DNA from: Nannochloropsis salina CCMP1776 | Taxonomy: Eukaryota; Sar; Eustigmatophyceae; Eustigmatales; Monodopsidaceae | Length of the DNA stretch: 64,000 bases | Assembly: GCA_004565275.1 (NCBI GenBank) | Contig: SDOX01000016.1 | Coordinates: forward strand, 673,989-737,988 | Reading direction: 5' to 3' | Part shown: positions 1-64,000 of the stretch, one piece after another | Layout: the number at the start of each line of letters is the position of its first letter | How positions within the stretch are numbered: position 1 is the first letter of the stretch | Notes under the pieces: model-generated | What the model was told of the DNA's origin: nothing | The model's database searches: none | The model's input: only the letters and a program-made list of their open reading frames with translations | Made by a program: the position numbers and the translations under genes

Positions 1-177
1 GCCTGTCGCGATTCTGACAGAGACCGGGCGGCAACAGGCACGGCGCTCGTCTCATCCACCAGCATGTTTCTTCTTGACGAACAGGGGGCCATGGCTGCGC
101 GCGGCCTTACAGTGCAATGCGGATGGCCTGCAACTAGCCCGGCCGCGACTACTGGTTCAGACGAGTCCTCCTGGTGA
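1..177 (+). CDS. possible C-terminal end of an upstream gene (partial)
   Basis: Frame 1 is open from the window edge for 58 codons and closes with two adjacent in-frame stops, TGA at 175 and TAA at 178. The deduced tail is rich in Ala, Thr and Ser and ends in SDESSW. No domain is recognisable. An open stretch this long could occur by chance in GC-rich DNA, so this is only a candidate for the last exon of a plus-strand gene that begins outside the window. Confidence 0.3.
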   Translation, partial: ACRDSDRDRAATGTALVSSTSMFLLDEQGAMAARGLTVQCGWPATSPAATTGSDESSW

Positions 178-388
178 TAAGGATCAGAATACAGCGTGAG
201 AGGTGGTATACCGGAAGTATTTTTCAATCAGGCCTCGGGGAGACCCTCGTGACAGAAGCTCAATGGCAAGTGTAAGTTGGCGAGGAGCGAGACGAGACAT
301 GCGACCAAGGGGAAAACAACAGATATGACAAGAACGGGAAAAAACCCGACAAAGCAGAGTCAATTTCTGTCTCTGCACAGCAAATAAT

Positions 389-3300
389 ATGCCGGGTCCA
401 TTTGACGCTCAACGGCAGCTTCTTACGAGAAGTTCTGCCTCTTCTCACGTTGTTTTTCTTCCTTTTCCCATGGCAGAATTCTCCGGGGGAAGACTTTCTT
501 GTGCTGGAACGAGTATGCCGGACCACGACCAGCCCATGGAGGTTTCTAAGCCGATCAAGTATCCCGGGTGGGATCAGGCAGAAGCTCCATGGACGACCAC
601 CGCATTGCCCAATGCATTGATACTTCCGCTTTTTCTGTTCACGGGGCGGCAGGCTGGTGTGCTGCGATGCGGGGTAGGGGCCCTCTTAGTTGGCACGTTT
701 GCCGCGCTTGTACGCGTCCAGCAAATCTCTTTGTGGTGGGGGATGCTTTTTCTCCCTCCGGCTCTGGCACTGTTTTTGTCATCCTACGAAGTTGTCTTTT
801 CCCGTCCCGACTGGGTGGACCCGGAAGTTTTTGGGCGCAAGAAACTTCCCGCCCACGCGCCGCTTGCCTACCACACCAGCATCGAAGCCGCGCGCAAGGC
901 CGCAATGTCCCACAGCCTGCGGTCGGAATCTGAGAACATTATTTTGCTGAGTGGCCCCGCCAGTGCCGGACAATGGCGCTTCAAGTATGCCCCTAGCGTG
1001 TCGGCGGCCCCTCTGCACTTTGAGGACCCCGGCTTTCCTGCGGACGACTGGGACACGGACGTACCCGTGCCTGGGAATTGGCAGCTGTGCAAGGACGCTT
1101 CCACAGGAGAGCCACGCTTTGACATCCCCGTGTACACGAACTTCCGCTACCCCATCCCCCTGCACCCTCCTTACGTCCCCCGGGGGAACCCGACGGGGTG
1201 CTACCGCCGGACCTTCGACGTCCCCGCCGCCTTGCTGGAAAAGGGAGGGCGTGCCCACCTCCTCTTCCACGGTGCAGGCTCGGCCTTTCACGTGTGGGTG
1301 AACGGGAGCTTGGCAGGCTACAGCCAGGACGGGAAGCTGGCTGCAGAATTCGACGTGACGGGGCTAGTGCACCGTGACGGGCAGAGCAATGTGCTGGCGC
1401 TGCGGGTGCTGCGCTGGTCGGATGGGTCTTACCTGGAGGACCAGGACCACTGGCGCTTGAGCGGGATCGAGAGGGACGTGGAGCTGGTCATGATCCCGGG
1501 GGCGGGAAGCGGTTTCAGCCTCAGCGACTACACGGCGGTCGCGCGCCTGGACTCTCAGCACGAGCACGGCCACCTCGACGTGACGGTCCAGGTCGCCCGC
1601 CACCGGATCTTCCCGGGGAGCTTTCAAGTCCAAGCGCTCTTGTACGAGGACTCGGAGGGGGGAGCCCTGGTGGGCAAGGCTTCCGTGGTGAAGGACGGCA
1701 CGTCGACGGCCGCCGCGTCGGGTGCCTCCCCCACCGAGGTCTTCGTGTCCATTCCCGTCAAGAACCCTCGGAAGTGGACCGCGGAGACGCCGCAGCTGTA
1801 CACGCTGGTCCTGACCCTGTCCACGGAAGGCCTGGGGGAGGGGAAGACGCCGTCGACGTTGCAGCAGGCGGAAGGGTGCCGGGTGGGATTCCGGGCGGTT
1901 GAGATCAGAGACTCGCAGCTTTGTGTAAACGGCCAGCCCCTGGTGGTGGCGGGCGTGAATCGGCACGAGCACGACCCGGATACAGGGAAGGTTGTGGACG
2001 AGGCCTCCATGGTCCAGGACATTGTCTTGCTGAAGCGCTACAATTTCAACGCCATCCGCGCCTCCCACTACCCGAACCACCCGCGCTGGTACGAGCTGTG
2101 CGACGAGCTGGGCATTTGGGTGGTGGACGAGGCCAACGTGGAGACCCACGGCATGAAGCCCATCGGACGCATCTCAGCAGACCCGGTCTGGCGGGCGGCG
2201 TACGTGGACAGGATGGTGCGGATGGTCCAGACGCACAAGAACCACGCCTGCGTCGTCGTCTGGTCTCTCGGGAACGAGTCCGGGGACGGGCAGAACCTGC
2301 AGGCGGGGCGGGAGGCGATCAAGGCCTTGGACCCCACGCGGCCGGTGCAGTACGAAGGGGGCGGTGCGGACATGTGTGGCACCGGCCGGACCTCGCTCAC
2401 GGACATCCAGTGTCCCATGTACGCCGTGCCCGCCGCCGCCATCCAGATGGCTCAAAGCACGCGGGACGCGCGCCCGGTGATCTTGTGTGAGTATTCGCAT
2501 GCCATGGGAAACAGCAACGGGAACCTTTTCAAGTACTGGGACGCGGTCTGGGCCCTCCCTCGATTCCAAGGGGGCTTCATCTGGGATTACGTCGACCAGG
2601 GCTTGCGGCACACGGACCGCCTCACCGGGCGCAGCTATTGGGCCTACGGCGGGGACTTCGGGGACGTGGACGGCCCCTGTTCAGGACATGGACAATTCTG
2701 CATTAACGGCGTTGTCTTTCCCGACAGAGCGCCGCATCCCGCCTTGCACGAGGCGAAGCACCTGCAGAGCCCCGTCAAGTTCCACGTCCAGGGTCCCTCC
2801 TCGACGCGCCGCACGCCCATGGCCCTGACCCTTGGCATCGAGAACCGGTACTCCTTCCAGAGCCTCGCCCACCTGACCTTCCACTGGGCGCTGAAATCAG
2901 ACGCCGGCGTGTTGGCTGCTGGGACTCTGAACGTGGAAGGGAAGGAGGTGGGGCCGGGGCAGAGGGTGGAGGTGACGCAGGATGTTGGACAGGACGGGCG
3001 GCCTGGAAGTCCCTCGGAGCCACCCCGCAAGCTCATGTCTGTCCTGGCTGCATCCTCACCCTTCAAGCGGTCCAACGGAGAGAAGAAAGACAAGCGCACT
3101 GGTGGCAACGACAGTACCACGGGTGGGACGGAGGGAGGCATTCCCTCTGAAAGTTCAGGGCTGGGCGGCACGTCTGTCTGGAGCACAGCGTGGGTAGAGG
3201 TGACGGCCCTGCTGAAGGCGGACACTCCCTGGGCCCCCAAAGGCCACGTGGTGGCGAGGGAGACCTTTCTCCAGGCCCTGGTTGGGGTCAGCGAGGGGGC

Positions 3301-4513
3301 GAGCGGTGACAGAGTGCCCGTGCCGCTGCTGACCATGCCTGCCCTGGAATTGAGGCAGGAGAGGACGGAGGAGGGCCAGGGACCCTGGACAGCGCATGCC
3401 GCAGCAGGAGAAGAGGCGGTGCTTGTGGTGTCGGGCACCAAGACCAGCAAGGGGAAGGACTGGCGGGTAGTGTTCGGAAAGAGGTCGGGTCGCCTCCTCG
3501 AGTACCGGGTGGGGGGCGTGGACCTGCTGGTCCCGCAGACAGGGGGGCCCGAGCACGCCTTCCTCCGTGCTGCCACCGACAACGATCGGGCGGGTTACCC
3601 CGTCAGTGCCACGTTCGTGACCCCCAAGTGGCTCTGTGACGCCCTTGAGCCCTACTCCCCTTGGAACGTGCTGAGCTATTATGCGCGATGGCGGCGACTG
3701 GGCCTCTGCCTCGACGGGCTCGAAACCAGCGTGCAGGAGGTGACGCCGGTTGTCCACACGACAAAGCGCGTGGAGATCCTCGTCCGCGCCACCGTCTCCA
3801 CGGCCCAGGCCGGCCCCCTCCTGGATGTACAGACCCGCTACATAGTGTATGGGAGCATGGACGTGAAGATGGGGATCAAGGTCGTCTCCCTGTACGAAAA
3901 CCAAACCAAGGCGCCTCTGCACTTACCGCGGGTAGGCGTTGCCCTGCAGCTTCCCCGGGAGTTCACGGACGTGTCCTGGCTGGGACTAGGCCCGCATGAG
4001 TCCTACAGCGACCGCAAACGCAGCGGGCTCCTGGACGTACACCACGCTCATGTCCGAGACCTGCACACGCCCTATGTGGTTCCCTCTGAAAATGGGGGGA
4101 GGGCCGACGTGCGGTGGGCGGCTCTGCGAGATCCTGAGAGCAAGATGGGACTGCTTCTGAGGTGCACAAATGGTCCGGTCCATGAGGTCGAGGACGAAGG
4201 GACCCCAGAGAAGAGAAACAAGAGCGTGCATACGCCGGGCACTTTCCAGTTCAATGCAAGTATGCACTCGGTGCGGGAATTGGAGCAAGCGACGCGCACA
4301 TGCGAGCTGCCGACTTGGGAGGAGGCGCAGCGGTTGTACGTGCACGTCGACCACAGGCACATGGGTGTGGGCGGGGACAATACCTGGGAACCGGACTTGA
4401 TACACTCCGAGTTCTTGGTGCCCTGTGTCGGGACGTGGGAGTATGACGTATATCTGAGCCCCCTGGTCCCGGACGAGGAGCCCTATGCGAAGGCCTGCCG
4501 TGTCTTGGAGTGA
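389..4513 (+). CDS. membrane-anchored beta-galactosidase, GH2 family (LacZ type)
   Basis: Predicted to hydrolyse terminal beta-galactosides. The body of the protein follows the five-domain LacZ plan: a sugar-binding jelly roll from about residue 180, an immunoglobulin-like domain, the TIM barrel with acid/base Glu630 in WSLGNESGDG and nucleophile Glu701 in LCEYSHAMGNS, then GGFIWDYVDQGL, and a C-terminal beta-galactosidase small-chain domain. A low-complexity Lys/Gly/Ser insert sits near residues 890-930. Unlike bacterial LacZ (about 1,020 residues), it has an N-terminal extension with two hydrophobic segments at about residues 64-115, so it is probably membrane-anchored; the side of the membrane is not clear. 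The reading frame is uninterrupted and ends TGA at 4513. The start is uncertain. A pyrimidine-rich stretch followed by CAG at 474-476 looks like a 3' splice site, which would place the start at ATG 515 (A at -3) or 536. The first ATG is used here only as the outer limit. Residue numbers count from it. Confidence 0.93.
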   Translation: MPGPFDAQRQLLTRSSASSHVVFLPFPMAEFSGGRLSCAGTSMPDHDQPMEVSKPIKYPGWDQAEAPWTTTALPNALILPLFLFTGRQAGVLRCGVGALLVGTFAALVRVQQISLWWGMLFLPPALALFLSSYEVVFSRPDWVDPEVFGRKKLPAHAPLAYHTSIEAARKAAMSHSLRSESENIILLSGPASAGQWRFKYAPSVSAAPLHFEDPGFPADDWDTDVPVPGNWQLCKDASTGEPRFDIPVYTNFRYPIPLHPPYVPRGNPTGCYRRTFDVPAALLEKGGRAHLLFHGAGSAFHVWVNGSLAGYSQDGKLAAEFDVTGLVHRDGQSNVLALRVLRWSDGSYLEDQDHWRLSGIERDVELVMIPGAGSGFSLSDYTAVARLDSQHEHGHLDVTVQVARHRIFPGSFQVQALLYEDSEGGALVGKASVVKDGTSTAAASGASPTEVFVSIPVKNPRKWTAETPQLYTLVLTLSTEGLGEGKTPSTLQQAEGCRVGFRAVEIRDSQLCVNGQPLVVAGVNRHEHDPDTGKVVDEASMVQDIVLLKRYNFNAIRASHYPNHPRWYELCDELGIWVVDEANVETHGMKPIGRISADPVWRAAYVDRMVRMVQTHKNHACVVVWSLGNESGDGQNLQAGREAIKALDPTRPVQYEGGGADMCGTGRTSLTDIQCPMYAVPAAAIQMAQSTRDARPVILCEYSHAMGNSNGNLFKYWDAVWALPRFQGGFIWDYVDQGLRHTDRLTGRSYWAYGGDFGDVDGPCSGHGQFCINGVVFPDRAPHPALHEAKHLQSPVKFHVQGPSSTRRTPMALTLGIENRYSFQSLAHLTFHWALKSDAGVLAAGTLNVEGKEVGPGQRVEVTQDVGQDGRPGSPSEPPRKLMSVLAASSPFKRSNGEKKDKRTGGNDSTTGGTEGGIPSESSGLGGTSVWSTAWVEVTALLKADTPWAPKGHVVARETFLQALVGVSEGASGDRVPVPLLTMPALELRQERTEEGQGPWTAHAAAGEEAVLVVSGTKTSKGKDWRVVFGKRSGRLLEYRVGGVDLLVPQTGGPEHAFLRAATDNDRAGYPVSATFVTPKWLCDALEPYSPWNVLSYYARWRRLGLCLDGLETSVQEVTPVVHTTKRVEILVRATVSTAQAGPLLDVQTRYIVYGSMDVKMGIKVVSLYENQTKAPLHLPRVGVALQLPREFTDVSWLGLGPHESYSDRKRSGLLDVHHAHVRDLHTPYVVPSENGGRADVRWAALRDPESKMGLLLRCTNGPVHEVEDEGTPEKRNKSVHTPGTFQFNASMHSVRELEQATRTCELPTWEEAQRLYVHVDHRHMGVGGDNTWEPDLIHSEFLVPCVGTWEYDVYLSPLVPDEEPYAKACRVLE

Positions 4514-4901
4514 GGTACAACGAGGTGGAGTTTGCAAGCGGGCGGGATATTAAGTCAAAGGGCTATCACGCCACTTGGAAGCGGCAGTCTCTGACGTGTG
4601 TGCATATGTCTGTTTTGCATTCGGACATGAGCTTGAGTCCTTTGCGAATGGGAGGGCTTCCGCCTCATTCTCATCGGCTGCCAAGGCCTGTTGGCTGTGG
4701 GGCGTCATGGACGACATGTTTAGTAGTTTCTATGTAGGAAAGGGTCGGTGCGTCTCAGCATGATGAAGAATTCAAAAAATGATAAGAAAACTGATGTCCA
4801 CTATTGCGAATTCATGATGAACTCTTCCCTTAAGCTTAATTTAAATGCTTCATGTTACCTGAGGTGCAGCGACATACCAATCCCTTTACATATATATATA
4901 T

Positions 4902-4943
<42 letters not shown>

Positions 4944-5117
4944 TATATTCATTTGTTCCGACGCTTACATAGCATTCCGTTCGTATAGAAGCACGAGAGT
5001 TGGGCCTAGTCCCTCCAATGGTATTGCACACATAAGCGCTCGATTTGTACTGAAAGGCATTTCTGTCATCCTCTCTCAAACGTCTTCTCCCATCCCTCAA
5101 TTTAAAGGCTTCCAGTG
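4514..5117. other. convergent intergenic region
   Basis: Lies between the 3' ends of the beta-galactosidase and the cystatin-like gene. It turns AT-rich after about 4760 and contains a TA dinucleotide repeat. No gene or RNA is recognisable. Confidence 0.6.
4889..4942. repeat. (TA)n microsatellite
   Basis: An almost pure alternating TA tract, broken once by ACAACAA, stands out from the GC-rich surroundings. It lies between two convergent genes. Confidence 0.9.
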
Positions 5118-5642
5118 TCAAGGCTCACGCAGGGACAGGGAGGCATCGCAGGGCACAATGTCCCCAGACCCCTGCTTCTCCAATATTTGAGACCGGGCAT
5201 CCTGGAAGACGGTGACCTCGTGCACCTCGCAACGTGTCTTGGTCCAAAGCTCTACCTGCAACAAATAGTACGTTCCAGAATTGAATTTCTGTGTATCAGC
5301 ACGTACAATTCGCCAGCCAATCGCCTCACCCACGACCGGATTTACGTCCGTCATGGCAAGCATGGCAGATTCCTGAACAATCGGGTCTCCAATGTCGATG
5401 GACTCCCGGGGGCTTCTAGGGATGGCACTAGAGATCGGTCCGCTCGAAGCAATATGCTCAGGAGGATCACTGGAGAGAGCTCCTGACTGTGCACTTGCTG
5501 TGGGTGTAGCGACATTTTCTGTCTCAGGAGCAGCGTTATCCAGTGGTGCAAGCACAGGTTTAGAGGGGAGGTTGTCAGCTTGGACTGGTCCCAGGAGGAG
5601 AAGTGCCACAGGAAAAAAGAATAGAATTATTTCTTTCATCAT
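5118..5642 (-). CDS. secreted cystatin-like protein
   Basis: Reading the minus strand, the chosen start (MMKEII...) opens a signal peptide: a Lys/Glu n-region, a hydrophobic core of Phe, Val and Leu, and GPVQA before a probable cleavage site. A Pro/Ala/Ser linker of about 70 residues follows. The C-terminal 90 residues resemble the cystatin fold: a helix with an AMLAMTDVNP-like segment, then TQKFNSGTYYLLQVELWTK, then RCEVHEVTVFQ. The YYLLQVEL strand and Cys-x3-HEV match cystatin strands. The usual inhibitory loop QxVxG is replaced by QKFNSG, so inhibition of papain-like proteases is not assured. The frame is open further upstream (to 5849), but that part lacks signal-peptide character, so the internal Met is preferred. 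The family call rests on a short domain. Confidence 0.6.
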   Translation of the reverse strand: MMKEIILFFFPVALLLLGPVQADNLPSKPVLAPLDNAAPETENVATPTASAQSGALSSDPPEHIASSGPISSAIPRSPRESIDIGDPIVQESAMLAMTDVNPVVGEAIGWRIVRADTQKFNSGTYYLLQVELWTKTRCEVHEVTVFQDARSQILEKQGSGDIVPCDASLSLREP

Positions 5643-6358
5643 AAGGCATCGATGCCCGCGATTCGGCCGTGAAGTCATGCTCCCGCGAAGTGTCACCAGC
5701 TGTATCACGTCCAAATGTAATCCCCGCCCCTGCCGCCTCAAGCTATCATGGAAAGCGGCATGGAATGAAGAATAAGAATGAGGCGACGAACGATGATATT
5801 GCTTTGGTCCAAAAGGAACGCATCCGCTGACGCGCGATGTACAATTCACTCTGCCAAAACCCTCCTGTAATCAAGGACAAAAATGATACTGTCAAGCCTA
5901 GAATGGGTTCGCGCAATTTTTCTCTTTTCGAGCGTCATCACCCAGGAGTTTGGCTGGCCTGTCCCCCATGGGCGTGAGCCTTACCTACGGCATTGCGTAC
6001 GAACAATAGTTTTGCCTTAGCATCTGGATGCATGAAGAAAGTAGAGAAAAATCTCTATTGCCTCGGTGCTGCATTCTTCAATTATTTGTCAATTACTGAA
6101 TACCATTGCCGGTCTTGAAGCAATCGCCAAGAAAGTCGTCCTGTTCTCTGCCCCCCCAGCTGCTACAAATACATTGATCTATCCCATTCTATACGCCACT
6201 CTGATACACAGGTTGCTAGCTTGGGTTGTAGCTGAGTAAGTAGCCAGGCTTGCAAGGATTGCGGCATCGGTCACTCAGCGTTCCTCCGATTGCGTCCACC
6301 TTCGCAAGCAGCGTCGTAGACCTGTCGGTCCCCGTAGCCCTCCTCTGCAGAAAGCAGT
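5643..6358. promoter_or_regulatory. divergent intergenic region
   Basis: Separates the head-to-head starts of the cystatin-like gene and AP-2 mu. It presumably holds both promoters and 5' leaders. No specific element was recognised. Confidence 0.4.
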
Positions 6359-7957
6359 ATGATCTCTGCAATCTTTCTGGTAAATCAGAAGGGGGAGGTC
6401 GTGGTCAATCGACTGTATCGGGACGATGTCAGCCGATCAATGGTGGACACGTTCCGACACAAGGTTATTGCTTCGAAAGAGACGGGCTCCCAAGCCCCAA
6501 TCAAGGTCATCGAGAATGCGACCTTCCTGTACATCCGCCACCACCATCTGTACCTGGTCGCTGTCACGCGTTCCAACTTAAACCCTGCACTCGTATTTGA
6601 ATTCCTGTTTCGAATGGTCCGCATCTTCAAAGCGTACTTTGGAGAGCATTTTGACGAGAGCGCGGTTCGGAATCATTTTACGTTGGTTTACGAGCTCCTA
6701 GACGAGACCATGGATTTCGGCTACCCACAGAACTGCGCCATTGAGGTCCTGCGGCAATACATTAACCTTGGAACGGTTCAGGCGGAGATGGAGCAGCAAG
6801 AGCCGACGGTGCTGACGTCTCAGATCACGGGGCAGATCGATTGGCGGCGAGACGGAATCCGGTATCGGAAGAACGAGGTGTACATCGACGTGCTCGAGTC
6901 CGTGAACATCCTCATGTCCGCCACCGGCAACGTCCTGCATTCCGATGTGACCGGTCAGATCGTGATGAAGGCCTTGTTGTCGGGTTGGCCGGAGTGCAAG
7001 TTTGGCCTCAACGACAAGCTGATCATGGACAGGGAGGCCGCCGGCAAAGCCAGTGGCGCTGTGACACGCCGGAGCGCAGGTGTAGAGATCGACGACTGCA
7101 CATTTCACCGCTGTGTCCGCCTGGGGCGCTTTGACGCGGATAGGACCATCACCTTCATTCCCCCCGACGGCGAGTTCGAGCTAATGCGCTACCGCGTGAC
7201 CGAGAACGTGAACCTTCCCTTTCGGCTAATTCCGGCCATCCAAGAGGAGGGACGCAACCGTGTGGCTGTGAATGTCAAGGTCACCGCCAATTTCTCGTCC
7301 AAGTTGTTCGGTCAGAACGTGGTCATCAAGGTACGGCGAGGGCAGGGACTGGGGGGGGGGGAAGATGACCGGAGGGAAGGAGAAGAAGAAGGGTCCGGAC
7401 TCTTAGCCGCTTCGAACCTTGTCCCCCGCCCCTCGCACCCCCTTCTCTCCCTCACCTATCCCCCCTTCCTGCAGGTCCCTGTCCCCCCCAACACGGCCAA
7501 GACCCACATCAACGTCTCCACGGGCCGGGCGCGCTTTGAGCCCGAGCACCGAGCTCTGGTCTGGCGGATCAAGCGCTTCCCCGGGGGCTGCGAGTTCATG
7601 ATCACCGCCGACGTCACCCTCATGCCCAGCACCAGCCACAAGGCCTGGTCGCGCCCCCCCATCCAGGTGGAGTTCCAGGTACCCATGTTCACGTCCTCAG
7701 GGGTACACGTCCGCTTCCTGCGCGTCTACGACAAGAGCGGATGTACGTAAAGCATGGCGAGGGACGTGGGCGGGGGGGAGCACATCGATTCTCACGCGTC
7801 TGTACGCACCTATCTTTGCCGCTCCAACCTTGTCGCAGATCAAACAAACCGCTGGGTGCGATACATTACCAGAGCTGGTTCATTCTCGGTGCGTCACGTG
7901 GTGTACACGGAAACATTATCATGCACGTGTGCGAGGTCACATGTATTCCTTTCGTGA
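6359..7957 (+). CDS. AP2M: AP-2 complex mu subunit (clathrin adaptor)
   Basis: Medium subunit of the plasma-membrane clathrin adaptor, which binds YxxPhi cargo signals. Exons 6359-7330, 7475-7742 and 7839-7957 give 452 residues (animal AP2M1 is 435). The N-terminal longin domain starts MISAIFLVNQKGEVV and runs to about residue 140. The mu-homology domain has TGQIDWRRDGIRYRKNE, DDCTFHRCVRL and FIPPDGEFELMRYR. Intron 1 (GTACGG...GCAG, 144 bases) is a multiple of three and has no stop, so an unspliced reading stays open. Removing it restores VVIK-VPVPPNTAKT, as in the family. Intron 2 (7743-7838, GTACGT donor) joins FLRVYDKSG to YQTNRWVRYITRAGS, the conserved C-terminal strand. About 18 residues follow the usual end, so a further splice near 7890 is possible. 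AP-2 is preferred over AP-1 because of the PPDGEFELMRYR and YPQNCAIE segments. Confidence 0.93.
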
Positions 7958-9224
7958 ATCAATACATTTTTCTAATGAGGGCTTGAACTTCGATGCTTGC
8001 GACCAAAGGTTTATCCCGATGTGCGCATGATCGTGTTGTTGAGAGTCTGTCGGTGACTTCAGCCTTCTCCTGCATGGCTTTTCCTGATCTCCGTCGGTGA
8101 AGTCGCGCTCAATGTTGGATAACTTACAAATTCTCTATCTTTTAAATATAGGTACGCATTTAGCGTGAGAAATGAAGTCTAAGGCAGCTGGGCCCTTCTA
8201 GGATGATGAAAATGTTTATTGGGTATTTTTGTAAAGAAAGGAAACTCAACATGGTCGAACAGGAGAAGGTCCTGGGGTTCAACAACACACGTCTCTCGTC
8301 GACTAAAGAACTCATCCATTAACATTAGGAGAAACTGTCGCTTTCGTTACTTTGAAATGATTTTAGGTTGTCTTGACGGCCGTCTCCCTCCCCAATGGCA
8401 AGGACTGGCGTGCGTTCCTTGTCCACGGTCATGTCAAATGGCTCATATGGCTCCCACCCCGAATTCTGAGTCAGACTTCACCCTGTATGCCACATAATTT
8501 CGTTTGCACTCGAGCTTCGTATTTATTGTCCCTTCTCAGGAGCCTTTCTCGACGCGACTGCGCGTCCCGATCCTCCTTGGGCCCATTTAGGTCGTGGCTC
8601 CTCCCGACCCCACGTGGTCAGAAGACCAGTACATGTCGACTTACCAAGCAGTGAGGTACCGCCAATCTCAATGCTTGCTGTACAGCAGATGTCTGGCCTT
8701 CACTTCCCATCGGTACTTGACAACACATTCAGGCAGGCCTCGCCAAGACAGGCAAAGCGAAGGGATTATGATGGCACAGGACCTCTCGACTGCGGCCGAG
8801 AGTCAGTGACATTTTCAGTGCTCACCCAGCCGCGCAGTGTTGAGACACGGGGGGCGATGGACACGAAAATGAGCGGGGCATGGGGGCCAACGGTCAATCA
8901 CTCCCCGCAACATCTCTGCTGTAAAGACAAGGAAGATGCATTCACGATCACTTTTTTTTTACGCTTACGCCATCGCCGACAGGCACTTGACAGGAAAGGA
9001 AGACGCTACCCTGAATCCGAACCATACCATTGACAATTTGTCCCTCCTCCCGTAGATAGCAGCAAAAAGGGTGCATTGTGAATGTGGCCTCGACCAGAGG
9101 ACGCGGGTTCTGAGTTGTTTTAAGGAATAGCCACTGCTGCGATAACAGATCAATCTGAATTTGTTCCCCTCTACGCCGATCCGTGTACTTCTGTTTCAGC
9201 CATAGGCACGCTGCCTAGGAAGGA
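7958..9224. other. intergenic region between AP-2 mu and the mitochondrial carrier
   Basis: About 1.27 kb with only short open frames, the longest about 139 codons at 8614-9033. None shows a recognisable domain, signal or splice pattern. It probably holds the AP-2 mu 3' UTR and the carrier promoter. Confidence 0.5.
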
Positions 9225-10262
9225 ATGGATGAGCTCGCTGCTCAAGAGCTTGAGATCCATGAGAATAAAGCGGGAGAAATTGTCCCCACACTACACTCTT
9301 TTGTGGCGGGGTGCGCAGGAGGGGTTGTTTCCCTCGCTGTCGGCCAGCCCTTTGACACCATCAAAGTCCGTCTCCAAGCCTCGACAAAATTCAAAGGCGC
9401 GATAGACTGTTTGCGACAACTCCTAGCGACAGAAGGGCCTCTGGCGCTTTTCAAGGGCATGTCTTCCCCGGTGCTCTCCGCATCTTTTGTCAACGCCATC
9501 GTCTTCACGTCTTACAACGAGACCATGACACTCATTAAAAAGACCGACCCGGAGGCTCGGAAGAGGCCCACCTACGAACAGGTCGTCTTGGCAGGCTCCG
9601 TGGCTGGCGCGCTTCAGTGCTCAGTGTTGACCCCCAGCGAGCTGATCAAATGCCGCCTGCAGACAGACATGACGCGGCCCCGCTCCCAGGGCCTGCTCTC
9701 CTGCATCCGTGAGGTGTATCGGGAGGGTGGATTGCGAGCTTTCTTCAACGGCTTCGGGCCCACCTTGGTCCGTGATTTACCTGCCTTCGGCTGTTATTTC
9801 GCCCTGTACGAGGTAGTCAAGGACAAGTTGGAGGGCAGGGGAGCCTCCCCCTGGCTCTCTTCCTCCGTGGCGGGCGGGTTCGCCGGTTGCTTCTCTTGGA
9901 TCATCGTCTACCCTGTTGACGTAATTAAGACGGTGATGCAGACGCAACGGGGAACTGGGCCAAGGCACGGGATGTTGGAGACAGGGTTGAGGCTATGGAG
10001 GACAGAGGGCTTGGGCGTCTTCTTCCGGGGAGCCTCGATCGCCATGGTGCGCGCATTGCCTGTCAACTGCATCGTCTTCCCCGTCTACGAATGGACGGTG
10101 GAGTTTCTGGGAAAGATTGACAGCCTGCACAGCACGCGGTGGCCGGTCAAACTGCTCCCATCCGCCCCGGATGTCGGAGAGACTGGCACCGGCGGCCTTG
10201 GGAATGTCGACTCCGACGGCGTGGATGCCCGCACTGACGGCGAGAAGATCTCTGTCACATGA
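9225..10262 (+). CDS. mitochondrial carrier family protein (carnitine/ornithine-carrier-like)
   Basis: Predicted inner-membrane solute exchanger of the SLC25 family, 345 residues in one exon. All three repeats carry the signature after odd-numbered helices: QPFDTIKVRLQ (about residue 42), TPSELIKCRLQ (about 140) and YPVDVIKTVMQ (about 233). Each is followed by the EG-x-FF/LFKG half-motif (EGPLALFKG, EGGLRAFFNG, EGLGVFFRG). The second signature has Ser-Glu in place of Asp, a pattern common in the carnitine/acylcarnitine and ornithine carrier branch, but the substrate cannot be fixed from sequence alone. There is no cleavable presequence, as is usual for this family. The C-terminal 50 residues are polar and unconserved. 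The start is the first Met of the frame and matches the usual carrier N-terminus. Confidence 0.9.
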   Translation: MDELAAQELEIHENKAGEIVPTLHSFVAGCAGGVVSLAVGQPFDTIKVRLQASTKFKGAIDCLRQLLATEGPLALFKGMSSPVLSASFVNAIVFTSYNETMTLIKKTDPEARKRPTYEQVVLAGSVAGALQCSVLTPSELIKCRLQTDMTRPRSQGLLSCIREVYREGGLRAFFNGFGPTLVRDLPAFGCYFALYEVVKDKLEGRGASPWLSSSVAGGFAGCFSWIIVYPVDVIKTVMQTQRGTGPRHGMLETGLRLWRTEGLGVFFRGASIAMVRALPVNCIVFPVYEWTVEFLGKIDSLHSTRWPVKLLPSAPDVGETGTGGLGNVDSDGVDARTDGEKISVT

Positions 10263-10567
10263 GCACTGTGGCGAATCTCACAAGAAAAGAATTGTAATTT
10301 ATGTGCGCATGACCCTGTCCGCCCAAGCTGAGATCCTTTAAAGAGATAAGGTAGCTGTTAAAGAAAGGCAAGCTTTCTTGACGTGCAACATCTTGGGAGG
10401 TTTACGAGTCCAACCTGTACAGAGGTCGAAGTAGCTTATCCTGTATACATAAAGTGGAAGGGGAGATCCTGAAAGTTCTTCTATTAGGCTGCTAGCAATA
10501 TGTCCACTCAAAATAATGATGCTTCAACAAACTGACCATCGTAACTTTCTTTTGTTTTGTGTGTTTT
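10263..10567. other. convergent 3' intergenic region
   Basis: Lies between the carrier stop and the uS15m stop. AT-rich, with T-rich stretches near 10550 that may serve 3' end formation. No gene is seen. Confidence 0.5.
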
Positions 10568-11074
10568 TTAAGTATAACCCGTCAGGCCCAATTCCTTGAT
10601 CACGTTTTGATAAGATTCAAAGTCTTTTCGCCGCAAATACTTCATGAGGGTGCGCCGTCTGGTCAGCAAGGCTGTATAACCGCGACGCGCTGCCTTGTCC
10701 TGCTTGTTTGCATTGCAGTGGTCCTTGACGTGCTTTATGCGCACGGTCAAACATGCCACCTGCACAGAGGTCGATCCCGTATCTCCTGGTCGCACTCCAA
10801 ATTTTTCAATGAACTCTTGCTTCTCGGCTTGCTTTCGCTCGGGCGCGTCAGCATTCTCTATGCTCAACGCCCGCTGCACTGGCTTCGGAGCGTCTTGCAG
10901 AAGGCTTCCAGGGATCAAATATTTGTAGGAAGGGGATTTACTAGGCGGAGAAACGGGCTCTGAAGAGGCAGCGGAGGAGGCGAGCAGGCGGTTGGTGGGG
11001 CCATTCTTGCATGAAAAAATAGATGAGGACGAGAGACGCGCCAGGGAGACTAGTTGCTGTCGCCACATGACCAC
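10568..11074 (-). CDS. mitochondrial small-subunit ribosomal protein uS15m
   Basis: Bacterial-type S15 encoded in the nucleus, 168 residues, a 16S/12S rRNA-binding protein. The C-terminal 90 residues carry the family pattern: FGVRPGDTGSTSVQVACLT, then RIKHVKDHC, RRGYTALLTRRRTLMKYLRR and ELGLTGYT. The N-terminal 75 residues begin MVMWRQQLVSLARLSSSS. This stretch is rich in Arg, Ser and Leu with no acidic residues, as in a mitochondrial transit peptide, so the organellar ribosome is inferred. Plastid S15 is the alternative, but there is no leading signal peptide, which a heterokont plastid protein would need. Single exon. The start is the first Met, which gives the transit peptide. Confidence 0.88.
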   Translation of the reverse strand: MVMWRQQLVSLARLSSSSIFSCKNGPTNRLLASSAASSEPVSPPSKSPSYKYLIPGSLLQDAPKPVQRALSIENADAPERKQAEKQEFIEKFGVRPGDTGSTSVQVACLTVRIKHVKDHCNANKQDKAARRGYTALLTRRRTLMKYLRRKDFESYQNVIKELGLTGYT

Positions 11075-12066
11075 AAAGCTCGAAGCTAAAAACCCTGAAC
11101 CACTGCTTACAACCTGAACTGACTAAGGTTGTGGAGTAACAATGTGTTATGAGTTATGTTGATCATTCCCATACCTTCTGTCCCATATAACTATTCATGA
11201 TATAAATGGTGTGAGGATGGGCGGGCGAAACCAAGAAGAGCGAGATCAGACAAGGTGATGACTAGGGCAACTACACGATATTTTCAGTCATGGCCGTCTT
11301 AAGAAGTTGACCGGTTTCCAATGTATAGAAAATTGACCCTATCTCGCACACAAATGACACTGCGGCAGTTGGATGCTGTGAAAGCTCCTGGGGTGCCTTT
11401 CTTGTGGAGGTTCGCTGAGGAGTGGCTGGACATCGATTGTGATGTCACGACCTGTCTTGTGTTGCAAGCCTGACAACGAAACAGTAGACAAAAAGGAGTT
11501 CCACTGCATTTTGGATTCTTGTATGGCACACGTCACGGCAATTGGAAGAATAAAAGCACGTGGCTCTCAACAGATATTTCTCCTTCTAAAACGTTTTCAT
11601 CACCTCCTTGCCCCTTCATAGTTTCCACTTCTTCCTATCATCTCTTTTCTTCCGTCCTCCATTTCCCCTCCAGTTGGTCGGTAATTTATTAAACTTTTAG
11701 AACCGTCATCATATCTGTTTCTACCGGGACCCTTACAACGCGTTAGTTGTTTTGTTTTCCGCGGCGCAAAGCTCGCCAAAATCTGAGTTTTTATTTTGTA
11801 GTTGGGAGGGAATGTGTACATCCGCTTTCATTATACACCGGGATCGGTACACTGCAGGTCTGCGTTTCCGCACATCACGTGGATGTCCTACTACTTGGCA
11901 ACTTTTTCCTGGCAACTACCAATTAACATCCGGTGTTGCGCGACAGCAGCGTGAGACGTGAGTTGAACCAGGGCGTCGAGGCCGAAAGATGATCAAATAA
12001 AATGGCACAAGAAATCAGGGAAGAGACTTTTATCTTCGTATACGATCGCTTCAGTTTGCTATTTGA
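11075..12066. other. intergenic region
   Basis: Almost 1 kb upstream of uS15m and downstream of the plastid-type unknown gene, both on the minus strand. Only short unrecognised open frames are seen. No tRNA-like A/B boxes were found by eye. Confidence 0.5.
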
Positions 12067-12582
12067 TCAGCTAGGCGGCCTCAAATTCGATGGGCTGACT
12101 ACAACAACTTCCGCATGCGCTACCCGCTTGACTGTGTCCACAGATCCCAGATGCCAACGGAGAAGTGTCGACCCTTTAAAGTAGGTTTCTAGAAAGTCTC
12201 GATAGGTTCCAGGATCGTCTTGCAAGGGAACCTCCAGCGTGTGCAAACTTAGCACGCGCTCTTCCTCCTTTTCTGGCGCCGACGAGGCATTCAGGGACGG
12301 TTCTCCAAAAACAGAATCCGACTCAGTACCGTCGTTACTCGAGTTTCTCTCAAAAACCATCACGTCTGTCATGAGAATTATTGGTTGCTTTTGTCTTGTG
12401 TGCCTTGCGCTAAAAAGCAGGCGTCGGCCCAGATCAGGATGCACGCGAAACAAGCTTCCTGTCGTAGCGCTTGTGCCTCCCAAATAAGGCGTGTTGCTTG
12501 CGGTGGGCAACAAAAAGGCGCTTGTTAGCTGAGATAGTGCAATTGCAGAGTATAAACCTATTAGAAGCAAAACTGCTGGCAT
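12067..12582 (-). CDS. unknown protein with heterokont plastid-type presequence
   Basis: The chosen start at 12582 gives 171 residues beginning MPAVLLLIGLYSAIALSQL, a clear signal peptide. It is followed at once by TSA-FLLP, which resembles the heterokont plastid motif (cleavage just before Phe, then a transit peptide). Residues 22-70 are rich in Ser, Thr and Arg without acids, like a transit peptide. The mature part has an acidic linker (EKEEERVLSLHTLEVPL) and ends in a compact segment, TYRDFLETYFKGSTLLRWHL, then VKRVAHAEVVVVSPSN. The family is not recognised. The frame is open upstream to 12681, but that stretch would hide the signal peptide, so the internal Met is preferred. Targeting is an inference from the presequence. 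The gene is head-to-head with ESF1. Confidence 0.6.
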   Translation of the reverse strand: MPAVLLLIGLYSAIALSQLTSAFLLPTASNTPYLGGTSATTGSLFRVHPDLGRRLLFSARHTRQKQPIILMTDVMVFERNSSNDGTESDSVFGEPSLNASSAPEKEEERVLSLHTLEVPLQDDPGTYRDFLETYFKGSTLLRWHLGSVDTVKRVAHAEVVVVSPSNLRPPS

Positions 12583-13041
12583 GTTGATGAGACATATGAT
12601 GGTGAAACTTAATGGGGAGCTGTGGTAGCGAGGCCTGGCAGTTCCTTTTGACACCGGCATGTAACAAGAAGCCATAGACACTGTGTGTGTGAAAAATGAC
12701 GTGCAAGAAGGTTATACTTACTGTATTTACTTTAACTGGAAAAACAAAACGGGTGGCCTGCATGAGAACAGGCTCATTGAGTGAATGCACTTGAAGCACA
12801 TACAAAGCGTGGCGAACAACGGGAGCCGCCCGTGCGATGGCCTCGATCAGATCTATCCTACCATGTATCTGGACGACGGATCTTGAGCCGGAAGTATGAC
12901 TTTAAGTCGTTGTGGGGCAGAGTTGCCCACCTAGATGTCTTGCTCTTTTGCCACTCGTCGTCCAAGGATAATAAGACACCCGCTGATTGCATCCACCTTG
13001 CCCGTATTAGGACAGGACCCAGGGTAGCTGCGACCGCGATC
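12583..13041. promoter_or_regulatory. divergent intergenic region
   Basis: 459 bases between the starts of the plastid-type unknown gene (-) and ESF1 (+). It presumably contains both promoters. No defined motif was recognised. Confidence 0.4.
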
Positions 13042-14275
13042 ATGACCAAGAAGAAAACCGCCGGCCGCGCAGTGCAGCCCACAAACTACGTCGCAAATGT
13101 GCCCGTCATTGACGATCCACGGTTCAGTTCAATGCACTCGGCACCGGTAAGCGTTCAACGGCGTGCTCCCTTTATCAACATCCCCCCTCCAATCCCACAG
13201 CCAACACCAGTTTTTCAAGACACGGACTCATGTTCTATTTTTCATGCATGAACTAGACCTTTCAACGTATCCCGAAAGATGAGCGTAAGTTCAAGATTGA
13301 TCCACGTTTCGAAGCTGTGCTAAGCGACCCCCGTTTTCGGACGGTAGATGCGGGGACGGTGGACATGCGAGGAAAGAAGACCAAAGGAAAGAAAAAAGTG
13401 ACGGACGACCTCCGAGCCTTCTACACCGTGGCAGAGGACGGAGAAGAAACTGCAGGGAAAGAAGATGGCAAGGGAGCTGCCGGAGGGGAGCGAATGGTGG
13501 GGAAAAAAAAAAAGGGCGAGAAGGGAGGGAAAGCTAGCACGAGCGAGCCCCAGCCGGACTCTCGATTTCAAGGCCGTATGGAGCGAAATAGAGGTTTGAA
13601 GAAAGTCGATCGAACCCAAACATATGAAGATGATGCCGATGGAGGGCAGAACACCGAGGCAAGTTCTGATGAAGACCGAGGAAGCGGAGCGGGTGAGGGG
13701 AAGATGAGTGACGCCGGTGGTGTCGGGGAAAGCGGCGACGACTCCCGTGATGAGGCGGAGCCGGGGGAGCAGCATTTGTCGTACAGAGATGTAGAGAGCC
13801 GCCTGGAGTACTTGAACCGGCTTGCACGCGGAGAGCTCAGTGACGCGTCCACATCCTCCTCCGGCGATCCCAGCGACGATTCACAGGATTCGGAGTCCAA
13901 CGAGGAGGAGGAGGAGGAGGAGGAGGAGGAGGAAGATGGGGAAGCGATCGAGTCTCGTAAGATCCTGGAAGGACCCATTCCCATGGGTGAAGCCACGTCC
14001 CGCCTGGCCATCCTGAACTGCGACTGGGAGCACCTGAAGGCGGTCGACATCCTGGGCCTCCTCGTCTCCTTCAAGCCGGACGGCGGGGTCGTGCGGCGGG
14101 TGCGTGTCTTCTACTCGGACTACGGGCTGAAAAAGATGGAGGAGGACGCGCGCATGGGTCCCGGGTTTTTGAGGGAGGAGTGGAAGGGCGGTTTGGAGAA
14201 GGGCGAGGGGAAGGAGGAGGAGGAGGAGGAGGGGGGTAGTGATGACGATGGTGTTGATGATGAGAATGAGAGTAA

Positions 14276-14310
<35 letters not shown>

Positions 14311-15768
14311 TGGATTTGGGAAGAGAGGAGAGCCAGGGGGAGGAGATCGACCAGGAGCGTCTCCGCGCCTACGAGGTCCAGAAGCTTCGGTACTTCTTCG
14401 CCGTGGCGGACTGCGACACCGTGCCGACCGCCTCCGCGCTCTACTCCGAAGTGGACGGGCTCGAGTTCGAGAACTCTTCCTCCCAGGTGGACGTGCGCTT
14501 CGTGCCCACGGACGTTGATTTGGAGGGAAGGAAGGTGCGGGACGAGGCGAGCGGCTCGCTCCCGCCCTCCTACCAGCCTCCTATCTTTGTGACACGGGCC
14601 CTGCAGCAGACGCGGGTGGAGTGCTCGTGGGAGGCGGGGGACGAGGAGAGGGAGAGGAGGTTAACGCAGAGCCATCGGTGGGAGGAGATGGAGGAGGACG
14701 ACATGAGGGCCTACCTGGCATCGAGCAGCAGTGAGGAGGAGGAGGAGGAGGAGGAGGAGGAGGAGGAGGAGAAGGGGGAGGAGGTAAAAGAGGAGGAAGG
14801 GGGGTCGGGGGAAAAGACGAGAAAATAAAGAGCAGAAGAGAAGGGCGCTGCGGTCGCTGTTACTGGGTGAGCTGGTAGGGGAGGAGGAGTGGGCGGACGG
14901 GGAGGTGAAAGAGGTGACGTACGTGCCGAGGGAGCGGGGGAAGGCGAAGTGGGAGGAGCGGCAAGCCCGCGTGGCGGAGGAGAAGAAGAGACACGAGGAG
15001 ACGCCCTTCGAGGCTTTGCTGCGGAAGCGAAGGGAGAAGCGAAAGGAGAAGAGGGAGGGAAAGAAGAAGGGGATGGGAGGGGGAGGAGGAGATAGTGGGC
15101 CGGAGGGCGGGGAGGCGATGGAGGAGGATCCGGACGCCTTTTTTTTGGAGGGGTCGGCGCAGAGACAAGGTGGGAAGAAGAAGGGCAGCAGGGTGGAGCT
15201 TGAGGAGGGTGAGGAGGGGGAGGAGGAGGACGAGGAGGAGGGGGAGGAGGGGGCGAGGGAGCGGAGGGAAGCTGAGTTGGAGTTGTTGTTCGCGGGGGAT
15301 GCGGAGGAGGAGGGGCGTAGGGACTTTGACATGCGCGCCTTGGAGCGGACAGAGAGGCTAAAGGGGAAGAAGCTGAAGGGGAAACGGAGGCGGAAGGAGG
15401 CGAAGCGGAGCGAGGCGGTGCCCGGCCAGGATTTCCGAGTGGACACATCGGACTCTCGGTTCGCGGCCCTGTTCGAGGGGGACGCCCGCTACGGCATTGA
15501 GACGACGAGCAAGGAGTACAAGGAGACGGAGGGGATGGTCCGGGTCCTCCGGGAGCAGAGCAAGCGGCGGCGGTTCAAAGAGGGGGAAAGGAGGAAAGGG
15601 CGGGAGGAAGGGGAAGGGGGCGGTGGCCGCGGGGGGAGGGGGATGCAGAGGGGCCGAGAGGTGGAGGGTATGTCGGGCGGGAAGCCTGCAGAGAACGGAG
15701 AGAGGAAAGCGTCCTCTCTGAGCAGGCTCGTGCACAAATTCTCGTCGGGCCCCGCTGCCAGGGGGTAG
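13042..15768 (+). CDS. ESF1: ESF1-like nucleolar pre-rRNA processing protein
   Basis: ESF1 acts in the small-subunit processome for 18S rRNA maturation. Exons 13042-13146, 13257-14783 and 14836-15768, all joined in phase 0, give 854 residues. The N-terminus reads VIDDPRFSSMHSAP-TFQRIPKDERKFKID-PRF, the ESF1 repeat of short [D]PRF segments. The core has SRLAILNCDWEHLKAVDILG and VRRVRVFYSDYGLKKM. After the second intron come KRRALRSLLLGEL, DMRALERTERLKGKKLKG and FRVDTSDSRFAALFEGDARYG, the conserved C-terminal NUC153-type segment. Long Glu, Asp and Ser runs separate the conserved parts and are encoded by GAG and GAC repeats. Intron 1 is 110 bases (GTAAGC...CTAG). Intron 2 is only 52 bases (GTAAAA...GCAG) and contains an in-frame stop, so without splicing the gene looks like two unrelated frames. 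Confidence 0.9.
13902..14772 (+). repeat. in-frame (GAG)n and (GAC)n trinucleotide runs
   Basis: Three coding microsatellites lie inside ESF1: GAG at about 13902-13933, GAC at about 14277-14310 and GAG at about 14733-14772. They encode poly-Glu and poly-Asp and lie in a strand-asymmetric purine-rich stretch that runs to about 15700. Confidence 0.85.
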
Positions 15769-16224
15769 CAGAGTGCTGGGGGCCGAGCGTGACTGCTGCA
15801 GCGACAGCACAAAGAAGCAAAGAAAACGTTTTGAAATGTGTCATGTTAGATTGCTTCTAATTGCACACACCCAGTCATACACCCCTTGCTTTCTTCCCAC
15901 CCGTGCACCCGCCCTCGCGCTCTCAAGATGCGACCTCCCACGCCGAGACCGATGACCCGCCCCCCGACAGTCCAGTCGGCCCTTTGGCGCTTGCCTCCGG
16001 AGTCTAGAGGGAGCCCGTCCGCCCTCCTCCGTCTCCTCTGACCAACGGCGAGTATTACCTTCTTCCCTCCCCATCGCTCCCATGAAAGACACAAAATGCT
16101 CGATGCTCATTCTCTATACCTCCGCCCCGCCCCTCCCACAATTTCCGTCGCTCCTAAACGCGGGCCCTCTCCGCATCGAACCCTCCCTCCCATGGCACCC
16201 CGCCCCCTCGCTTGTCCCCCTTCA
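15769..16224. other. convergent 3' intergenic region
   Basis: 456 bases between the stops of ESF1 and the pyrophosphatase. C-rich on the plus strand. Short overlapping frames only; no gene is recognised. Confidence 0.5.
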
Positions 16225-17722
16225 CTAAAACTCCAGCGCCCCGTCCACAGCCACCAAGTTAGGAACAGTCTCCTTCCCTGCCACTGCCACGCGCTCTTTC
16301 ACCCCCTCCTTCAGGCCCAGGACCACCCCACCTGCGGCCGACATCTTCACCTCCACGCAAGCCATGGGGGGGGGCACTCCCAGCGACCCTGAGGCCTTGG
16401 ACGCGGCCTCCTCCCCCAGCAGGGCGCAGACGGCCTGGTGGTCCGAGTCGATGTCCAGCTCCTCCAGGGACGGGACGGAGAGGTTCCTGTGAAGGGACTG
16501 GGAGGACGCCTCCCTGCTCAGGTCTCCCCGCCACCCGCCCGAGGACTTGACCAGGCGTTTCCAAGCCTCGTGCGTCTCTCGAATCACGCGCATCGTGTAC
16601 TTGACGCCCATAAACTCCTCGCCCAGTGCAAATCTGTTTTCGGGCTTTCCGTCGGGGATTTTATAGGTCCGAAACCACTCCCGCACTGCGTCCAAGGTGC
16701 CCGGGAGCAGCCTCTCCACGTCCTGCACGTCGTTCAATTCCCGTGCCCAACGGTCCTCCTCGTCGATGGCGATCACCTTCCAATCCGCCTCGCCGTCGTC
16801 GATGAGGCAGAGGACGCCCAGGACCTTGACCTGCCTCACCGCCCCCGTCGGGATCTGCCGGAGCCCAATCTCGCAGACGTCCAAGGGGTCGTTGTCCCCA
16901 CCCACCCCCACGTCTTCGGGAACATGCTGCGGATCCTCCCAGGTGCGAGGGAAGCACCCATAGTTAAAAAATATATCCCCCTTTGAGAACACTCGGGGTT
17001 TCCCGTTCTTCTGGTCTTGCTTGATGGGATTGCCGGCCTCCGTCGTGCAAATTTCGAACTTCCGGCGGGTATATTTGGGGCTAGATAGGGAGCGGTCGGG
17101 TTCCAATCGCACGTTAAAGAAGAGCAAGACAAGAAAAAAAGCCAAGAGTGAATTCATGCATTAATTCACATATGCTACGCTACCCCACGGCTGTGATTAA
17201 TGCACGAAACCCATCACTGTTCCGGCATACTTACATCTCGCAAATAAAGTTGAGAGCGCCTGTGGGCTTGGCGTCGTCGTCGACTGCAAACAGTGGCAGC
17301 TCATGCCAAAGAGAAATACGCTCCTGGTTGTGATCGAGGGAATGGACGCGGTAATCCACAGTGTCGTGCTCTCCTTCCTGTATCGCAAGAAGTATGTGAG
17401 GTGTATAGTGGAAAAAGATCGAGTCGTCCTTTGAGCTATATAGTATAAATAGACGAAGCCATACTGAGTCTAGTTATCAGATTATGAACTAAGCTTTATG
17501 CGCTTTACTTTCTGACCTACTATTTGGTCAGTGACGGCCAATATTTTGATTAAGTATGGAATTATTCGACTCAGCGATCGGAGTGATTCCTATTTCGTGT
17601 CACATCCCCTCAGAGACATCCTACTCAGCAATATCATCGTCGTGAGACATTAGCCGGGACTATGCGCGTACCTGGACCTTAGTCAGGCGGTTGATTGTAT
17701 TGACGGAGGCCACACGCTTCAT
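16225..17722 (-). CDS. PPA: soluble inorganic pyrophosphatase (family I)
   Basis: Hydrolyses pyrophosphate to phosphate and so drives biosynthetic reactions. On the minus strand the exons are 17722-17672, 17377-17235 and 17080-16225 (349 residues from the first Met). Exon 2 supplies DYRVHSLDHNQERISLWHEL and LNFICE. It joins in phase to IPKYTRRKFEICTTEAGNP, IKQDQKNGKPR and TWEDPQHV. The family signature is DNDPLDV, and IDEEDRWARELND follows. The last 110 residues contain a conserved helix and a low-complexity tail. Donors are GTACGC and GTAAGT. The N-terminus is not settled: the frame before ATG 17722 stays open and basic (RRGVKRRSGSRQFGRTE) back to a possible acceptor near 17824. A further upstream exon with a targeting signal is therefore likely and was not found, so the true protein may be organellar. 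Confidence 0.88.
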
Positions 17723-18613
17723 GGCCCTGATTGCGGGGTCCAAGGGTGGCTCGGTCCTTCCAAACTGGCGACTTCCTGACCTTCTCTTCACGCCGCGGCG
17801 CGCAGCAAGGCTGAGGCTTCTGTATTAGGTGTTGAATCATCAATATGGAGGTGATTGTTCAGTGCGTGCCTTTTTAGATTTGTCAATCACATTCATCAGT
17901 CATTCGTAAGCTTAGGTACTGCCCGAGAGGCTCGCACGTCACGGCCAGAAACGCATGGGCGACGCGGTCCCCCAAATATTCTGTGGAGATTCGACATGTT
18001 TGGTCATCGCATTGGAAGCGCGACCAGACCATGCAGTCCTTCACATGTAAAATGAGTCTTTTCGTGATCTTTCTCATACATGCGTGAAGTGTACATGGAA
18101 CATCGGACCACTTCGTCGAGTAGCGGATCGATCTGGTATCTCCGCTTACTTTACGACGTTTTCAGTCCGCCACTGCCCCGTACTGTGCGGACATGGGTAC
18201 CTACTAGTTTGAGCACAAGACATAGATGAAGTTGTCGCAGTACGTTCTATCCTCTCCAATTGGAGAAATTGCCGCCGAAAGTGCATGGAGGAGGAGAATT
18301 GCAGTCGTGAGTGCCGCATTATTCAGGGTCCTGTTAAATACCAGCGTGACCGCTCAAATGCCCGGCGGTACGGTTTAATTCGGGAAGTAGGAGGTTGGAA
18401 ACGGACGCCGACTCGAACGAAGGGAATCAGGCTTGATTGAAAGTCACGATGGATGAACGATACCACGAACACAATAACTAATGTGTAATTTTTTTGTTAG
18501 AGCTACATTCCTTGCATCTTCATGTTTGACCGAGAATTCCTGCAAACGAGAGGCTGCGTAATATGCCGCTTAAACAATTCTGGCAGATGTACATAACTTT
18601 CAATATGTCGAAA
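17723..18613. other. intergenic region upstream of the pyrophosphatase
   Basis: About 890 bases. The part next to 17722 probably includes a further pyrophosphatase leader exon (about 17723-17823, minus strand) and its intron. The rest shows nothing recognisable. Confidence 0.4.
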
Positions 18614-20418
18614 TTACAACGAGTAAAGTTTCTTCTCAATGAGTAGGCGCTCATCAGTGAAGTCTAAGTGTGGCCACTCCGCCTGCAATTGTTTCATTTC
18701 CTTCAGCTGCTTCTTCAAAAATGCTTGATGGGCGGAGCTTGCCTCGTCAAGGGGTCGATGCGAGAGATTACGCTGCAAGCCTTCCATCTCTTTTTTGAAT
18801 CGGACTGATGCCGAAGAGTTGTCGAAATATGTGTCTACAAAGCGAGTATAAATGTAGTCGAGTGCGAGGGGAGAAGGATGAAGCATATCCGTGGCATAGA
18901 AGCGGTAATCTCGGAGGTCATCCATCATGATCTCATACGCAGGGAAATAGGACAAAAGAGGGGCTTTTAATGACGAGGCAGATCTCGGGGATGTAGACGT
19001 CTTTTCTTTGTCCAAGAATTCATGAACAGCGGTGAGAAGGTGGGCCTTGCTGCGGGCGCTTTGTACTTGAAAAACGGAGAAAGGGAAACATGATGAGTGG
19101 ATGAAGAACACTCATCCCAAAATACGCGACGACAGCGGGGACGAACACTTTGGATGCATTGACACATACCGAAAATTCACACGCATATCAATCGGCCCGC
19201 TTCGTTTAAAAGCGCAGCTGTGTGATAAGCCATCTCACCGCACACTACGCCGACCCTCCGACCTTACACACCTGCCTCACCGCCGGCGTTTCGGATGTGG
19301 CGAACCGGAGAGACAGTGAAGCTGATAGTGCAATGAGGATTCAGACACCTAATCGACTCCACAGTTTGATGGAGTGCCTGGACTATGCGAGGAGGGTCTG
19401 ACGGCACAAAGTTGGAGGGTAAAATTCCGGGGAGTAGACGACGTAGGCATATAAGGGTGCAGCAAAGTTGATTTCACGCCCATGGTCTCACTCACCCAAC
19501 AGCTTGCGCCGAAAGCATGCAGCGGGCAGCCGATGGCAGTTGGCGACTATTTGTCCACCATCCCTCGCTCCTTTTGCCCTCAGTTGCTGCTTTTCCTCAC
19601 GCCCCTCTATTCCCTCAGCCCCGTCTGCTTTGCTCTCTTCCCCGTTGCATCCCTCCCCTTCTCCTCTCTGCTTATCCAGGTTATCCATTTCTTTTGAGTA
19701 AACATACGCATGAGCCGTTCCAAGAGTCACAAAGACGTGTTGCGCCCCGCGTAAGAACGCGCGGCCCGCCATTAAACGTGCATTGATACCTGCCAGGGCA
19801 TTCGAGCGGTCCCGATCGCTGAAGCCTGAGTGGTGCTCGAGGCTGTGGTAGGGAGAAGAGGTCAAACACCTAAAAACTCGGCTGCCTTAGGATTCTCATT
19901 CATGATGCCTTACAGTCAAAGGTAGCTTGATGATTGAATGCGCATGCGCGCCAAGCGATGACGTTGATATCGCTCTCTCACCTGATCCATCGTCCGTCCT
20001 GCGGATGCCTCAGGAGCTCCTCTTGGTCGAAGAGACGGCCTGTTGCTAGGCGATGCAGGCAACGTGCGATTGACACGGGGTTATACGAAGTGCCGAACGG
20101 ATTAACCTCCACTTTCATTTTCAGCTTCTCTTCGAGTGTGTTGCCCATGGTGTCCGAAAAGCAGGAACCGATGAAAAATACTTGATCAGCGGGGTGGATG
20201 CGGCAAGCATCGGGGCGAGGAGTGATAGGAACGATCGTACGAAAGCTGTTGTGAAAAGAGCTGGAGATTCTTGTCGATGATTTGATTCGCGTGACAAGTA
20301 CTTGGTCGGGCTGGCTCGTACCGACGCGTGGGAGGGGGGGAGGTAGAAAAGATAAAGACGCCGATGATATGGCAAGTCTACCATCTTGAGAAGGTGAAAA
20401 AGAACATGCTACGAGCAT
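18614..20418 (-). CDS. GSCFA-domain protein (putative SGNH-like hydrolase)
   Basis: Four minus-strand exons, 20418-19982, 19869-19496, 19397-19272 and 19065-18614, join in phase to give 462 residues. Exon 1 has the name-giving motif as FFIGSCFSDTMG, then VEVNPFGTSYNPVSIA. Exon 2 has HHSGFSDRDR, FVTLGTAHAYVYS and IVANCHRLP. Exon 3 has ISFTVSPVRHIRNAGGE. Exon 4 has ARSKAHLL, then SYFPAYEIMMDDLRDYRFY and ATDMLHPSPLALDYI. These are the successive conserved blocks of the GSCFA family (mostly bacterial, thought to be related to SGNH/GDSL esterases). The biochemical role is unknown. A 40-residue acidic insert lies before the IVANCH block. The first 60 residues are basic and Ser-rich, which could be a targeting sequence. 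The start is the Met at 20418; the frame is open further up to 20559, so the N-terminus is uncertain. Donors are GTGAGA, GTGAGT and GTGTGT. Confidence 0.85.
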
Positions 20419-20818
20419 GATATTCTTGACGACCAAGAGTGATCGCAGAGAAGTTTTTCCCCCGGTTCCTAGCGGCGTAGCATGACGTCCCTGAGCAGGC
20501 CCTCGGGGTAGAGCGTGGTTTCCTCTGCCAGGAAAATAGCGCGTTGAGCTGCAAGTCATGCCTCCGCAACGGCTCGCATTCTCATCAATTTTTCCCTGTC
20601 CGCAGAGAAGTAGTACAACGGGGTTGAATCAGACGCGTTCTTGCGCCCGGATGTCCCACTCTTCAATTTTATCCGAACGCCTGCCCCCCCGTCGGCACTC
20701 TCGCTGATAAAATTCCATCCCCTTCAAACCCATGTACCCGGTCTGTCCCACCACAACCTCGAGCCCCGTCCTCACCCGCTGTGCGGTCTCCGCCCCCCAT
20801 TCTGCACACAGCGTGCCC
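20419..20818. promoter_or_regulatory. divergent intergenic region
   Basis: 400 bases between the starts of the GSCFA gene (-) and COG4 (+). No defined promoter element was recognised. Confidence 0.4.
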
Positions 20819-23596
20819 ATGGCAGCAGACAGAGACGACCACTCCTTGGTGAAAAGTGAAGGTCGGGCCACCGCCGCCCTCCCTATTGGGGACCCCGCGA
20901 GCGAGGCCGCAGCAGCCGGAACAGGACCCTGCAACGAGGAGTTTCGAGAGCTACTAGAAAGCCTCCGCAATGAATTGGATGAGGTCACAAAGAAGGAGGC
21001 CTCAGTGGAGGCTGCTTTAGGCGATGAGTTGGATTCGTTGCTTATCGTCGAGGCAACTAAGGCGGTGCCTGCCCCGGATGGAAAGCAACTCGCCCTTCAA
21101 ATGAAGGACTTCGAGAAAGTTTTTGCCCCAACCAGGGTGGCCGACCTGACTGCAAAAGTCAGTGCATTGACGGAACACGTGTATGGGTGCCAAGAGCTTG
21201 CGGAAAAGATGAGTTCCAGCGTCCGGGAGCTCGACGAACGGCAAATGCGGGTGCAGCGGGTGTTGGCCATGGTGGAAGACATCATAAATCTTAAAACCTG
21301 CGCGGAGGGTGTGGCCCGTGCCCTGGAGGAAGATGATCTCCTTGATGCTACCAGCTACGTGCGCCAATTCCACAGCATTGAGGGAGCATCCGCAAAGGCC
21401 TCGGGGCATTACAATGTCCTGGTGGCCGCGGAGGCGCGGTTGAAGGAGACGGTGTTGAGAAGGGTGCACTTGGCGGTCTCACGGTCCGAGCTGGACGACG
21501 TGTTCAAATTCTGCCCACTTCTGGGTCCCTTGGGCCTGGCCAAGGAAGGCGCGAGCATTTACGAGTCCTTCGCGGAGCGGCTGCTGAAAGAGGGGCTCGA
21601 CCCCCTGGTGGCGGAGACGAGCAAGCTCCCGGCCGTACAGCTGTTGCCCAAGATCTACAACACCGCGGCAGGTTTTTTGCAGCGCCATTTGCCCTTGGTG
21701 TCGCACGGCTTCAAACAGGTCGACGCGGACGTGTCTTTGATCCGCCTGGTCCAGCGAGAATGCGAGGATGCGGCCATCCCGGTGATTCGTCGGTTTCTGG
21801 AGGACAAAGGCGTGGCCGAGAAGTGCCGCGCGGTGGCGGAGGCCAGCCGCGGCGACGATGGGTTGGACGGTGGGGCGTTTCATGCCCGGAAGGAGGGGGG
21901 CCATCGCCGACGAGGAGCGCAGGCTTCGGGAGGCGAGGGAGAGGAGGCGTTGCCCATCGGGGAGATGGACGGGCTGATGGACGCGCTCGCCCTCGTGATA
22001 CAGCACACGGAGAGCTACGACCGGTTCCTGCGACACGTGGCGGCCGAGGTTCTTGAGACGGGCCGGGACCTAGGAGCGCCCGTCTTGCCGGTGGTCACGG
22101 ATTTGAACGGGGCGGTGGCGGAGGTCGCGGGGCCCTTCGCCCTGTTGGAGGACTATGTGATGCGCGCCTCCGTTGCCAAGGCTCTGCAGATCGACGAGCT
22201 ACCCGCCCTGGCACCGCTCTCGCTCGTGCAGGCAGGCACCTCCCTCGTGGCCTCAGGCGCAGGGATTGCCTCCATCGGCGAGGGCGACGACCTGCTCCTC
22301 AGCACCGGCCGTGGGGACTCTCCCCTCACCTCGAGCGCCGTGGACGACAGCTTCTACGTGCTCAGGCGGTGCGCTCGACGTGCCTTGGTCACCGGGCACG
22401 CAGGGACGGCCTCCGCCATCATCAATTACATCAACGGTGCCCTCTCGGATGAGCTCATGTCAGTCTTGAGCGCCAAAGTCCGGTCTCTTCGAGAGCTCCC
22501 TCTGCCTATCGGGCTGCTCCCCGCCGCCTCCTCTTTGGGGGCACCCGGTGCAGGTGCAGCGGTGGTAGCGGTCAAGCAGCACTGGAGCAAAGTGAAGGAG
22601 GGAATAGGTGCGGGCCTGGAGACTGCGCAACAGCTCACCGCGGCGGCGGGGTCTTTGATGGGCGGCGCTGCCGGCGTGGGCCTTGGCGGGGGGGGATTGG
22701 GGGCGGTGACCTGCTATCCTTACGAGGAGGCGAAGAACGCTTTGGATCGTCTGGTCATGCTGAACAACCTGTCCGCCTGCGCGCGCTACACTCTTAAATT
22801 GCAGCAAGAATTGATGGCGGAGGTTCCCTCCATTTTCCAGGACGATCCACCGACGCAGCAGCTCATGGCGTGCCTGCAGGACATGTCGGTGACAGCGAAG
22901 CACTTCGAACAGACGGTGGACGAGGGTTTGCAGCACGTGGCGGCACTCATCAAGCCCAAGTTGCGCAGCTTTCTCCAGGACGCGTTTGGGGTGACACAGG
23001 CCGTGGGGAAAGGCCAAGGAGGGGATGCGGGCCAGGGGGGGGCGAGAGGGGGCAGCAAGGTTTCCTACGAGTTGGACGAGGACGAGTTTGCAGCCAATGA
23101 GGCGGCAGATCCATTCACGAATCGGTTCCTTGAGTTTTTGGGGGGGTTGCTGGGACCAATATCCCTGCGGCTTACGGGACGAAATTTCAGTGTCCTGAAA
23201 ATGTCGGTGGTGGCCTACATTGCCAAGCGTTTGGAGTATTTGCTGATGCGGCTACCCTTCACACAACTGGGTGCTTTGCAGCTCGATAAAGATCTGCGCT
23301 GCTTGATAGCCTTCTTTCCATCGTCCACGGGCTATGGCGAATATAGCGAGACAGGTCAAGAGAGCGGACGAGTTCGAGATTATTTCGCTCGTCTTATGCA
23401 GATGAGTCATTTGCTGAACCTTGATGTCCCTACAGACGTAGTAGATGTCTTCGGAGGGAACAGCATGAAGCTCACAGTTGAAGAAGCGCTCAACGTCATG
23501 AGGTTGCGAACTGATTGGGAAGAGGCTGAAATCTGCAAAGCTCAGGAACACCTGCTTATGACATTATCAAACGGAATAACTTCCGACGCGCTCTAA
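20819..23596 (+). CDS. COG4: conserved oligomeric Golgi complex subunit 4
   Basis: COG4 is a lobe-A subunit of the Golgi multisubunit tether that guides retrograde vesicles to SNAREs. One uninterrupted exon encodes 925 residues (animal COG4 is about 785). The N-terminal third is coiled-coil-like, with LLESLRNELDEVTKKEASVE. It is followed by the COG4 core: VADLTAKVSALTEHVYGCQ, VEDIINLKTCAEGVARALE and DDLLDATSYVRQFHSIE. The C-terminal part has YPYEEAKNALDRLVMLNN and ends in RLRTDWEEAEICKAQEHLLM, a family hallmark. Lineage-specific inserts lie near residues 345-375 and 615-665. The start is the Met in CCCATGG context at 20819; the frame is open upstream to 20732, but that stretch looks like leader sequence. 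Confidence 0.92.
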   Translation: MAADRDDHSLVKSEGRATAALPIGDPASEAAAAGTGPCNEEFRELLESLRNELDEVTKKEASVEAALGDELDSLLIVEATKAVPAPDGKQLALQMKDFEKVFAPTRVADLTAKVSALTEHVYGCQELAEKMSSSVRELDERQMRVQRVLAMVEDIINLKTCAEGVARALEEDDLLDATSYVRQFHSIEGASAKASGHYNVLVAAEARLKETVLRRVHLAVSRSELDDVFKFCPLLGPLGLAKEGASIYESFAERLLKEGLDPLVAETSKLPAVQLLPKIYNTAAGFLQRHLPLVSHGFKQVDADVSLIRLVQRECEDAAIPVIRRFLEDKGVAEKCRAVAEASRGDDGLDGGAFHARKEGGHRRRGAQASGGEGEEALPIGEMDGLMDALALVIQHTESYDRFLRHVAAEVLETGRDLGAPVLPVVTDLNGAVAEVAGPFALLEDYVMRASVAKALQIDELPALAPLSLVQAGTSLVASGAGIASIGEGDDLLLSTGRGDSPLTSSAVDDSFYVLRRCARRALVTGHAGTASAIINYINGALSDELMSVLSAKVRSLRELPLPIGLLPAASSLGAPGAGAAVVAVKQHWSKVKEGIGAGLETAQQLTAAAGSLMGGAAGVGLGGGGLGAVTCYPYEEAKNALDRLVMLNNLSACARYTLKLQQELMAEVPSIFQDDPPTQQLMACLQDMSVTAKHFEQTVDEGLQHVAALIKPKLRSFLQDAFGVTQAVGKGQGGDAGQGGARGGSKVSYELDEDEFAANEAADPFTNRFLEFLGGLLGPISLRLTGRNFSVLKMSVVAYIAKRLEYLLMRLPFTQLGALQLDKDLRCLIAFFPSSTGYGEYSETGQESGRVRDYFARLMQMSHLLNLDVPTDVVDVFGGNSMKLTVEEALNVMRLRTDWEEAEICKAQEHLLMTLSNGITSDAL

Positions 23597-24753
23597 AGGC
23601 CATGAATTGAAAGAACGTTGTAGAGTATGGTGCTGCCCTGGTGTCCTTATTTTAGCCCCAAAGTTTCATCCAATATTGACAAAGAACAATCCCTTGTTCG
23701 ATGGTGGAAACGGGAGATGACGACGCGCGAAAAATGTTTCTATGAAGGCTAAAAGAGTTTTCATGTTTTCTTTTTGATTTTCAAACGACATAATGGCTTG
23801 GATCATTTGTTGCTTTAGGTTTGATATTAACCCAAGATATCATGACGGATGGATCAAAGGCACATTAAAAAAATTCTTCAACTTACTAAGCATTCATGAT
23901 ATCATGACGGATGGATCAAAGGCACATTAAAAAAATTCTTCAACTTACTAAGCATTCATGATTGTACAAGCAAGGCCTCGGGAGGTAACAAGAAATTCCG
24001 ACTACGGCACAGCTTCAGCGGACAACGCAGCGGGGTGATGACTTTTTTCACGAATATCGTACCACTTGGTTTCCATGTCCTTTATTAACAATAATTCATG
24101 TTCGAATAAGTTGAAAAAGTGGTAGTATCTGGTCTAGTGGGAAAAGGAAGTAGGACAACAAAAGAAAGGAGGGAACATCCGGAAACAGCTGCTCAGCCGT
24201 TTTTTTTGGAATTTGTTGCTCTCAAATCTCGAAGGGCACCTTCCTCGCTCAAACAGCGTCCTTCTTGCGGCAAGTGAAGAAATTCAGCTTTTACTTTGCA
24301 TTTCCACGTTTTTATTGCTCGTTGCTGCAATTGATGAATGATTTGCGTCGACAGGTATATTTTCACCTTTGTAATTTGGTCTGAATATGTGGTCGTTTGT
24401 GATTCGCGCAAGCAGGTCGAGCTTTTTGTGAAAGCTTACGATTCGGACCGATTTGAAGCCCGTTTCTTTGAAAGGCGTTGTCTGTACTCCACCATATGCT
24501 GAGCGTCTCCGCAGAAGTATACTTTTTTTAAGTTGAATTTAAAGGCAATCTGAAATAGGACAAACTACACAAATAAGATGAGTGCCGCACGATGTTTACT
24601 TACGCGGTGATATTGATACTGCTGACTGTGAAGCATAGTTTATATCATCTTCCCTGATGGCCTCGAGTATTTTCTTGAAATGACTTTCTGCGTCTCAAGG
24701 AGGCTCTTTGTCTTAATTCGTCTTTTCTTTCACATATGAGACCAGCTTCAAAA
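23597..24753. other. intergenic region between COG4 and the first elongase
   Basis: About 1.16 kb, AT-rich, containing a perfect 62-base tandem duplication. Otherwise only short frames. It should contain the elongase promoter. Confidence 0.5.
23836..23959. repeat. perfect 2 x 62-base tandem duplication
   Basis: The unit starting GATATCATGACGGATGG and ending AAGCATTCAT occurs at 23836-23897 and again, identical base for base, at 23898-23959. A three-base start of a third copy (GAT) follows. The copies are noncoding. Confidence 0.97.
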
Positions 24754-26284
24754 ATGACGACAGCCGTTTGCACAAGCCAATGGTATTGCCCCCCGGAGAC
24801 TTTGACGGCCACCACCCGTGTCTATGCCGCACGAAATACAACTTATTCCTTTATCCAGGTATGTAAAACATAATAAACGCCTTTTCTGCGCCCCATCCTG
24901 CCGAAAAAGAGCCGAGGGGGTAAAATGATTGCCTTTAGGCACATTTTAGGAAAATGACTTCTTGTGGACTCTCAGGTACCCTGGAATGTCAGGTTAAACA
25001 AACGGACAACAATGCCCTTCCTTGCCAACAAATCAAAAATCAATTTCTGTACACTTGACTTTATCTTACCACACAATCCCTATGCATCCTTCGTATTCAT
25101 ATGTAGTTCTGGCAACTTTATCCATGGCTGGAGAACTTTTACGCCCCGTTCGAGAAAAACTTCAACCCCTTGCCGATATTTGAGTTTGTGAGCGAGAACT
25201 GGTGGGTCGTTTACATTTCTCTGGCCATCTATATGTCCATGATCATCTTCCTGCCCATGATCATGAAGAAGCGTCCCCTGAAAAACCTGAGCACGCCACT
25301 AGCGTGCTGGAACCTCTTTCTGGCTGTGTACAGCACCATTGGCGCCGTTCGCGTGGTCCCCCACTTGCTGTGGTTCATGTCCACGCACACCTTCAAGCAG
25401 ACTGTCTGCACAGCCCCCTACCACATCAATGGGGACGGTGCCACGGGGCTGTGGGTGACCCTTTTCACGCTCTCCAAGGTGGCGGAGCTCATCGACTCTC
25501 TCTGGATATGTTTGAAGGGACGTAGGCCCATCTTCTTGCACTGGTAGGTGTCAGACAATGTTCTTTCGTCCAGGCGTTGGGGGTGGCGAAGAGAAGAGAA
25601 TTTCGTCCAGGTGCCTTATGCGATCCTCCCCCATGGAAGAGGGAGCTTGCATGGCAGCATCTAACGTCAGATTATCTTTCCCTCAATCTTCACAGGTACC
25701 ATCACGTCTCGGTGCTCTACTTTACATGGGCCGCGCACGAGGCTGCTCACCCGGGCATGTATTTCATTGCCATGAACTACACGGTGCACTCAGTCATGTA
25801 TACCTACTACTTCCTGATGGCCATCAAGGCGAAGCCCAAATGGCTCAAGTACGTAGAGGGGGGTAGATTGCTACGAGTGTCAGTTGTATGGCCCGGATTT
25901 CTCCTTTAAGATCATCCCTCTTGACGAATTTGTGCCTGTAGCCCTACTTGCCCTTGCCATGGCTCCGTGAATAACTCGTTAAAACAGGCCGTACTTGTCT
26001 GAAGGTTTCTCTTCACTTTTTCTTCCTATTGTAGCCCTATCTACATCACATTCATGCAAATTGCACAAATGCTGGTGGGCGTCATCATCTCCTGCTTTGG
26101 GTTCTACTATTCCTCTATGGACGCTTCTTGCGCTGTCGACCCCTTCGTCCTGAAAGTGTCTGCAGTCATCTATGCGTCTTACCTCTACTTGTTCATGCAG
26201 TTCATGATCAAGCGTTTCTTCGTCAAGAATGCAAGGGCAGGACAGGAAGGGAAGGTGGCAGCGTCAGCAAAGAAGAATCTTTAG
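24754..26284 (+). CDS. ELO-family fatty-acid elongase, ELOVL6-like (copy 1)
   Basis: 3-ketoacyl-CoA synthase of the ER elongation cycle, 314 residues. Exons 24754-24858, 25107-25543, 25696-25848 and 26035-26284. The first exon gives MTTAVCTSQWYCPPETL, and the second starts FWQLYPWLENFYAPFEKN. The catalytic histidine box FLHW-YHHVSVLYFTW is split by intron 2 and is followed by MYFIAMNYTVHSVMYTYYF. HWYHH is the form seen in ELOVL3/6-type enzymes for saturated and monounsaturated chains. Polyunsaturated-type elongases usually have HVYHH, so a role in C16-C18 elongation is inferred. Six or seven hydrophobic segments are present. The tail ends SAKKNL, a KKxx ER-retrieval signal. Donors are GTATGT, GTAGGT and GTACGT. 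It is the upstream member of a tandem pair and lacks one intron found in copy 2. Confidence 0.9.
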
Positions 26285-27634
26285 GGAATAGGGACGGCCA
26301 ACTATGTATTCTGCTCAAGCTCTTCCACCTAACTCTACTATCTATGGTGGTCGAGTGTATTTTACTTGCACCTAGAAAAAAACAAATAAAGACAACACCC
26401 TGCGTGTGACATGTAACCAACGTTGGGCTTCATAAAGGTCCTATTGAATGGAAGGCGTGCGACCGCCGTACTCACGTCTGCAAGGGGCATCGTCCGCTTT
26501 CAAGAAATCTCAAGAATAATGAACAGTGCTTGTCCATAATCTAAAATAGTTTAGGATGTTGGGTGGTTGTTATGTGAAGAAGGTATAAGGCGGCCATCAC
26601 ACGCATGTAGGGTGCTGTCCTAAAAATGACAGGATCCGGAGGTGGTCGTAAATGAATGACGAATGAAGAATGCAAGGACAAATCGATACAGCCAAAGTTT
26701 TTCCCCTCAGTAAAAATCTTCTTTACTGGCTCAATTTTATACGTAGCAAATACCGTTTTTGAACGGGTTTCTCACAAAACGATACCCGGATCTTTCTGAA
26801 AGCAAGCAAGCGCACGGAGGCCTGCGACAAGATTACAAGTATATCTTGCGAGATACATCAAGGGTGGGCTAAAGATCTTTTTGGATCCCTCATTTGTAAA
26901 TTGTTGTCGCTACGATTAAAGAATTGTAATAATTGCCCATTTTCATCAAAAAGTCGTTGCTCCAACCATAGCAAGCACAACGTGATCTCAATATCTGACC
27001 CCAGGAACGGGACTGGAAAAGGATCAACATTGCGAAGAGCATGCCAAGGAGAACATGACATGAGCATGGACCTCCGCATGTGTTTATCTAACATTCGACT
27101 CTCCACAACTGAGTTGTCTGTCCGCCCCAGATCCTGGGCGCGATCTTTTACAGCTTTGTGTACACCGTCCCAAAGCTAGATCAAGCCCAGCCAAATCCGA
27201 CAATTTAACCCTTTCGTTGTCCAACGATTTCCTTGCCCGTAACATGTACTATCGCTCCTCATTATGAAGCTAACATGACAGTGCTGCTTCACTGAGTGAG
27301 ATGTAAATAATTCAGCCAATGTGGGGAGGTCGAGTAGATGATTGTTAAGTGGTACTTCAATCTTTACCTATTTAACGATTTGAATAAATTCGCCATCCAA
27401 AATCAACGTCGACTTGTCTATTCAGATACATTTGATGGTCTTGTGACTTTGAATTCAGCTTGTATTGAACGCGAGTCGTCCCGCCCCCATTGCAAGGTCC
27501 CTTTAGACCCTGGTCATGAAGTAAAGTACACACCCCACCACAGGCACAACTAGGGTTGACAAGCTAGAGAGCCTGTCCAACCATTGCGGACGATCGCTTC
27601 CTCGACCTCCACCTGCTCAATTTCTCGGGCCTCA
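26285..27634. other. intergenic region between the two elongases
   Basis: About 1.35 kb, AT-rich, with no frame above 92 codons and no recognisable feature. It should contain the 3' UTR of copy 1 and the promoter of copy 2. Confidence 0.5.
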
Positions 27635-29181
27635 ATGAGGGAAGCACTTGCCAATCTGAGTGACCCATGCACCTCCTCCTTGTACTGTCCTCCCTCCAGC
27701 CTGGTCCCCGTCACGCGGGAGCTCGCGGGGCATACATACACGTTCCTTCAGGTGCGAATGGAAGGGAAACAAGTCATTCTGCCCGTTGCATTGAATATAA
27801 CACCTCGTTGCTTCACTTATATGAAATGTCTCAATCTCCATCCGGTGGCGTTCTTCAGTTCTGGCAGCTCTTTCCATGGAGCGAGCCCTTTTACACAAGG
27901 CTCGAAAAAGAATTCGATGTCCGCCCGTGGTTCTTATTCGTGCACGCGAACGGCTGGTTGCCTGTTGTGAGTATTATACTGTATGCTGCCATGGTCCTGC
28001 TCTTACCCCCGATCACGTCCAAAAGGCCTGTCAAGGTGAGACTCGAAGGCGGGGGGAAAGGACAACTGCCATGTGGCGGCCTGACGTAAGGAGCCGACCA
28101 CATGTACGGAGCTGTCTTATCTCCCTATGTACAGCTCACGCCCGTCCTCCCTCCGACCCCAGTGCGACACAGCCCTCGCCTACTGGAACCTCTTGCTGGC
28201 GGCGTTCTCCATCCTGGGCGCCCTCCGCATCGTCCCCCACCTGCTTTGGTTCCTGACCACGCACTCCTTCAAGGAGACGGTCTGCACGCCCCCGGAACGG
28301 ATGAACGGAGACGGGGCTTCGGGCCTCTGGTGCCTTTTGTTCACCCTCTCCAAGCTGGTGGAGCTCGTTGACACCATGTTCGTCTGCCTGAAAGGCCGCA
28401 AGCCCATTTTCCTGCACTGGTGCGAGGAGACAGGAGGGGAAGATGGCTGCACTCTCTCTGCAAAGACCACTGTTTCTCCCTGTTTCCTCCATGCCAATGC
28501 CCGCCCTCCCCCCTCCCTCGTCTCCCATCCCCTTCCCTCCTAGGTACCACCACGTCACCGTCCTCAGCTTTACATGGGCCGCCTACGCCGCGAGGCACCC
28601 GGGCATGTACTTCATCGCCATGAACTACACGGTGCACGCAGTCATGTACTCGTACTACTTTCTGATGGCCATCAAGGCGAAGCCCAAATGGCTCAAGTAC
28701 GTAAGGGGGGGGTAAAGGAAGCGATCGGGAGGAGCTCTATTGCCGAGAGTGCGAAGGCATCGGGAGCTCTGTACAGGACACCACGCTCGTTGCCGCCCAA
28801 CGTGTATGGCTAACCAGCCAGCTCATCACCTCTCTTTCTATCCTGCTCCCCCCCCGCCCCCCCTTTTAAAGTCCCATATATATCACCTTCCTCCAGATCT
28901 TCCAGATGCTGGCTGGCGTCATCATCACCGTCTATGGCTTCATCTACGCGCGAGACCCATCCACCTGCGGAGTAGTGCCAAGTGTGCTGTACTTTCAGTC
29001 CATCATTTATGGCTCCTACCTCTACCTCTTCCTCGAGTTTCTGGTCAAACGCTTTTTCTGCCCCCCTCAGTTGGTTCCTCCGGCGTCGAGACCCGTGGGA
29101 AAAGAGGAGCAAGGGCGGGAAGAAGAATGGAAGACGGCCACGACGAATGGAGCAGGCACACATTTAAAAAAGGCCCAATAG
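27635..29181 (+). CDS. ELO-family fatty-acid elongase, ELOVL6-like (copy 2)
   Basis: Paralogue of the preceding gene, 337 residues. Exons 27635-27751, 27859-28035, 28163-28419, 28544-28696 and 28872-29181. Exon 1 encodes a segment homologous to copy 1 (CTSSLYCPPSSLVPVTREL against CTSQWYCPPETL). Exon 2 starts FWQLFPWSEPFYTRLEKEF. The histidine box is FLHW-YHHVTVLSFTW, followed by MYFIAMNYTVHAVMYSYYF. Three intron positions (before FWQL, inside HW-YHH and inside WL-NPIYIT) match copy 1 in place and phase. The extra intron at 28036-28162 (after TSKRPVK) is absent from copy 1. The exon between HWYHH and WLN is 153 bases in both. The C-terminus is longer than in copy 1, charged, and ends HLKKAQ, again a KKxx signal. 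Confidence 0.9.
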
Positions 29182-30011
29182 GAGTCACGTTCTGATTGTG
29201 GACGTGTGCAGGTGGAGAAGCAGGCTAGATGTGTCTTGTTTCCCAGCACAATTTTGATGGGGAAGGACGGCAGGAAAGTGGAGAGGTATGGTGTGGTCAT
29301 AATTATCATCTTGAACGTCAAGGGGGAGGTGATGGCGCGTGGGATCGCTCCAGTGGGGTAAAAAGCGCGAGATACCATGCAAAAAGACAAGACAGGAAGG
29401 GCAGCGTATGCCATGTGCAAAAAGGGGATCGGGTCATGTGGTTGCAGGGTGAGACGATTAGGGTAGTGTTTGCTTGCGCGATAATGTGAATTTTGTTTAC
29501 CAAAAACTTGAGAGCTACTGGGGTTCTCGAGACAGAGAGACAGAGAGAGGCATGGTGGGACTTCGAGGGAGAATGACAGAAGAAAGGCCGTCAACAGAGG
29601 GGCACGTTGGCACGACAGCCAAGAGAAAAGCTGGGATACCACATAAATCCCTCCCAGCTTTTAAAATCAACGACGTAAAACTGGTCGGAAATGCGGACGT
29701 TCCGTGGAACAAAGAATTGAATGAAACGCAGGAAAGAAGGCTTGCTTCGCGATGTTCTCTCTGCATTTTTGCCGAGGCACATGTATATTCTCAGACAGAG
29801 GAAGTTCGTCTTTTATTTTCCCTTCGCGTTGCTTGTCTGAGAACGATGCCGCACGCCGGTGTGAGTAGGCCCCGTAACCCCGAGGTTACTACTTCTTATC
29901 GTCGGTGTTTCCATTGTCAAAAAGGTCTCTGTCACGTGAGAAGGCAGGGATGCGACAGGAAAATTTCGAGTGAGTAGGCGTGCCCAGCTCTAAATGTCAG
30001 TCCTCCCATCC
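29182..30011. other. convergent intergenic region
   Basis: About 830 bases between the second elongase (+) and EMC3 (-). A 191-codon minus frame overlaps the end of the elongase (29067-29642) but shows no protein-like features. Nothing else is seen. Confidence 0.5.
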
Positions 30012-30827
30012 CTAAAGCCTACCTGTCGCGGACAAGCTCGTCGGGTACCGGTCTCCGAGCAAGCGTTTCTCCACATCCTCAAGGGCAAACCGGTGGCGCG
30101 TCATGTCCAGCCCCCCTTTCGCGGCTGAGTACATCTTGGCACAATCGAAGCCCATGGGTGCGGGTGGTCCTCCTCCCAAGGGGACTCCCCCTGCCTGCAG
30201 GGCGTACACACGTGCCTCCTCCTTCATGGGGCCGTCGTCGAAGGAGAACAAACGTTGCAAATCCTTCACGCCGAAAGCGACCAGGAACATCCAGGATGTG
30301 GCGCTCACATAGGACGCGTCCAGGGTAGAGAGCTCAATGCCTCGTTGCAGCATGCCTTTGAAGGACGCGGTCAAGGCGAAGGGGATCTTGACAAGGACAA
30401 AGCCGGCAAAGAACATCTCAGAGAATTGCATCATGCCCATTTGGGTCATACCGAAGTAGGCCTGGCCCTTAACCATTTCCATCATGCCCATCGGGTTCGA
30501 CATAGGATTCACCGCCCCAGGCACTCCTTCCTCCGATAGGGCTCCTTCTTGTTCGTCCTTCCCGACGAACCATGCTTTCCGGGCCTCAAAGCCCGCTTTG
30601 TGAATATTGTTGCCATTGGCACGCAAGCGGTCAGCACGCGCCAGGACTTGTCTTCGTCGGAGATCATCGATCTCGGGGGGTTTATTGCCTTTGCCCAAAT
30701 GAGTCAGATACGCTCGTAGAAGATTTATGCACAGCACAAAGACCAAAATGGGGAGGACGCCCCAGTTTCGGATGGCCGGGTCGAGTAGAAGGTCGCGGCT
30801 GCTATGGCCGAGTGTTGGAGGCTGCAT
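30012..30827 (-). CDS. EMC3: ER membrane protein complex subunit 3
   Basis: EMC3 is the Oxa1/YidC-related core subunit of the ER membrane protein complex, which inserts tail-anchored and multipass proteins. It has 271 residues in one exon, close to the usual 260. The N-terminus is LLLDPAIRNWGVLPILVFV, the family hallmark, with TM1 at about residues 22-38. The coupling segment NPMSNPMGMMEMVKGQAYFG leads to TM2 (FFAGFVLVKIPFAL) and then FKGMLQRGIELSTLDASYVS ahead of TM3 (SWMFLVAFGVKDLQRLF). The methionine-rich cytosolic loop is typical. The start Met precedes the conserved LLDPAIR block by 13 residues. It is head-to-head with the rhodanese/methyltransferase gene and follows two ER elongase genes. 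Confidence 0.94.
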   Translation of the reverse strand: MQPPTLGHSSRDLLLDPAIRNWGVLPILVFVLCINLLRAYLTHLGKGNKPPEIDDLRRRQVLARADRLRANGNNIHKAGFEARKAWFVGKDEQEGALSEEGVPGAVNPMSNPMGMMEMVKGQAYFGMTQMGMMQFSEMFFAGFVLVKIPFALTASFKGMLQRGIELSTLDASYVSATSWMFLVAFGVKDLQRLFSFDDGPMKEEARVYALQAGGVPLGGGPPAPMGFDCAKMYSAAKGGLDMTRHRFALEDVEKRLLGDRYPTSLSATGRL

Positions 30828-31470
30828 ACTCTGACTATCACCAAAGATAGGATGATGAGTGAAGGTTAGGTCTCAGAATATGTGTATTGAACATGTGCAG
30901 TAAGGCGGTGCATACTGGAAAACCTTGCGGCTTCTCGCATGATCGAGGGCGATGACTGGAGTTGTAGGTGGCGGCGATGACGGGCGATATGCCTTGGGAT
31001 GAATACACATGTTGTCGCGCTTGGACGACACATACAGCTCCCCTTTGGCAGCAGCGTGCGATGTGCGATATTTTCTGTGATCTTTATGGTTTCTCTGACT
31101 TTGGCATTTCACGACACAGGCCAGAGCCACGCGAACTCGGGCTGCGGAACAGCTTCCCCTCCCACCCGCTTCAACTGCCTCTTCCACAGCCGACCGTGCT
31201 ACTTGACCACATACACCGATTTATACGCGTCGTGGCACGGCTGCATGCTCTTGTCGATTCTGCGGGGGGATTTAATTATTCGAAAGACATATTGGCGCGC
31301 ATCGCTACCTTTGGGATCTCTTTCTCTTGGTCGGTCGAGCGCGCAGCCCTGGATTCTCCAACCCGTAGCCATGCATCTATTTGTTGACAGGTGCGTTTTC
31401 AAGACAGTGCTGGTCCGAAATCTAATCCCTTTGGGACTTTAGCTTGTTTCTTTGATTGTCAATTGGCTGA
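30828..31470. promoter_or_regulatory. divergent intergenic region
   Basis: About 640 bases between EMC3 (-) and the TrhO-like fusion (+). Plus-strand frames at 30968-31442 are open but show no domain. Probably promoters and 5' leaders. Confidence 0.4.
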
Positions 31471-34400
31471 ATGGCCCTTTTGTTGCGACACGTTATGGGT
31501 CGATTGGAAGGAGAAAGCGCAATGAATAAGGGAGAGGAGGTCAGGGGCGTTGGGATGAACCGCTCGCATCGAGACATAACTGCGAGGTTTAGAGCACGGC
31601 GGACTTCTTCATTGATCATCTCTTCTTTTATAAGCAGGAATACAACACTTGCCACCCTTCTGCGCGGTATAGGCTTCTGTTGGTTGGTAGGCTGCGTGCA
31701 AGCCTATTCCTCGAAACGAGCTCCCCCGCGCCCTGCATATCACGCCCAGCCATGGCCCCGACAGCGAAGTCAACCTCTCCCCCCACTGTTCCTGTCGTTC
31801 TCTCAGGGTGGTGTCTGGATGAGCTCGAACTCACACTCGTATCCGCGGGGCACCATGGGGAGTGGCAGCAGTGTCACAGGCATTGATAGCGCCCGCGCGG
31901 GGTATCATCGCACCTTCGAGGCAGCAGGCACGCCGGACATCGATCCCCTCGTGCGTAGCCAAGTCCGTGAGAAGCTGCTGAACAAACGTCGGGAGCGCTT
32001 CAGCAAAGAGAAGGGGGAGGCGGTCCTGGAGGAGCTGAGTGCCTCCCGCGTGCTGCCCGTGCGGGTCCTGGTGGATGTCGACCTCCGGCAGACCCTGCGT
32101 CTGACCCGGCGGGAGAAAAAGGCACGGCTGTTCATCCCTTTGGAATCCACGGCCAGTCTCAGCCTCTTCTTGGACCAGATCTACCAGTCTTTTCCCGTCG
32201 AGGGCATGCCGCACAACATCGTCGTGAGGGTGCGCAGGAAAGAGGGCAGCGGGGCGGTTGGGGAGGAGGACGGGGAGCATGGCCCCGGTCGCGACCACGC
32301 CGACACGGGCGCTCTGCACGTGACGTTGAAAAGCGACGAGGACCTTGCCCGCGCGCTGGCCGAGGCCCAAAAGGAAGGCATGTCACTCCAGGTCTACATC
32401 CGGACCGACAAATCCGCCGCCGCCGCGATGGTCCCCACCTACCTGAGGGATATGCCGGACCCGCGGGCCTCCCCCTCCATGCAAATGGTGTCCTTCTACA
32501 GGTTCTTTGCGCCGCCCTTGGAAAGTGAGGAGGCCTTAGACCTTCTGGCCAAGAAATTGCGGGCGGTCTGGGAGCCATTCGGAGCCCTCGGTCGTGTATA
32601 CGTAGCAAGCGAAGGCATCAACGCGCAGATGGCGGTCCCGGCCACGGTCTTCCCCCACTTTGCGCGGGCATGTGCTTCCCTGGAAGAGCTGACGGGCGTG
32701 TACCTGAACAGGGACCGGGAGGTAGATATGGGCCAGTACGCCCAGGAGCCGGCCTTCGACGCCCTGCACATTCGTATCCGGGAGCAGGTGGTGGCGGACG
32801 GGGGCTTGAGCGCGGAGAGGGAGTTTGACTGGGGCGATTGCGGCAGAGGCATGCACCCGGAGGAATGGCACGAGAAGGTGGACGACTCGAACGTGCTGGT
32901 CCTGGACTGTCGGAACGAGTTCGAGTCGGAAGTGGGGAGGTTCGTAACGGCGGAGCCCTTGAACACCAGCTTCTTCAGGGAGTCCTGGGATGTGTTAAAG
33001 ACCCGCCTTGCGGACGTGCCTAAGGACAAGCCCATCCTCACGTACTGCACGGGAGGCATTCGGTGCATCAAAGTGGGGGCTTACCTGAAACAAGAGCTGG
33101 GGTTCCAAAACGTGGCGCGCTTGGAGGGAGGCATCGTCTCCTATGCTCGGCACCTTCGGGGGACGCAAGACGCGGGTCAGGATACCCGGAGCCAGAGCGA
33201 GGCAAGGGTGGATGCCTCGATGGCGGGCATAATCCCCTCTAGTAAGTTCAAGGGCATCAATTACGTGTTTGACAACCGCTTGGGCGAGCGGATCACCGAG
33301 GACGTGCTCTCCCGCTGCGACCAGTGCGGCGTCCCTTCCGACAACTACGTAAATTGCGCGAACCCGAACTGCCACGTCCGCTTCCTTCAGTGTGAAAGCT
33401 GTGGACAGAGCCACCATGGATGTTGCAGCCGAGGATGTGTCCAAGCACGGCAGGAGATGGAGCTTCAATCCCCCAAAGGGGGCTATCCCGCCCCTCCCAA
33501 AAGCGTTTACCCCCCCGGTGTAGAGGAGGCCTTTCCCCTCTTACCCTTGTCGCAGGGCAGGCGCGAGTCAAAGAAGAGGGTGTGGCTGCAGCCGGGGCCT
33601 TTCCAGAACGTTCGATTGAACCGGGGGTTCGATGCGGCCATGGACGACTTCATGGCCGCAGAAACCGGCACTCTCGCTGAGTCCGAGCTCCTCCAACGCT
33701 TGACGCGAGAGACGGAGAGCGTCTTCCCTGGCGGCGCCCACATGCTCTCAGCACACAGTCAAGGGAGGCTATTGGCCGCCTTGACCAAGACGGTTGGCGC
33801 CCGCACGGTATTGGAAATCGGGACGTTCACTGGATACGCGACCTTGTGCCTGGCGGAGGGCGTGTCGATGGCTCGCGGCAGGGGCTTGGGTTCGGAAGCC
33901 GCAAGGGACAGTGGGAGAGCAGCCCTTCCCAAAGTCATGACCTGTGAAATCGACAGTCGAGCCGCTAAGATTGCTCAAAGGTATATTGACGAGGCGATAA
34001 GTAGTAAAGCTATTCCCGGCCTGGGTGTGGCAGATGTTAAGATTTATCAGGAACCTGCGATAGAGTTGCTGCAGCGGCTGGCGGCGTTGCCCCCAGGCAA
34101 GGAGCGACCTCAGTTTGACGTGATTTTTGTGGATGGAGATAAGAAACGTTATCAAGAGTACTACGATTTTATTTTGGAGCACAACCTCTTGGCTGGAGGA
34201 GGGATTATGATTGTGGATAACGTGTTATGGAAAGGATTGGTCCCTGAATTGGCTCGAAGGCTGGGGAAAGAGGGAGAAGATGCCGTCTTGCCGGTGGAAG
34301 AATTTGAAGAGCTGGGATTTACCAAGCGACAGATTCAACTGGCCAAGGTACTCCATGACTTCAACATGCATGTGCGGGCAGATATGCGGACAGAGCAGGC

Positions 34401-34497
34401 CTTCTTGCCGATTCGTGACGGTCTGCTCATAATTCGATGGAAAGGCTTTGAGCGGACAACGTTTGGTGAGGCTGAGCCTGCCAGAAGTGCGCAATAA
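31471..34497 (+). CDS. TrhO-like tRNA uridine hydroxylase fused to TrmR-like O-methyltransferase
   Basis: One uninterrupted frame of 1,008 residues holds two enzymes. Residues from about 339 match the TrhO (YceA/UPF0176) acylphosphatase-like domain (VSFYRFFAPP, VASEGINAQMAVP, FDALHIRIREQVV). A rhodanese domain follows (VLVLDCRNEFESEVGRF; catalytic Cys526 in YCTGGIRC), then the C-terminal Cys cluster C616-C656 (CDQCGVPSDNYVNCANPNC). From about residue 700 comes a class-I SAM O-methyltransferase of the COMT/YrrM (COG4122) family: LEIGTFTGYATLCLAEG at 781 and on, VIFVDGDKKRYQEYYDFIL, GGIMIVDNVLW. TrhO makes 5-hydroxyuridine at tRNA position 34, and TrmR (YrrM) methylates it to 5-methoxyuridine, so the fusion would catalyse both steps. 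Residues about 195-310 look like a beta-grasp/PB1-type domain. A hydrophobic N-terminal stretch (LLRGIGFCWLVGCVQA) suggests organelle import. The start may be Met1, Met18 or Met29. Neither tRNA activity nor location is proven. Confidence 0.85.
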   Translation: MALLLRHVMGRLEGESAMNKGEEVRGVGMNRSHRDITARFRARRTSSLIISSFISRNTTLATLLRGIGFCWLVGCVQAYSSKRAPPRPAYHAQPWPRQRSQPLPPLFLSFSQGGVWMSSNSHSYPRGTMGSGSSVTGIDSARAGYHRTFEAAGTPDIDPLVRSQVREKLLNKRRERFSKEKGEAVLEELSASRVLPVRVLVDVDLRQTLRLTRREKKARLFIPLESTASLSLFLDQIYQSFPVEGMPHNIVVRVRRKEGSGAVGEEDGEHGPGRDHADTGALHVTLKSDEDLARALAEAQKEGMSLQVYIRTDKSAAAAMVPTYLRDMPDPRASPSMQMVSFYRFFAPPLESEEALDLLAKKLRAVWEPFGALGRVYVASEGINAQMAVPATVFPHFARACASLEELTGVYLNRDREVDMGQYAQEPAFDALHIRIREQVVADGGLSAEREFDWGDCGRGMHPEEWHEKVDDSNVLVLDCRNEFESEVGRFVTAEPLNTSFFRESWDVLKTRLADVPKDKPILTYCTGGIRCIKVGAYLKQELGFQNVARLEGGIVSYARHLRGTQDAGQDTRSQSEARVDASMAGIIPSSKFKGINYVFDNRLGERITEDVLSRCDQCGVPSDNYVNCANPNCHVRFLQCESCGQSHHGCCSRGCVQARQEMELQSPKGGYPAPPKSVYPPGVEEAFPLLPLSQGRRESKKRVWLQPGPFQNVRLNRGFDAAMDDFMAAETGTLAESELLQRLTRETESVFPGGAHMLSAHSQGRLLAALTKTVGARTVLEIGTFTGYATLCLAEGVSMARGRGLGSEAARDSGRAALPKVMTCEIDSRAAKIAQRYIDEAISSKAIPGLGVADVKIYQEPAIELLQRLAALPPGKERPQFDVIFVDGDKKRYQEYYDFILEHNLLAGGGIMIVDNVLWKGLVPELARRLGKEGEDAVLPVEEFEELGFTKRQIQLAKVLHDFNMHVRADMRTEQAFLPIRDGLLIIRWKGFERTTFGEAEPARSAQ

Positions 34498-34914
34498 TTC
34501 ATGCTTGCTGTGCTATCAGTGGTACATAAGATGACAAAAAAGAACCAAAAGCACCCATTTCGCATGCTTTACAGGCAAACGCAATGTCTTCGCGATAACC
34601 TCCCCCTCCCCCCCCCTTTTTGGTAATTGTTCTTCAGATGCGATTTGAATGCCGCTGTGGAGTATAGACCGTAAAGAAATAGTAATGCACATGTGATTAA
34701 AGATGAAACTTCCCTCTTTCATCGCTCTTATGTGGTTTGATTTCTGTCTTTCCACCGACGTCTCGCCATACCTTCTGTGTCTATTGTTGAAGTTGTTTCC
34801 AGTTGTACGTATGTTCTTACTTGAGGCAGGGAACGCTTATCTGTTGCCAATAGGAAAAAAACACAAGAATAATTATAAGCTTTATTGCATATCTACAGCC
34901 CAATAAAGCCGAGA
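34498..34914. other. intergenic region
   Basis: 417 bases between two plus-strand genes, mostly AT-rich, with a C7 run near 34610. No gene is seen. Confidence 0.5.
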
Positions 34915-36765
34915 ATGCTCCTACATGTCGGCTTCAGCAGCCTCCCAAAATGCCGCAAACTACTCCTACTCCTCTTCCTTTTCTTCGTCACATGCTTGAC
35001 CCCCACTTTACGGGTATCTGGGTTTGCTGCCCCAAGCCCTGTATCCCACATCGATCGTTTCAAACGTCTTCAAAATCAGTTCGATTTGCGGGGCACAGCT
35101 TTGGCCAGCAACGATGGCAGCAAAGAAGTGACCCTGTCTCCGAGAGAGGCTTATTTCCTAGGGCAAGCGTTTGCGACATGGATCATCCGGGAGCTGCCTC
35201 CCCAGTCTTCAGCCTCCACTTCCGCGGAGACGCTCCCGATAACCATTGCCGCAGGCCGAGACAGCCGATTGACGGGGCCCGCCCTTTCCTACAGTTTTTT
35301 GGAAGGCGTGGAGACCGTGTGTGGTTCTGCGGCGCCGGTGGATCTGGGCCTCTGCTCCACCCCAGCCACCTTCCATGCATGCCTCGACCCGCCGTTGGGG
35401 CTTGGCGTCTCTGCCTCCGTCATGGTAACCGCTTCACACCTTCCGATGGACCGAAACGGCTTCAAAATGTTCTCACGTCAGGGGGAAGGCGGCCTAACGG
35501 AGGCTGATGTGTCGGACGTCGTTGCGCTGGCTGCCGAGATTTTTCAGGACCAGCACGGGGCCTACCCAAACCTGGACATTCCCACCACGCGCCCACACCC
35601 GCATTGGCTAAAGGCACACCATTTCCTGCAGGACGTGTACGGGGAGCACTTGTCACAGCTGATCCGAAATTGCGCTGCCAAGGGCCAGAATTTTGAAAAG
35701 CCGTTGGAAGGCATGCGGGTGGTGCTGAACCCCGTCAACGGTGCGGGAGGATTTTTCGTTCACGTCTTGGAAGCCTGCGGAGCGGACACACGAGGGAGCT
35801 TCAACCTGGCTCCAGACGGCCACTTTCCCCACGAACCTCCCAACCCGGAGGACCCCGCCACCATGGGGGCTACGGTGCAGGCTGTGGCGGCCGCGGGGGC
35901 CGACCTGGGCGTCATCCTCGACCCGGACTGCGACCGAGTGGGGTTGGTAAGCGGGGTGGGGAAAGCTGCCGGGGGCGACCGCGCGCCCATGGCCTTGAAT
36001 CGGAACCGTCTGATCGCGATGGCTGCGGCCGTGGTGCTCCGAGATCATCCGGGCAGCACGATCGTCACCGACTCGGTGACAAGCGAGGGCCTCTCTCGCT
36101 TTATCGCCAAACGGGGGGGGAAGCATTTACGGTACCAAAAAGGGTATAGGAATGTGATTGAGAAAGGCGAGTCCCTCCCAGACTGCTGGCTTGCCATGGA
36201 GTGCAGTGGCCATGCTGCCTTCCGTGAGAATCGATTTTTAGATGACGGAGCCTTCTTGGCCGTTAAATTGATCGGAGAAATGGCATCGCCCGTGTCTGCC
36301 TTGACAGGAGGGAAGGACATCGCTGTCTTCACACCCTCAGCGGGCTTCGAAGGCGCCAATTTGCTAGCACTGATTGCGGATCTGGACGAGCCGGTCGAAT
36401 ACGTAGAAATTAGATTGCCGGTTCAAAGAGGCCGCGACCGAGAAGTTGCGATCGAACAAGTGTTGAAAGCCTTTGAATGGGTAGTGAGTGTCACGTCGTG
36501 GTGGAAAATGGAAAAGTATAATTATGAAGGCTTGCGGGCGAAGGTGCAGGAGGACGGAGGACGGAAGGCTGGCTGGCTTCATTTCCGGGCCTCCGTGCAC
36601 GACCCGGTAATATCCTTGACCTGCGAGAGTGAGGTGGAGGGAGGTGTAGCGGCGATGTTGGGAACATTGATAGATTGCGGCATGCCGGATGCTACGTCTG
36701 ATACGGTGGATTGGGCCAGTGCGGTGCAGTATTTACGCGGCAGGCGCGGGCCCCGTAGCTTGTAA
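34915..36765 (+). CDS. plastid-type phosphoglucomutase/phosphomannomutase family protein
   Basis: Alpha-D-phosphohexomutase that interconverts hexose 1- and 6-phosphates (ManB/COG1109 branch), 616 residues in one exon. The presequence MLLHVGFSSLPKCRKLLLLL and on is a signal peptide. It is followed by RVSG-FAAPSP, the heterokont plastid motif with Phe after the cleavage point, so plastid import is inferred. The enzyme then shows FDLRGTAL, AAGRDSRLTGPAL, the phosphoserine loop TASHLP (Ser174), the metal loop DPDCDR (residues 336-341), the sugar-binding loop around MECSGHAAF, and a C-terminal phosphate-binding domain. Plant plastids have a related mutase-like protein. Substrate choice (glucose or mannose) cannot be decided. 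The start ATG 34915 is the only Met that gives the signal peptide. Confidence 0.87.
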   Translation: MLLHVGFSSLPKCRKLLLLLFLFFVTCLTPTLRVSGFAAPSPVSHIDRFKRLQNQFDLRGTALASNDGSKEVTLSPREAYFLGQAFATWIIRELPPQSSASTSAETLPITIAAGRDSRLTGPALSYSFLEGVETVCGSAAPVDLGLCSTPATFHACLDPPLGLGVSASVMVTASHLPMDRNGFKMFSRQGEGGLTEADVSDVVALAAEIFQDQHGAYPNLDIPTTRPHPHWLKAHHFLQDVYGEHLSQLIRNCAAKGQNFEKPLEGMRVVLNPVNGAGGFFVHVLEACGADTRGSFNLAPDGHFPHEPPNPEDPATMGATVQAVAAAGADLGVILDPDCDRVGLVSGVGKAAGGDRAPMALNRNRLIAMAAAVVLRDHPGSTIVTDSVTSEGLSRFIAKRGGKHLRYQKGYRNVIEKGESLPDCWLAMECSGHAAFRENRFLDDGAFLAVKLIGEMASPVSALTGGKDIAVFTPSAGFEGANLLALIADLDEPVEYVEIRLPVQRGRDREVAIEQVLKAFEWVVSVTSWWKMEKYNYEGLRAKVQEDGGRKAGWLHFRASVHDPVISLTCESEVEGGVAAMLGTLIDCGMPDATSDTVDWASAVQYLRGRRGPRSL

Positions 36766-37061
36766 ATGATCTCCCTTACTCGATGAGTAGGAAAATGGTC
36801 GGAAAGACTGGACGAATTCCAAAGAACTTGCAATCATAGTTGTGTTGACAAATGAGAGTAACGTCATGGACACATACGACACAAATATGCACAGTGCAAG
36901 AGAGAACTCGGATTATGTAATGGCCCATTTTGCTTGCTGACGAACGCGTTTGCTTCTTGTTCGATTTCCTCGTGTATATGCCTCTTTACGCACCGCCCCA
37001 AGAACTTGCCTGAGGAGTTTCAATTACGTACGACCCCATCCCCAACATCAAACAGTAATAT
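36766..37061. other. intergenic region
   Basis: About 300 bases between the mutase and the CSB gene, AT-rich. No recognisable feature. Confidence 0.45.
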
Positions 37062-40000
37062 ATGGAAAGCAAAGAACAAGGCGAGGCTTCCGTTTCTGCT
37101 GTGTTCCCCGTCAATGAGACACCATCAGCAGCGTCCTCGACCTCGTCAGCGTCGGCGCCTCCGGCTACCCCCTCTACGACACATGCTACTCTCGTAGGCG
37201 CAGAGGGAGTGCCACAGAATGGTCACATCAACATGCATAATGATGAGCAGGTTGATAATGTCCTTGATCGCCTTGGTGTCCGGCATGTGGACGAAGAAGT
37301 GATGGCGAGCGAAGTCATACAGAAGGCGCAAGCACGGTGGGCGGCTGTCGCTGCTGCAAAGCGGGCTAGAAGGCCACAAACACCACTTCCGCCTCTTAAT
37401 GAACCTGCACATGCTCTTACCACAAGCGACAGTGGCGAGTGTGATACCGGAGTCCTGCCTCCGTCGGGCGATGGTCAGAAAATGGAGGCAGGAGGCGGTT
37501 TGCCAAAGGAGGAGTCGGACGGGGGGGGGACCGATGTCGAAGGCGAAGAGAAAATTCTGCTGCAGAAGAAATGCAACGCAAAGCGGAGAAGAAGAGCTGT
37601 CAGCTCAATGCTTGGTGAATCGAATGAAGTCCGTTTCGGGGATCTGACTCCGTTTGAGGAACAGCGGCTGGCAGCAGAGCAGAAGGCAGATCGAGCCGAA
37701 GGAGGAGTGGCCGCTCGTGGACGCGCTGGAGTGAAAGACATTGGAAAAGATATGGATAGGCATACGAAGAAGAAGAAGTTCAAAAAGCGGTCCTTGGAGG
37801 GGGCGGAGACACCGTCGCACATGGTGAGAAGGAAGAAAACGGAGGCGCCGGAGGGGTCACAAGAGCTAGGAACGAAGAAAGAGGGAGACACGAAGCACGC
37901 AGGCATCAAGAAGGAGGGGGAAGAGAAGGGACAGGGAGAAAAGGAGCACGCTATGGCATCGGATGCGGCGGCTTTTCCTACCGCAGTACCTCCGAGAAAG
38001 GTCGAGCGGGGGGAGCAGGCGGTGGAGGGAGTGCGCGTGAAGGAGGAGGAGGGACAGCAGCGTTGTCCAGCCCCTGACGTCGGGGGGGGGAGGAGGCGAG
38101 GGTCGACAGGATTGGAGGAGATGCTAGGCTCTCAGAATTCACTGCCTTGTCCCGTGTGCGGACGCCACGTGCCCGTGAAGGACACAAGCTACCCGGATGC
38201 CGACCTGTCCCGGCACATGGACCGTTGCACACGGGGGTCTCGGCCAGGCAAGGCGTTGAAAGGAGGGCCTGGAGAGGGAGGGGGCACGATCGGCACGGGG
38301 GATACTGTGAAAGAAGGGATGGATTTTTTGGACGACGAGTCCTCGGGAGAGGAGCAGGGAGGGGAGGGAATCAAGTCAGAGGGCGAGGGGCAGGAGAGCG
38401 CTTCCCCCCCCCCTCGTGGGCAGACGGGAGGGAATGATTGGAGGGTGAAAACAGAAGAAGCAGCGGCGATGACAGGGACGCAGAGGAGGCAAGGACTTCT
38501 AATGGTGGACGATTTCTTGGAGGAGAACTACCGCAGACGGCTTGAGGAGTACCGCGTCGGGCTCGGGGCCTTGGGGTCCCCGGGCGAGGCGACTGCCTTG
38601 GACGGAGGCGAAGACGAGGAGGAGGTGGAGGACGAGGAGGTGGCTCCCGCAAGCCTTTCTGGGGGTCAGGCCGAGGGGGAGCTGACCTCACCCCCACGTC
38701 CCGGGTCTCGGGGGGCGCAGGCCACTGCCCGACGGGAGGGACTGGGCGAGAACGAGGTCGCGGGGCCACTGGCGCTCCCTGGGGGCTTCGTCCTCCCCGC
38801 CTCCATCAACCGGAAGCTCTATTGGTACCAGCGGACGGGAGTGCGATGGCTGTGGGAGCTCTATCGACAGGGCGCGGGCGGCATTCTGGGGGACGAGATG
38901 GGGCTTGGCAAGACCGTCCAAGTGAGCGCCTTCCTGGGAGGATTGCACCGGTCGGGGCGGTTGGAGGGCGGGGCCCTGGTCGTCGCGCCGGCTACCCTCA
39001 TGTCCCAGTGGGTCGCGGAGCTCTTCCTCTGGGCACCGCGCCTGCGCGTGGTGGTCTTGCATCGGTCCGCCGCCGCCTTTGCCGCCCAGCCGGGTCCCAA
39101 GGTCTCCCGATTTGTCCGCCGGGTCCTCGGCATGGGCCGGGGGAGGGCTGGGCTCGTCTGTCTCTCCACGTACGAGAGCTTGAAGCTCCTGCGGAAGGAG
39201 CTGCTGAACCACCCGTGGGCCTACGTAGCCCTGGACGAGGGTCAGAAGATTCGGAATCCTGACGCGGAGGTAGGTTTTCCCAAGGGGTGTGTGGTCTTCG
39301 AACCGATTGGACGGCACGCGCGTTGCTTTGCGTTTGCCGGTGGGAAGACCTGCGTGGGGCCAGGACTCCCTCCCGCGCTTTTTCTTATGCCTCCTGACCC
39401 CAACCCCCCCCGCCCCCTTTACAGGTCACCATCTGTGCCAAGCAGCTCCCCACCATCCATCGCCTCATCCTCTCGGGCACACCCATCCAGAACAACCTCC
39501 GGGAGCTCTGGTCCCTCTTTGATTTCTGCTTCCCGGGCCGGCTGGGCACGCTGCCAGCCTTCGAGACGGAGCTCGCCACCCCCATTCGCTTGGGCGGTTA
39601 CAGCAATGCCACCCCCACCCAGGCCCAGTGTGCCTACCGGTGCGCTCTCGTCCTTCGGGACCTGGTGCACCCCTACCTGCTGCGTCGCATGAAGAAAGAC
39701 ATCATGACCATCCTGCCCCTCCCCAAGAAGACCGAGCAGGTGCTCTTCTGCAAGCTCACGCCCCGGCAGCGGGCCTTGTATCGGGCGGTGATATCCTCGC
39801 CGGAGATCCGTCTGATCGTGGAGGGGAAGGCGTCGCATTTTCGCGCCATCACCATCCTCAGGAAGATCTGCAACCACGCCGACCTGGTGGCGGGCCCGGA
39901 CGAGGAGGGGACGGAACTGATGGCCCGGCTCGTGGCAGGCGGGGGTTGGGCGGACGAGTGGAGAGGGGGGGAAGAGGAGGAGGAGGAGGAGGACGAGGCG

Positions 40001-41454
40001 GCCCGCATGGTCATGCCGGCGGCGGCCAGGGAGGCCCTCGCTTCGGTGACGAAGGGGACCATGGGAGCCGTGGGCCGTTCGGGGAAGATGCAGGTGCTGG
40101 CGGAGGTGCTGCCTCGATGGGCGCGGCAGGGTCACCGGGTCCTGCTCTTCTCCCAGACGCGGCAGATGCTGGACCTGCTCGAGCGCTTTGTCCGGAGTCG
40201 GGGGTGGGAATACCTGCGCATGGACGGGAGCACCAACGTGGGGGCGCGTCCGGCCCTGATCGAGCGCTTCAACCAGGACACCCGTGTCTTTGTCTTCCTC
40301 TTGACCACGCGCACGGGGGGGCTGGGCATCTCCCTCACGGGCGCCAACCGCGTCATCCTCTTCGATCCCGACTGGAACCCGCAGACGGACATCCAGGCCC
40401 GGGAACGTGCCTGGCGTCTGGGTCAACGCCGGCCCGTGACCATCTACCGGCTCGTCACGACCGGGACCATCGAGGAGAAGATCTACCAGCGGCAGATCTT
40501 CAAGACGGCGATCAGCAACCGAGTCCTGGTGGATGCGAAGCAAAAGCGCTTGTTTTCTTCGGGCGAGCTCAAGGAGTTGTTCACCTTGAGGGAGGACTTT
40601 GCGGGGGACGAGGAGGCGCCCAACGACACGGCCATGGAGTTCATGGACGGAGTGGTGAAGAAAGCAGACGTGGAGGGGCGGAGGAAAGGGAAGACAGGGG
40701 GAAAGGGGAGGAAGGGGAGGAGAGAGAAAGGAAGGGGGGGCGGGCGGGGAGAGGATGAGGACGACCCGGTCGTCTCTGTGACCAGGGGAGAGGCAGTGGA
40801 GGAGGAAAGGGGGGACGGGGAGGAGGAGGAGCAAGACGTGGAGGACAACAAGATCCTGCGCGCCGTTTTCAAGGGACGCGGGCTCGCCAGTGTCCTCAGT
40901 CACGACGTGGTGGAAGCCGGGCGGAGAAACACCGAGCTCTGGATGGAGATGCAAGCGCGTGCCAGACAAGTTGCCGACCGTGCCGCTGCCGCCCTGCGAG
41001 CCTCGGCGGCCATGGTACAGGCCACACAGGCCCAGGACCATTTCACTCCCACGTGGACGGGGCGATCGGGGAGTGCAGGGGTGGGGGGAGGGGGGGATCC
41101 ATGCCGCGCTTCGGTCCGCGGGGGGGCGGGCTAGGCGAGGGGGCGGGCGGAGGGTTGGCGTCCACGGATATCTTGTCCCGGTTTCGTGAGAGAGAGGGGA
41201 GGGGAGAGGGGTCGGAAGGGGGGCTCGGCGGGGCGGATGCACGCTACGTGTCCTTGCTGGAGCGGATCAAGAAATTTTTGCGCGAAAAGGGTCCCAGGGT
41301 GCCGACGGAGGAGGTTCTCCGGCACTTCAAGCATGTCCCGCATTCGGACGCGGTGATTTTCAAGACCATGCTCAAAAGCGTGGGCAAGCTCTCGAGGGGG
41401 GCTTGGACCCTGAGGGAGGAGGCGGAACGGGAGGCTCCGAGGGAGACGGAGTAG
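37062..41454 (+). CDS. ERCC6: CSB/ERCC6 (Rad26)-like SNF2 DNA repair ATPase
   Basis: Transcription-coupled repair translocase. Exons 37062-39269 and 39425-about 41072, then a last exon 41135-41454, give about 1,390 residues. The N-terminal 600 residues are low-complexity, with basic NLS-like KKKKFKKRS and a zinc-finger-like motif CPVCGRHVPVKDTSYP...HMDRC (from residue 363) of the Rad18/UBZ4 type. The SNF2 core follows: LYWYQRTGVRWLWELYRQ, GDEMGLGKTVQ, LDEGQKIRNPD (Gln where most CSBs have His), LILSGTPIQNNLRELWSLFD, ILRKICNHADLV, FSQTRQMLDLLE and RAWRLGQRRPVTIYRL. The C-terminal exon encodes a winged-helix-like end (SLLERIKKFLREKG, then LSRGAWTL), as in CSB. Intron 1 is GTAGGT...ACAG (155 bases). 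The second junction is uncertain: the frame must change between about 41073 and 41134, in G-rich sequence, and the GTGCAG donor at 41073 is weak. Confidence 0.88.
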
Positions 41455-41786
41455 GGTTGGGAGGAGGGAGGGTGCTCGGGCGGGAGGGCGGGAATGAGTA
41501 GAATGCAACCGTCAACAAAGATGTGAAAGCCTGGTGCGTAGAGCGCTTGGGGGAAATATTGCCCGCCGCGTCGCGCGCGTCGTAAATATGTGCTTGTGAA
41601 AGGACTGTACAGAAATGAAAGCGATCCAGTAAAGCGATCCATTGGGAATGGGTCGAGCGGAGACCCGACAAGAACAGATTAACGAAGCGTCCACAACCCG
41701 CCTAGTTGTGAATTCACATCGAATCAATCGATCACCTCAGTTCATTTTCATTCCTTTGTGAGCCTCCGCCCCCTTCAGTCCTTTTT
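41455..41786. other. convergent 3' intergenic region
   Basis: About 330 bases between the CSB stop and the stop of the minus-strand membrane-protein gene. No recognisable element. Confidence 0.45.
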
Positions 41787-42326
41787 TCAATTACCTTGCG
41801 TGCCCGCCCTCCCAGAGTATCTCTCGTAAACTGTCAAGCCGACATTTTGGTACATGGTAAGTCCGACATACTCCAGGACACCTAGAGACAGCCCTGAACT
41901 GGCACCAAGCAAGCCACCGTAGATACCTTTGTTCAAGAGCACCGTGCCGGCGAAGAGCCCGACCGCGGCGGTCGTGTAGCTTAGTGCGTCAAGGGTCTTC
42001 TGCCCCGCGTTGTTCCGCAGTCTGTACGCACGATCATAAGCGCCCCATGCTCCTGATTCTTTCAGTTTCTGGTTTGTCCCCATTGCCATGATTGCACCGC
42101 CTAAGACGCTTCCAACCAAGGAAATCTGACCCAAGCGTCCCAACAGAAGTCTACCCCTCAGTCCCCGCTTCCAGTAGACAGGTACTGCCAGAACAGACAC
42201 AAAAATGGACCCTACCTGCGCACCCCTGGTCATGGTATGCAAATATACCTCAGCCACCGCTCGCTCGTGTGGAATTGGCTCGGGTACATCCAAGTCTTCC
42301 TCTTCAGTGGGGCCTGAATTTGGCAT
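41787..42326 (-). CDS. small membrane protein of unknown function
   Basis: From Met 42326 the minus strand encodes 179 residues, MPNSGPTEEEDLDVPEPIPH and on. An acidic, Pro-rich N-terminus is followed by VYLHTMTRGAQVGSIFVSVL and several hydrophobic Gly-rich stretches (SLVGSVLGGAIMAMG, TTAAVGLFAGTVLL, GGLLGASSGLSLGVLEYVG), so about four membrane spans. Between them lies the charged loop TNQKLKESGAWGAYDRAYRL. The pattern resembles small uncharacterised eukaryotic membrane families (DUF1757 comes to mind), but the match is not certain. The frame is open upstream to 42476; the internal Met is preferred because the upstream part contains unrelated Cys-rich sequence. It is head-to-head with DUS2, 310 bases apart. 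Confidence 0.65.
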   Translation of the reverse strand: MPNSGPTEEEDLDVPEPIPHERAVAEVYLHTMTRGAQVGSIFVSVLAVPVYWKRGLRGRLLLGRLGQISLVGSVLGGAIMAMGTNQKLKESGAWGAYDRAYRLRNNAGQKTLDALSYTTAAVGLFAGTVLLNKGIYGGLLGASSGLSLGVLEYVGLTMYQNVGLTVYERYSGRAGTQGN

Positions 42327-42636
42327 CTCTCCTGGATGGAGAAAGCATTGTGTGAAGGCGTAAGCCCAACCAAAACAAATGTGCGCGGAACATGATGTTA
42401 TTGGCTCATAAAGTATCACCATATACAATTGATGACGGCGAGCGACGAAGCCGAGGGAGTAATCGCACAGCTGCAATGCCCGGGTCCAAGCATCGGTGCA
42501 CTTGAAGGACTCTGTTCGTAACGCCCGTCAGGACTCACTGTCCCGTTCTTCTTCCTGCCAACAGCCGATTTCGCCAGCTTCCACCTACCAATCTTCTCTT
42601 ACGGCTTTTCTTGCAGGCGTTACACACTGAGTGGAC
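42327..42636. promoter_or_regulatory. divergent intergenic region
   Basis: 310 bases between the membrane-protein gene (-) and DUS2 (+). A TTCTTGCAG at about 42608-42616 could be the acceptor of a DUS2 5' UTR intron. Confidence 0.4.
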
Positions 42637-44483
42637 ATGGATGGTGTCGCGGAATGCGTTCGAAAGGATCGCGATTTTGTAATAACTCAGGAGTCTACCT
42701 CCCCACTCAGGGCGTGCGATGCACGCCTTTCTTGTTCAGCTCCTGCCGATCCTGAGTCTCACCCTCCACTGGAAGCGACGATTCGACGTCTATACTTTAA
42801 AACTATTGCTCTAGGTGCGTACAATGTGCAATTTTCTGAGTGTGTGGCGTGACGCACTCGTTGAAGCTTCTTTCCCTTTCCTCTGCGCTCTGCGCTCTCC
42901 CTTTCCCCCCTCCCACTAGCCCCCATGGTACGGGCCGGCACATTGCCCTTGCGTGCGCTTGCCCTTTCTTACGGTTGTGATGTGGTGTACAGCGAGGAAA
43001 TAATCGACCGCAAGCTCATGCAATGCGTTCGCGAGGAGAACCGAGCCTTGGGCACGATCGATTTCGTGACGACAGGGAATAGGAAAGGTGACTCTGGTAA
43101 AGAGTCGCGCAGACTTGTCTTCCAAACAGTACCACAAGAAAAGCCCCGTGTCGTTTTTCAACTGGGCACGCGTAACCCGGAATGGGCGGTCGAGGCTGCC
43201 CGACTGGTGCAGCATGATGTGGCAGCCATCGATCTTAACATGGTAGATAGGGGGGGAAAGGTTTAAAAACAGGGGAGGAGTGCAATCAAGGCGAGGCTAG
43301 CACTTGCATGGTTGTTCATGTAGGTGTGTGGGCCGTGCTGCATTCGTTCCTCTTCGTTGTAAGGTATATGGTTGTTCATGTAGGTGTGTGGGCCGTGCTG
43401 CATTCGTTCCTCTTCGTTGTAAGGTATCGGTTGATCGTTGACGACCCTATCTGTGCTATTTCACACGAGAGCCGGGAGGGTCATCACGGCTTTCGCCTTT
43501 TTAATAGTCTGTCTTTTTCTCATGGACAGGGATGTCCCAAAAAGTTTAGTATCCAAGACGGCATGGGCGCCGCCCTCTTGGACAACCCTGCGACCGCCGT
43601 CAGCCTAGTAAAAGCTCTACGCCAGGCCCTCCCCCACACGCCAGTCTCGTGCAAGATCCGATTGCTGGACGCCTCCCTCCCCATGACCAAGACCTTGGCC
43701 TTCGCGCGGGCCGTGGAGGAAGCGGGTGCCTGTGCGCTGAACGTGCATCTGAGAACGAAAGAGGACAAGGCTTCAGACCCCGCCCGGTGGGAGTTGCTGC
43801 GGCCTCTGGTGGCGGCGCTCGCAATCCCTGTCATCGCCAACGGCGACGTCTACCGGCAAGAGGACGTGGAGCAGTTACTGGCCTCCTCGCACTGCGCAGG
43901 GGTCATGCTCGCACGCCCGGTGTTGTACAACCCGAGCCTGCTCCGGACGCTGCGATTCGTCAGTCCCTCCAGCGGAAGACCCCTCCCCGGGAACAAATCT
44001 TCCGAGGATGCGATTTCTTCCACTGGGAGTTCGCCTCGACTCCCTTTGCTTCCTCTAATGGACGTCATTCGCACCTACCTTCATCTGTGTTCGCGCTACG
44101 AAAGCCATGTGAGCAATGCCAAATACGTAGTTTTGGAAATGATAGTACGTCGTCGGCATCCCGAATACGTCAGGCGTCATCTCGCCCCTCTTGAGCTGCC
44201 AGAGAGTATAAATGTGGCCTCTGTCAGCAAGGCAAAGACACTGCAGGCGTTGGGGACGCTCTTTGGGATTGAGGCGGGGGCGAGCTCGGGATTGGAAGGT
44301 GTCCACTTGTGTTTGGACTCGTACTTTGATGCAGAGCAGCTCGAGGGGACAAATTCTGTGGTAAAAGGAAGGGACGGAGAGCCTAGGGCCAATGCATCAG
44401 AAGAGCTTGGCGAGGGAAAGAGGCGAAAAATACGAGACGTACAATTTTCGAGAGCGGACTGCGAGATACCGGGCATGCAATGA
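42637..44483 (+). CDS. DUS2: tRNA-dihydrouridine synthase, DUS2 family
   Basis: FMN/NADPH enzyme that reduces uridine (position 20 in known DUS2) in tRNA. Exons 42637-42814, 42920-43242 and 43530-44483 give 484 residues. Exon 2 begins APMVRAGTLPLRALALSYG, then VVYSEEIIDRKL and VFQLGTRNPEWAVEAARLVQ. Exon 3 begins GCPKKFSIQDGMGAALL, where the Cys is the catalytic acid, followed by VSCKIRLLD and ALNVHLRTKED, then IPVIANGDVY and GVMLARPVLYNPSLL (FMN phosphate site). These blocks fit DUS2 better than DUS1, 3 or 4. The double-stranded RNA-binding domain of animal DUS2 is not visible; the C-terminus is a polar tail with GKRRK. The start is ATG 42637. Intron 1 is GTGCGT...CTAG. Intron 2 (287 bases, GTAGAT...ACAG) carries a 60-base tandem duplication. 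Confidence 0.91.
43308..43427 (+). repeat. perfect 2 x 60-base tandem duplication inside DUS2 intron 2
   Basis: The unit ATGGTTGTTCATGTAGGTGT and on, to TTGTAAGGTAT, occupies 43308-43367 and again 43368-43427 with no differences. Each copy ends with a donor-like TTGTAAGGTAT. The 60-base period keeps the local reading frame open, but the stretch is intronic in the DUS2 model. Confidence 0.97.
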
Positions 44484-45225
44484 AAAGTCGAAACTGTAGG
44501 GTGTTAAAGATAATTGCTGACGGAGTTTCAGTTTTTGCCGTGTAAAATGACGAAAAAAAACATGCTGTTGTGGACGTTTGGTCCGTCCCGCTCAAGCAAG
44601 GGACCTGATGTCGTGAGAGATCAGGATCGTACATGCCAGAGCGCAAAGCAGTGAAAGCCATGTCACTAATGGTCACCCCGTGAAATTATGTTATATTTCG
44701 AACACGCTACAGAGTTTCTAAGTGCGGATTGCACGTCCAATTCTCTGGGAAGGGCAGTACTTGCAGATGGCACTTGCGTTCGTGTCTCTTTTGAGCGATT
44801 GCGTGCTTTGCTTGCCCGACATAATTCGAAAAGGTCACGTGCACCTTTTCCGTGCATCGAACGACGAAGAATTCCACAGGACAATCGGGAACGAACTGTT
44901 CTTCAAAAGGCAAATTATTGGGTGGGAAACTACGCCGATGCATATTCTCTCTGCCTTGTTCCTCGAGCTTTAGAGTTGCTTCCCTCCAGGTCCAAACCCG
45001 TTGATAGTGCGTAAAAAGCCTGCTGGTTGTGTGGTTGAATTGACAAGGTCGAAATTAATGCGGTCCCACTCAAACACACAAATAGCTCATTTACATTGTT
45101 TATCTTGCATGATGTCGATGCATTTTTGTCTTGCACCGACACAGGGAAGGAGATCGAAAAAGGGGAGGTTTAAGGGAGCAAAAGTAGAACAAGAGCAAGG
45201 CCACCGTCCCAACTCGCCCAGCTAA
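44484..45225. other. intergenic region
   Basis: About 740 bases between DUS2 and the small secreted-protein gene. Open frames on both strands at 44660-45020 (about 100 codons) show no domain or splice evidence. Confidence 0.5.
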
Positions 45226-45648
45226 ATGGTGGTCGCACGTAACAGTCTACTTATAGCTTCTTTCCTATTACTTGGAGGTGCTCCGCGGCCTGTTTTGTCG
45301 TTGTCCCAGTTTGCAACGGTAGGGGCGCTTAGCCACTTCATGAATCCGACGTGGAATGGATCCCCCATTGACTATTGTCTTCATTATGAGTTTGTGAATT
45401 ATGGGCCCGACAACTCACTTGTCGCAAAGCATGGACATGATTGCGGAGAACCAGCAGCGAGCGAATTCTGCGCAAGACAGGGATACAAGAGGGGAAGCGA
45501 GAATTTTACAGCTATATACTATTCGAGGAATGCAACCTATGTACTGGGCGATGATGCCATCAATCCGATGGATATAAATATGGGAAAAGGAGAGCATACG
45601 TTTTTCGACAAGATCATATGCAGGAGTAGCGAAGGGGGGGTAAGGTAG
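45226..45648 (+). CDS. small secreted protein with a Cys-containing domain
   Basis: 140 residues in one frame. MVVARNSLLIASFLLLGG is a signal peptide, with cleavage probably near VLS-LSQ. The mature part contains PIDYCLHYEFVNYG, then HDCGEPAASEFCARQGYKRG, a TYVLGDD segment and FFDKIICR. The Cys-Gly-x-Pro-Ala-Ala-x2-Phe-Cys-x3-Gly core recalls a small Cys-rich domain I have seen in plant and bacterial secreted proteins, for which I cannot give a name or function. Four Cys are in the domain, enough for two disulphides. The sequence just before the stop reads GGG-GTAAGG, a good donor, so the gene may continue in a downstream exon that was not identified. Confidence 0.65.
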   Translation: MVVARNSLLIASFLLLGGAPRPVLSLSQFATVGALSHFMNPTWNGSPIDYCLHYEFVNYGPDNSLVAKHGHDCGEPAASEFCARQGYKRGSENFTAIYYSRNATYVLGDDAINPMDINMGKGEHTFFDKIICRSSEGGVR

Positions 45649-46102
45649 CATGAAAAGCAGGTCACTAAAACATGCGTCGACAGTGTTTAGTAGCATGCAA
45701 CGCGGACGGATGCGAGGTGTATTCTTATAAGATTCTTTGATTAAATGCTTGATTTTTTTTTGCATTTTCATGCCTGGATTGCCGTAAGGAGGCAGAAGCC
45801 GTGCAAATAGTGTGTAAAGTGGCCTGCCTCTCAAGTGAAGCAGCTTCTGTGACACAGATCTCTCCATCTCAATAACTTCAGATGTTATAAAAGGGGAGAT
45901 ACTGAAGATATGGATTCCCTGGCTTCTTATTCAAACAAAAAGAAATTGTTACCGTTTTATGCAGCACAGTGCGATATACTTTGGGTTAAGAGCCAGTGTC
46001 TCTCCTCCTATCCTCAGGTGCCGTGACACGTCTCCCTGGACCGCGATCCGATGTTAGCAGACGGCAGATTATCTGAGCGTACCCTGACTGAGCTCCTTGC
46101 TC
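45649..46102. other. convergent intergenic region
   Basis: About 450 bases between the small secreted-protein gene and the SET-domain gene stop. AT-rich. Nothing recognised. Confidence 0.45.
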
Positions 46103-47380
46103 TTATCTATCTAGATGTTTTTCTTTTCGTTTCTGGACGGCCTTCAGGCCTCGCCGCAAGGCTGTCTTTTCCTCTACGAGCAAAGTCAGACATGTTCGCT
46201 GCCACGCTTGCCTCCCCTTTGCCTCCCATTCCTCTTCTTCCAGGCTTTGCAGGGCCTCAAGATCACGCTCTAAGGACGTATCATAAAGCTTCAAGCCTCG
46301 GTTTAATGCGTGTGATATCACATCCAACGCCTGCCCTGTCGACAGTCGGCTTCTCTCGCAGGTCTCATTCACCGCTTCTTCCAACAGCACAGCCTCCTGT
46401 TCCATGCTAATATTGCTCTGTAGCACCATTTCATCATATTGATCCCCATACCTCAGTTCCTGCTCTGTCTGGTCCCTAGGCAGATCGACGCGAAGCGTCA
46501 CGCCGGAAGGGTTTCCCTCCTCGACGAATCCATACGTGACAAGCATCTGGTGGTTGTCCTTCCTGTCACTGTAGCACAGAGACAGCTCTTCTCCTGACCT
46601 TATCGCCCGTGAGCTTCTTACAACAACCGAACCAGTCTTTTCGTCCAGGCCGTAAAGACAATTCGACTGTCGCCGATGATTCATCAGGTCGAAGAAAGGC
46701 AGGAGGGACAGGGGCTGGCGAGGCCCGGATACTGCGCGGGAGAGCACCCGAGAGAGGGCCCAAAAGAATATGGTTTTCGGTATGTGAATACTCGAGCGTT
46801 TGGTTTCGGACGCCGTGCCAGGAGAAGATGGGCTTGCGAATAAACGATGGTGGATGCGCCCGTACACTTCTTGGCGCTTCCTCACCGCCCCCCGCGCTGG
46901 ACTTGCCTGCAGGTACTGCAGTTCTTGTGCATTGAGCAGCAACGGGTGCGTCGTACTCTGCATGTCTATTTCTTTCAGGAAACGCGCAAAGGGGTGGATG
47001 ATGTTGTCCCTGTCCATCAATGCCATGGACAGATGCGCAGCCAGGGCAACAGGACCCAGGAGCTTCTGCCTCCCACCCCCGAGGTCTCTGTCCACGTCAC
47101 ACAGCGCCTGGAAAAATCCAGAGTTCAAAGCTTGACTATCCTCGAGTGCGAATGGTGCCGACGCTGGTCCCCACACCTCCAGCGGTAGGCTGAAAACGAC
47201 ATCTCCCGCTGAGTAGCCTCGATCAGGTGCCTTCAGCCCCAACCCATGCACTCTCGTCTGGAAGGGAAGTGGTGGCTTCTGCCCAAGAGCATTGGGGCCA
47301 GCACGCTTTTCAATCCACTCCAAGAGACCTGCCGCGTCTGGGAGGAGGGACTGGGCCGCACAACGCAGGACATTTCGCAT
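46103..47380 (-). CDS. SET-domain protein methyltransferase (SETD3 / Rubisco LSMT-like)
   Basis: Lysine or histidine N-methyltransferase of the class with a split SET domain and a substrate-binding C-terminal domain, 425 residues in one exon. The N-terminal SET part starts LLEWIEKRAGPNA and has RVHGLGLKAPDRGYSAGDVV followed by FSLPLEVW. The i-SET region has AAHLSMALMDRDNIIHPFARF and LSRVLSRAV. The catalytic end reads SLLPFFDLMNHRRQSNC, then AIRSGEELSLCYSDRKDNHQ and LVTYGFVEEGNP. The LSMT C-terminal lobe is helical (LLEEAVNETCERSRLS, then LDTSLERDLEALQ-like helices). Targets in this family include Rubisco, fructose-bisphosphate aldolase and actin; which one applies is unknown. The first Met is about 12 residues before the SET start and there is no long presequence. 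Confidence 0.88.
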   Translation of the reverse strand: MRNVLRCAAQSLLPDAAGLLEWIEKRAGPNALGQKPPLPFQTRVHGLGLKAPDRGYSAGDVVFSLPLEVWGPASAPFALEDSQALNSGFFQALCDVDRDLGGGRQKLLGPVALAAHLSMALMDRDNIIHPFARFLKEIDMQSTTHPLLLNAQELQYLQASPARGAVRKRQEVYGRIHHRLFASPSSPGTASETKRSSIHIPKTIFFWALSRVLSRAVSGPRQPLSLLPFFDLMNHRRQSNCLYGLDEKTGSVVVRSSRAIRSGEELSLCYSDRKDNHQMLVTYGFVEEGNPSGVTLRVDLPRDQTEQELRYGDQYDEMVLQSNISMEQEAVLLEEAVNETCERSRLSTGQALDVISHALNRGLKLYDTSLERDLEALQSLEEEEWEAKGRQAWQRTCLTLLVEEKTALRRGLKAVQKRKEKHLDR

Positions 47381-47704
47381 ACCAGAGGCCTCCCCGGGCG
47401 GTGTGTGTGGAAGAAGTAGCGAGGCAATAGAAGCAGCTGAGACGCCAGGTCGTCCTATTTACTCGACAATAAATCTTCGTTGACAAAAACAAAAGAGAGC
47501 ACTAGTGTGGAGAGATTGTACTTCGAGGGTTGACTTTATGTGGCTGTTTACTTTGTCAGGCGATAGGGCCATGGCGATACTCGGCGAGTCTGAGGCTTGC
47601 TACAGACGGAGAGATCCTTTCAGAATGGTGCGAAGCTTTTTTATAAACCCCCGCCACTATTTCGCGCACCCACTCCTCCCTCTACCTACAGGTTGCGAAT
47701 CTCC
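47381..47704. promoter_or_regulatory. divergent intergenic region
   Basis: 324 bases between the SET gene (-) and the thioredoxin/kinase gene (+). A CCTCTACCTACAG at about 47679-47691 looks like a 3' splice site, so a leader intron is likely. Confidence 0.4.
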
Positions 47705-50568
47705 ATGTCCAGCCATGCTCCCGCGGAAGAGAAGAGTGACGACTTGATGACCGAGCCTCCTCGGACGACCTCCCCTCCCCCACTCCCTAGCTTTCCGGAA
47801 TATGTCTTAGAATCTTGGCATTGCAACAAAGAGGATGGTGACGTCTATGATAAAACGTTAGCTTTGGCCGAGGCGATGCTATTTGGGCGACTGGACGGGC
47901 GTGATGAAGTCGAGGCAGTCGCAGCCGTGGAAGCGGTTGACGTTGATCCCCAACACGGGCCCGGTCTGCTAGCGACCCCTTCCTTTGCCAGCAGCGTAAA
48001 GGACGACGAGGACCCTGGCAGGCCCAGACTTCCCCTGCTTGAGAGGCTGGATATCCTTGCGGCGGAGTATTTTGGCAGACATTGGGACAGGGTGGACGAA
48101 ATAGTACGTGTCAACCAGAGGCAACTCGAGGCATGGAAAGCGGATCACGCTCCGCGAGCCGTCAAGGGCGAGGGGCAGGACTCAGGATGGTCCCCAAGAG
48201 ACTATCCACCCATGGAGATGTACCCTTCCTTATTGTCGACCTCCTCGTCCTCGTTGTCGGCCTCGGGGAGCTCTTTGTCACGGAAGCGTCCGAAAGACCC
48301 TCCGCCCTCCCCTCCCTCACTCCCGAGCAAAGAGGCGGACGCGCGCGGAAACGGGGGCAATAAAACGCCTCGCACCCTTCCAGAGGTGGTCTCAGTGGTG
48401 GAGGTGGGAGAAGGCGCCATCGACTGGCTCCTAGGTGGGCTGCCGGGCCCCGCCGTGCCTTACGGCCGAGAGACCTCCGTCCCAGGCCTGTGCCAGGCGG
48501 AACTCATCCTTCTAGAAGTTTACTCGGACAACTGCCCCGCCTGCCACCGACTCAAACCGGCGCTCTCTCAAGCCGCCGCCGCCTTCCAGGACAGGTCGTC
48601 GGTCCTGTTCGTGGCTGTCGACGGGCCCGCCAACCCCGCCTTCTTGGAGCGCCTGGACGTCCAGTGGTATCCGACCTTGAAGCTCATCCACCGGAAGCGC
48701 AACATGCTGTGGGACTGGCCAGTGATTCCAAGAGGTGGGTTGACGGCGGCGGACATCGTGGCGGTGGTGGAGAAGTATCTGGACACACCGTCCTTCCCCC
48801 CGGGGGTGGAGGCGGCCGGCGTTCCCCTGGAGCAGACGGGGGAGGGCGGGGGGGAGGACGGGGGGGAGGGCAAGGGGGAAGATGCACAAATGGGAGGAGC
48901 GGAGGGGGGGAATGAAAGCAATGGACCCATCCACGTTGCCTCCGATGGGCCGCACAAGGAAATGAGTGATGTCGAAGGAGGAGGAGGGGGGCACACGGCG
49001 CCCCTGTTTTCGCGCTCGGCCCGGCGAAAGGTGGGCAACGAGGAGGAGGACGAGAGCCAGAGGGGGTCCAGGGGCAAAGAGAGAGGGGAACGCATAGCGG
49101 AAGATCCCTGCACGTCCAGTTCAGTGCCTCCAGATCGGAACCCCCCCCCCCCGGCTCAGGGACAGGCACCCCACGACGAGCATCAAGACCCTCCCGCGCA
49201 CGATCTGGAGGAGGGGAGGCTGGCTCAAGATCAACTCGCCGTGAAACGGACGCAATTATTGAAGTCACTGGCGGAGGGGCCGCCCTCCGAGCCTCCCCCT
49301 TCCTTCTCCCAGCTCTCCCAGTTCCGCCGGGCACGCCGGTGCCCCCGGGACCTGGTGTCCCGCCGGAGGTGGGTCTCTGCGAGGGAGATTTTCAAGGCAT
49401 TGGGCTGCCACGACGAAGCCTCTTGCCGCGCCTTGTCCCGGAGCCAGCGCCAGGACAGGGAGGAGCCCCCCCACTTGATTCTTCTCGGGGGGGGCATGGG
49501 CGCGGGGAAAACGACCTTGAAGAAGATGGTAAGCCAGTCAGATTTCTGGCGCCGGCACGGCCAGAACGTGGTCTCGGTGGAGGCGGACCATTTCAAGGAG
49601 ATCGACCCCGTCTACCAGCTCTTGACCCGTCTGAATCAGCCCAAAGCCTCGGAGGCGGTCCACACCTACAGCACCCAGGCGGCAGAGGAGCTCTTTCTGT
49701 CTGCCCTAAAGTTCAAGCGGGACATCATCTTCGACTCTACTCTAGGTAAGAAATACAGGACAGAGGAAAGGAGGATGGCAAAGGCGGGGTAAGGGGCACC
49801 TGTTGGGGCTCGAATGGCAGTCTGGGAGGATCAGGCTGCCCAGAAAGGCCTCTCACGCCACGCTCTCTCTTTTCGTGCCCGTGTTTTCCGCCCCAACTAG
49901 CCTGGGCGCCCTTCTTGAGCCAAACACTGGCAATGGTGCGCGACACCAAGCATCAATACAAACGAGGGCCTGGCTACGTAAGGATTCGCACCCCCTCTGC
50001 CTCTGACGGCGGGGCAGGAGAGCGACCAGGAGGAACATGGCAAGGCGGGACCCAGGATGGAGGGGAGGCAAGTCCGGAGGGTACCGTGGTAGCAGAGAAG
50101 TATTGGGAGGTGGAATCCGAGGTATCAGAGGAGCAAATGGCGACGTCGTACCGGGTGGAGCTGGTGGGGGTCTACGTTCGCCCCGAGGTGGCGGTGAGGA
50201 GGGCGATTATCCGCCGGCTATTGACGGGGCGGGGGGTGCCTGTGCGGGAACAATTGAGGTCGCACGCCTTGTTTGCGAAAAATTTTGAGACGTTTGCGCT
50301 CCAATTCGATACCGTACTTCTGTATGACAACAATCGGCGGCATGAGCAGCGCGATGTAGGCGGAGGGGGGGAGGCAGGTGGGGGAGGGGGAATGATGGTG
50401 GTGGGGCCTCGGGTGATTGCACGGAAGGACTTAGAGAATACCGAGCTTCAAATATTGGATCCGGAGGCTTTTCGAGCCTTTCAAGGCGTCGCAAACATTA
50501 ATGTAGATGCAACGTCAGTGGAGGAGCTCTACTGTGACGAGAGCAAAGATGTGATAAAGAGGGAGTGA
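47705..50568 (+). CDS. thioredoxin-like domain fused to a zeta-superfamily P-loop kinase domain
   Basis: Exons 47705-49745 and 49901-50568 give 902 residues. The middle carries a thioredoxin fold: LILLEVYSDNCPACHRLKPA with a CPAC motif (Cys277, Cys280), VLFVAVDGPANPAFLERLDV, the cis-Pro strand WYPTLKLIHRKRN, and DIVAVVEKYL. After a Gly/Glu-rich linker comes a P-loop kinase related to zeta-type kinases: ILLGGGMGAGKTTLKKM (Walker A Lys602), VVSVEADHFKEIDPVYQ, EAVHTYSTQAAEELF, IIFDSTL-AWAPFLSQTLAMVRD (spliced), YKRGPGY and VRPEVAVRRAII. Plant genomes encode similar stand-alone kinase domains; their substrate is unclear. The N-terminal 270 residues have helical segments and Ser/Pro-rich parts. 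The intron is GTAAGA...CTAG (155 bases), phase 1. The start is the first Met after a likely leader-intron acceptor. There is no signal peptide, so it is probably cytosolic. Confidence 0.82.
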
Positions 50569-51665
50569 AGAGAAGCGTACAGAGATATGTGACTGGCACA
50601 TGCGTTATCGCTCGCGGAGGAAATCTCAGTGACACTTGTTCTTGTTTTTCTTTCAAATAAGAGAGAGATATCTGCCCCTTTTTCCTTTTACATGAGTAGA
50701 TTAAGGTTTTGAATTAGCGCGTACGATATGCGAGAGTTGACGTTGAATCCTGGGCATTGCGGGAAGCCTCCAAAAAGCTATCTCCTGGAGAGTATCTCTT
50801 TCTGGTGTCTAAAATCCAATTCTGTTACGTAGCTTTACTGCAACTTTGTCACTTTCTTATGTATCCGGATTACACGGTGCTTCCTCTGAGGCTCGTAGTC
50901 TCGTAATTCTACATGGAAGGTAGGTAAAAACATGTTGGGGCAGGAGACATCACTCGGCCCCGTTTTTTATTTTCAAATATAACATAATCAATTGTATTTT
51001 CTTACGTCTATAATCCCCACGAGCACATGCTGAGAGGCACTTTCACCCTCGTCATCAAGTGAGTGAGTGTCTTCGACATACCACACGATAACCTCCCCCC
51101 CCTACTGTGTAGTCAGTCGCACACTTCGACAGCAGGGGGGAAAAGGGAATGCAGCAATGCATCTCGAACCCCCGTCTGCGTGATAACTGTAGCAGAACTG
51201 CAGCAAAGCCTGCGAGTTGGGCCAAGTTCAGGCGAAGATAATATTTAAGTGTAACTTCCTCGCTAAGAAGGAAACCTACAAAAATTCGTAAGTGAACCTT
51301 TCATGAATGTTGGCCCGCTGTCTTTCCTCTGGGTTCTTAAGTACCAACGTAGGTGCCTCGAGCTCTCTAGTTTCTATCCATAGCTCCGAGACACTCCTAA
51401 CTTGTTGCTCTTGTGAAACTATTTGACAAAAACGGCATGGCATGCCCGCGTACGGGCTTCGTGCTGTCCACAGCCAGAGCTCGCTGATTTCTAAGCGTCA
51501 ACTAGACATATGACATGGAGGACGAGGGACAGGCCTGCCTTCCTGTGTCTCGGGGCCATTCCACATAGCTTCTGTGGTGACGCTTTCATCCTTTTGTATG
51601 ACTTTATCTCTTCCAATTTGTCTTTGTGGGTCCTACCTCCAGTCACGTGGTTTCACCGGAGGGCC
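50569..51665. other. intergenic region
   Basis: About 1.1 kb between the kinase fusion and the phosphatase, AT-rich. One stretch at 51160-51190 contains TCTCGAACCCCC, like a reversed B box, but no tRNA cloverleaf could be drawn. The phosphatase frame is open back to 51510, but that part has no clear coding features. Confidence 0.5.
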
Positions 51666-53928
51666 ATGTACTCGTTGCTGCTCCTCGCCCTATCGGCAAC
51701 CTCGTCTGCAGCTTTGCATCATGCACCAGAACAGATCCACATTGCTTTCGGTAAAACACCGGATATGGTCGCCGTGCAATGGTCTACCCGCGGGCTGGAA
51801 AGGGCGGAAGGAGGCGGCCCAGAGGGGCAGCAACCTCGGTCATTCGTGTACTGGGGAAAAGACCCCACCCATTTGGATCAAGCGGCGGAGGGCCTGAGCA
51901 TCAGCTTCGTCGACGGAGGAGCACGCAAACGACAGCAACAGCACCACGTGGTGAACATGACGGGTTTAGAGGCTTCCACTCGGTATCACTATCAAGTGGG
52001 CGATCCGGCCTACGGGGGCCTCTCGCATCTGTATTCCTTTAAGACTGCCGCCGACGCCGTCACCCTCGCAGCCGACCTGCCCATCCGGCTGGCCATTTAT
52101 GGCGACATGGGCGTGGATAAGAATGGGAGCACGGTGGTTGGCCACCTCTTGGAGCACATGCACGGGGACCCCAACTATTTGGACGGCGTCTTGCACGTGG
52201 GAGACTTCGCCTACGACATGGATGAGCGCGACGGCGTGCAGGGGGACCTCTTCATGCGTCAAATCGAGCCCGTGGCAGCCAGGCTGCCGTACATGACCTC
52301 CATGGGCAATCATGAGAAGGTGAGGTGGGGTGGGAAGGGGAAGTCGAGCGAAGTAGAGGGACCTGGCGGGATCGATCTTGGAGTCGCGCCGCAGTCTCCT
52401 CCTGGGTCCCTCCCATGGCCCCATTCAGTCATTCCCCTACGCTATTCTGATGATTCAATGTCTCCGTGCCCTGGACATGTCACAGGCGTACAATTTCTTG
52501 CACTACTCGGAGCGCTTCCGGATCATGCCTGTGTCTGATGGAGAGGTGGCTTCCGCTAACGGGCCCCCGGCTCCCAACAACTGGTAGGGCGAAAGGAGCG
52601 GCAGGGGAATGGGAAAGGATGGAGCAAGAATAGGAGATTGTGCGGGAGCCCGAAAAAGTAATGAAGGGGAAAGAGGGACTGTTGCTGGACGGAAGGGTGA
52701 GGAGTATAGAGGAAGGCTGTGGTCACATGGGGGGCTTCGAGCCAAGCCTAAGGAGTGTGGACGCAATACTACTATGGGCGATGGGAGAATGAATGTGCAG
52801 CTCTAGAGTGATACGGCGACTTTATTCGTCAGGCCTGGGGCCATACCTCTGTTAACGCCCTCCCTCCCTCCCTCCCTCCCTCCTCCCTCCCTCCCTCCCC
52901 CTTGTCCCCGACTGCCTGCCTCAGGTGGTACTCCTTCAACATAGGACCCGTCCATTTGGTGGCTGTCTCGACCGAGATCTACGACTTTGGACCTTACGAC
53001 TACATTCCCCGACAATATCAGTGGCTTGGTAGGACCCTGTCTCCGTCCTAGAGTTTCCCCCCCGAAGCCGCTCCAGTCCCTCACTGTCGCCCGTGATGTC
53101 TCAAGTTGTTTTGATGCCTCGACGGCACAATGACGATGCGATGGTATCAACGGATCGCACCTAAGGATGGTCAAAGGGGCGTCCTCGCTTTCATACTCCT
53201 TCCCTCGCTTGTCCTCACTTCTCTCCCCCCACCTCTAAATCTATTGAATCCCAGAGAAAGATCTAAAGGAGGCGAACGCCAACCGCACGCTTGCCCCTTG
53301 GATCATCGTCCACGGCCACAAGCCTCTGTACTGCTCAAGTCCCACGCCCACCCAGTGCGATAATTGGTACCGGAGCCAGCGGGAGGGTATCCCCCTCCGG
53401 CCCGAGGCCTCCGCGACTGCCGAGATGCGAGGCGAGGGCATAGATGCCTCCTGCTTACGGGGGAAAGGGAGGAAGAGAAAATGGGGTTTGGAGGAGCTAT
53501 TCTACACGTACGGCGTGGACGTTTATTTCTGCGGGCACGAACACAATTCGGAGCGCCTCTTCGACGTGGTGAAGGGGGAGACGGGTCGCCGGACCAGCGA
53601 CATGCAGGGGACCACGTACATCGTCACAGGGGCCGGGGGCAACCGGGAGGGGGTCACGCCCTTCCTCTCCCAGGCCCCAGCGCGGGTGGCGAGTCGAGCG
53701 GAGGTGTGGGGGTACTCGATCTTGGAGGTACACAACGCCACGCATGTGTACTACGAGCAGCGGGCCTGCGACCGAGGGGAGGGGAGGGACGGCAAAGGGA
53801 GGGCGAGGGACGAAGTGGTGGACAGCGTGTGGCTTGTGCAGCATGCGCACGGGCCGTTTGAGGGGGTAATGGGTATGGGCTCGGGAGATGGAGCGCTCCG
53901 GGAGAAGGGGAGACTGGCGGTCGCCTAA
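51666..53928 (+). CDS. secreted purple acid phosphatase (ACP7-like)
   Basis: Binuclear metallophosphatase for phosphate monoesters. Exons 51666-52319, 52486-52583, 52925-53028 and 53255-53928 give 509 residues. MYSLLLLALSATSSAALHHA is a signal peptide. A fibronectin-III-like N-domain follows (EQIHIAFGKTPDMVAVQWST, then TRYHYQVGD). The metal ligand blocks appear in order: AIYGDMGVD, HVGDFAYDMD, SMGNHEK, WIIVHGHKPLYCS and FCGHEHNSER, as in plant and animal purple acid phosphatases. Exon joins restore MGNHEK-AYNFLHYSERFRI, NNW-WYSFNIGPVHLVAVSTE and YQWL-EKDLKEANANRT. Donors are GTGAGG, GTAGGG and GTAGGA. Secretion suggests scavenging of organic phosphate. The C-terminal 50 residues are polar. 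Confidence 0.92.
52856..52902 (+). repeat. (CCCT)n microsatellite in a phosphatase intron
   Basis: CTCC/CCCT repeats with one interruption lie just upstream of the 3' splice site of intron 2. They form an unusually long pyrimidine tract. Confidence 0.85.
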
Positions 53929-54243
53929 GGTTCCTCCGAGAAGCATGGGAGGGGCTTGGATGGAGGGAATCCGTGGAGGGGAAGGCGGCCCAGCTCTTTC
54001 CGTGGACCCGGGCTGTACGAAGAGGCGGTCTCTGTCGTGGTTTTGTCAGCGCAGAGGTGCGTGTGTTCTTGCCTCGGTCCTCCGGTCGACCCTGCCAGAC
54101 CGATACTCCCTCTTGATTGGCGCGGAGCGTCGTGGGCGGGAACCACACCGCCAGCCGCGCTGTCGGCGCCATAGAGAAACCAATTTTGCTCGAAACAAGG
54201 CGTTTTTGCATGTCCCGTTTACTTTATTTGCTTCATTACATCT
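53929..54243. other. convergent 3' intergenic region
   Basis: About 315 bases between the phosphatase stop and the TBCC stop. No gene or RNA is recognised. Confidence 0.45.
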
Positions 54244-55623
54244 TCACAGTTCTTCCTCCTCCTCCTCCTCCTTCTCCTCTTTTCTTCCCCCTCCGTGCGA
54301 CCCGCCGCCAGTCCATCCCTCCCCATCCACCTCCTCCCTGACCCACGCCTCCTGCGGAAGGACCTGCCAATGCGGGGAAGCCTGCGCACGCAGCCACTTG
54401 AAGTCCTTGACCTCGCGCCAGGCGTTCTCCGTGCCGCCCAAACCCGCCTCCTCCACTTGCTCCTCCCTCCCCGGGTAGGCCAATGCCCACGGGCCAAATC
54501 GCAGGCGGTCGCAGTCCTCGATGATGGGCCCGGCGACGGTGTGCACGTACAAGGTGGTGTCGTACGTTCGATGGACGCGGAGCTGTCGGCCGGCCACGTA
54601 CAGGGTACAGCCGACACAGTCCTGCAGGTAGACGGGACCCGCCACCGGGCCGCACAAGAGCTTGCAATCCCGTAAATTCTCACAACGGAGGAAGTGGAGC
54701 GGAGAGAGGAGGGAAACGGTGCAGCGCGTCAAATCTCGGAGTAGGAGGTCCTTTGGAGGACCCTCTGTGCCCTCGGAAGTGAGTTGGCCAAATGTAAAAT
54801 TGGCGTCTGCGGCGGGACCAAAACCCGGCATTGCGCCTGATAAATTGGACACACCTGGCGCGGACAGGGAGTCATCTGCAGCACATTTCGGGGGTACCGC
54901 AGGCAATGGGGTGGTAGGTGTGGCCGGTCTTTTATCCATGGCCCCCCGGTCTCTCGGTGTGCTTCCCCCCCTCCCTCCGGCCTCTGCGACCATGCCAGTA
55001 CGCCCGTGACCCTCACTCACCATCAAAGAGCTTGTGGCGCTTGCCGTGCGCCGTCGTCCTGCAAAAGTGAATTTTTTACGAGGCATCAGCGCTGTGCGCA
55101 CTTCTTCCAATTTGCTACGGAGGCTCTCTGTTTCCTCCTGGGCCCGTCGCATGTCGTACGGGGGCAGAGAAAGGGCAGTATTTGAGACCAACTGGCCAAG
55201 GGACTTGATTTTGGAGTCCATGCATGAAAGTGTGTCGTCCACATTATCTGCCCGGCCAGGGCCAGATGAGATATTCGTCTCTGTATGTTCTTCCGAAAGC
55301 AGCGCGTTCAACACCTGAACTACGTCGTCATACGCCCGACGGAAATCCGTCCAAAAATACCCTACAGATTCCTTTGGGTCCTTGAAGTCTTTTTCTTTGG
55401 CTTTCATGATTTTGCGAGCTTGTAATCGGGCTTCTTGATGTGCGCGAAAGCGTGCGTCAATCTCAGCATGCCGATTTTTCGACTGCGGCGTGAGGACTGG
55501 GGGCACCTCTGCAGGAAAAGCATGCATTTTCTCCATGGCCGCAGAAGAGACTTCCCAGTAAGGAAGTGATTCTCTGTCCCTGTTCGTGCGATCGTAAGAA
55601 GGGGTTTGACCATCATTTTTCAC
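54244..55623 (-). CDS. TBCC: tubulin-binding cofactor C
   Basis: TBCC is the GTPase-activating cofactor in the tubulin heterodimer folding pathway. 459 residues in one minus-strand exon. The N-terminal part is a helical spectrin-like bundle (RHAEIDARFRAHQEARLQAR, SVGYFWTDFRRAYDDVVQVL, RRAQEETESLRSKLEEVR). The middle is Gly/Pro-rich. The C-terminal beta-helix is the TBCC/CARP domain: LLLRDLTRCTVSLLSPLHFL, then LLCGPVAGPVYLQDCVGCTL, VAGRQLRVHRTYDTTLYVHT and GPIIEDCDRLRFGPW. The Arg in RQLRVH corresponds to the proposed arginine finger. The protein ends in a Glu run encoded by a GAG/CTC repeat. The start could be Met1 (55623) or Met30/33; both leave the domains intact. Confidence 0.9.
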   Translation of the reverse strand: MKNDGQTPSYDRTNRDRESLPYWEVSSAAMEKMHAFPAEVPPVLTPQSKNRHAEIDARFRAHQEARLQARKIMKAKEKDFKDPKESVGYFWTDFRRAYDDVVQVLNALLSEEHTETNISSGPGRADNVDDTLSCMDSKIKSLGQLVSNTALSLPPYDMRRAQEETESLRSKLEEVRTALMPRKKFTFAGRRRTASATSSLMVSEGHGRTGMVAEAGGRGGSTPRDRGAMDKRPATPTTPLPAVPPKCAADDSLSAPGVSNLSGAMPGFGPAADANFTFGQLTSEGTEGPPKDLLLRDLTRCTVSLLSPLHFLRCENLRDCKLLCGPVAGPVYLQDCVGCTLYVAGRQLRVHRTYDTTLYVHTVAGPIIEDCDRLRFGPWALAYPGREEQVEEAGLGGTENAWREVKDFKWLRAQASPHWQVLPQEAWVREEVDGEGWTGGGSHGGGRKEEKEEEEEEEL

Positions 55624-56206
55624 AGCCTATCTCCGCTGTCCGTCACTGCATTTTTTTTGGGCGAGGCTTTTCCCATCCTCCCCCCGACCGTCACGCACGG
55701 AAAAAAATCCGTGCGGTGGCGGGGATGAATATGCTTTGTTTGACCCGATAAATCGATTTCAACATCTGGATTCCCCTCATTCATCACGCCATATTCGCAT
55801 ATGACTAAGTTTGCCATGCGATGTTCGAGCGCTCGTGGTTGTGGAGCGCTGGTAGAGGTGCAGCAGCTTGGATCAGATCTTGTATCATTCTGTCGCTTTA
55901 TTTATTCCTCCGTATGCCTATCCCGCTGACTATTGAGATATCTTTGGTTTTGGCACGGCCCTTTGGTGTCTTATTACGCTTAGAGTATGCTTGCCCTTAA
56001 TGTTTAAGTGTACAGACATGTAGGGCAAAATTTTCATGTGTCCGGTTGTGCGTGAGTCTATCTTCCATTTCACCGGCGGAGGAGTGCCAATACAACGCGT
56101 CGTCACCACCACCTCCTGATCTATATACGCAAACACACCAATGCTCGAACACAGGAGGAATTGTGTCCGTATTTTTGTCGTCAAGGATAAACGTTGTCCT
56201 ATTACC
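55624..56206. promoter_or_regulatory. divergent intergenic region
   Basis: About 580 bases between TBCC (-) and the four-TM protein gene (+). No defined element was recognised. Confidence 0.4.
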
Positions 56207-57283
56207 ATGACCTGCTTCTTCCGATTTCTGGGTACGTGCTGTCGAAGAGTGACCGGGCTTGGGTTTGTGAGGTGTACAGGCAGAACTTCTACGACTGCCG
56301 TGAGCCAACCTCGGAAGGCATATGCACCATGTGCATGGCCATGTCTTGGGTTCTCACTTTTTTGTTTGACACGATCGTTCGGCCATCATGTGGTTGTCTT
56401 CAGCTTGCGTTTCGACCCTTTAAATTTCCTCTACCTCCCTCTCCATGCACGCGCAGGGCTGGGAATGACCATAGCTCCCGTCGTCCTCATGCTCACATGT
56501 CTTCTGGCCAAAGGTACGTTTATGCTATCCTGATAGACTATTTTGAAAGCCATGTAATTTCCCAGTTCCACGTGTTTGACCACCCGGAAATCCTTCGTCT
56601 CATTGCCAGACTGGACGAGTACCACGGCCAGCCTGGTGAAGATCGATTCCCACGCAGAGATATACGAAGATGACATCGACTTCCACATGGGGCCTTTCAG
56701 GACATTCATGGAAGTCACGCAGGGAGATGTACAGGTTTTTTCCAAGAACACCTACCCGTGGTGCACTCAGGAAGCCTCCACACTCTCCCATTCTGCGGAC
56801 CGGCGCCTGTGCTCGCTCCTTCAAGGCGTACAAGCCACCAGCGTCCTCTCGGTCATCACGGGCGGCATTGCCTTCCTCCTGTACTGCATGCTAGCCTTCC
56901 GCTCCCTCAAAGGCGAGTACGTGGCCCGGACAGCCCGCGTCGCCATGAGCCTGCACATCACCCAAGCGGTCTTGGCCTTCCTCAGCCTGGGTTTATGGCT
57001 GGCTCTCATGCGTGTCTATCAGTCCTCCCTCCAGTCCTCCCTTGGGCCCAACTTTGCTGACTTCTCATTGCCGCACGGTCGGTCATTTTACCGCGTGGTC
57101 ATCGTCGGGATTCTGGCCCTGGTGGCGGCCGGGGGGCTGCACACGATGGCGGGTCGCTCTGTGAGTGCCATTCAAAAGAGGGAGACCATTGCCCGAAAAC
57201 GGAGCGAGTTCGAGATGAAGGAAGCGGCAGAGGCTGCGAGAATGCAAGCAGAAGAGGAACTGAAGGATGAACAGCTTGTGTAA
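56207..57283 (+). CDS. four-transmembrane protein of unknown function
   Basis: Exons 56207-56231 (25 bases), 56457-56513 (57 bases) and 56610-57283 join in phase 1 to give 251 residues. Both donors are GTACGT. The protein starts MTCFFRFLG-LGMTIAPVVLM, which forms TM1 across the first two tiny exons. A first loop of about 65 residues with two Cys follows (VFSKNTYPWCTQEAS, then RRLCSLLQG). TM2 is VLSVITGGIAFLLYCMLAF, TM3 ITQAVLAFLSLGLWLALM and TM4 RVVIVGILALVAAGGL. The C-terminal tail is helical and charged (RKRSEFEMKEAAEAARMQAE). The topology recalls claudin/PMP22-like tetraspans, but no signature motif is present and the family is not recognised. A competing frame through the introns at 56194-56673 was judged noncoding. 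Confidence 0.72.
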
Positions 57284-58162
57284 CACCTCTTTTGGAAGTG
57301 CATCAAAATAGTTAAGCTTGGGAGCTAACTGTCTACAGGAACACGGTGACGAGTTATGCTTCAGAGGCTGGTGTTCGTTTTCATGTCTCTATTTTGCGTG
57401 TGCACACATTTTGGGGAAAGAATGAGTCGTGGGGACTGATTGTAGGCAGAACATGGGCAGCATGAGACGAGCGACCGCACTCAAATAGGGGAAGTGCGAA
57501 TTTGCATATGTTGCACTCTCCGTGACCAGCCATTGCATGCTTGATTGGAGAAAGCGCAGAGCAACTGATGGTAAAGGTACATTGTGATGTTATGTCAACC
57601 GGAAAGACTCTTGAGGTGACTTAGAAGCAGAGTGACATTTATACACACCATTTTTCATATCAAACTGATGCGTCTCTGACAATCGGGTTGCAGTAATACT
57701 GCATCTGACGGGCACGACAGAGAAAGGAAAAATGACTGGTAAAAGAAATATGCGCGAAAGCTGGGCCACAATCGATCTGTGCATATTGTTAGAGTGTCCT
57801 CCTGGATGGCACGCCTGATTTTTTCTAAAAGAAAAACCAAAAAGCGGGTCTCGTAACCTCCCCACCCCCAGCGAATGGGGCGAGGTCCCCCGTACACAGC
57901 GTGGATGGATGGCTTTTCACGGAGGCGCGACTCTGTGATCATTGTCAGAAACTAATCGTTTCCCTCACCCTCTGGAGCTGGGCGTGACTGATTTTCCACG
58001 CTTCGCACGCTTCAGGCACGCATTGTGGGACCTGGAGGCAGGGGGGGACGGGGAACGAGAACATTCAGTCCTTCCAAAGCGATGGGGCTTCAACCGGGAT
58101 TGGAAAGGCCCACCCTCCGGCGACCTATTTTGCCATCCTACATTTATTTCCTCCTTTTCTCC
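57284..58162. other. intergenic region
   Basis: About 880 bases. The last 140 (from 58025) are in frame with the following gene and include ATG 58082, so they may be coding. The rest shows nothing recognisable. Confidence 0.45.
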
Positions 58163-59194
58163 ATGCAGCTAATTATCGCCACGAGTTTCTCCGCAGGCAC
58201 TCTCACCAGCCTGACACCTCAAAATCCCCCTCCCCCCGCCAGTGGGGTGAGCGTGAGGAAGACACCACGGCAGTTCCTAATGGAACGCCCTCCCGGTCCT
58301 TACACATGTTTGCGGGCTCGAGACGAGTCTCTACTAGGTTTTGACTTTCATTTCCAACGATTATTGCACGGAGTTGAGTCCTCAGTCGGGTGTTTGAGCC
58401 CAGTGAATGCAGGGGAGTTGCGGAAGCGTGTGTTAAATGTGATCGAAGAGGCATTGACGGAGGCATCGCAGCAACACCCTAGTGAAGACGGGAAAGAAGG
58501 GTCGACTTGGTCGACTAAAAAATTGAGAGACTTTTTTGTGACGGTGCACATTGACGAGTCATCCACCGTGTTACCTTCCTCCACCTCGGGCGTGGCTTTG
58601 AGTGCGCACGCGGTGTCCATGCCGTACGCCGTCATGCCGCCACCCGTTACCTTGGAAATCCGAGGTGAAGGACGGAGGTCTCCGGACGTTAAGCATTCGC
58701 AGTGGCTGAGGGACCGACAAGGCCTGGAGCGCTTCCGTGTCGGGCCAGGGGGCGAAGTTGCCCTTTCCCGGTCACTACCAACGGGACGGGCGGGGGAAGA
58801 AGGGAAGGCGGGGAAGGCCGGAAGGGAGATGCTCGAGGGTCTGGTAAGCAACATCTTTGTGGTCAAGGGTGGGAAGCTTCTGACTGCGAGCGATGGGATT
58901 TTGCCAGGGCACATGCGTACCATGGCGTTGAGAGCCGCGGAGGCACTGGGCGTGCCCGTGGGCGATCCGGAGGAGAAAATATTGTTAGAGGACATCTTGG
59001 AGTGGGAGGAGGCGTTTTTGACGGGCTCAGGACGCGTTCTGGTGCCGATCGGGAGGGTGGAAGGGACCAGCGTGGGTCTTCCCCCGGTGGATTTAGCGGC
59101 CGCGCCGGGGCCCATCACCAACCTGGTGCGTGCCCGCTTGTTGTACGATATGGAGGATGGCTGGGAAACCCTCAGGAATCTGGCAAGCCATTGA
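58163..59194 (+). CDS. class-IV PLP-dependent aminotransferase-like protein
   Basis: Fold-type IV PLP enzyme, the group of branched-chain and D-amino acid aminotransferases and aminodeoxychorismate lyase. From ATG 58163 it has 343 residues. Features are TCLRARDESLLGFDFHFQRL, the probable PLP lysine in VKHSQWLRDRQGLE (Lys177), LEGLVSNIFVVKGGKLLTAS followed by GILPGHMRTMALRAAEALG, and EAFLTGSGRVLVPI. KHSQW-x-RDR is close to the plant 'D-aminoacid aminotransferase-like' group with KDSQWVRDR, whose reaction is unclear. The start is not certain: ATG 58082 in the same frame would add a hydrophobic leader (YIYFLLFSMQLIIATSFSAG), possibly a signal or anchor. Acceptor-like sites at 58168 and 58195 allow an upstream exon instead. 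Confidence 0.8.
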   Translation: MQLIIATSFSAGTLTSLTPQNPPPPASGVSVRKTPRQFLMERPPGPYTCLRARDESLLGFDFHFQRLLHGVESSVGCLSPVNAGELRKRVLNVIEEALTEASQQHPSEDGKEGSTWSTKKLRDFFVTVHIDESSTVLPSSTSGVALSAHAVSMPYAVMPPPVTLEIRGEGRRSPDVKHSQWLRDRQGLERFRVGPGGEVALSRSLPTGRAGEEGKAGKAGREMLEGLVSNIFVVKGGKLLTASDGILPGHMRTMALRAAEALGVPVGDPEEKILLEDILEWEEAFLTGSGRVLVPIGRVEGTSVGLPPVDLAAAPGPITNLVRARLLYDMEDGWETLRNLASH

Positions 59195-60281
59195 ACAAGA
59201 GTGGGTAAGCGGGGGGATGGAAAGCACTGGAAGAGCATGCACGAGTTGGGTGACAAGCACCAGGGCGTTCCTACTCCTCAGCAGGAGGGGGGGAGGGGGG
59301 GGGGGGGGTCTTGCCGCCTTATGACAATTAAAAGGGCTTCCTGGTTCCCGTGGACGCATGCTTTTACGAGAAGGACGGTAGAAAAACTCCATCGAGGGAG
59401 AAGACTCTTTCCATTCCACGAGTCTACCACGGTGGCACGTTTGGATTTCCAAGGGAGTGTACATCGTTTTCTGCTTGAGCGTATGGGCAAATATGGCATC
59501 TCTACTCACTCTTTCTCCTCCTCTCCTCCTCCCCGCAGGGTAAAGGAGGGCAAGATTGCCTCTGTATATGGACAGAGCGTTTTGTTTAGTCGGTGGAAGT
59601 ACAATACGCGGATGGAAAGGAAAAGGAGATGACAAATTGATTCGATGAAATAACGGACGCAGGGTGACAAAGTCCCTTCTAAATATTGATTGTTCTGTCT
59701 CGGGCGGGGCCCTCCGCATCCTTGTCATTAGAAAGAGCGCCAAAGAAATGCCTCCTGCCTCCCTGCATGGGACGGAAATGGCGGTAGCTCGCATAAACCA
59801 TCCATTTCTTTGATTAGTTTGTCGACGTGCGAGCACCTGAGCTCGTTCCATTTCCAATCATTCCCCATACCGCGGCGGTCGAGAGGGGACCTAATGTTAT
59901 TGGGCCCCCAATTGCGTTTGAAACACATTAAGGTCGTCTTAGGTCCCTTCTCCTCTCCCTAACAAGACTTCCCGCGGCCCCCAACCCCCTCGCTTCGCCG
60001 AACAAAGGCGCACACCACCCTATGTACAAACCCCAGCCGTCTCGCCTCATGCCAGCCTTGCTTAGAGGCCGTGACTCCCTTCATGCTGAGGCCTCCTTCA
60101 CCTTCCAAGTCCCTCTACTCTTCCCGTTCTGCGCTTCACCCCGATCAGACACTCGTATATGCGCACGGATGTTTTGAAAGGTCTCCGATTGCCCACACAA
60201 CCACCCATTGCCTACAGTCCCTCCTTCCCCTCCCTTTCTTCGCCCCCTCAAGCCCCTGCCCTCCCTTTACCCCCCTCGTCG
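59195..60281. other. convergent intergenic region with a G14 run
   Basis: About 1.1 kb. It contains a homopolymer of 14 G at about 59295-59308 within a G-rich tract. A 254-codon minus frame (59093-59857) overlaps the aminotransferase end and shows no protein-like features. Nothing else is recognised. Confidence 0.5.
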
Positions 60282-61240
60282 TCAAAAACACTTCAGCTTC
60301 TGCGAAATCCTCTCCCGGCATTCGGCGCATCGATCCACTTGGGCGATGCAGGGACCACAGTACCGATGCCCGCAGGGGACGCAGACATGGTCCTTCTGCC
60401 GCTCCAGGCAAATGGAGCAATGCCGGTCCATCTCGCATTTCTTAGTCAGCGCCCCCGCCAAGTTCTCCTGTAGCTTCAGGAGATCCTCCTGCGTCAGCTC
60501 CACCAACTCCTCCACGGCCAGCACCCGCGCCCGTCGACTCCGTTCGAGCTCCCGCTCGTGCACTCGCCGGACGGTCGCGAGCAAGCCGTCCACAGACCCT
60601 TCCATCATCAACGCCCCTCCCCCCGCCCCCCCCTCCGTTGCCCCCCCCTCCATCCCTCCCTCCCCTCCCTTGTTCCCTGGGCCCACACACACCCCTGCGT
60701 CCTCCCGCACCACCTCCCGGACGACGAAGTCGCAGGTAAGCGTGAAGGTCTCCAAGTCCGGAGGGGGCCGGTAGAAGTTCGTGTATCCCCGGCCCTTTCC
60801 CAGCTGCGGGTCCTCGCCCGGGTCGGGCGTGAGGAGGATGGGCGTGAGCTTCTCGTGGCGCGAAGTGATGAGGACGCCCTCTTCGGAGAGGAGGTTCCAG
60901 GTGGCCCCTACCCGGACGCCGCGGAGGGCCGGGTTTTTGAGAGAGAGGCAGGTCAGGTAGACGCCGATGAAGCCGGGGTTGCTGAGCTTGTCACCCGTAG
61001 GGTATAGACTGGGGGAGGTGCAAGGGGATGGCGGTGGGAGGATGGACAAGGGGCCAATGCTAAGGGGGGGGACAGGGAGGGGAGGCGGAGGGGGGTGATG
61101 GCGGAGAAAGACTGCCGAGACGCGGCTTACCTGATGGTAAAGCTGCCCTCTGGCGTGCTGAATACCGTGCCTGAGACATAGTCGCCAGCTTGATGTTTTT
61201 CTCGCAGCTCTGACAAGGACTTGACATGCAGACGGATCAT
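60282..61240 (-). CDS. MATH-domain / RING-finger protein (putative E3 ubiquitin ligase)
   Basis: Minus-strand exons 61240-61131 and 61008-60282 give 278 residues. The first exon reads MIRLHVKSLSELREKHQAGD, then STPEGSFTI. It splices (GTAAGC donor, CCAG acceptor) to SLYPTGDKLSNPGFIGVYLT. The GSFTISLYPTGD...GFIGVYL...SLKN block, then TWNLLSEEG, FYRPPPDLETFTLTCDFVVR, fits a MATH/TRAF-C beta sandwich. A Gly-rich spacer and a helix (VHERELERSRRARVLAVEEL) lead to a C-terminal RING: HCSICLERQKDHVCVPCGHR, then YCGPCIAQVDRCAECRERIS, a C3HC4 order. RING proteins of this kind are usually E3 ligases; MATH would choose the substrate. MATH before RING is unusual. The start is the first Met of exon 1. Confidence 0.82.
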
Positions 61241-62244
61241 TCTGCCGCCCCCTGGCGTGCTGGAGTGGGGATATTAGAAGGGCCCGCTTGAGGACACGCG
61301 ACAATCGATGATTGATAATCAAAATGCAGGCAACAGACTAAATGTACAGTCCTTTACATGTCCGGTTTTTACAGTAACTACCACGTAGCATGCAAGCATC
61401 AAGACGGGTAAGTGTGCAAAACAGCAAGAGCAGCAACAGACTATCCTCGACTCGTCGCACGTGCACTGCACTGTAATGCATGACGTGTAGCAGCTCGACA
61501 AAGCTAAAAAGCCTTAATCGTCGGCAATCATAAATGCTCCAGCTGACATATCACGCACAAGCCTAGTCAGTGGCTCTAAAATCCCACATAATTCCCATCT
61601 TTCCGACTGTATCATCATGGCGTCATTCCTTCTTCTCATAGCCACGACGGCCTGCATTTCCCCTGTATCAGCCAGTGACGGTTACCTGGTTATGAGATGG
61701 GTCAAAGCAAACTACTACAGATAAGATTATCTCACGACCGCTCGGGTCTGTGCATGTGCTTACAGAGGAGGATGGGGAAGTGAAGAACAAGGGCAATGCC
61801 CGGAAGACCTTTCGAGCTTGTGAGAACTTGTAGCTACCACAGCCACTTCTGTCCTAACTCGCACAAAATCATGGCTGTCATCGCTCGCATCACTGTTGTA
61901 TGGTCGTGAATGATGATGACGGCCACTGGAACTACGACAAGATGGCAAGCTTCAAGTAAAGCAAGCCTTGTTGACTTGAAAGGGAGACAGCATGAAGCGA
62001 GAGGCGAGCGCAGGCTGATAATTTGCTCGTAGCAATTAATTCGCGCCTCTTATATAACCCCTCGAATTATTGCTTTTTAAAATTTTACCTGTCGCCTGAC
62101 ATGAATAAAACTTACAACGGTGTCAGGGGGAGCGGTGAGTGGAAGCTCCTTAAAGGGAGTGGTTTGCTGTTTAGCCCCGGGTGCTACCAAGTGGAAGGGG
62201 AGAGGGATCGTATCTTGCTCTCTCTCTTTCCTACGAGGTACACA
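61241..62244. promoter_or_regulatory. divergent intergenic region with a candidate mini-ORF
   Basis: About 1 kb between the MATH-RING gene (-) and the arrestin-like gene (+). AT-rich. It contains a 35-codon plus-strand frame with signal-peptide character (see next entry). The arrestin frame is open upstream to 62023. Confidence 0.4.
61617..61724 (+). CDS. candidate 35-residue secreted peptide or first exon
   Basis: ATG 61617 opens a frame that reads MASFLLLIATTACISPVSAS and ends after WVKANYYR. Residues 1-19 look like a signal peptide with an A-x-A-type cleavage site (VSA-SD). The mature peptide would be only 16 residues, so this may be the first exon of a spliced gene whose next exon was not found, or a chance frame. 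Confidence 0.25.
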   Translation: MASFLLLIATTACISPVSASDGYLVMRWVKANYYR

Positions 62245-63646
62245 ATGGGCAATGCGGGGAGCAACGGAAATGTGTCTTTGGGCGTGGAGACAGAAAAAAT
62301 GGCCTACATGGCTGGTGAAACCGTCAAGGGGACCGTCTCTGTTTGGATAGCTGTCGAGACACAGGTAATTTCATGTGCAGGGCCCATCTCTTTTCCTTCT
62401 CCCGCTCTCTTTTCCACAACGATCACGGGGATAATGTCGGTTTATGTACCCATGCATGTATTTGACAACTTCAACAATTTTCACTTCTTTCAAATATCAA
62501 ACTCAATGTATACCCTGCGCTGACTTACATAACGTATTGCCAATCCATTTCCTCTCTATTAACGCCTGTCCCCGTCGTTTCCAGACTACGGGGGTTTTCC
62601 TTCGAGTGAAAGGCCTCGAAAAAGTAAGTTTTACGGAACGCCGCTCAGGAAGGGACATGGAGGATCGGGACAGGACATTGCAGGACGAAGTCATTTTTTT
62701 CGACGTGAAAATGCCCTTGCTCACAGCTCAAGCCGGCGTCCTTGGCCCCGGGCAATACCAAATTCCCTTCTCCTTCGCGCTCCCTGACTCCCTGCCAGGC
62801 ACCCTTCCAGAGGAGGAAGGGGTCAGTGGAAGCGAATCGTACCGCTGCTCTGTTGAGTATGAGGTTTTAGCCTACGTGGATATTCCTGGACTTCTCTCCA
62901 GCAACGTGCAGCACCGGCGGCTGTTGACAGTGACCGCGGCCATGAACCCATGGTCCGTGCAAAGCGGGACCGTAGAGAAGACAAATAAGGTATGCTTGCT
63001 CTGCTGCATTCCTCGGGGCGAGGTCTGGATGCGTGCGTCTATGCCCCAGTCCCATTACCGGCCTGGGGAGACTGCCAGCCTGGTGGTTGATATCCACAAC
63101 CGCTCTCCGGCCGCCGTGCGTCACGTCACGGTCCGTCTCCTCAGGCGCCTTCGCTTGGGCACGCGCAGCAGTGGCTGGGTTTACTACAATTCGGACGTCC
63201 TGACCTCTCTGAAGCTTGCAGGGCTCCGCCCCGGGCAGCAACGCATGGACCAAGCCGCCGAGAAGCTAGGCTTGGTCTTGGCCTCGACAGATGGGAAGCC
63301 TCTGACCGCAGAAGTGCTGGGGAGCATCGTCGAGTGCACCTACGTGGTCGAAGTCACCGCTAAGGTCAATTGGGCCCCTTTGATGGCAATCGAAATTCCG
63401 ATTCATGTCTATCACGGGGCCTCACCTCCTCCCTCCTCTTTGCCCGAGACCCATCGCCACGAACCTTTGCCCCCCCCCCCGACCGCGACTGCAGTCCCTT
63501 TTCACCCTACCCTTCTGGACGCCGTCGACATCCCCTTGGCAAGTGTCACCTCCGCAGCTGCCTCTGCCAGCACTGTCCAGCCAATATCGGTGTTGCCCTC
63601 GGCGCCATCCCTGCGAGGGGGGCGGGAGGGGAAAAGTTTGGAATAG
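62245..63646 (+). CDS. arrestin-domain protein (ARRDC / alpha-arrestin-like)
   Basis: Predicted adaptor with N- and C-terminal arrestin beta-sandwiches, as in alpha-arrestins, which link membrane proteins to ubiquitin ligases. Exons 62245-62364 and 62585-63646 (GTAATT...CCAG, phase 0) give 393 residues. The N-domain has VETEKMAYMAGETVKGTVSV, then the spliced TQ-TTGVFLRVKGLEKVSFTE, GPGQYQIPFSFALPDSLPGT and YRCSVEYEVLAYVDIPG. The C-domain has GEVWMRASMPQSHYRPGETA and VECTYVVEVTAKVNWAP. These are the classic arrestin strands, including PFxFxLPxxLP. The N-terminus MGNAGSNGN fits an N-myristoylation signal (Gly2, Ser6). The tail is Pro/Ser-rich without a clear PPxY. The start is chosen because of the conserved N-domain strand; the frame is open upstream. 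Confidence 0.88.
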
Positions 63647-63904
63647 GAAGGGGACTGGGGGGGTTGTCTGTGTAGGAGGGAGAGGGTCCCTGTGGCAAAC
63701 TTTATCGGATCCGCTTCTTTGTCAATGTGAATGACTAAAATGACTGAATGGTATGTTAGAAATGGACAAGGCGGTGAAAAGCAGAGGGCCAAAGGGATCT
63801 CTACAGCATCCAGGGTCTCGCCTTGGCCCTCAAAGCTTCTTCTTTTCCGAGTTGCTCTATTCTTTCCGTGGTATCCCTCCCACGCAGACGCAGAATGATA
63901 CATA
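63647..63904. other. convergent intergenic region
   Basis: About 260 bases between the arrestin-like stop and the last minus-strand fragment. Nothing recognised. Confidence 0.4.
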
Positions 63905-64000
63905 CTAACCTACAAAGGCTTTCGCACGCTTTTCCGTTGTGCCATTGCCACCGCCCGGGACTCTTTCCTTCTCCTCGAGCTTGGCCTCCTCGGGCACACG
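63905..64000 (-). CDS. C-terminal fragment of a gene entering from the right edge (partial)
   Basis: The minus strand is open from the window edge for 31 codons to TAG at 63905. It encodes a charged tail (VPEEAKLEEKERVPGGG, then TEKRAKAF). The same place could be a donor (GTAG-GTTAGT), in which case the exon would continue elsewhere. The family is not recognisable from this piece. Confidence 0.35.
   Translation of the reverse strand, partial: RVPEEAKLEEKERVPGGGNGTTEKRAKAFVG

Follow-up and report, generated by a model that had tools for sequence, protein, structure and literature searches.

A conserved fusion of TrhO and an O-methyltransferase in Nannochloropsis salina, a candidate two-step enzyme for organellar wobble uridine

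TrmR, its superfamily's characterised tRNA enzyme, is known to convert ho5U to mo5U, and fusions of yceA with trmR, described for Phytophthora sojae, P. ramorum and Phaeodactylum tricornutum, served as one clue to the identity of YceA as TrhO (Sakai et al. 2019, PMC6599085). In the available sections of that paper the carriers are termed 'bacterial species', a survey places TrhP in bacteria only, and xo5U-type modification in eukaryotes is proposed from the spread of TrhO homologues (PMC6599085). The accessible parts of two further papers report mo5U in Synechocystis (PMC12860351) and list, in a coconut survey, ho5U together with a chloroplast-assigned TrhO homologue (PMC10298058). Our literature search turned up no description of mo5U from algal organelles. 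The gene described here, from Nannochloropsis salina CCMP1776, joins TrhO to a class-I O-methyltransferase. The original prediction knew of no described fusion of this kind, a claim that falls since yceA-trmR fusions have been in print since 2019 (PMC6599085); the Nannochloropsis gene is a further member of a published kind. What stands of that reading is that both modules are intact in one chain, that the chain is kept in many algae and that organellar targeting is plausible.

The gene lies in a window of 64,000 nucleotides, the whole stretch of DNA analysed, and its features are collected in Table 1. The predicted layout of one uninterrupted frame of 1,008 codons, with a complete TrhO followed by a class-I O-methyltransferase, was borne out by the frame itself and by four Pfam domains, all above cut-off: UPF0176_N (residues 338-440), Rhodanese (463-560), Rhodanese_C (594-656) and Methyltransf_3 (737-989, E 6e-30). 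Met1, Met18 and Met29 are possible starts, and a relative with 97% identity begins at the position equivalent to Met18. Residues 330-1000 are spanned entirely by this 991-residue protein and by five others of 66-76% identity; as judged from these sequences, conservation of the frame is far beyond chance. There is a negligible chance that two genes or a missed intron were read as one, given a single stop-free frame and a joint that recurs across many independent sequences, transcriptome-derived MMETSP proteins included. We regard the fusion as real and conserved, and as very probably directed at tRNA.

Our preferred reading, with a probability of roughly 0.7, is that the protein would be a nucleus-encoded, organelle-directed enzyme performing two steps of wobble-uridine modification, forming ho5U34 and then mo5U34. 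The TrhO half with its Cys526 loop would use O2 to convert U34 of NYN-box tRNAs to ho5U, and the C-terminal metal- and SAM-dependent O-methyltransferase would convert ho5U34 to mo5U34, which may let a single U34 tRNA read a whole codon box. The plastid would be a likelier site than another organelle. Direct channelling of ho5U from one half to the other, as the original prediction proposed, would be a further putative property. We infer both activities, the substrate, the location and the role of the N-terminal PB1-fold domain.

Table 1. Features of the fusion gene and its neighbours (positions in the window)
Feature	Position	Strand	Basis or remarks
Fusion gene, single open frame, 1,008 aa	31471..34497	+	ATG-to-stop frame; relatives
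Signal-peptide-like hydrophobic core ending ...LVGCVQA, then Y79 SSKRAPPRP	31651..31704	+	Sequence; same place in P0002, P0004
PB1-fold domain, residues ~194-312, weak in sequence	32050..32406	+	
UPF0176_N (acylphosphatase-like) domain of TrhO	32482..32790	+	Pfam
Rhodanese domain of TrhO	32857..33150	+	Pfam
CTGGIR active-site loop, Cys526-Arg531	33046..33063	+	Sequence, 81-row alignment
Rhodanese_C, eight conserved Cys	33250..33438	+	Pfam; each Cys in 80/81 rows
Class-I O-methyltransferase domain, residues ~700-992 (Pfam core 737-989)	33568..34446	+	Pfam, motifs
Enlarged insertion loop, 45 residues, between DNVLW and FN; last 17 residues net +2	34231..34365	+	Sequence comparison
Phosphoglucomutase/phosphomannomutase, three Pfam domains, leader ...VSGFAAPSP	34885-36765	+	Directly downstream of fusion gene, same strand
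EMC3/TMCO1-like membrane protein	30012-30827	-	Upstream of fusion gene, divergent

The TrhO half shows the domain order UPF0176_N, Rhodanese, Rhodanese_C. Motifs were counted in an alignment of 81 chosen homologues. Cys526, singled out in the original prediction, is the C of CTGGIR, and C526, T527, G529 and R531 are kept in all 81 rows; Rhodanese_C has eight cysteines, each kept in 80 of 81. In E. coli TrhO the counterpart C, T, second G and R are described as indispensable (PMC6599085), and a basic strand with K112 and R114 is required as well. R435 and R437 of the fusion, where every one of the 81 rows has R or K, pair with R121 and K123 of the 9j5o chain when aligned and, by inferred numbering only, would correspond to that strand. 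With 154.9 bits the TrhO half scores below the 170-bit cut-off of NCBIfam NF001133, which is an annotation threshold for naming and not a mechanistic feature; the red-algal relative P0088 clears it with 189.9 bits. It is highly doubtful that the rhodanese half is a sulfurtransferase that performs no wobble hydroxylation, a role that would agree with the name 'predicted sulfurtransferase' given to some relatives and with weaker NCBIfam sulfurtransferase matches, themselves far under their cut-offs.

In the methyltransferase half LEIGTFTGYA and FVDGDKKRYQ were both found as originally written. G788 is present in all 81 rows, E782, D888, K891 and D916 in 79 each, N917 in 78 and D890 in 76, position 890 being N in four of the others and E in one. 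Three proteins (P0108, P0259 and P0268) carry N for Asp890 with the rest of the methyltransferase intact; the sole further N among the 81 rows is that of the degenerate P0114. The PF01596 fold, the SAM motif and the D, D, N metal site are all present, where we take the metal-binding assignment of these residues from the superfamily. Among PDB sequences the best match is Synechocystis 3cbg (E 3e-20), TrmR structures match poorly (5zw3, E 2.9e-5; 8k1f, E 5.5e-4), and cyanobacterial and caffeoyl-CoA-type enzymes score far better than B. subtilis TrmR. We calculated an unrooted tree from 67 chosen rows, 33 of them fusions. None of the 33 falls into the group formed by enzymes of Bacteroidota, other bacteria and the caffeoyl-CoA type (support 99/99) or into that of the TrmR references with an Anaplasma enzyme (99/99, stem 1.24). 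The weak TrmR matches and this long stem weigh against our preferred reading, as does the TrhO score below its naming threshold. The AU test did not reject all fusions as a single clade (p 0.113) and neither supported nor rejected fusions and four TrmR references as one side of the tree (p 0.237). Fusions and plant CCoAOMT references as one side were rejected (AU p 0.0003), and the placement with caffeoyl-CoA enzymes that would have spoken against the original prediction was not obtained. On the claim that the methyltransferase is TrmR this unrooted tree is neutral: the domain falls neither with the caffeoyl-CoA enzymes nor inside the TrmR reference group. In our judgement it appears to form a subfamily of its own, with a putative tie to TrmR.

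These results bear on the reading that the TrhO half makes ho5U34 while the methyltransferase targets some other RNA position or a small molecule of catechol type. In the PDB its sequence matches best to enzymes for which no action on tRNA is known, and one enzyme, Rv0187, is described in the accessible text as methylating free ho5U nucleoside and numerous small substrates, with no significant activity on ho5U-containing tRNA (PMC6543040). We nevertheless consider this reading rather unlikely; the grouping with caffeoyl-CoA enzymes was rejected, a long-kept joint with a tRNA enzyme would be hard to explain, and the nearest standalone bacterial enzymes have a shorter, less basic insertion loop. 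Between DNVLW and FN the loop has a median length of 44 residues in the fusions (range 34-90, n=150; 11 not measurable) versus 20 in standalone bacterial enzymes (n=81; 2 not measurable). The last 17 loop residues of the fusions have a median net charge of +6, with at least +2 in 133 of 150 and 0 or less in 8, whereas the bacterial enzymes show a median of -1 and none of 81 reaches +2. The charge of the remaining domain is alike, -3.6 per 100 residues in fusions and -3.7 in the bacterial enzymes. The TrmR references carry +3, +2 and +4 at the loop end; because plant caffeoyl-CoA enzymes also have +2 and +3, a point in favour of another substrate, a basic loop end does not single out TrmR. The charge is mild in the Nannochloropsis protein itself and 0 in its close relative P0007.

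Among the matches listed, every standalone bacterial protein with a named organism belongs to Bacteroidota (about 33-35% identical), most rows being nameless. A genome scan for the methyltransferase reached three Bacteroidota and two Pseudomonadota loci (31-33%), and TrhO was found in only two of these five genomes, a count that weighs against our preferred reading. Co-occurrence was then counted in 118 Bacteroidota genomes, one of them the Pedobacter that supplied the methyltransferase query, with matches accepted at E up to 1e-10. TrhO was found in 67 of the 118, and the nearest-relative methyltransferase in 62 of these 67 versus 11 of the 51 genomes without TrhO, kinship being ignored here as in all these counts. 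Oxygen confounds the comparison, because TrhO is missing from all 27 genomes without a strong COX1 match. Within the 91 genomes that have one, the methyltransferase accompanies TrhO in 62 of 67 versus 11 of 24 without it (Fisher p 5e-6, kinship ignored); at stricter cut-offs the figures are 46/67 versus 7/24 (1e-25, p 0.001) and 44/67 versus 2/24 (1e-33). Taken as two indirect lines, this co-occurrence and the long basic loop favour a TrmR-like job for the methyltransferase.

The assembly of 103 contigs holds a single place each for PF01596 and PF17773, both in the fusion gene, and no second one was found. This touches on the possibility that the fusion works on U34 with a different end product, or that its halves serve different tRNAs and are fused for co-expression. 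Since the available text reports that E. coli TrhO binds tRNA Ala1 and not tRNA Leu3 (PMC6599085), the halves could differ in tRNA range, and a U32-family (TrhP-like) gene in the genome could supply ho5U; but ho5U to mo5U is the very reaction known of TrmR (PMC6599085) and a standalone copy of either half was not found in the assembly, and we judge this possibility improbable. The U32-family place is the only one (L003, G000:C2:357725-358234), is nearest to TrhP and reaches 165 bits on one open frame, well short of the NCBIfam cut-off of 534; it may be TrhP-like, RlhA-like or of another class. The mitochondrial contig C102 yielded 26 tRNA genes, with single U34 tRNAs for Ala, Pro, Val, Ser(UCN) and Leu(CUN); a tRNA Thr was not found on it, and the plastid genome is apparently missing from the assembly. 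On the same contig (41,992 bases; loci L006-L013) one COX1 match is split over both ends, as in an opened circle, and a second, complete match lies about 2 kb away (38303-39643). From these matches mitochondrial COX1 may be duplicated.

Two N-terminal features were absent from the original prediction, a signal-peptide-like leader and an extra folded domain (residues ~194-312). In plastid proteins of ochrophytes, A-F/Y stands at the place following the signal-peptide core. The same leader site reads VQA-Y in the 97%-identical relative (P0002) and VRA-F in the related P0004. Under a crude rule, a hydrophobic core lies within the first 75 residues in 53 of 157 fusions, 16 of which show A/G-F/Y/W behind it; the corresponding numbers were 25 and 5 for shuffled N-termini and 1 and 0 for internal stretches. 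The Nannochloropsis protein itself is not among the 53, because its core sits further from the first Met than the rule allows. Targeting to the plastid thus appears plausible in part of the family, in line, by this heuristic, with the plastid or mitochondrial setting that had been proposed. The leader of the phosphoglucomutase/phosphomannomutase encoded downstream presumably resembles an ochrophyte plastid-targeting motif as well. The extra domain was recognised as a PB1 fold. Pfam PF00564 scores 21.0 bits, under its cut-off of 23.6, and with E values up to 1 it matches 5 of 40 rows; the domain probably serves to oligomerise the enzyme or to dock a partner.

We searched for the same fusion elsewhere, as the original prediction had suggested, and found it in ochrophyte algae, red algae and Vitrella. 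Both family searches scored about 8,000 candidates sharing most words. Residues 330-1000 retrieved 149 proteins; among the matches listed, Methyltransf_3 was present in 118 of 120 by precomputed domains, and the named sources are Vitrella, Phaeothamnion, Ochromonadaceae, Scytosiphon, the diatoms Thalassiosira, Cylindrotheca, Nitzschia and Seminavis, and the red alga Cyanidiococcus. The Cyanidiococcus protein retrieved 162, the best 120 of which add Agarophyton, Gracilaria, Gracilariopsis, a partial Ectocarpus protein and a 'Porphyri...' transcriptome. In the protein of the brown alga Scytosiphon (P0116) and in P0114 the tails still align with the SAM and metal motifs gone; P0028, apparently cut short, also departs from the motifs among the 81 rows. 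The end of P0279 resembles that of P0116, and the partial Ectocarpus protein (P0278) has a similar tail and no methyltransferase match. All four (P0116, P0114, P0278, P0279) retain the TrhO loop; thirteen-hundred-odd relatives come from metagenomes. The brown-algal methyltransferase, represented by one named complete protein and one partial one, looks dead or repurposed.

A tentative scenario, which we hold to be possible rather than probable, is that the PB1-TrhO-methyltransferase arose in the red-algal line, spread with red plastids and gives organelles mo5U34; its methyltransferase would be a subfamily distinct from Bacilli TrmR that gained a long basic tRNA-gripping loop, and brown algae would have lost methyl transfer and kept ho5U. 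If true, one protein family records the gain and partial loss of an organellar wobble modification. Conservation of the fusion in red algae and red-plastid algae predicts mo5U in algal organelles, which tells where to look, for which product and in which mutants. The brown alga with its degraded methyltransferase half would be a natural control, and a PB1-fold domain would not have been expected in a tRNA-modifying enzyme. New here are this domain, the enlarged loop with its basic end, the motif-less methyltransferase tail in a brown alga and the spread to red algae.

Compared with known systems, the fusions of Sakai et al. likewise combine TrhO and a TrmR-type methyltransferase in one gene, a likeness drawn from their description; in the available text they are a comparative-genomics clue, with no mention there of the PB1-fold domain or of the red-algal spread (PMC6599085). 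Bacterial TrhO (E. coli YceA; B. subtilis structure 9j5o) is standalone, whereas the algal protein, which scores under the NCBIfam threshold, is extended at both its N- and its C-terminus. TrmR (B. subtilis YrrM; 5zw3, tRNA-bound 5zw4) has low sequence similarity to the fusion, a long separating branch and a loop of 27 residues versus the fusion median of 44. Caffeoyl-CoA and COMT-like enzymes (1sui, 5kva, 4pyi) share superfamily and metal chemistry with the fusion, and the caffeoyl-CoA loop also ends basic, but grouping with the caffeoyl-CoA references was rejected. The closest bacterial relatives among the scored, organism-named candidates are Bacteroidota O-methyltransferases (31-36% identity; for example Pedobacter, Spirosoma and Roseivirga; L014, L015, L017), which unlike the fusion are standalone with a short loop lacking the basic end, and which co-occur with TrhO in the phylum, the Roseivirga genome being one without TrhO.
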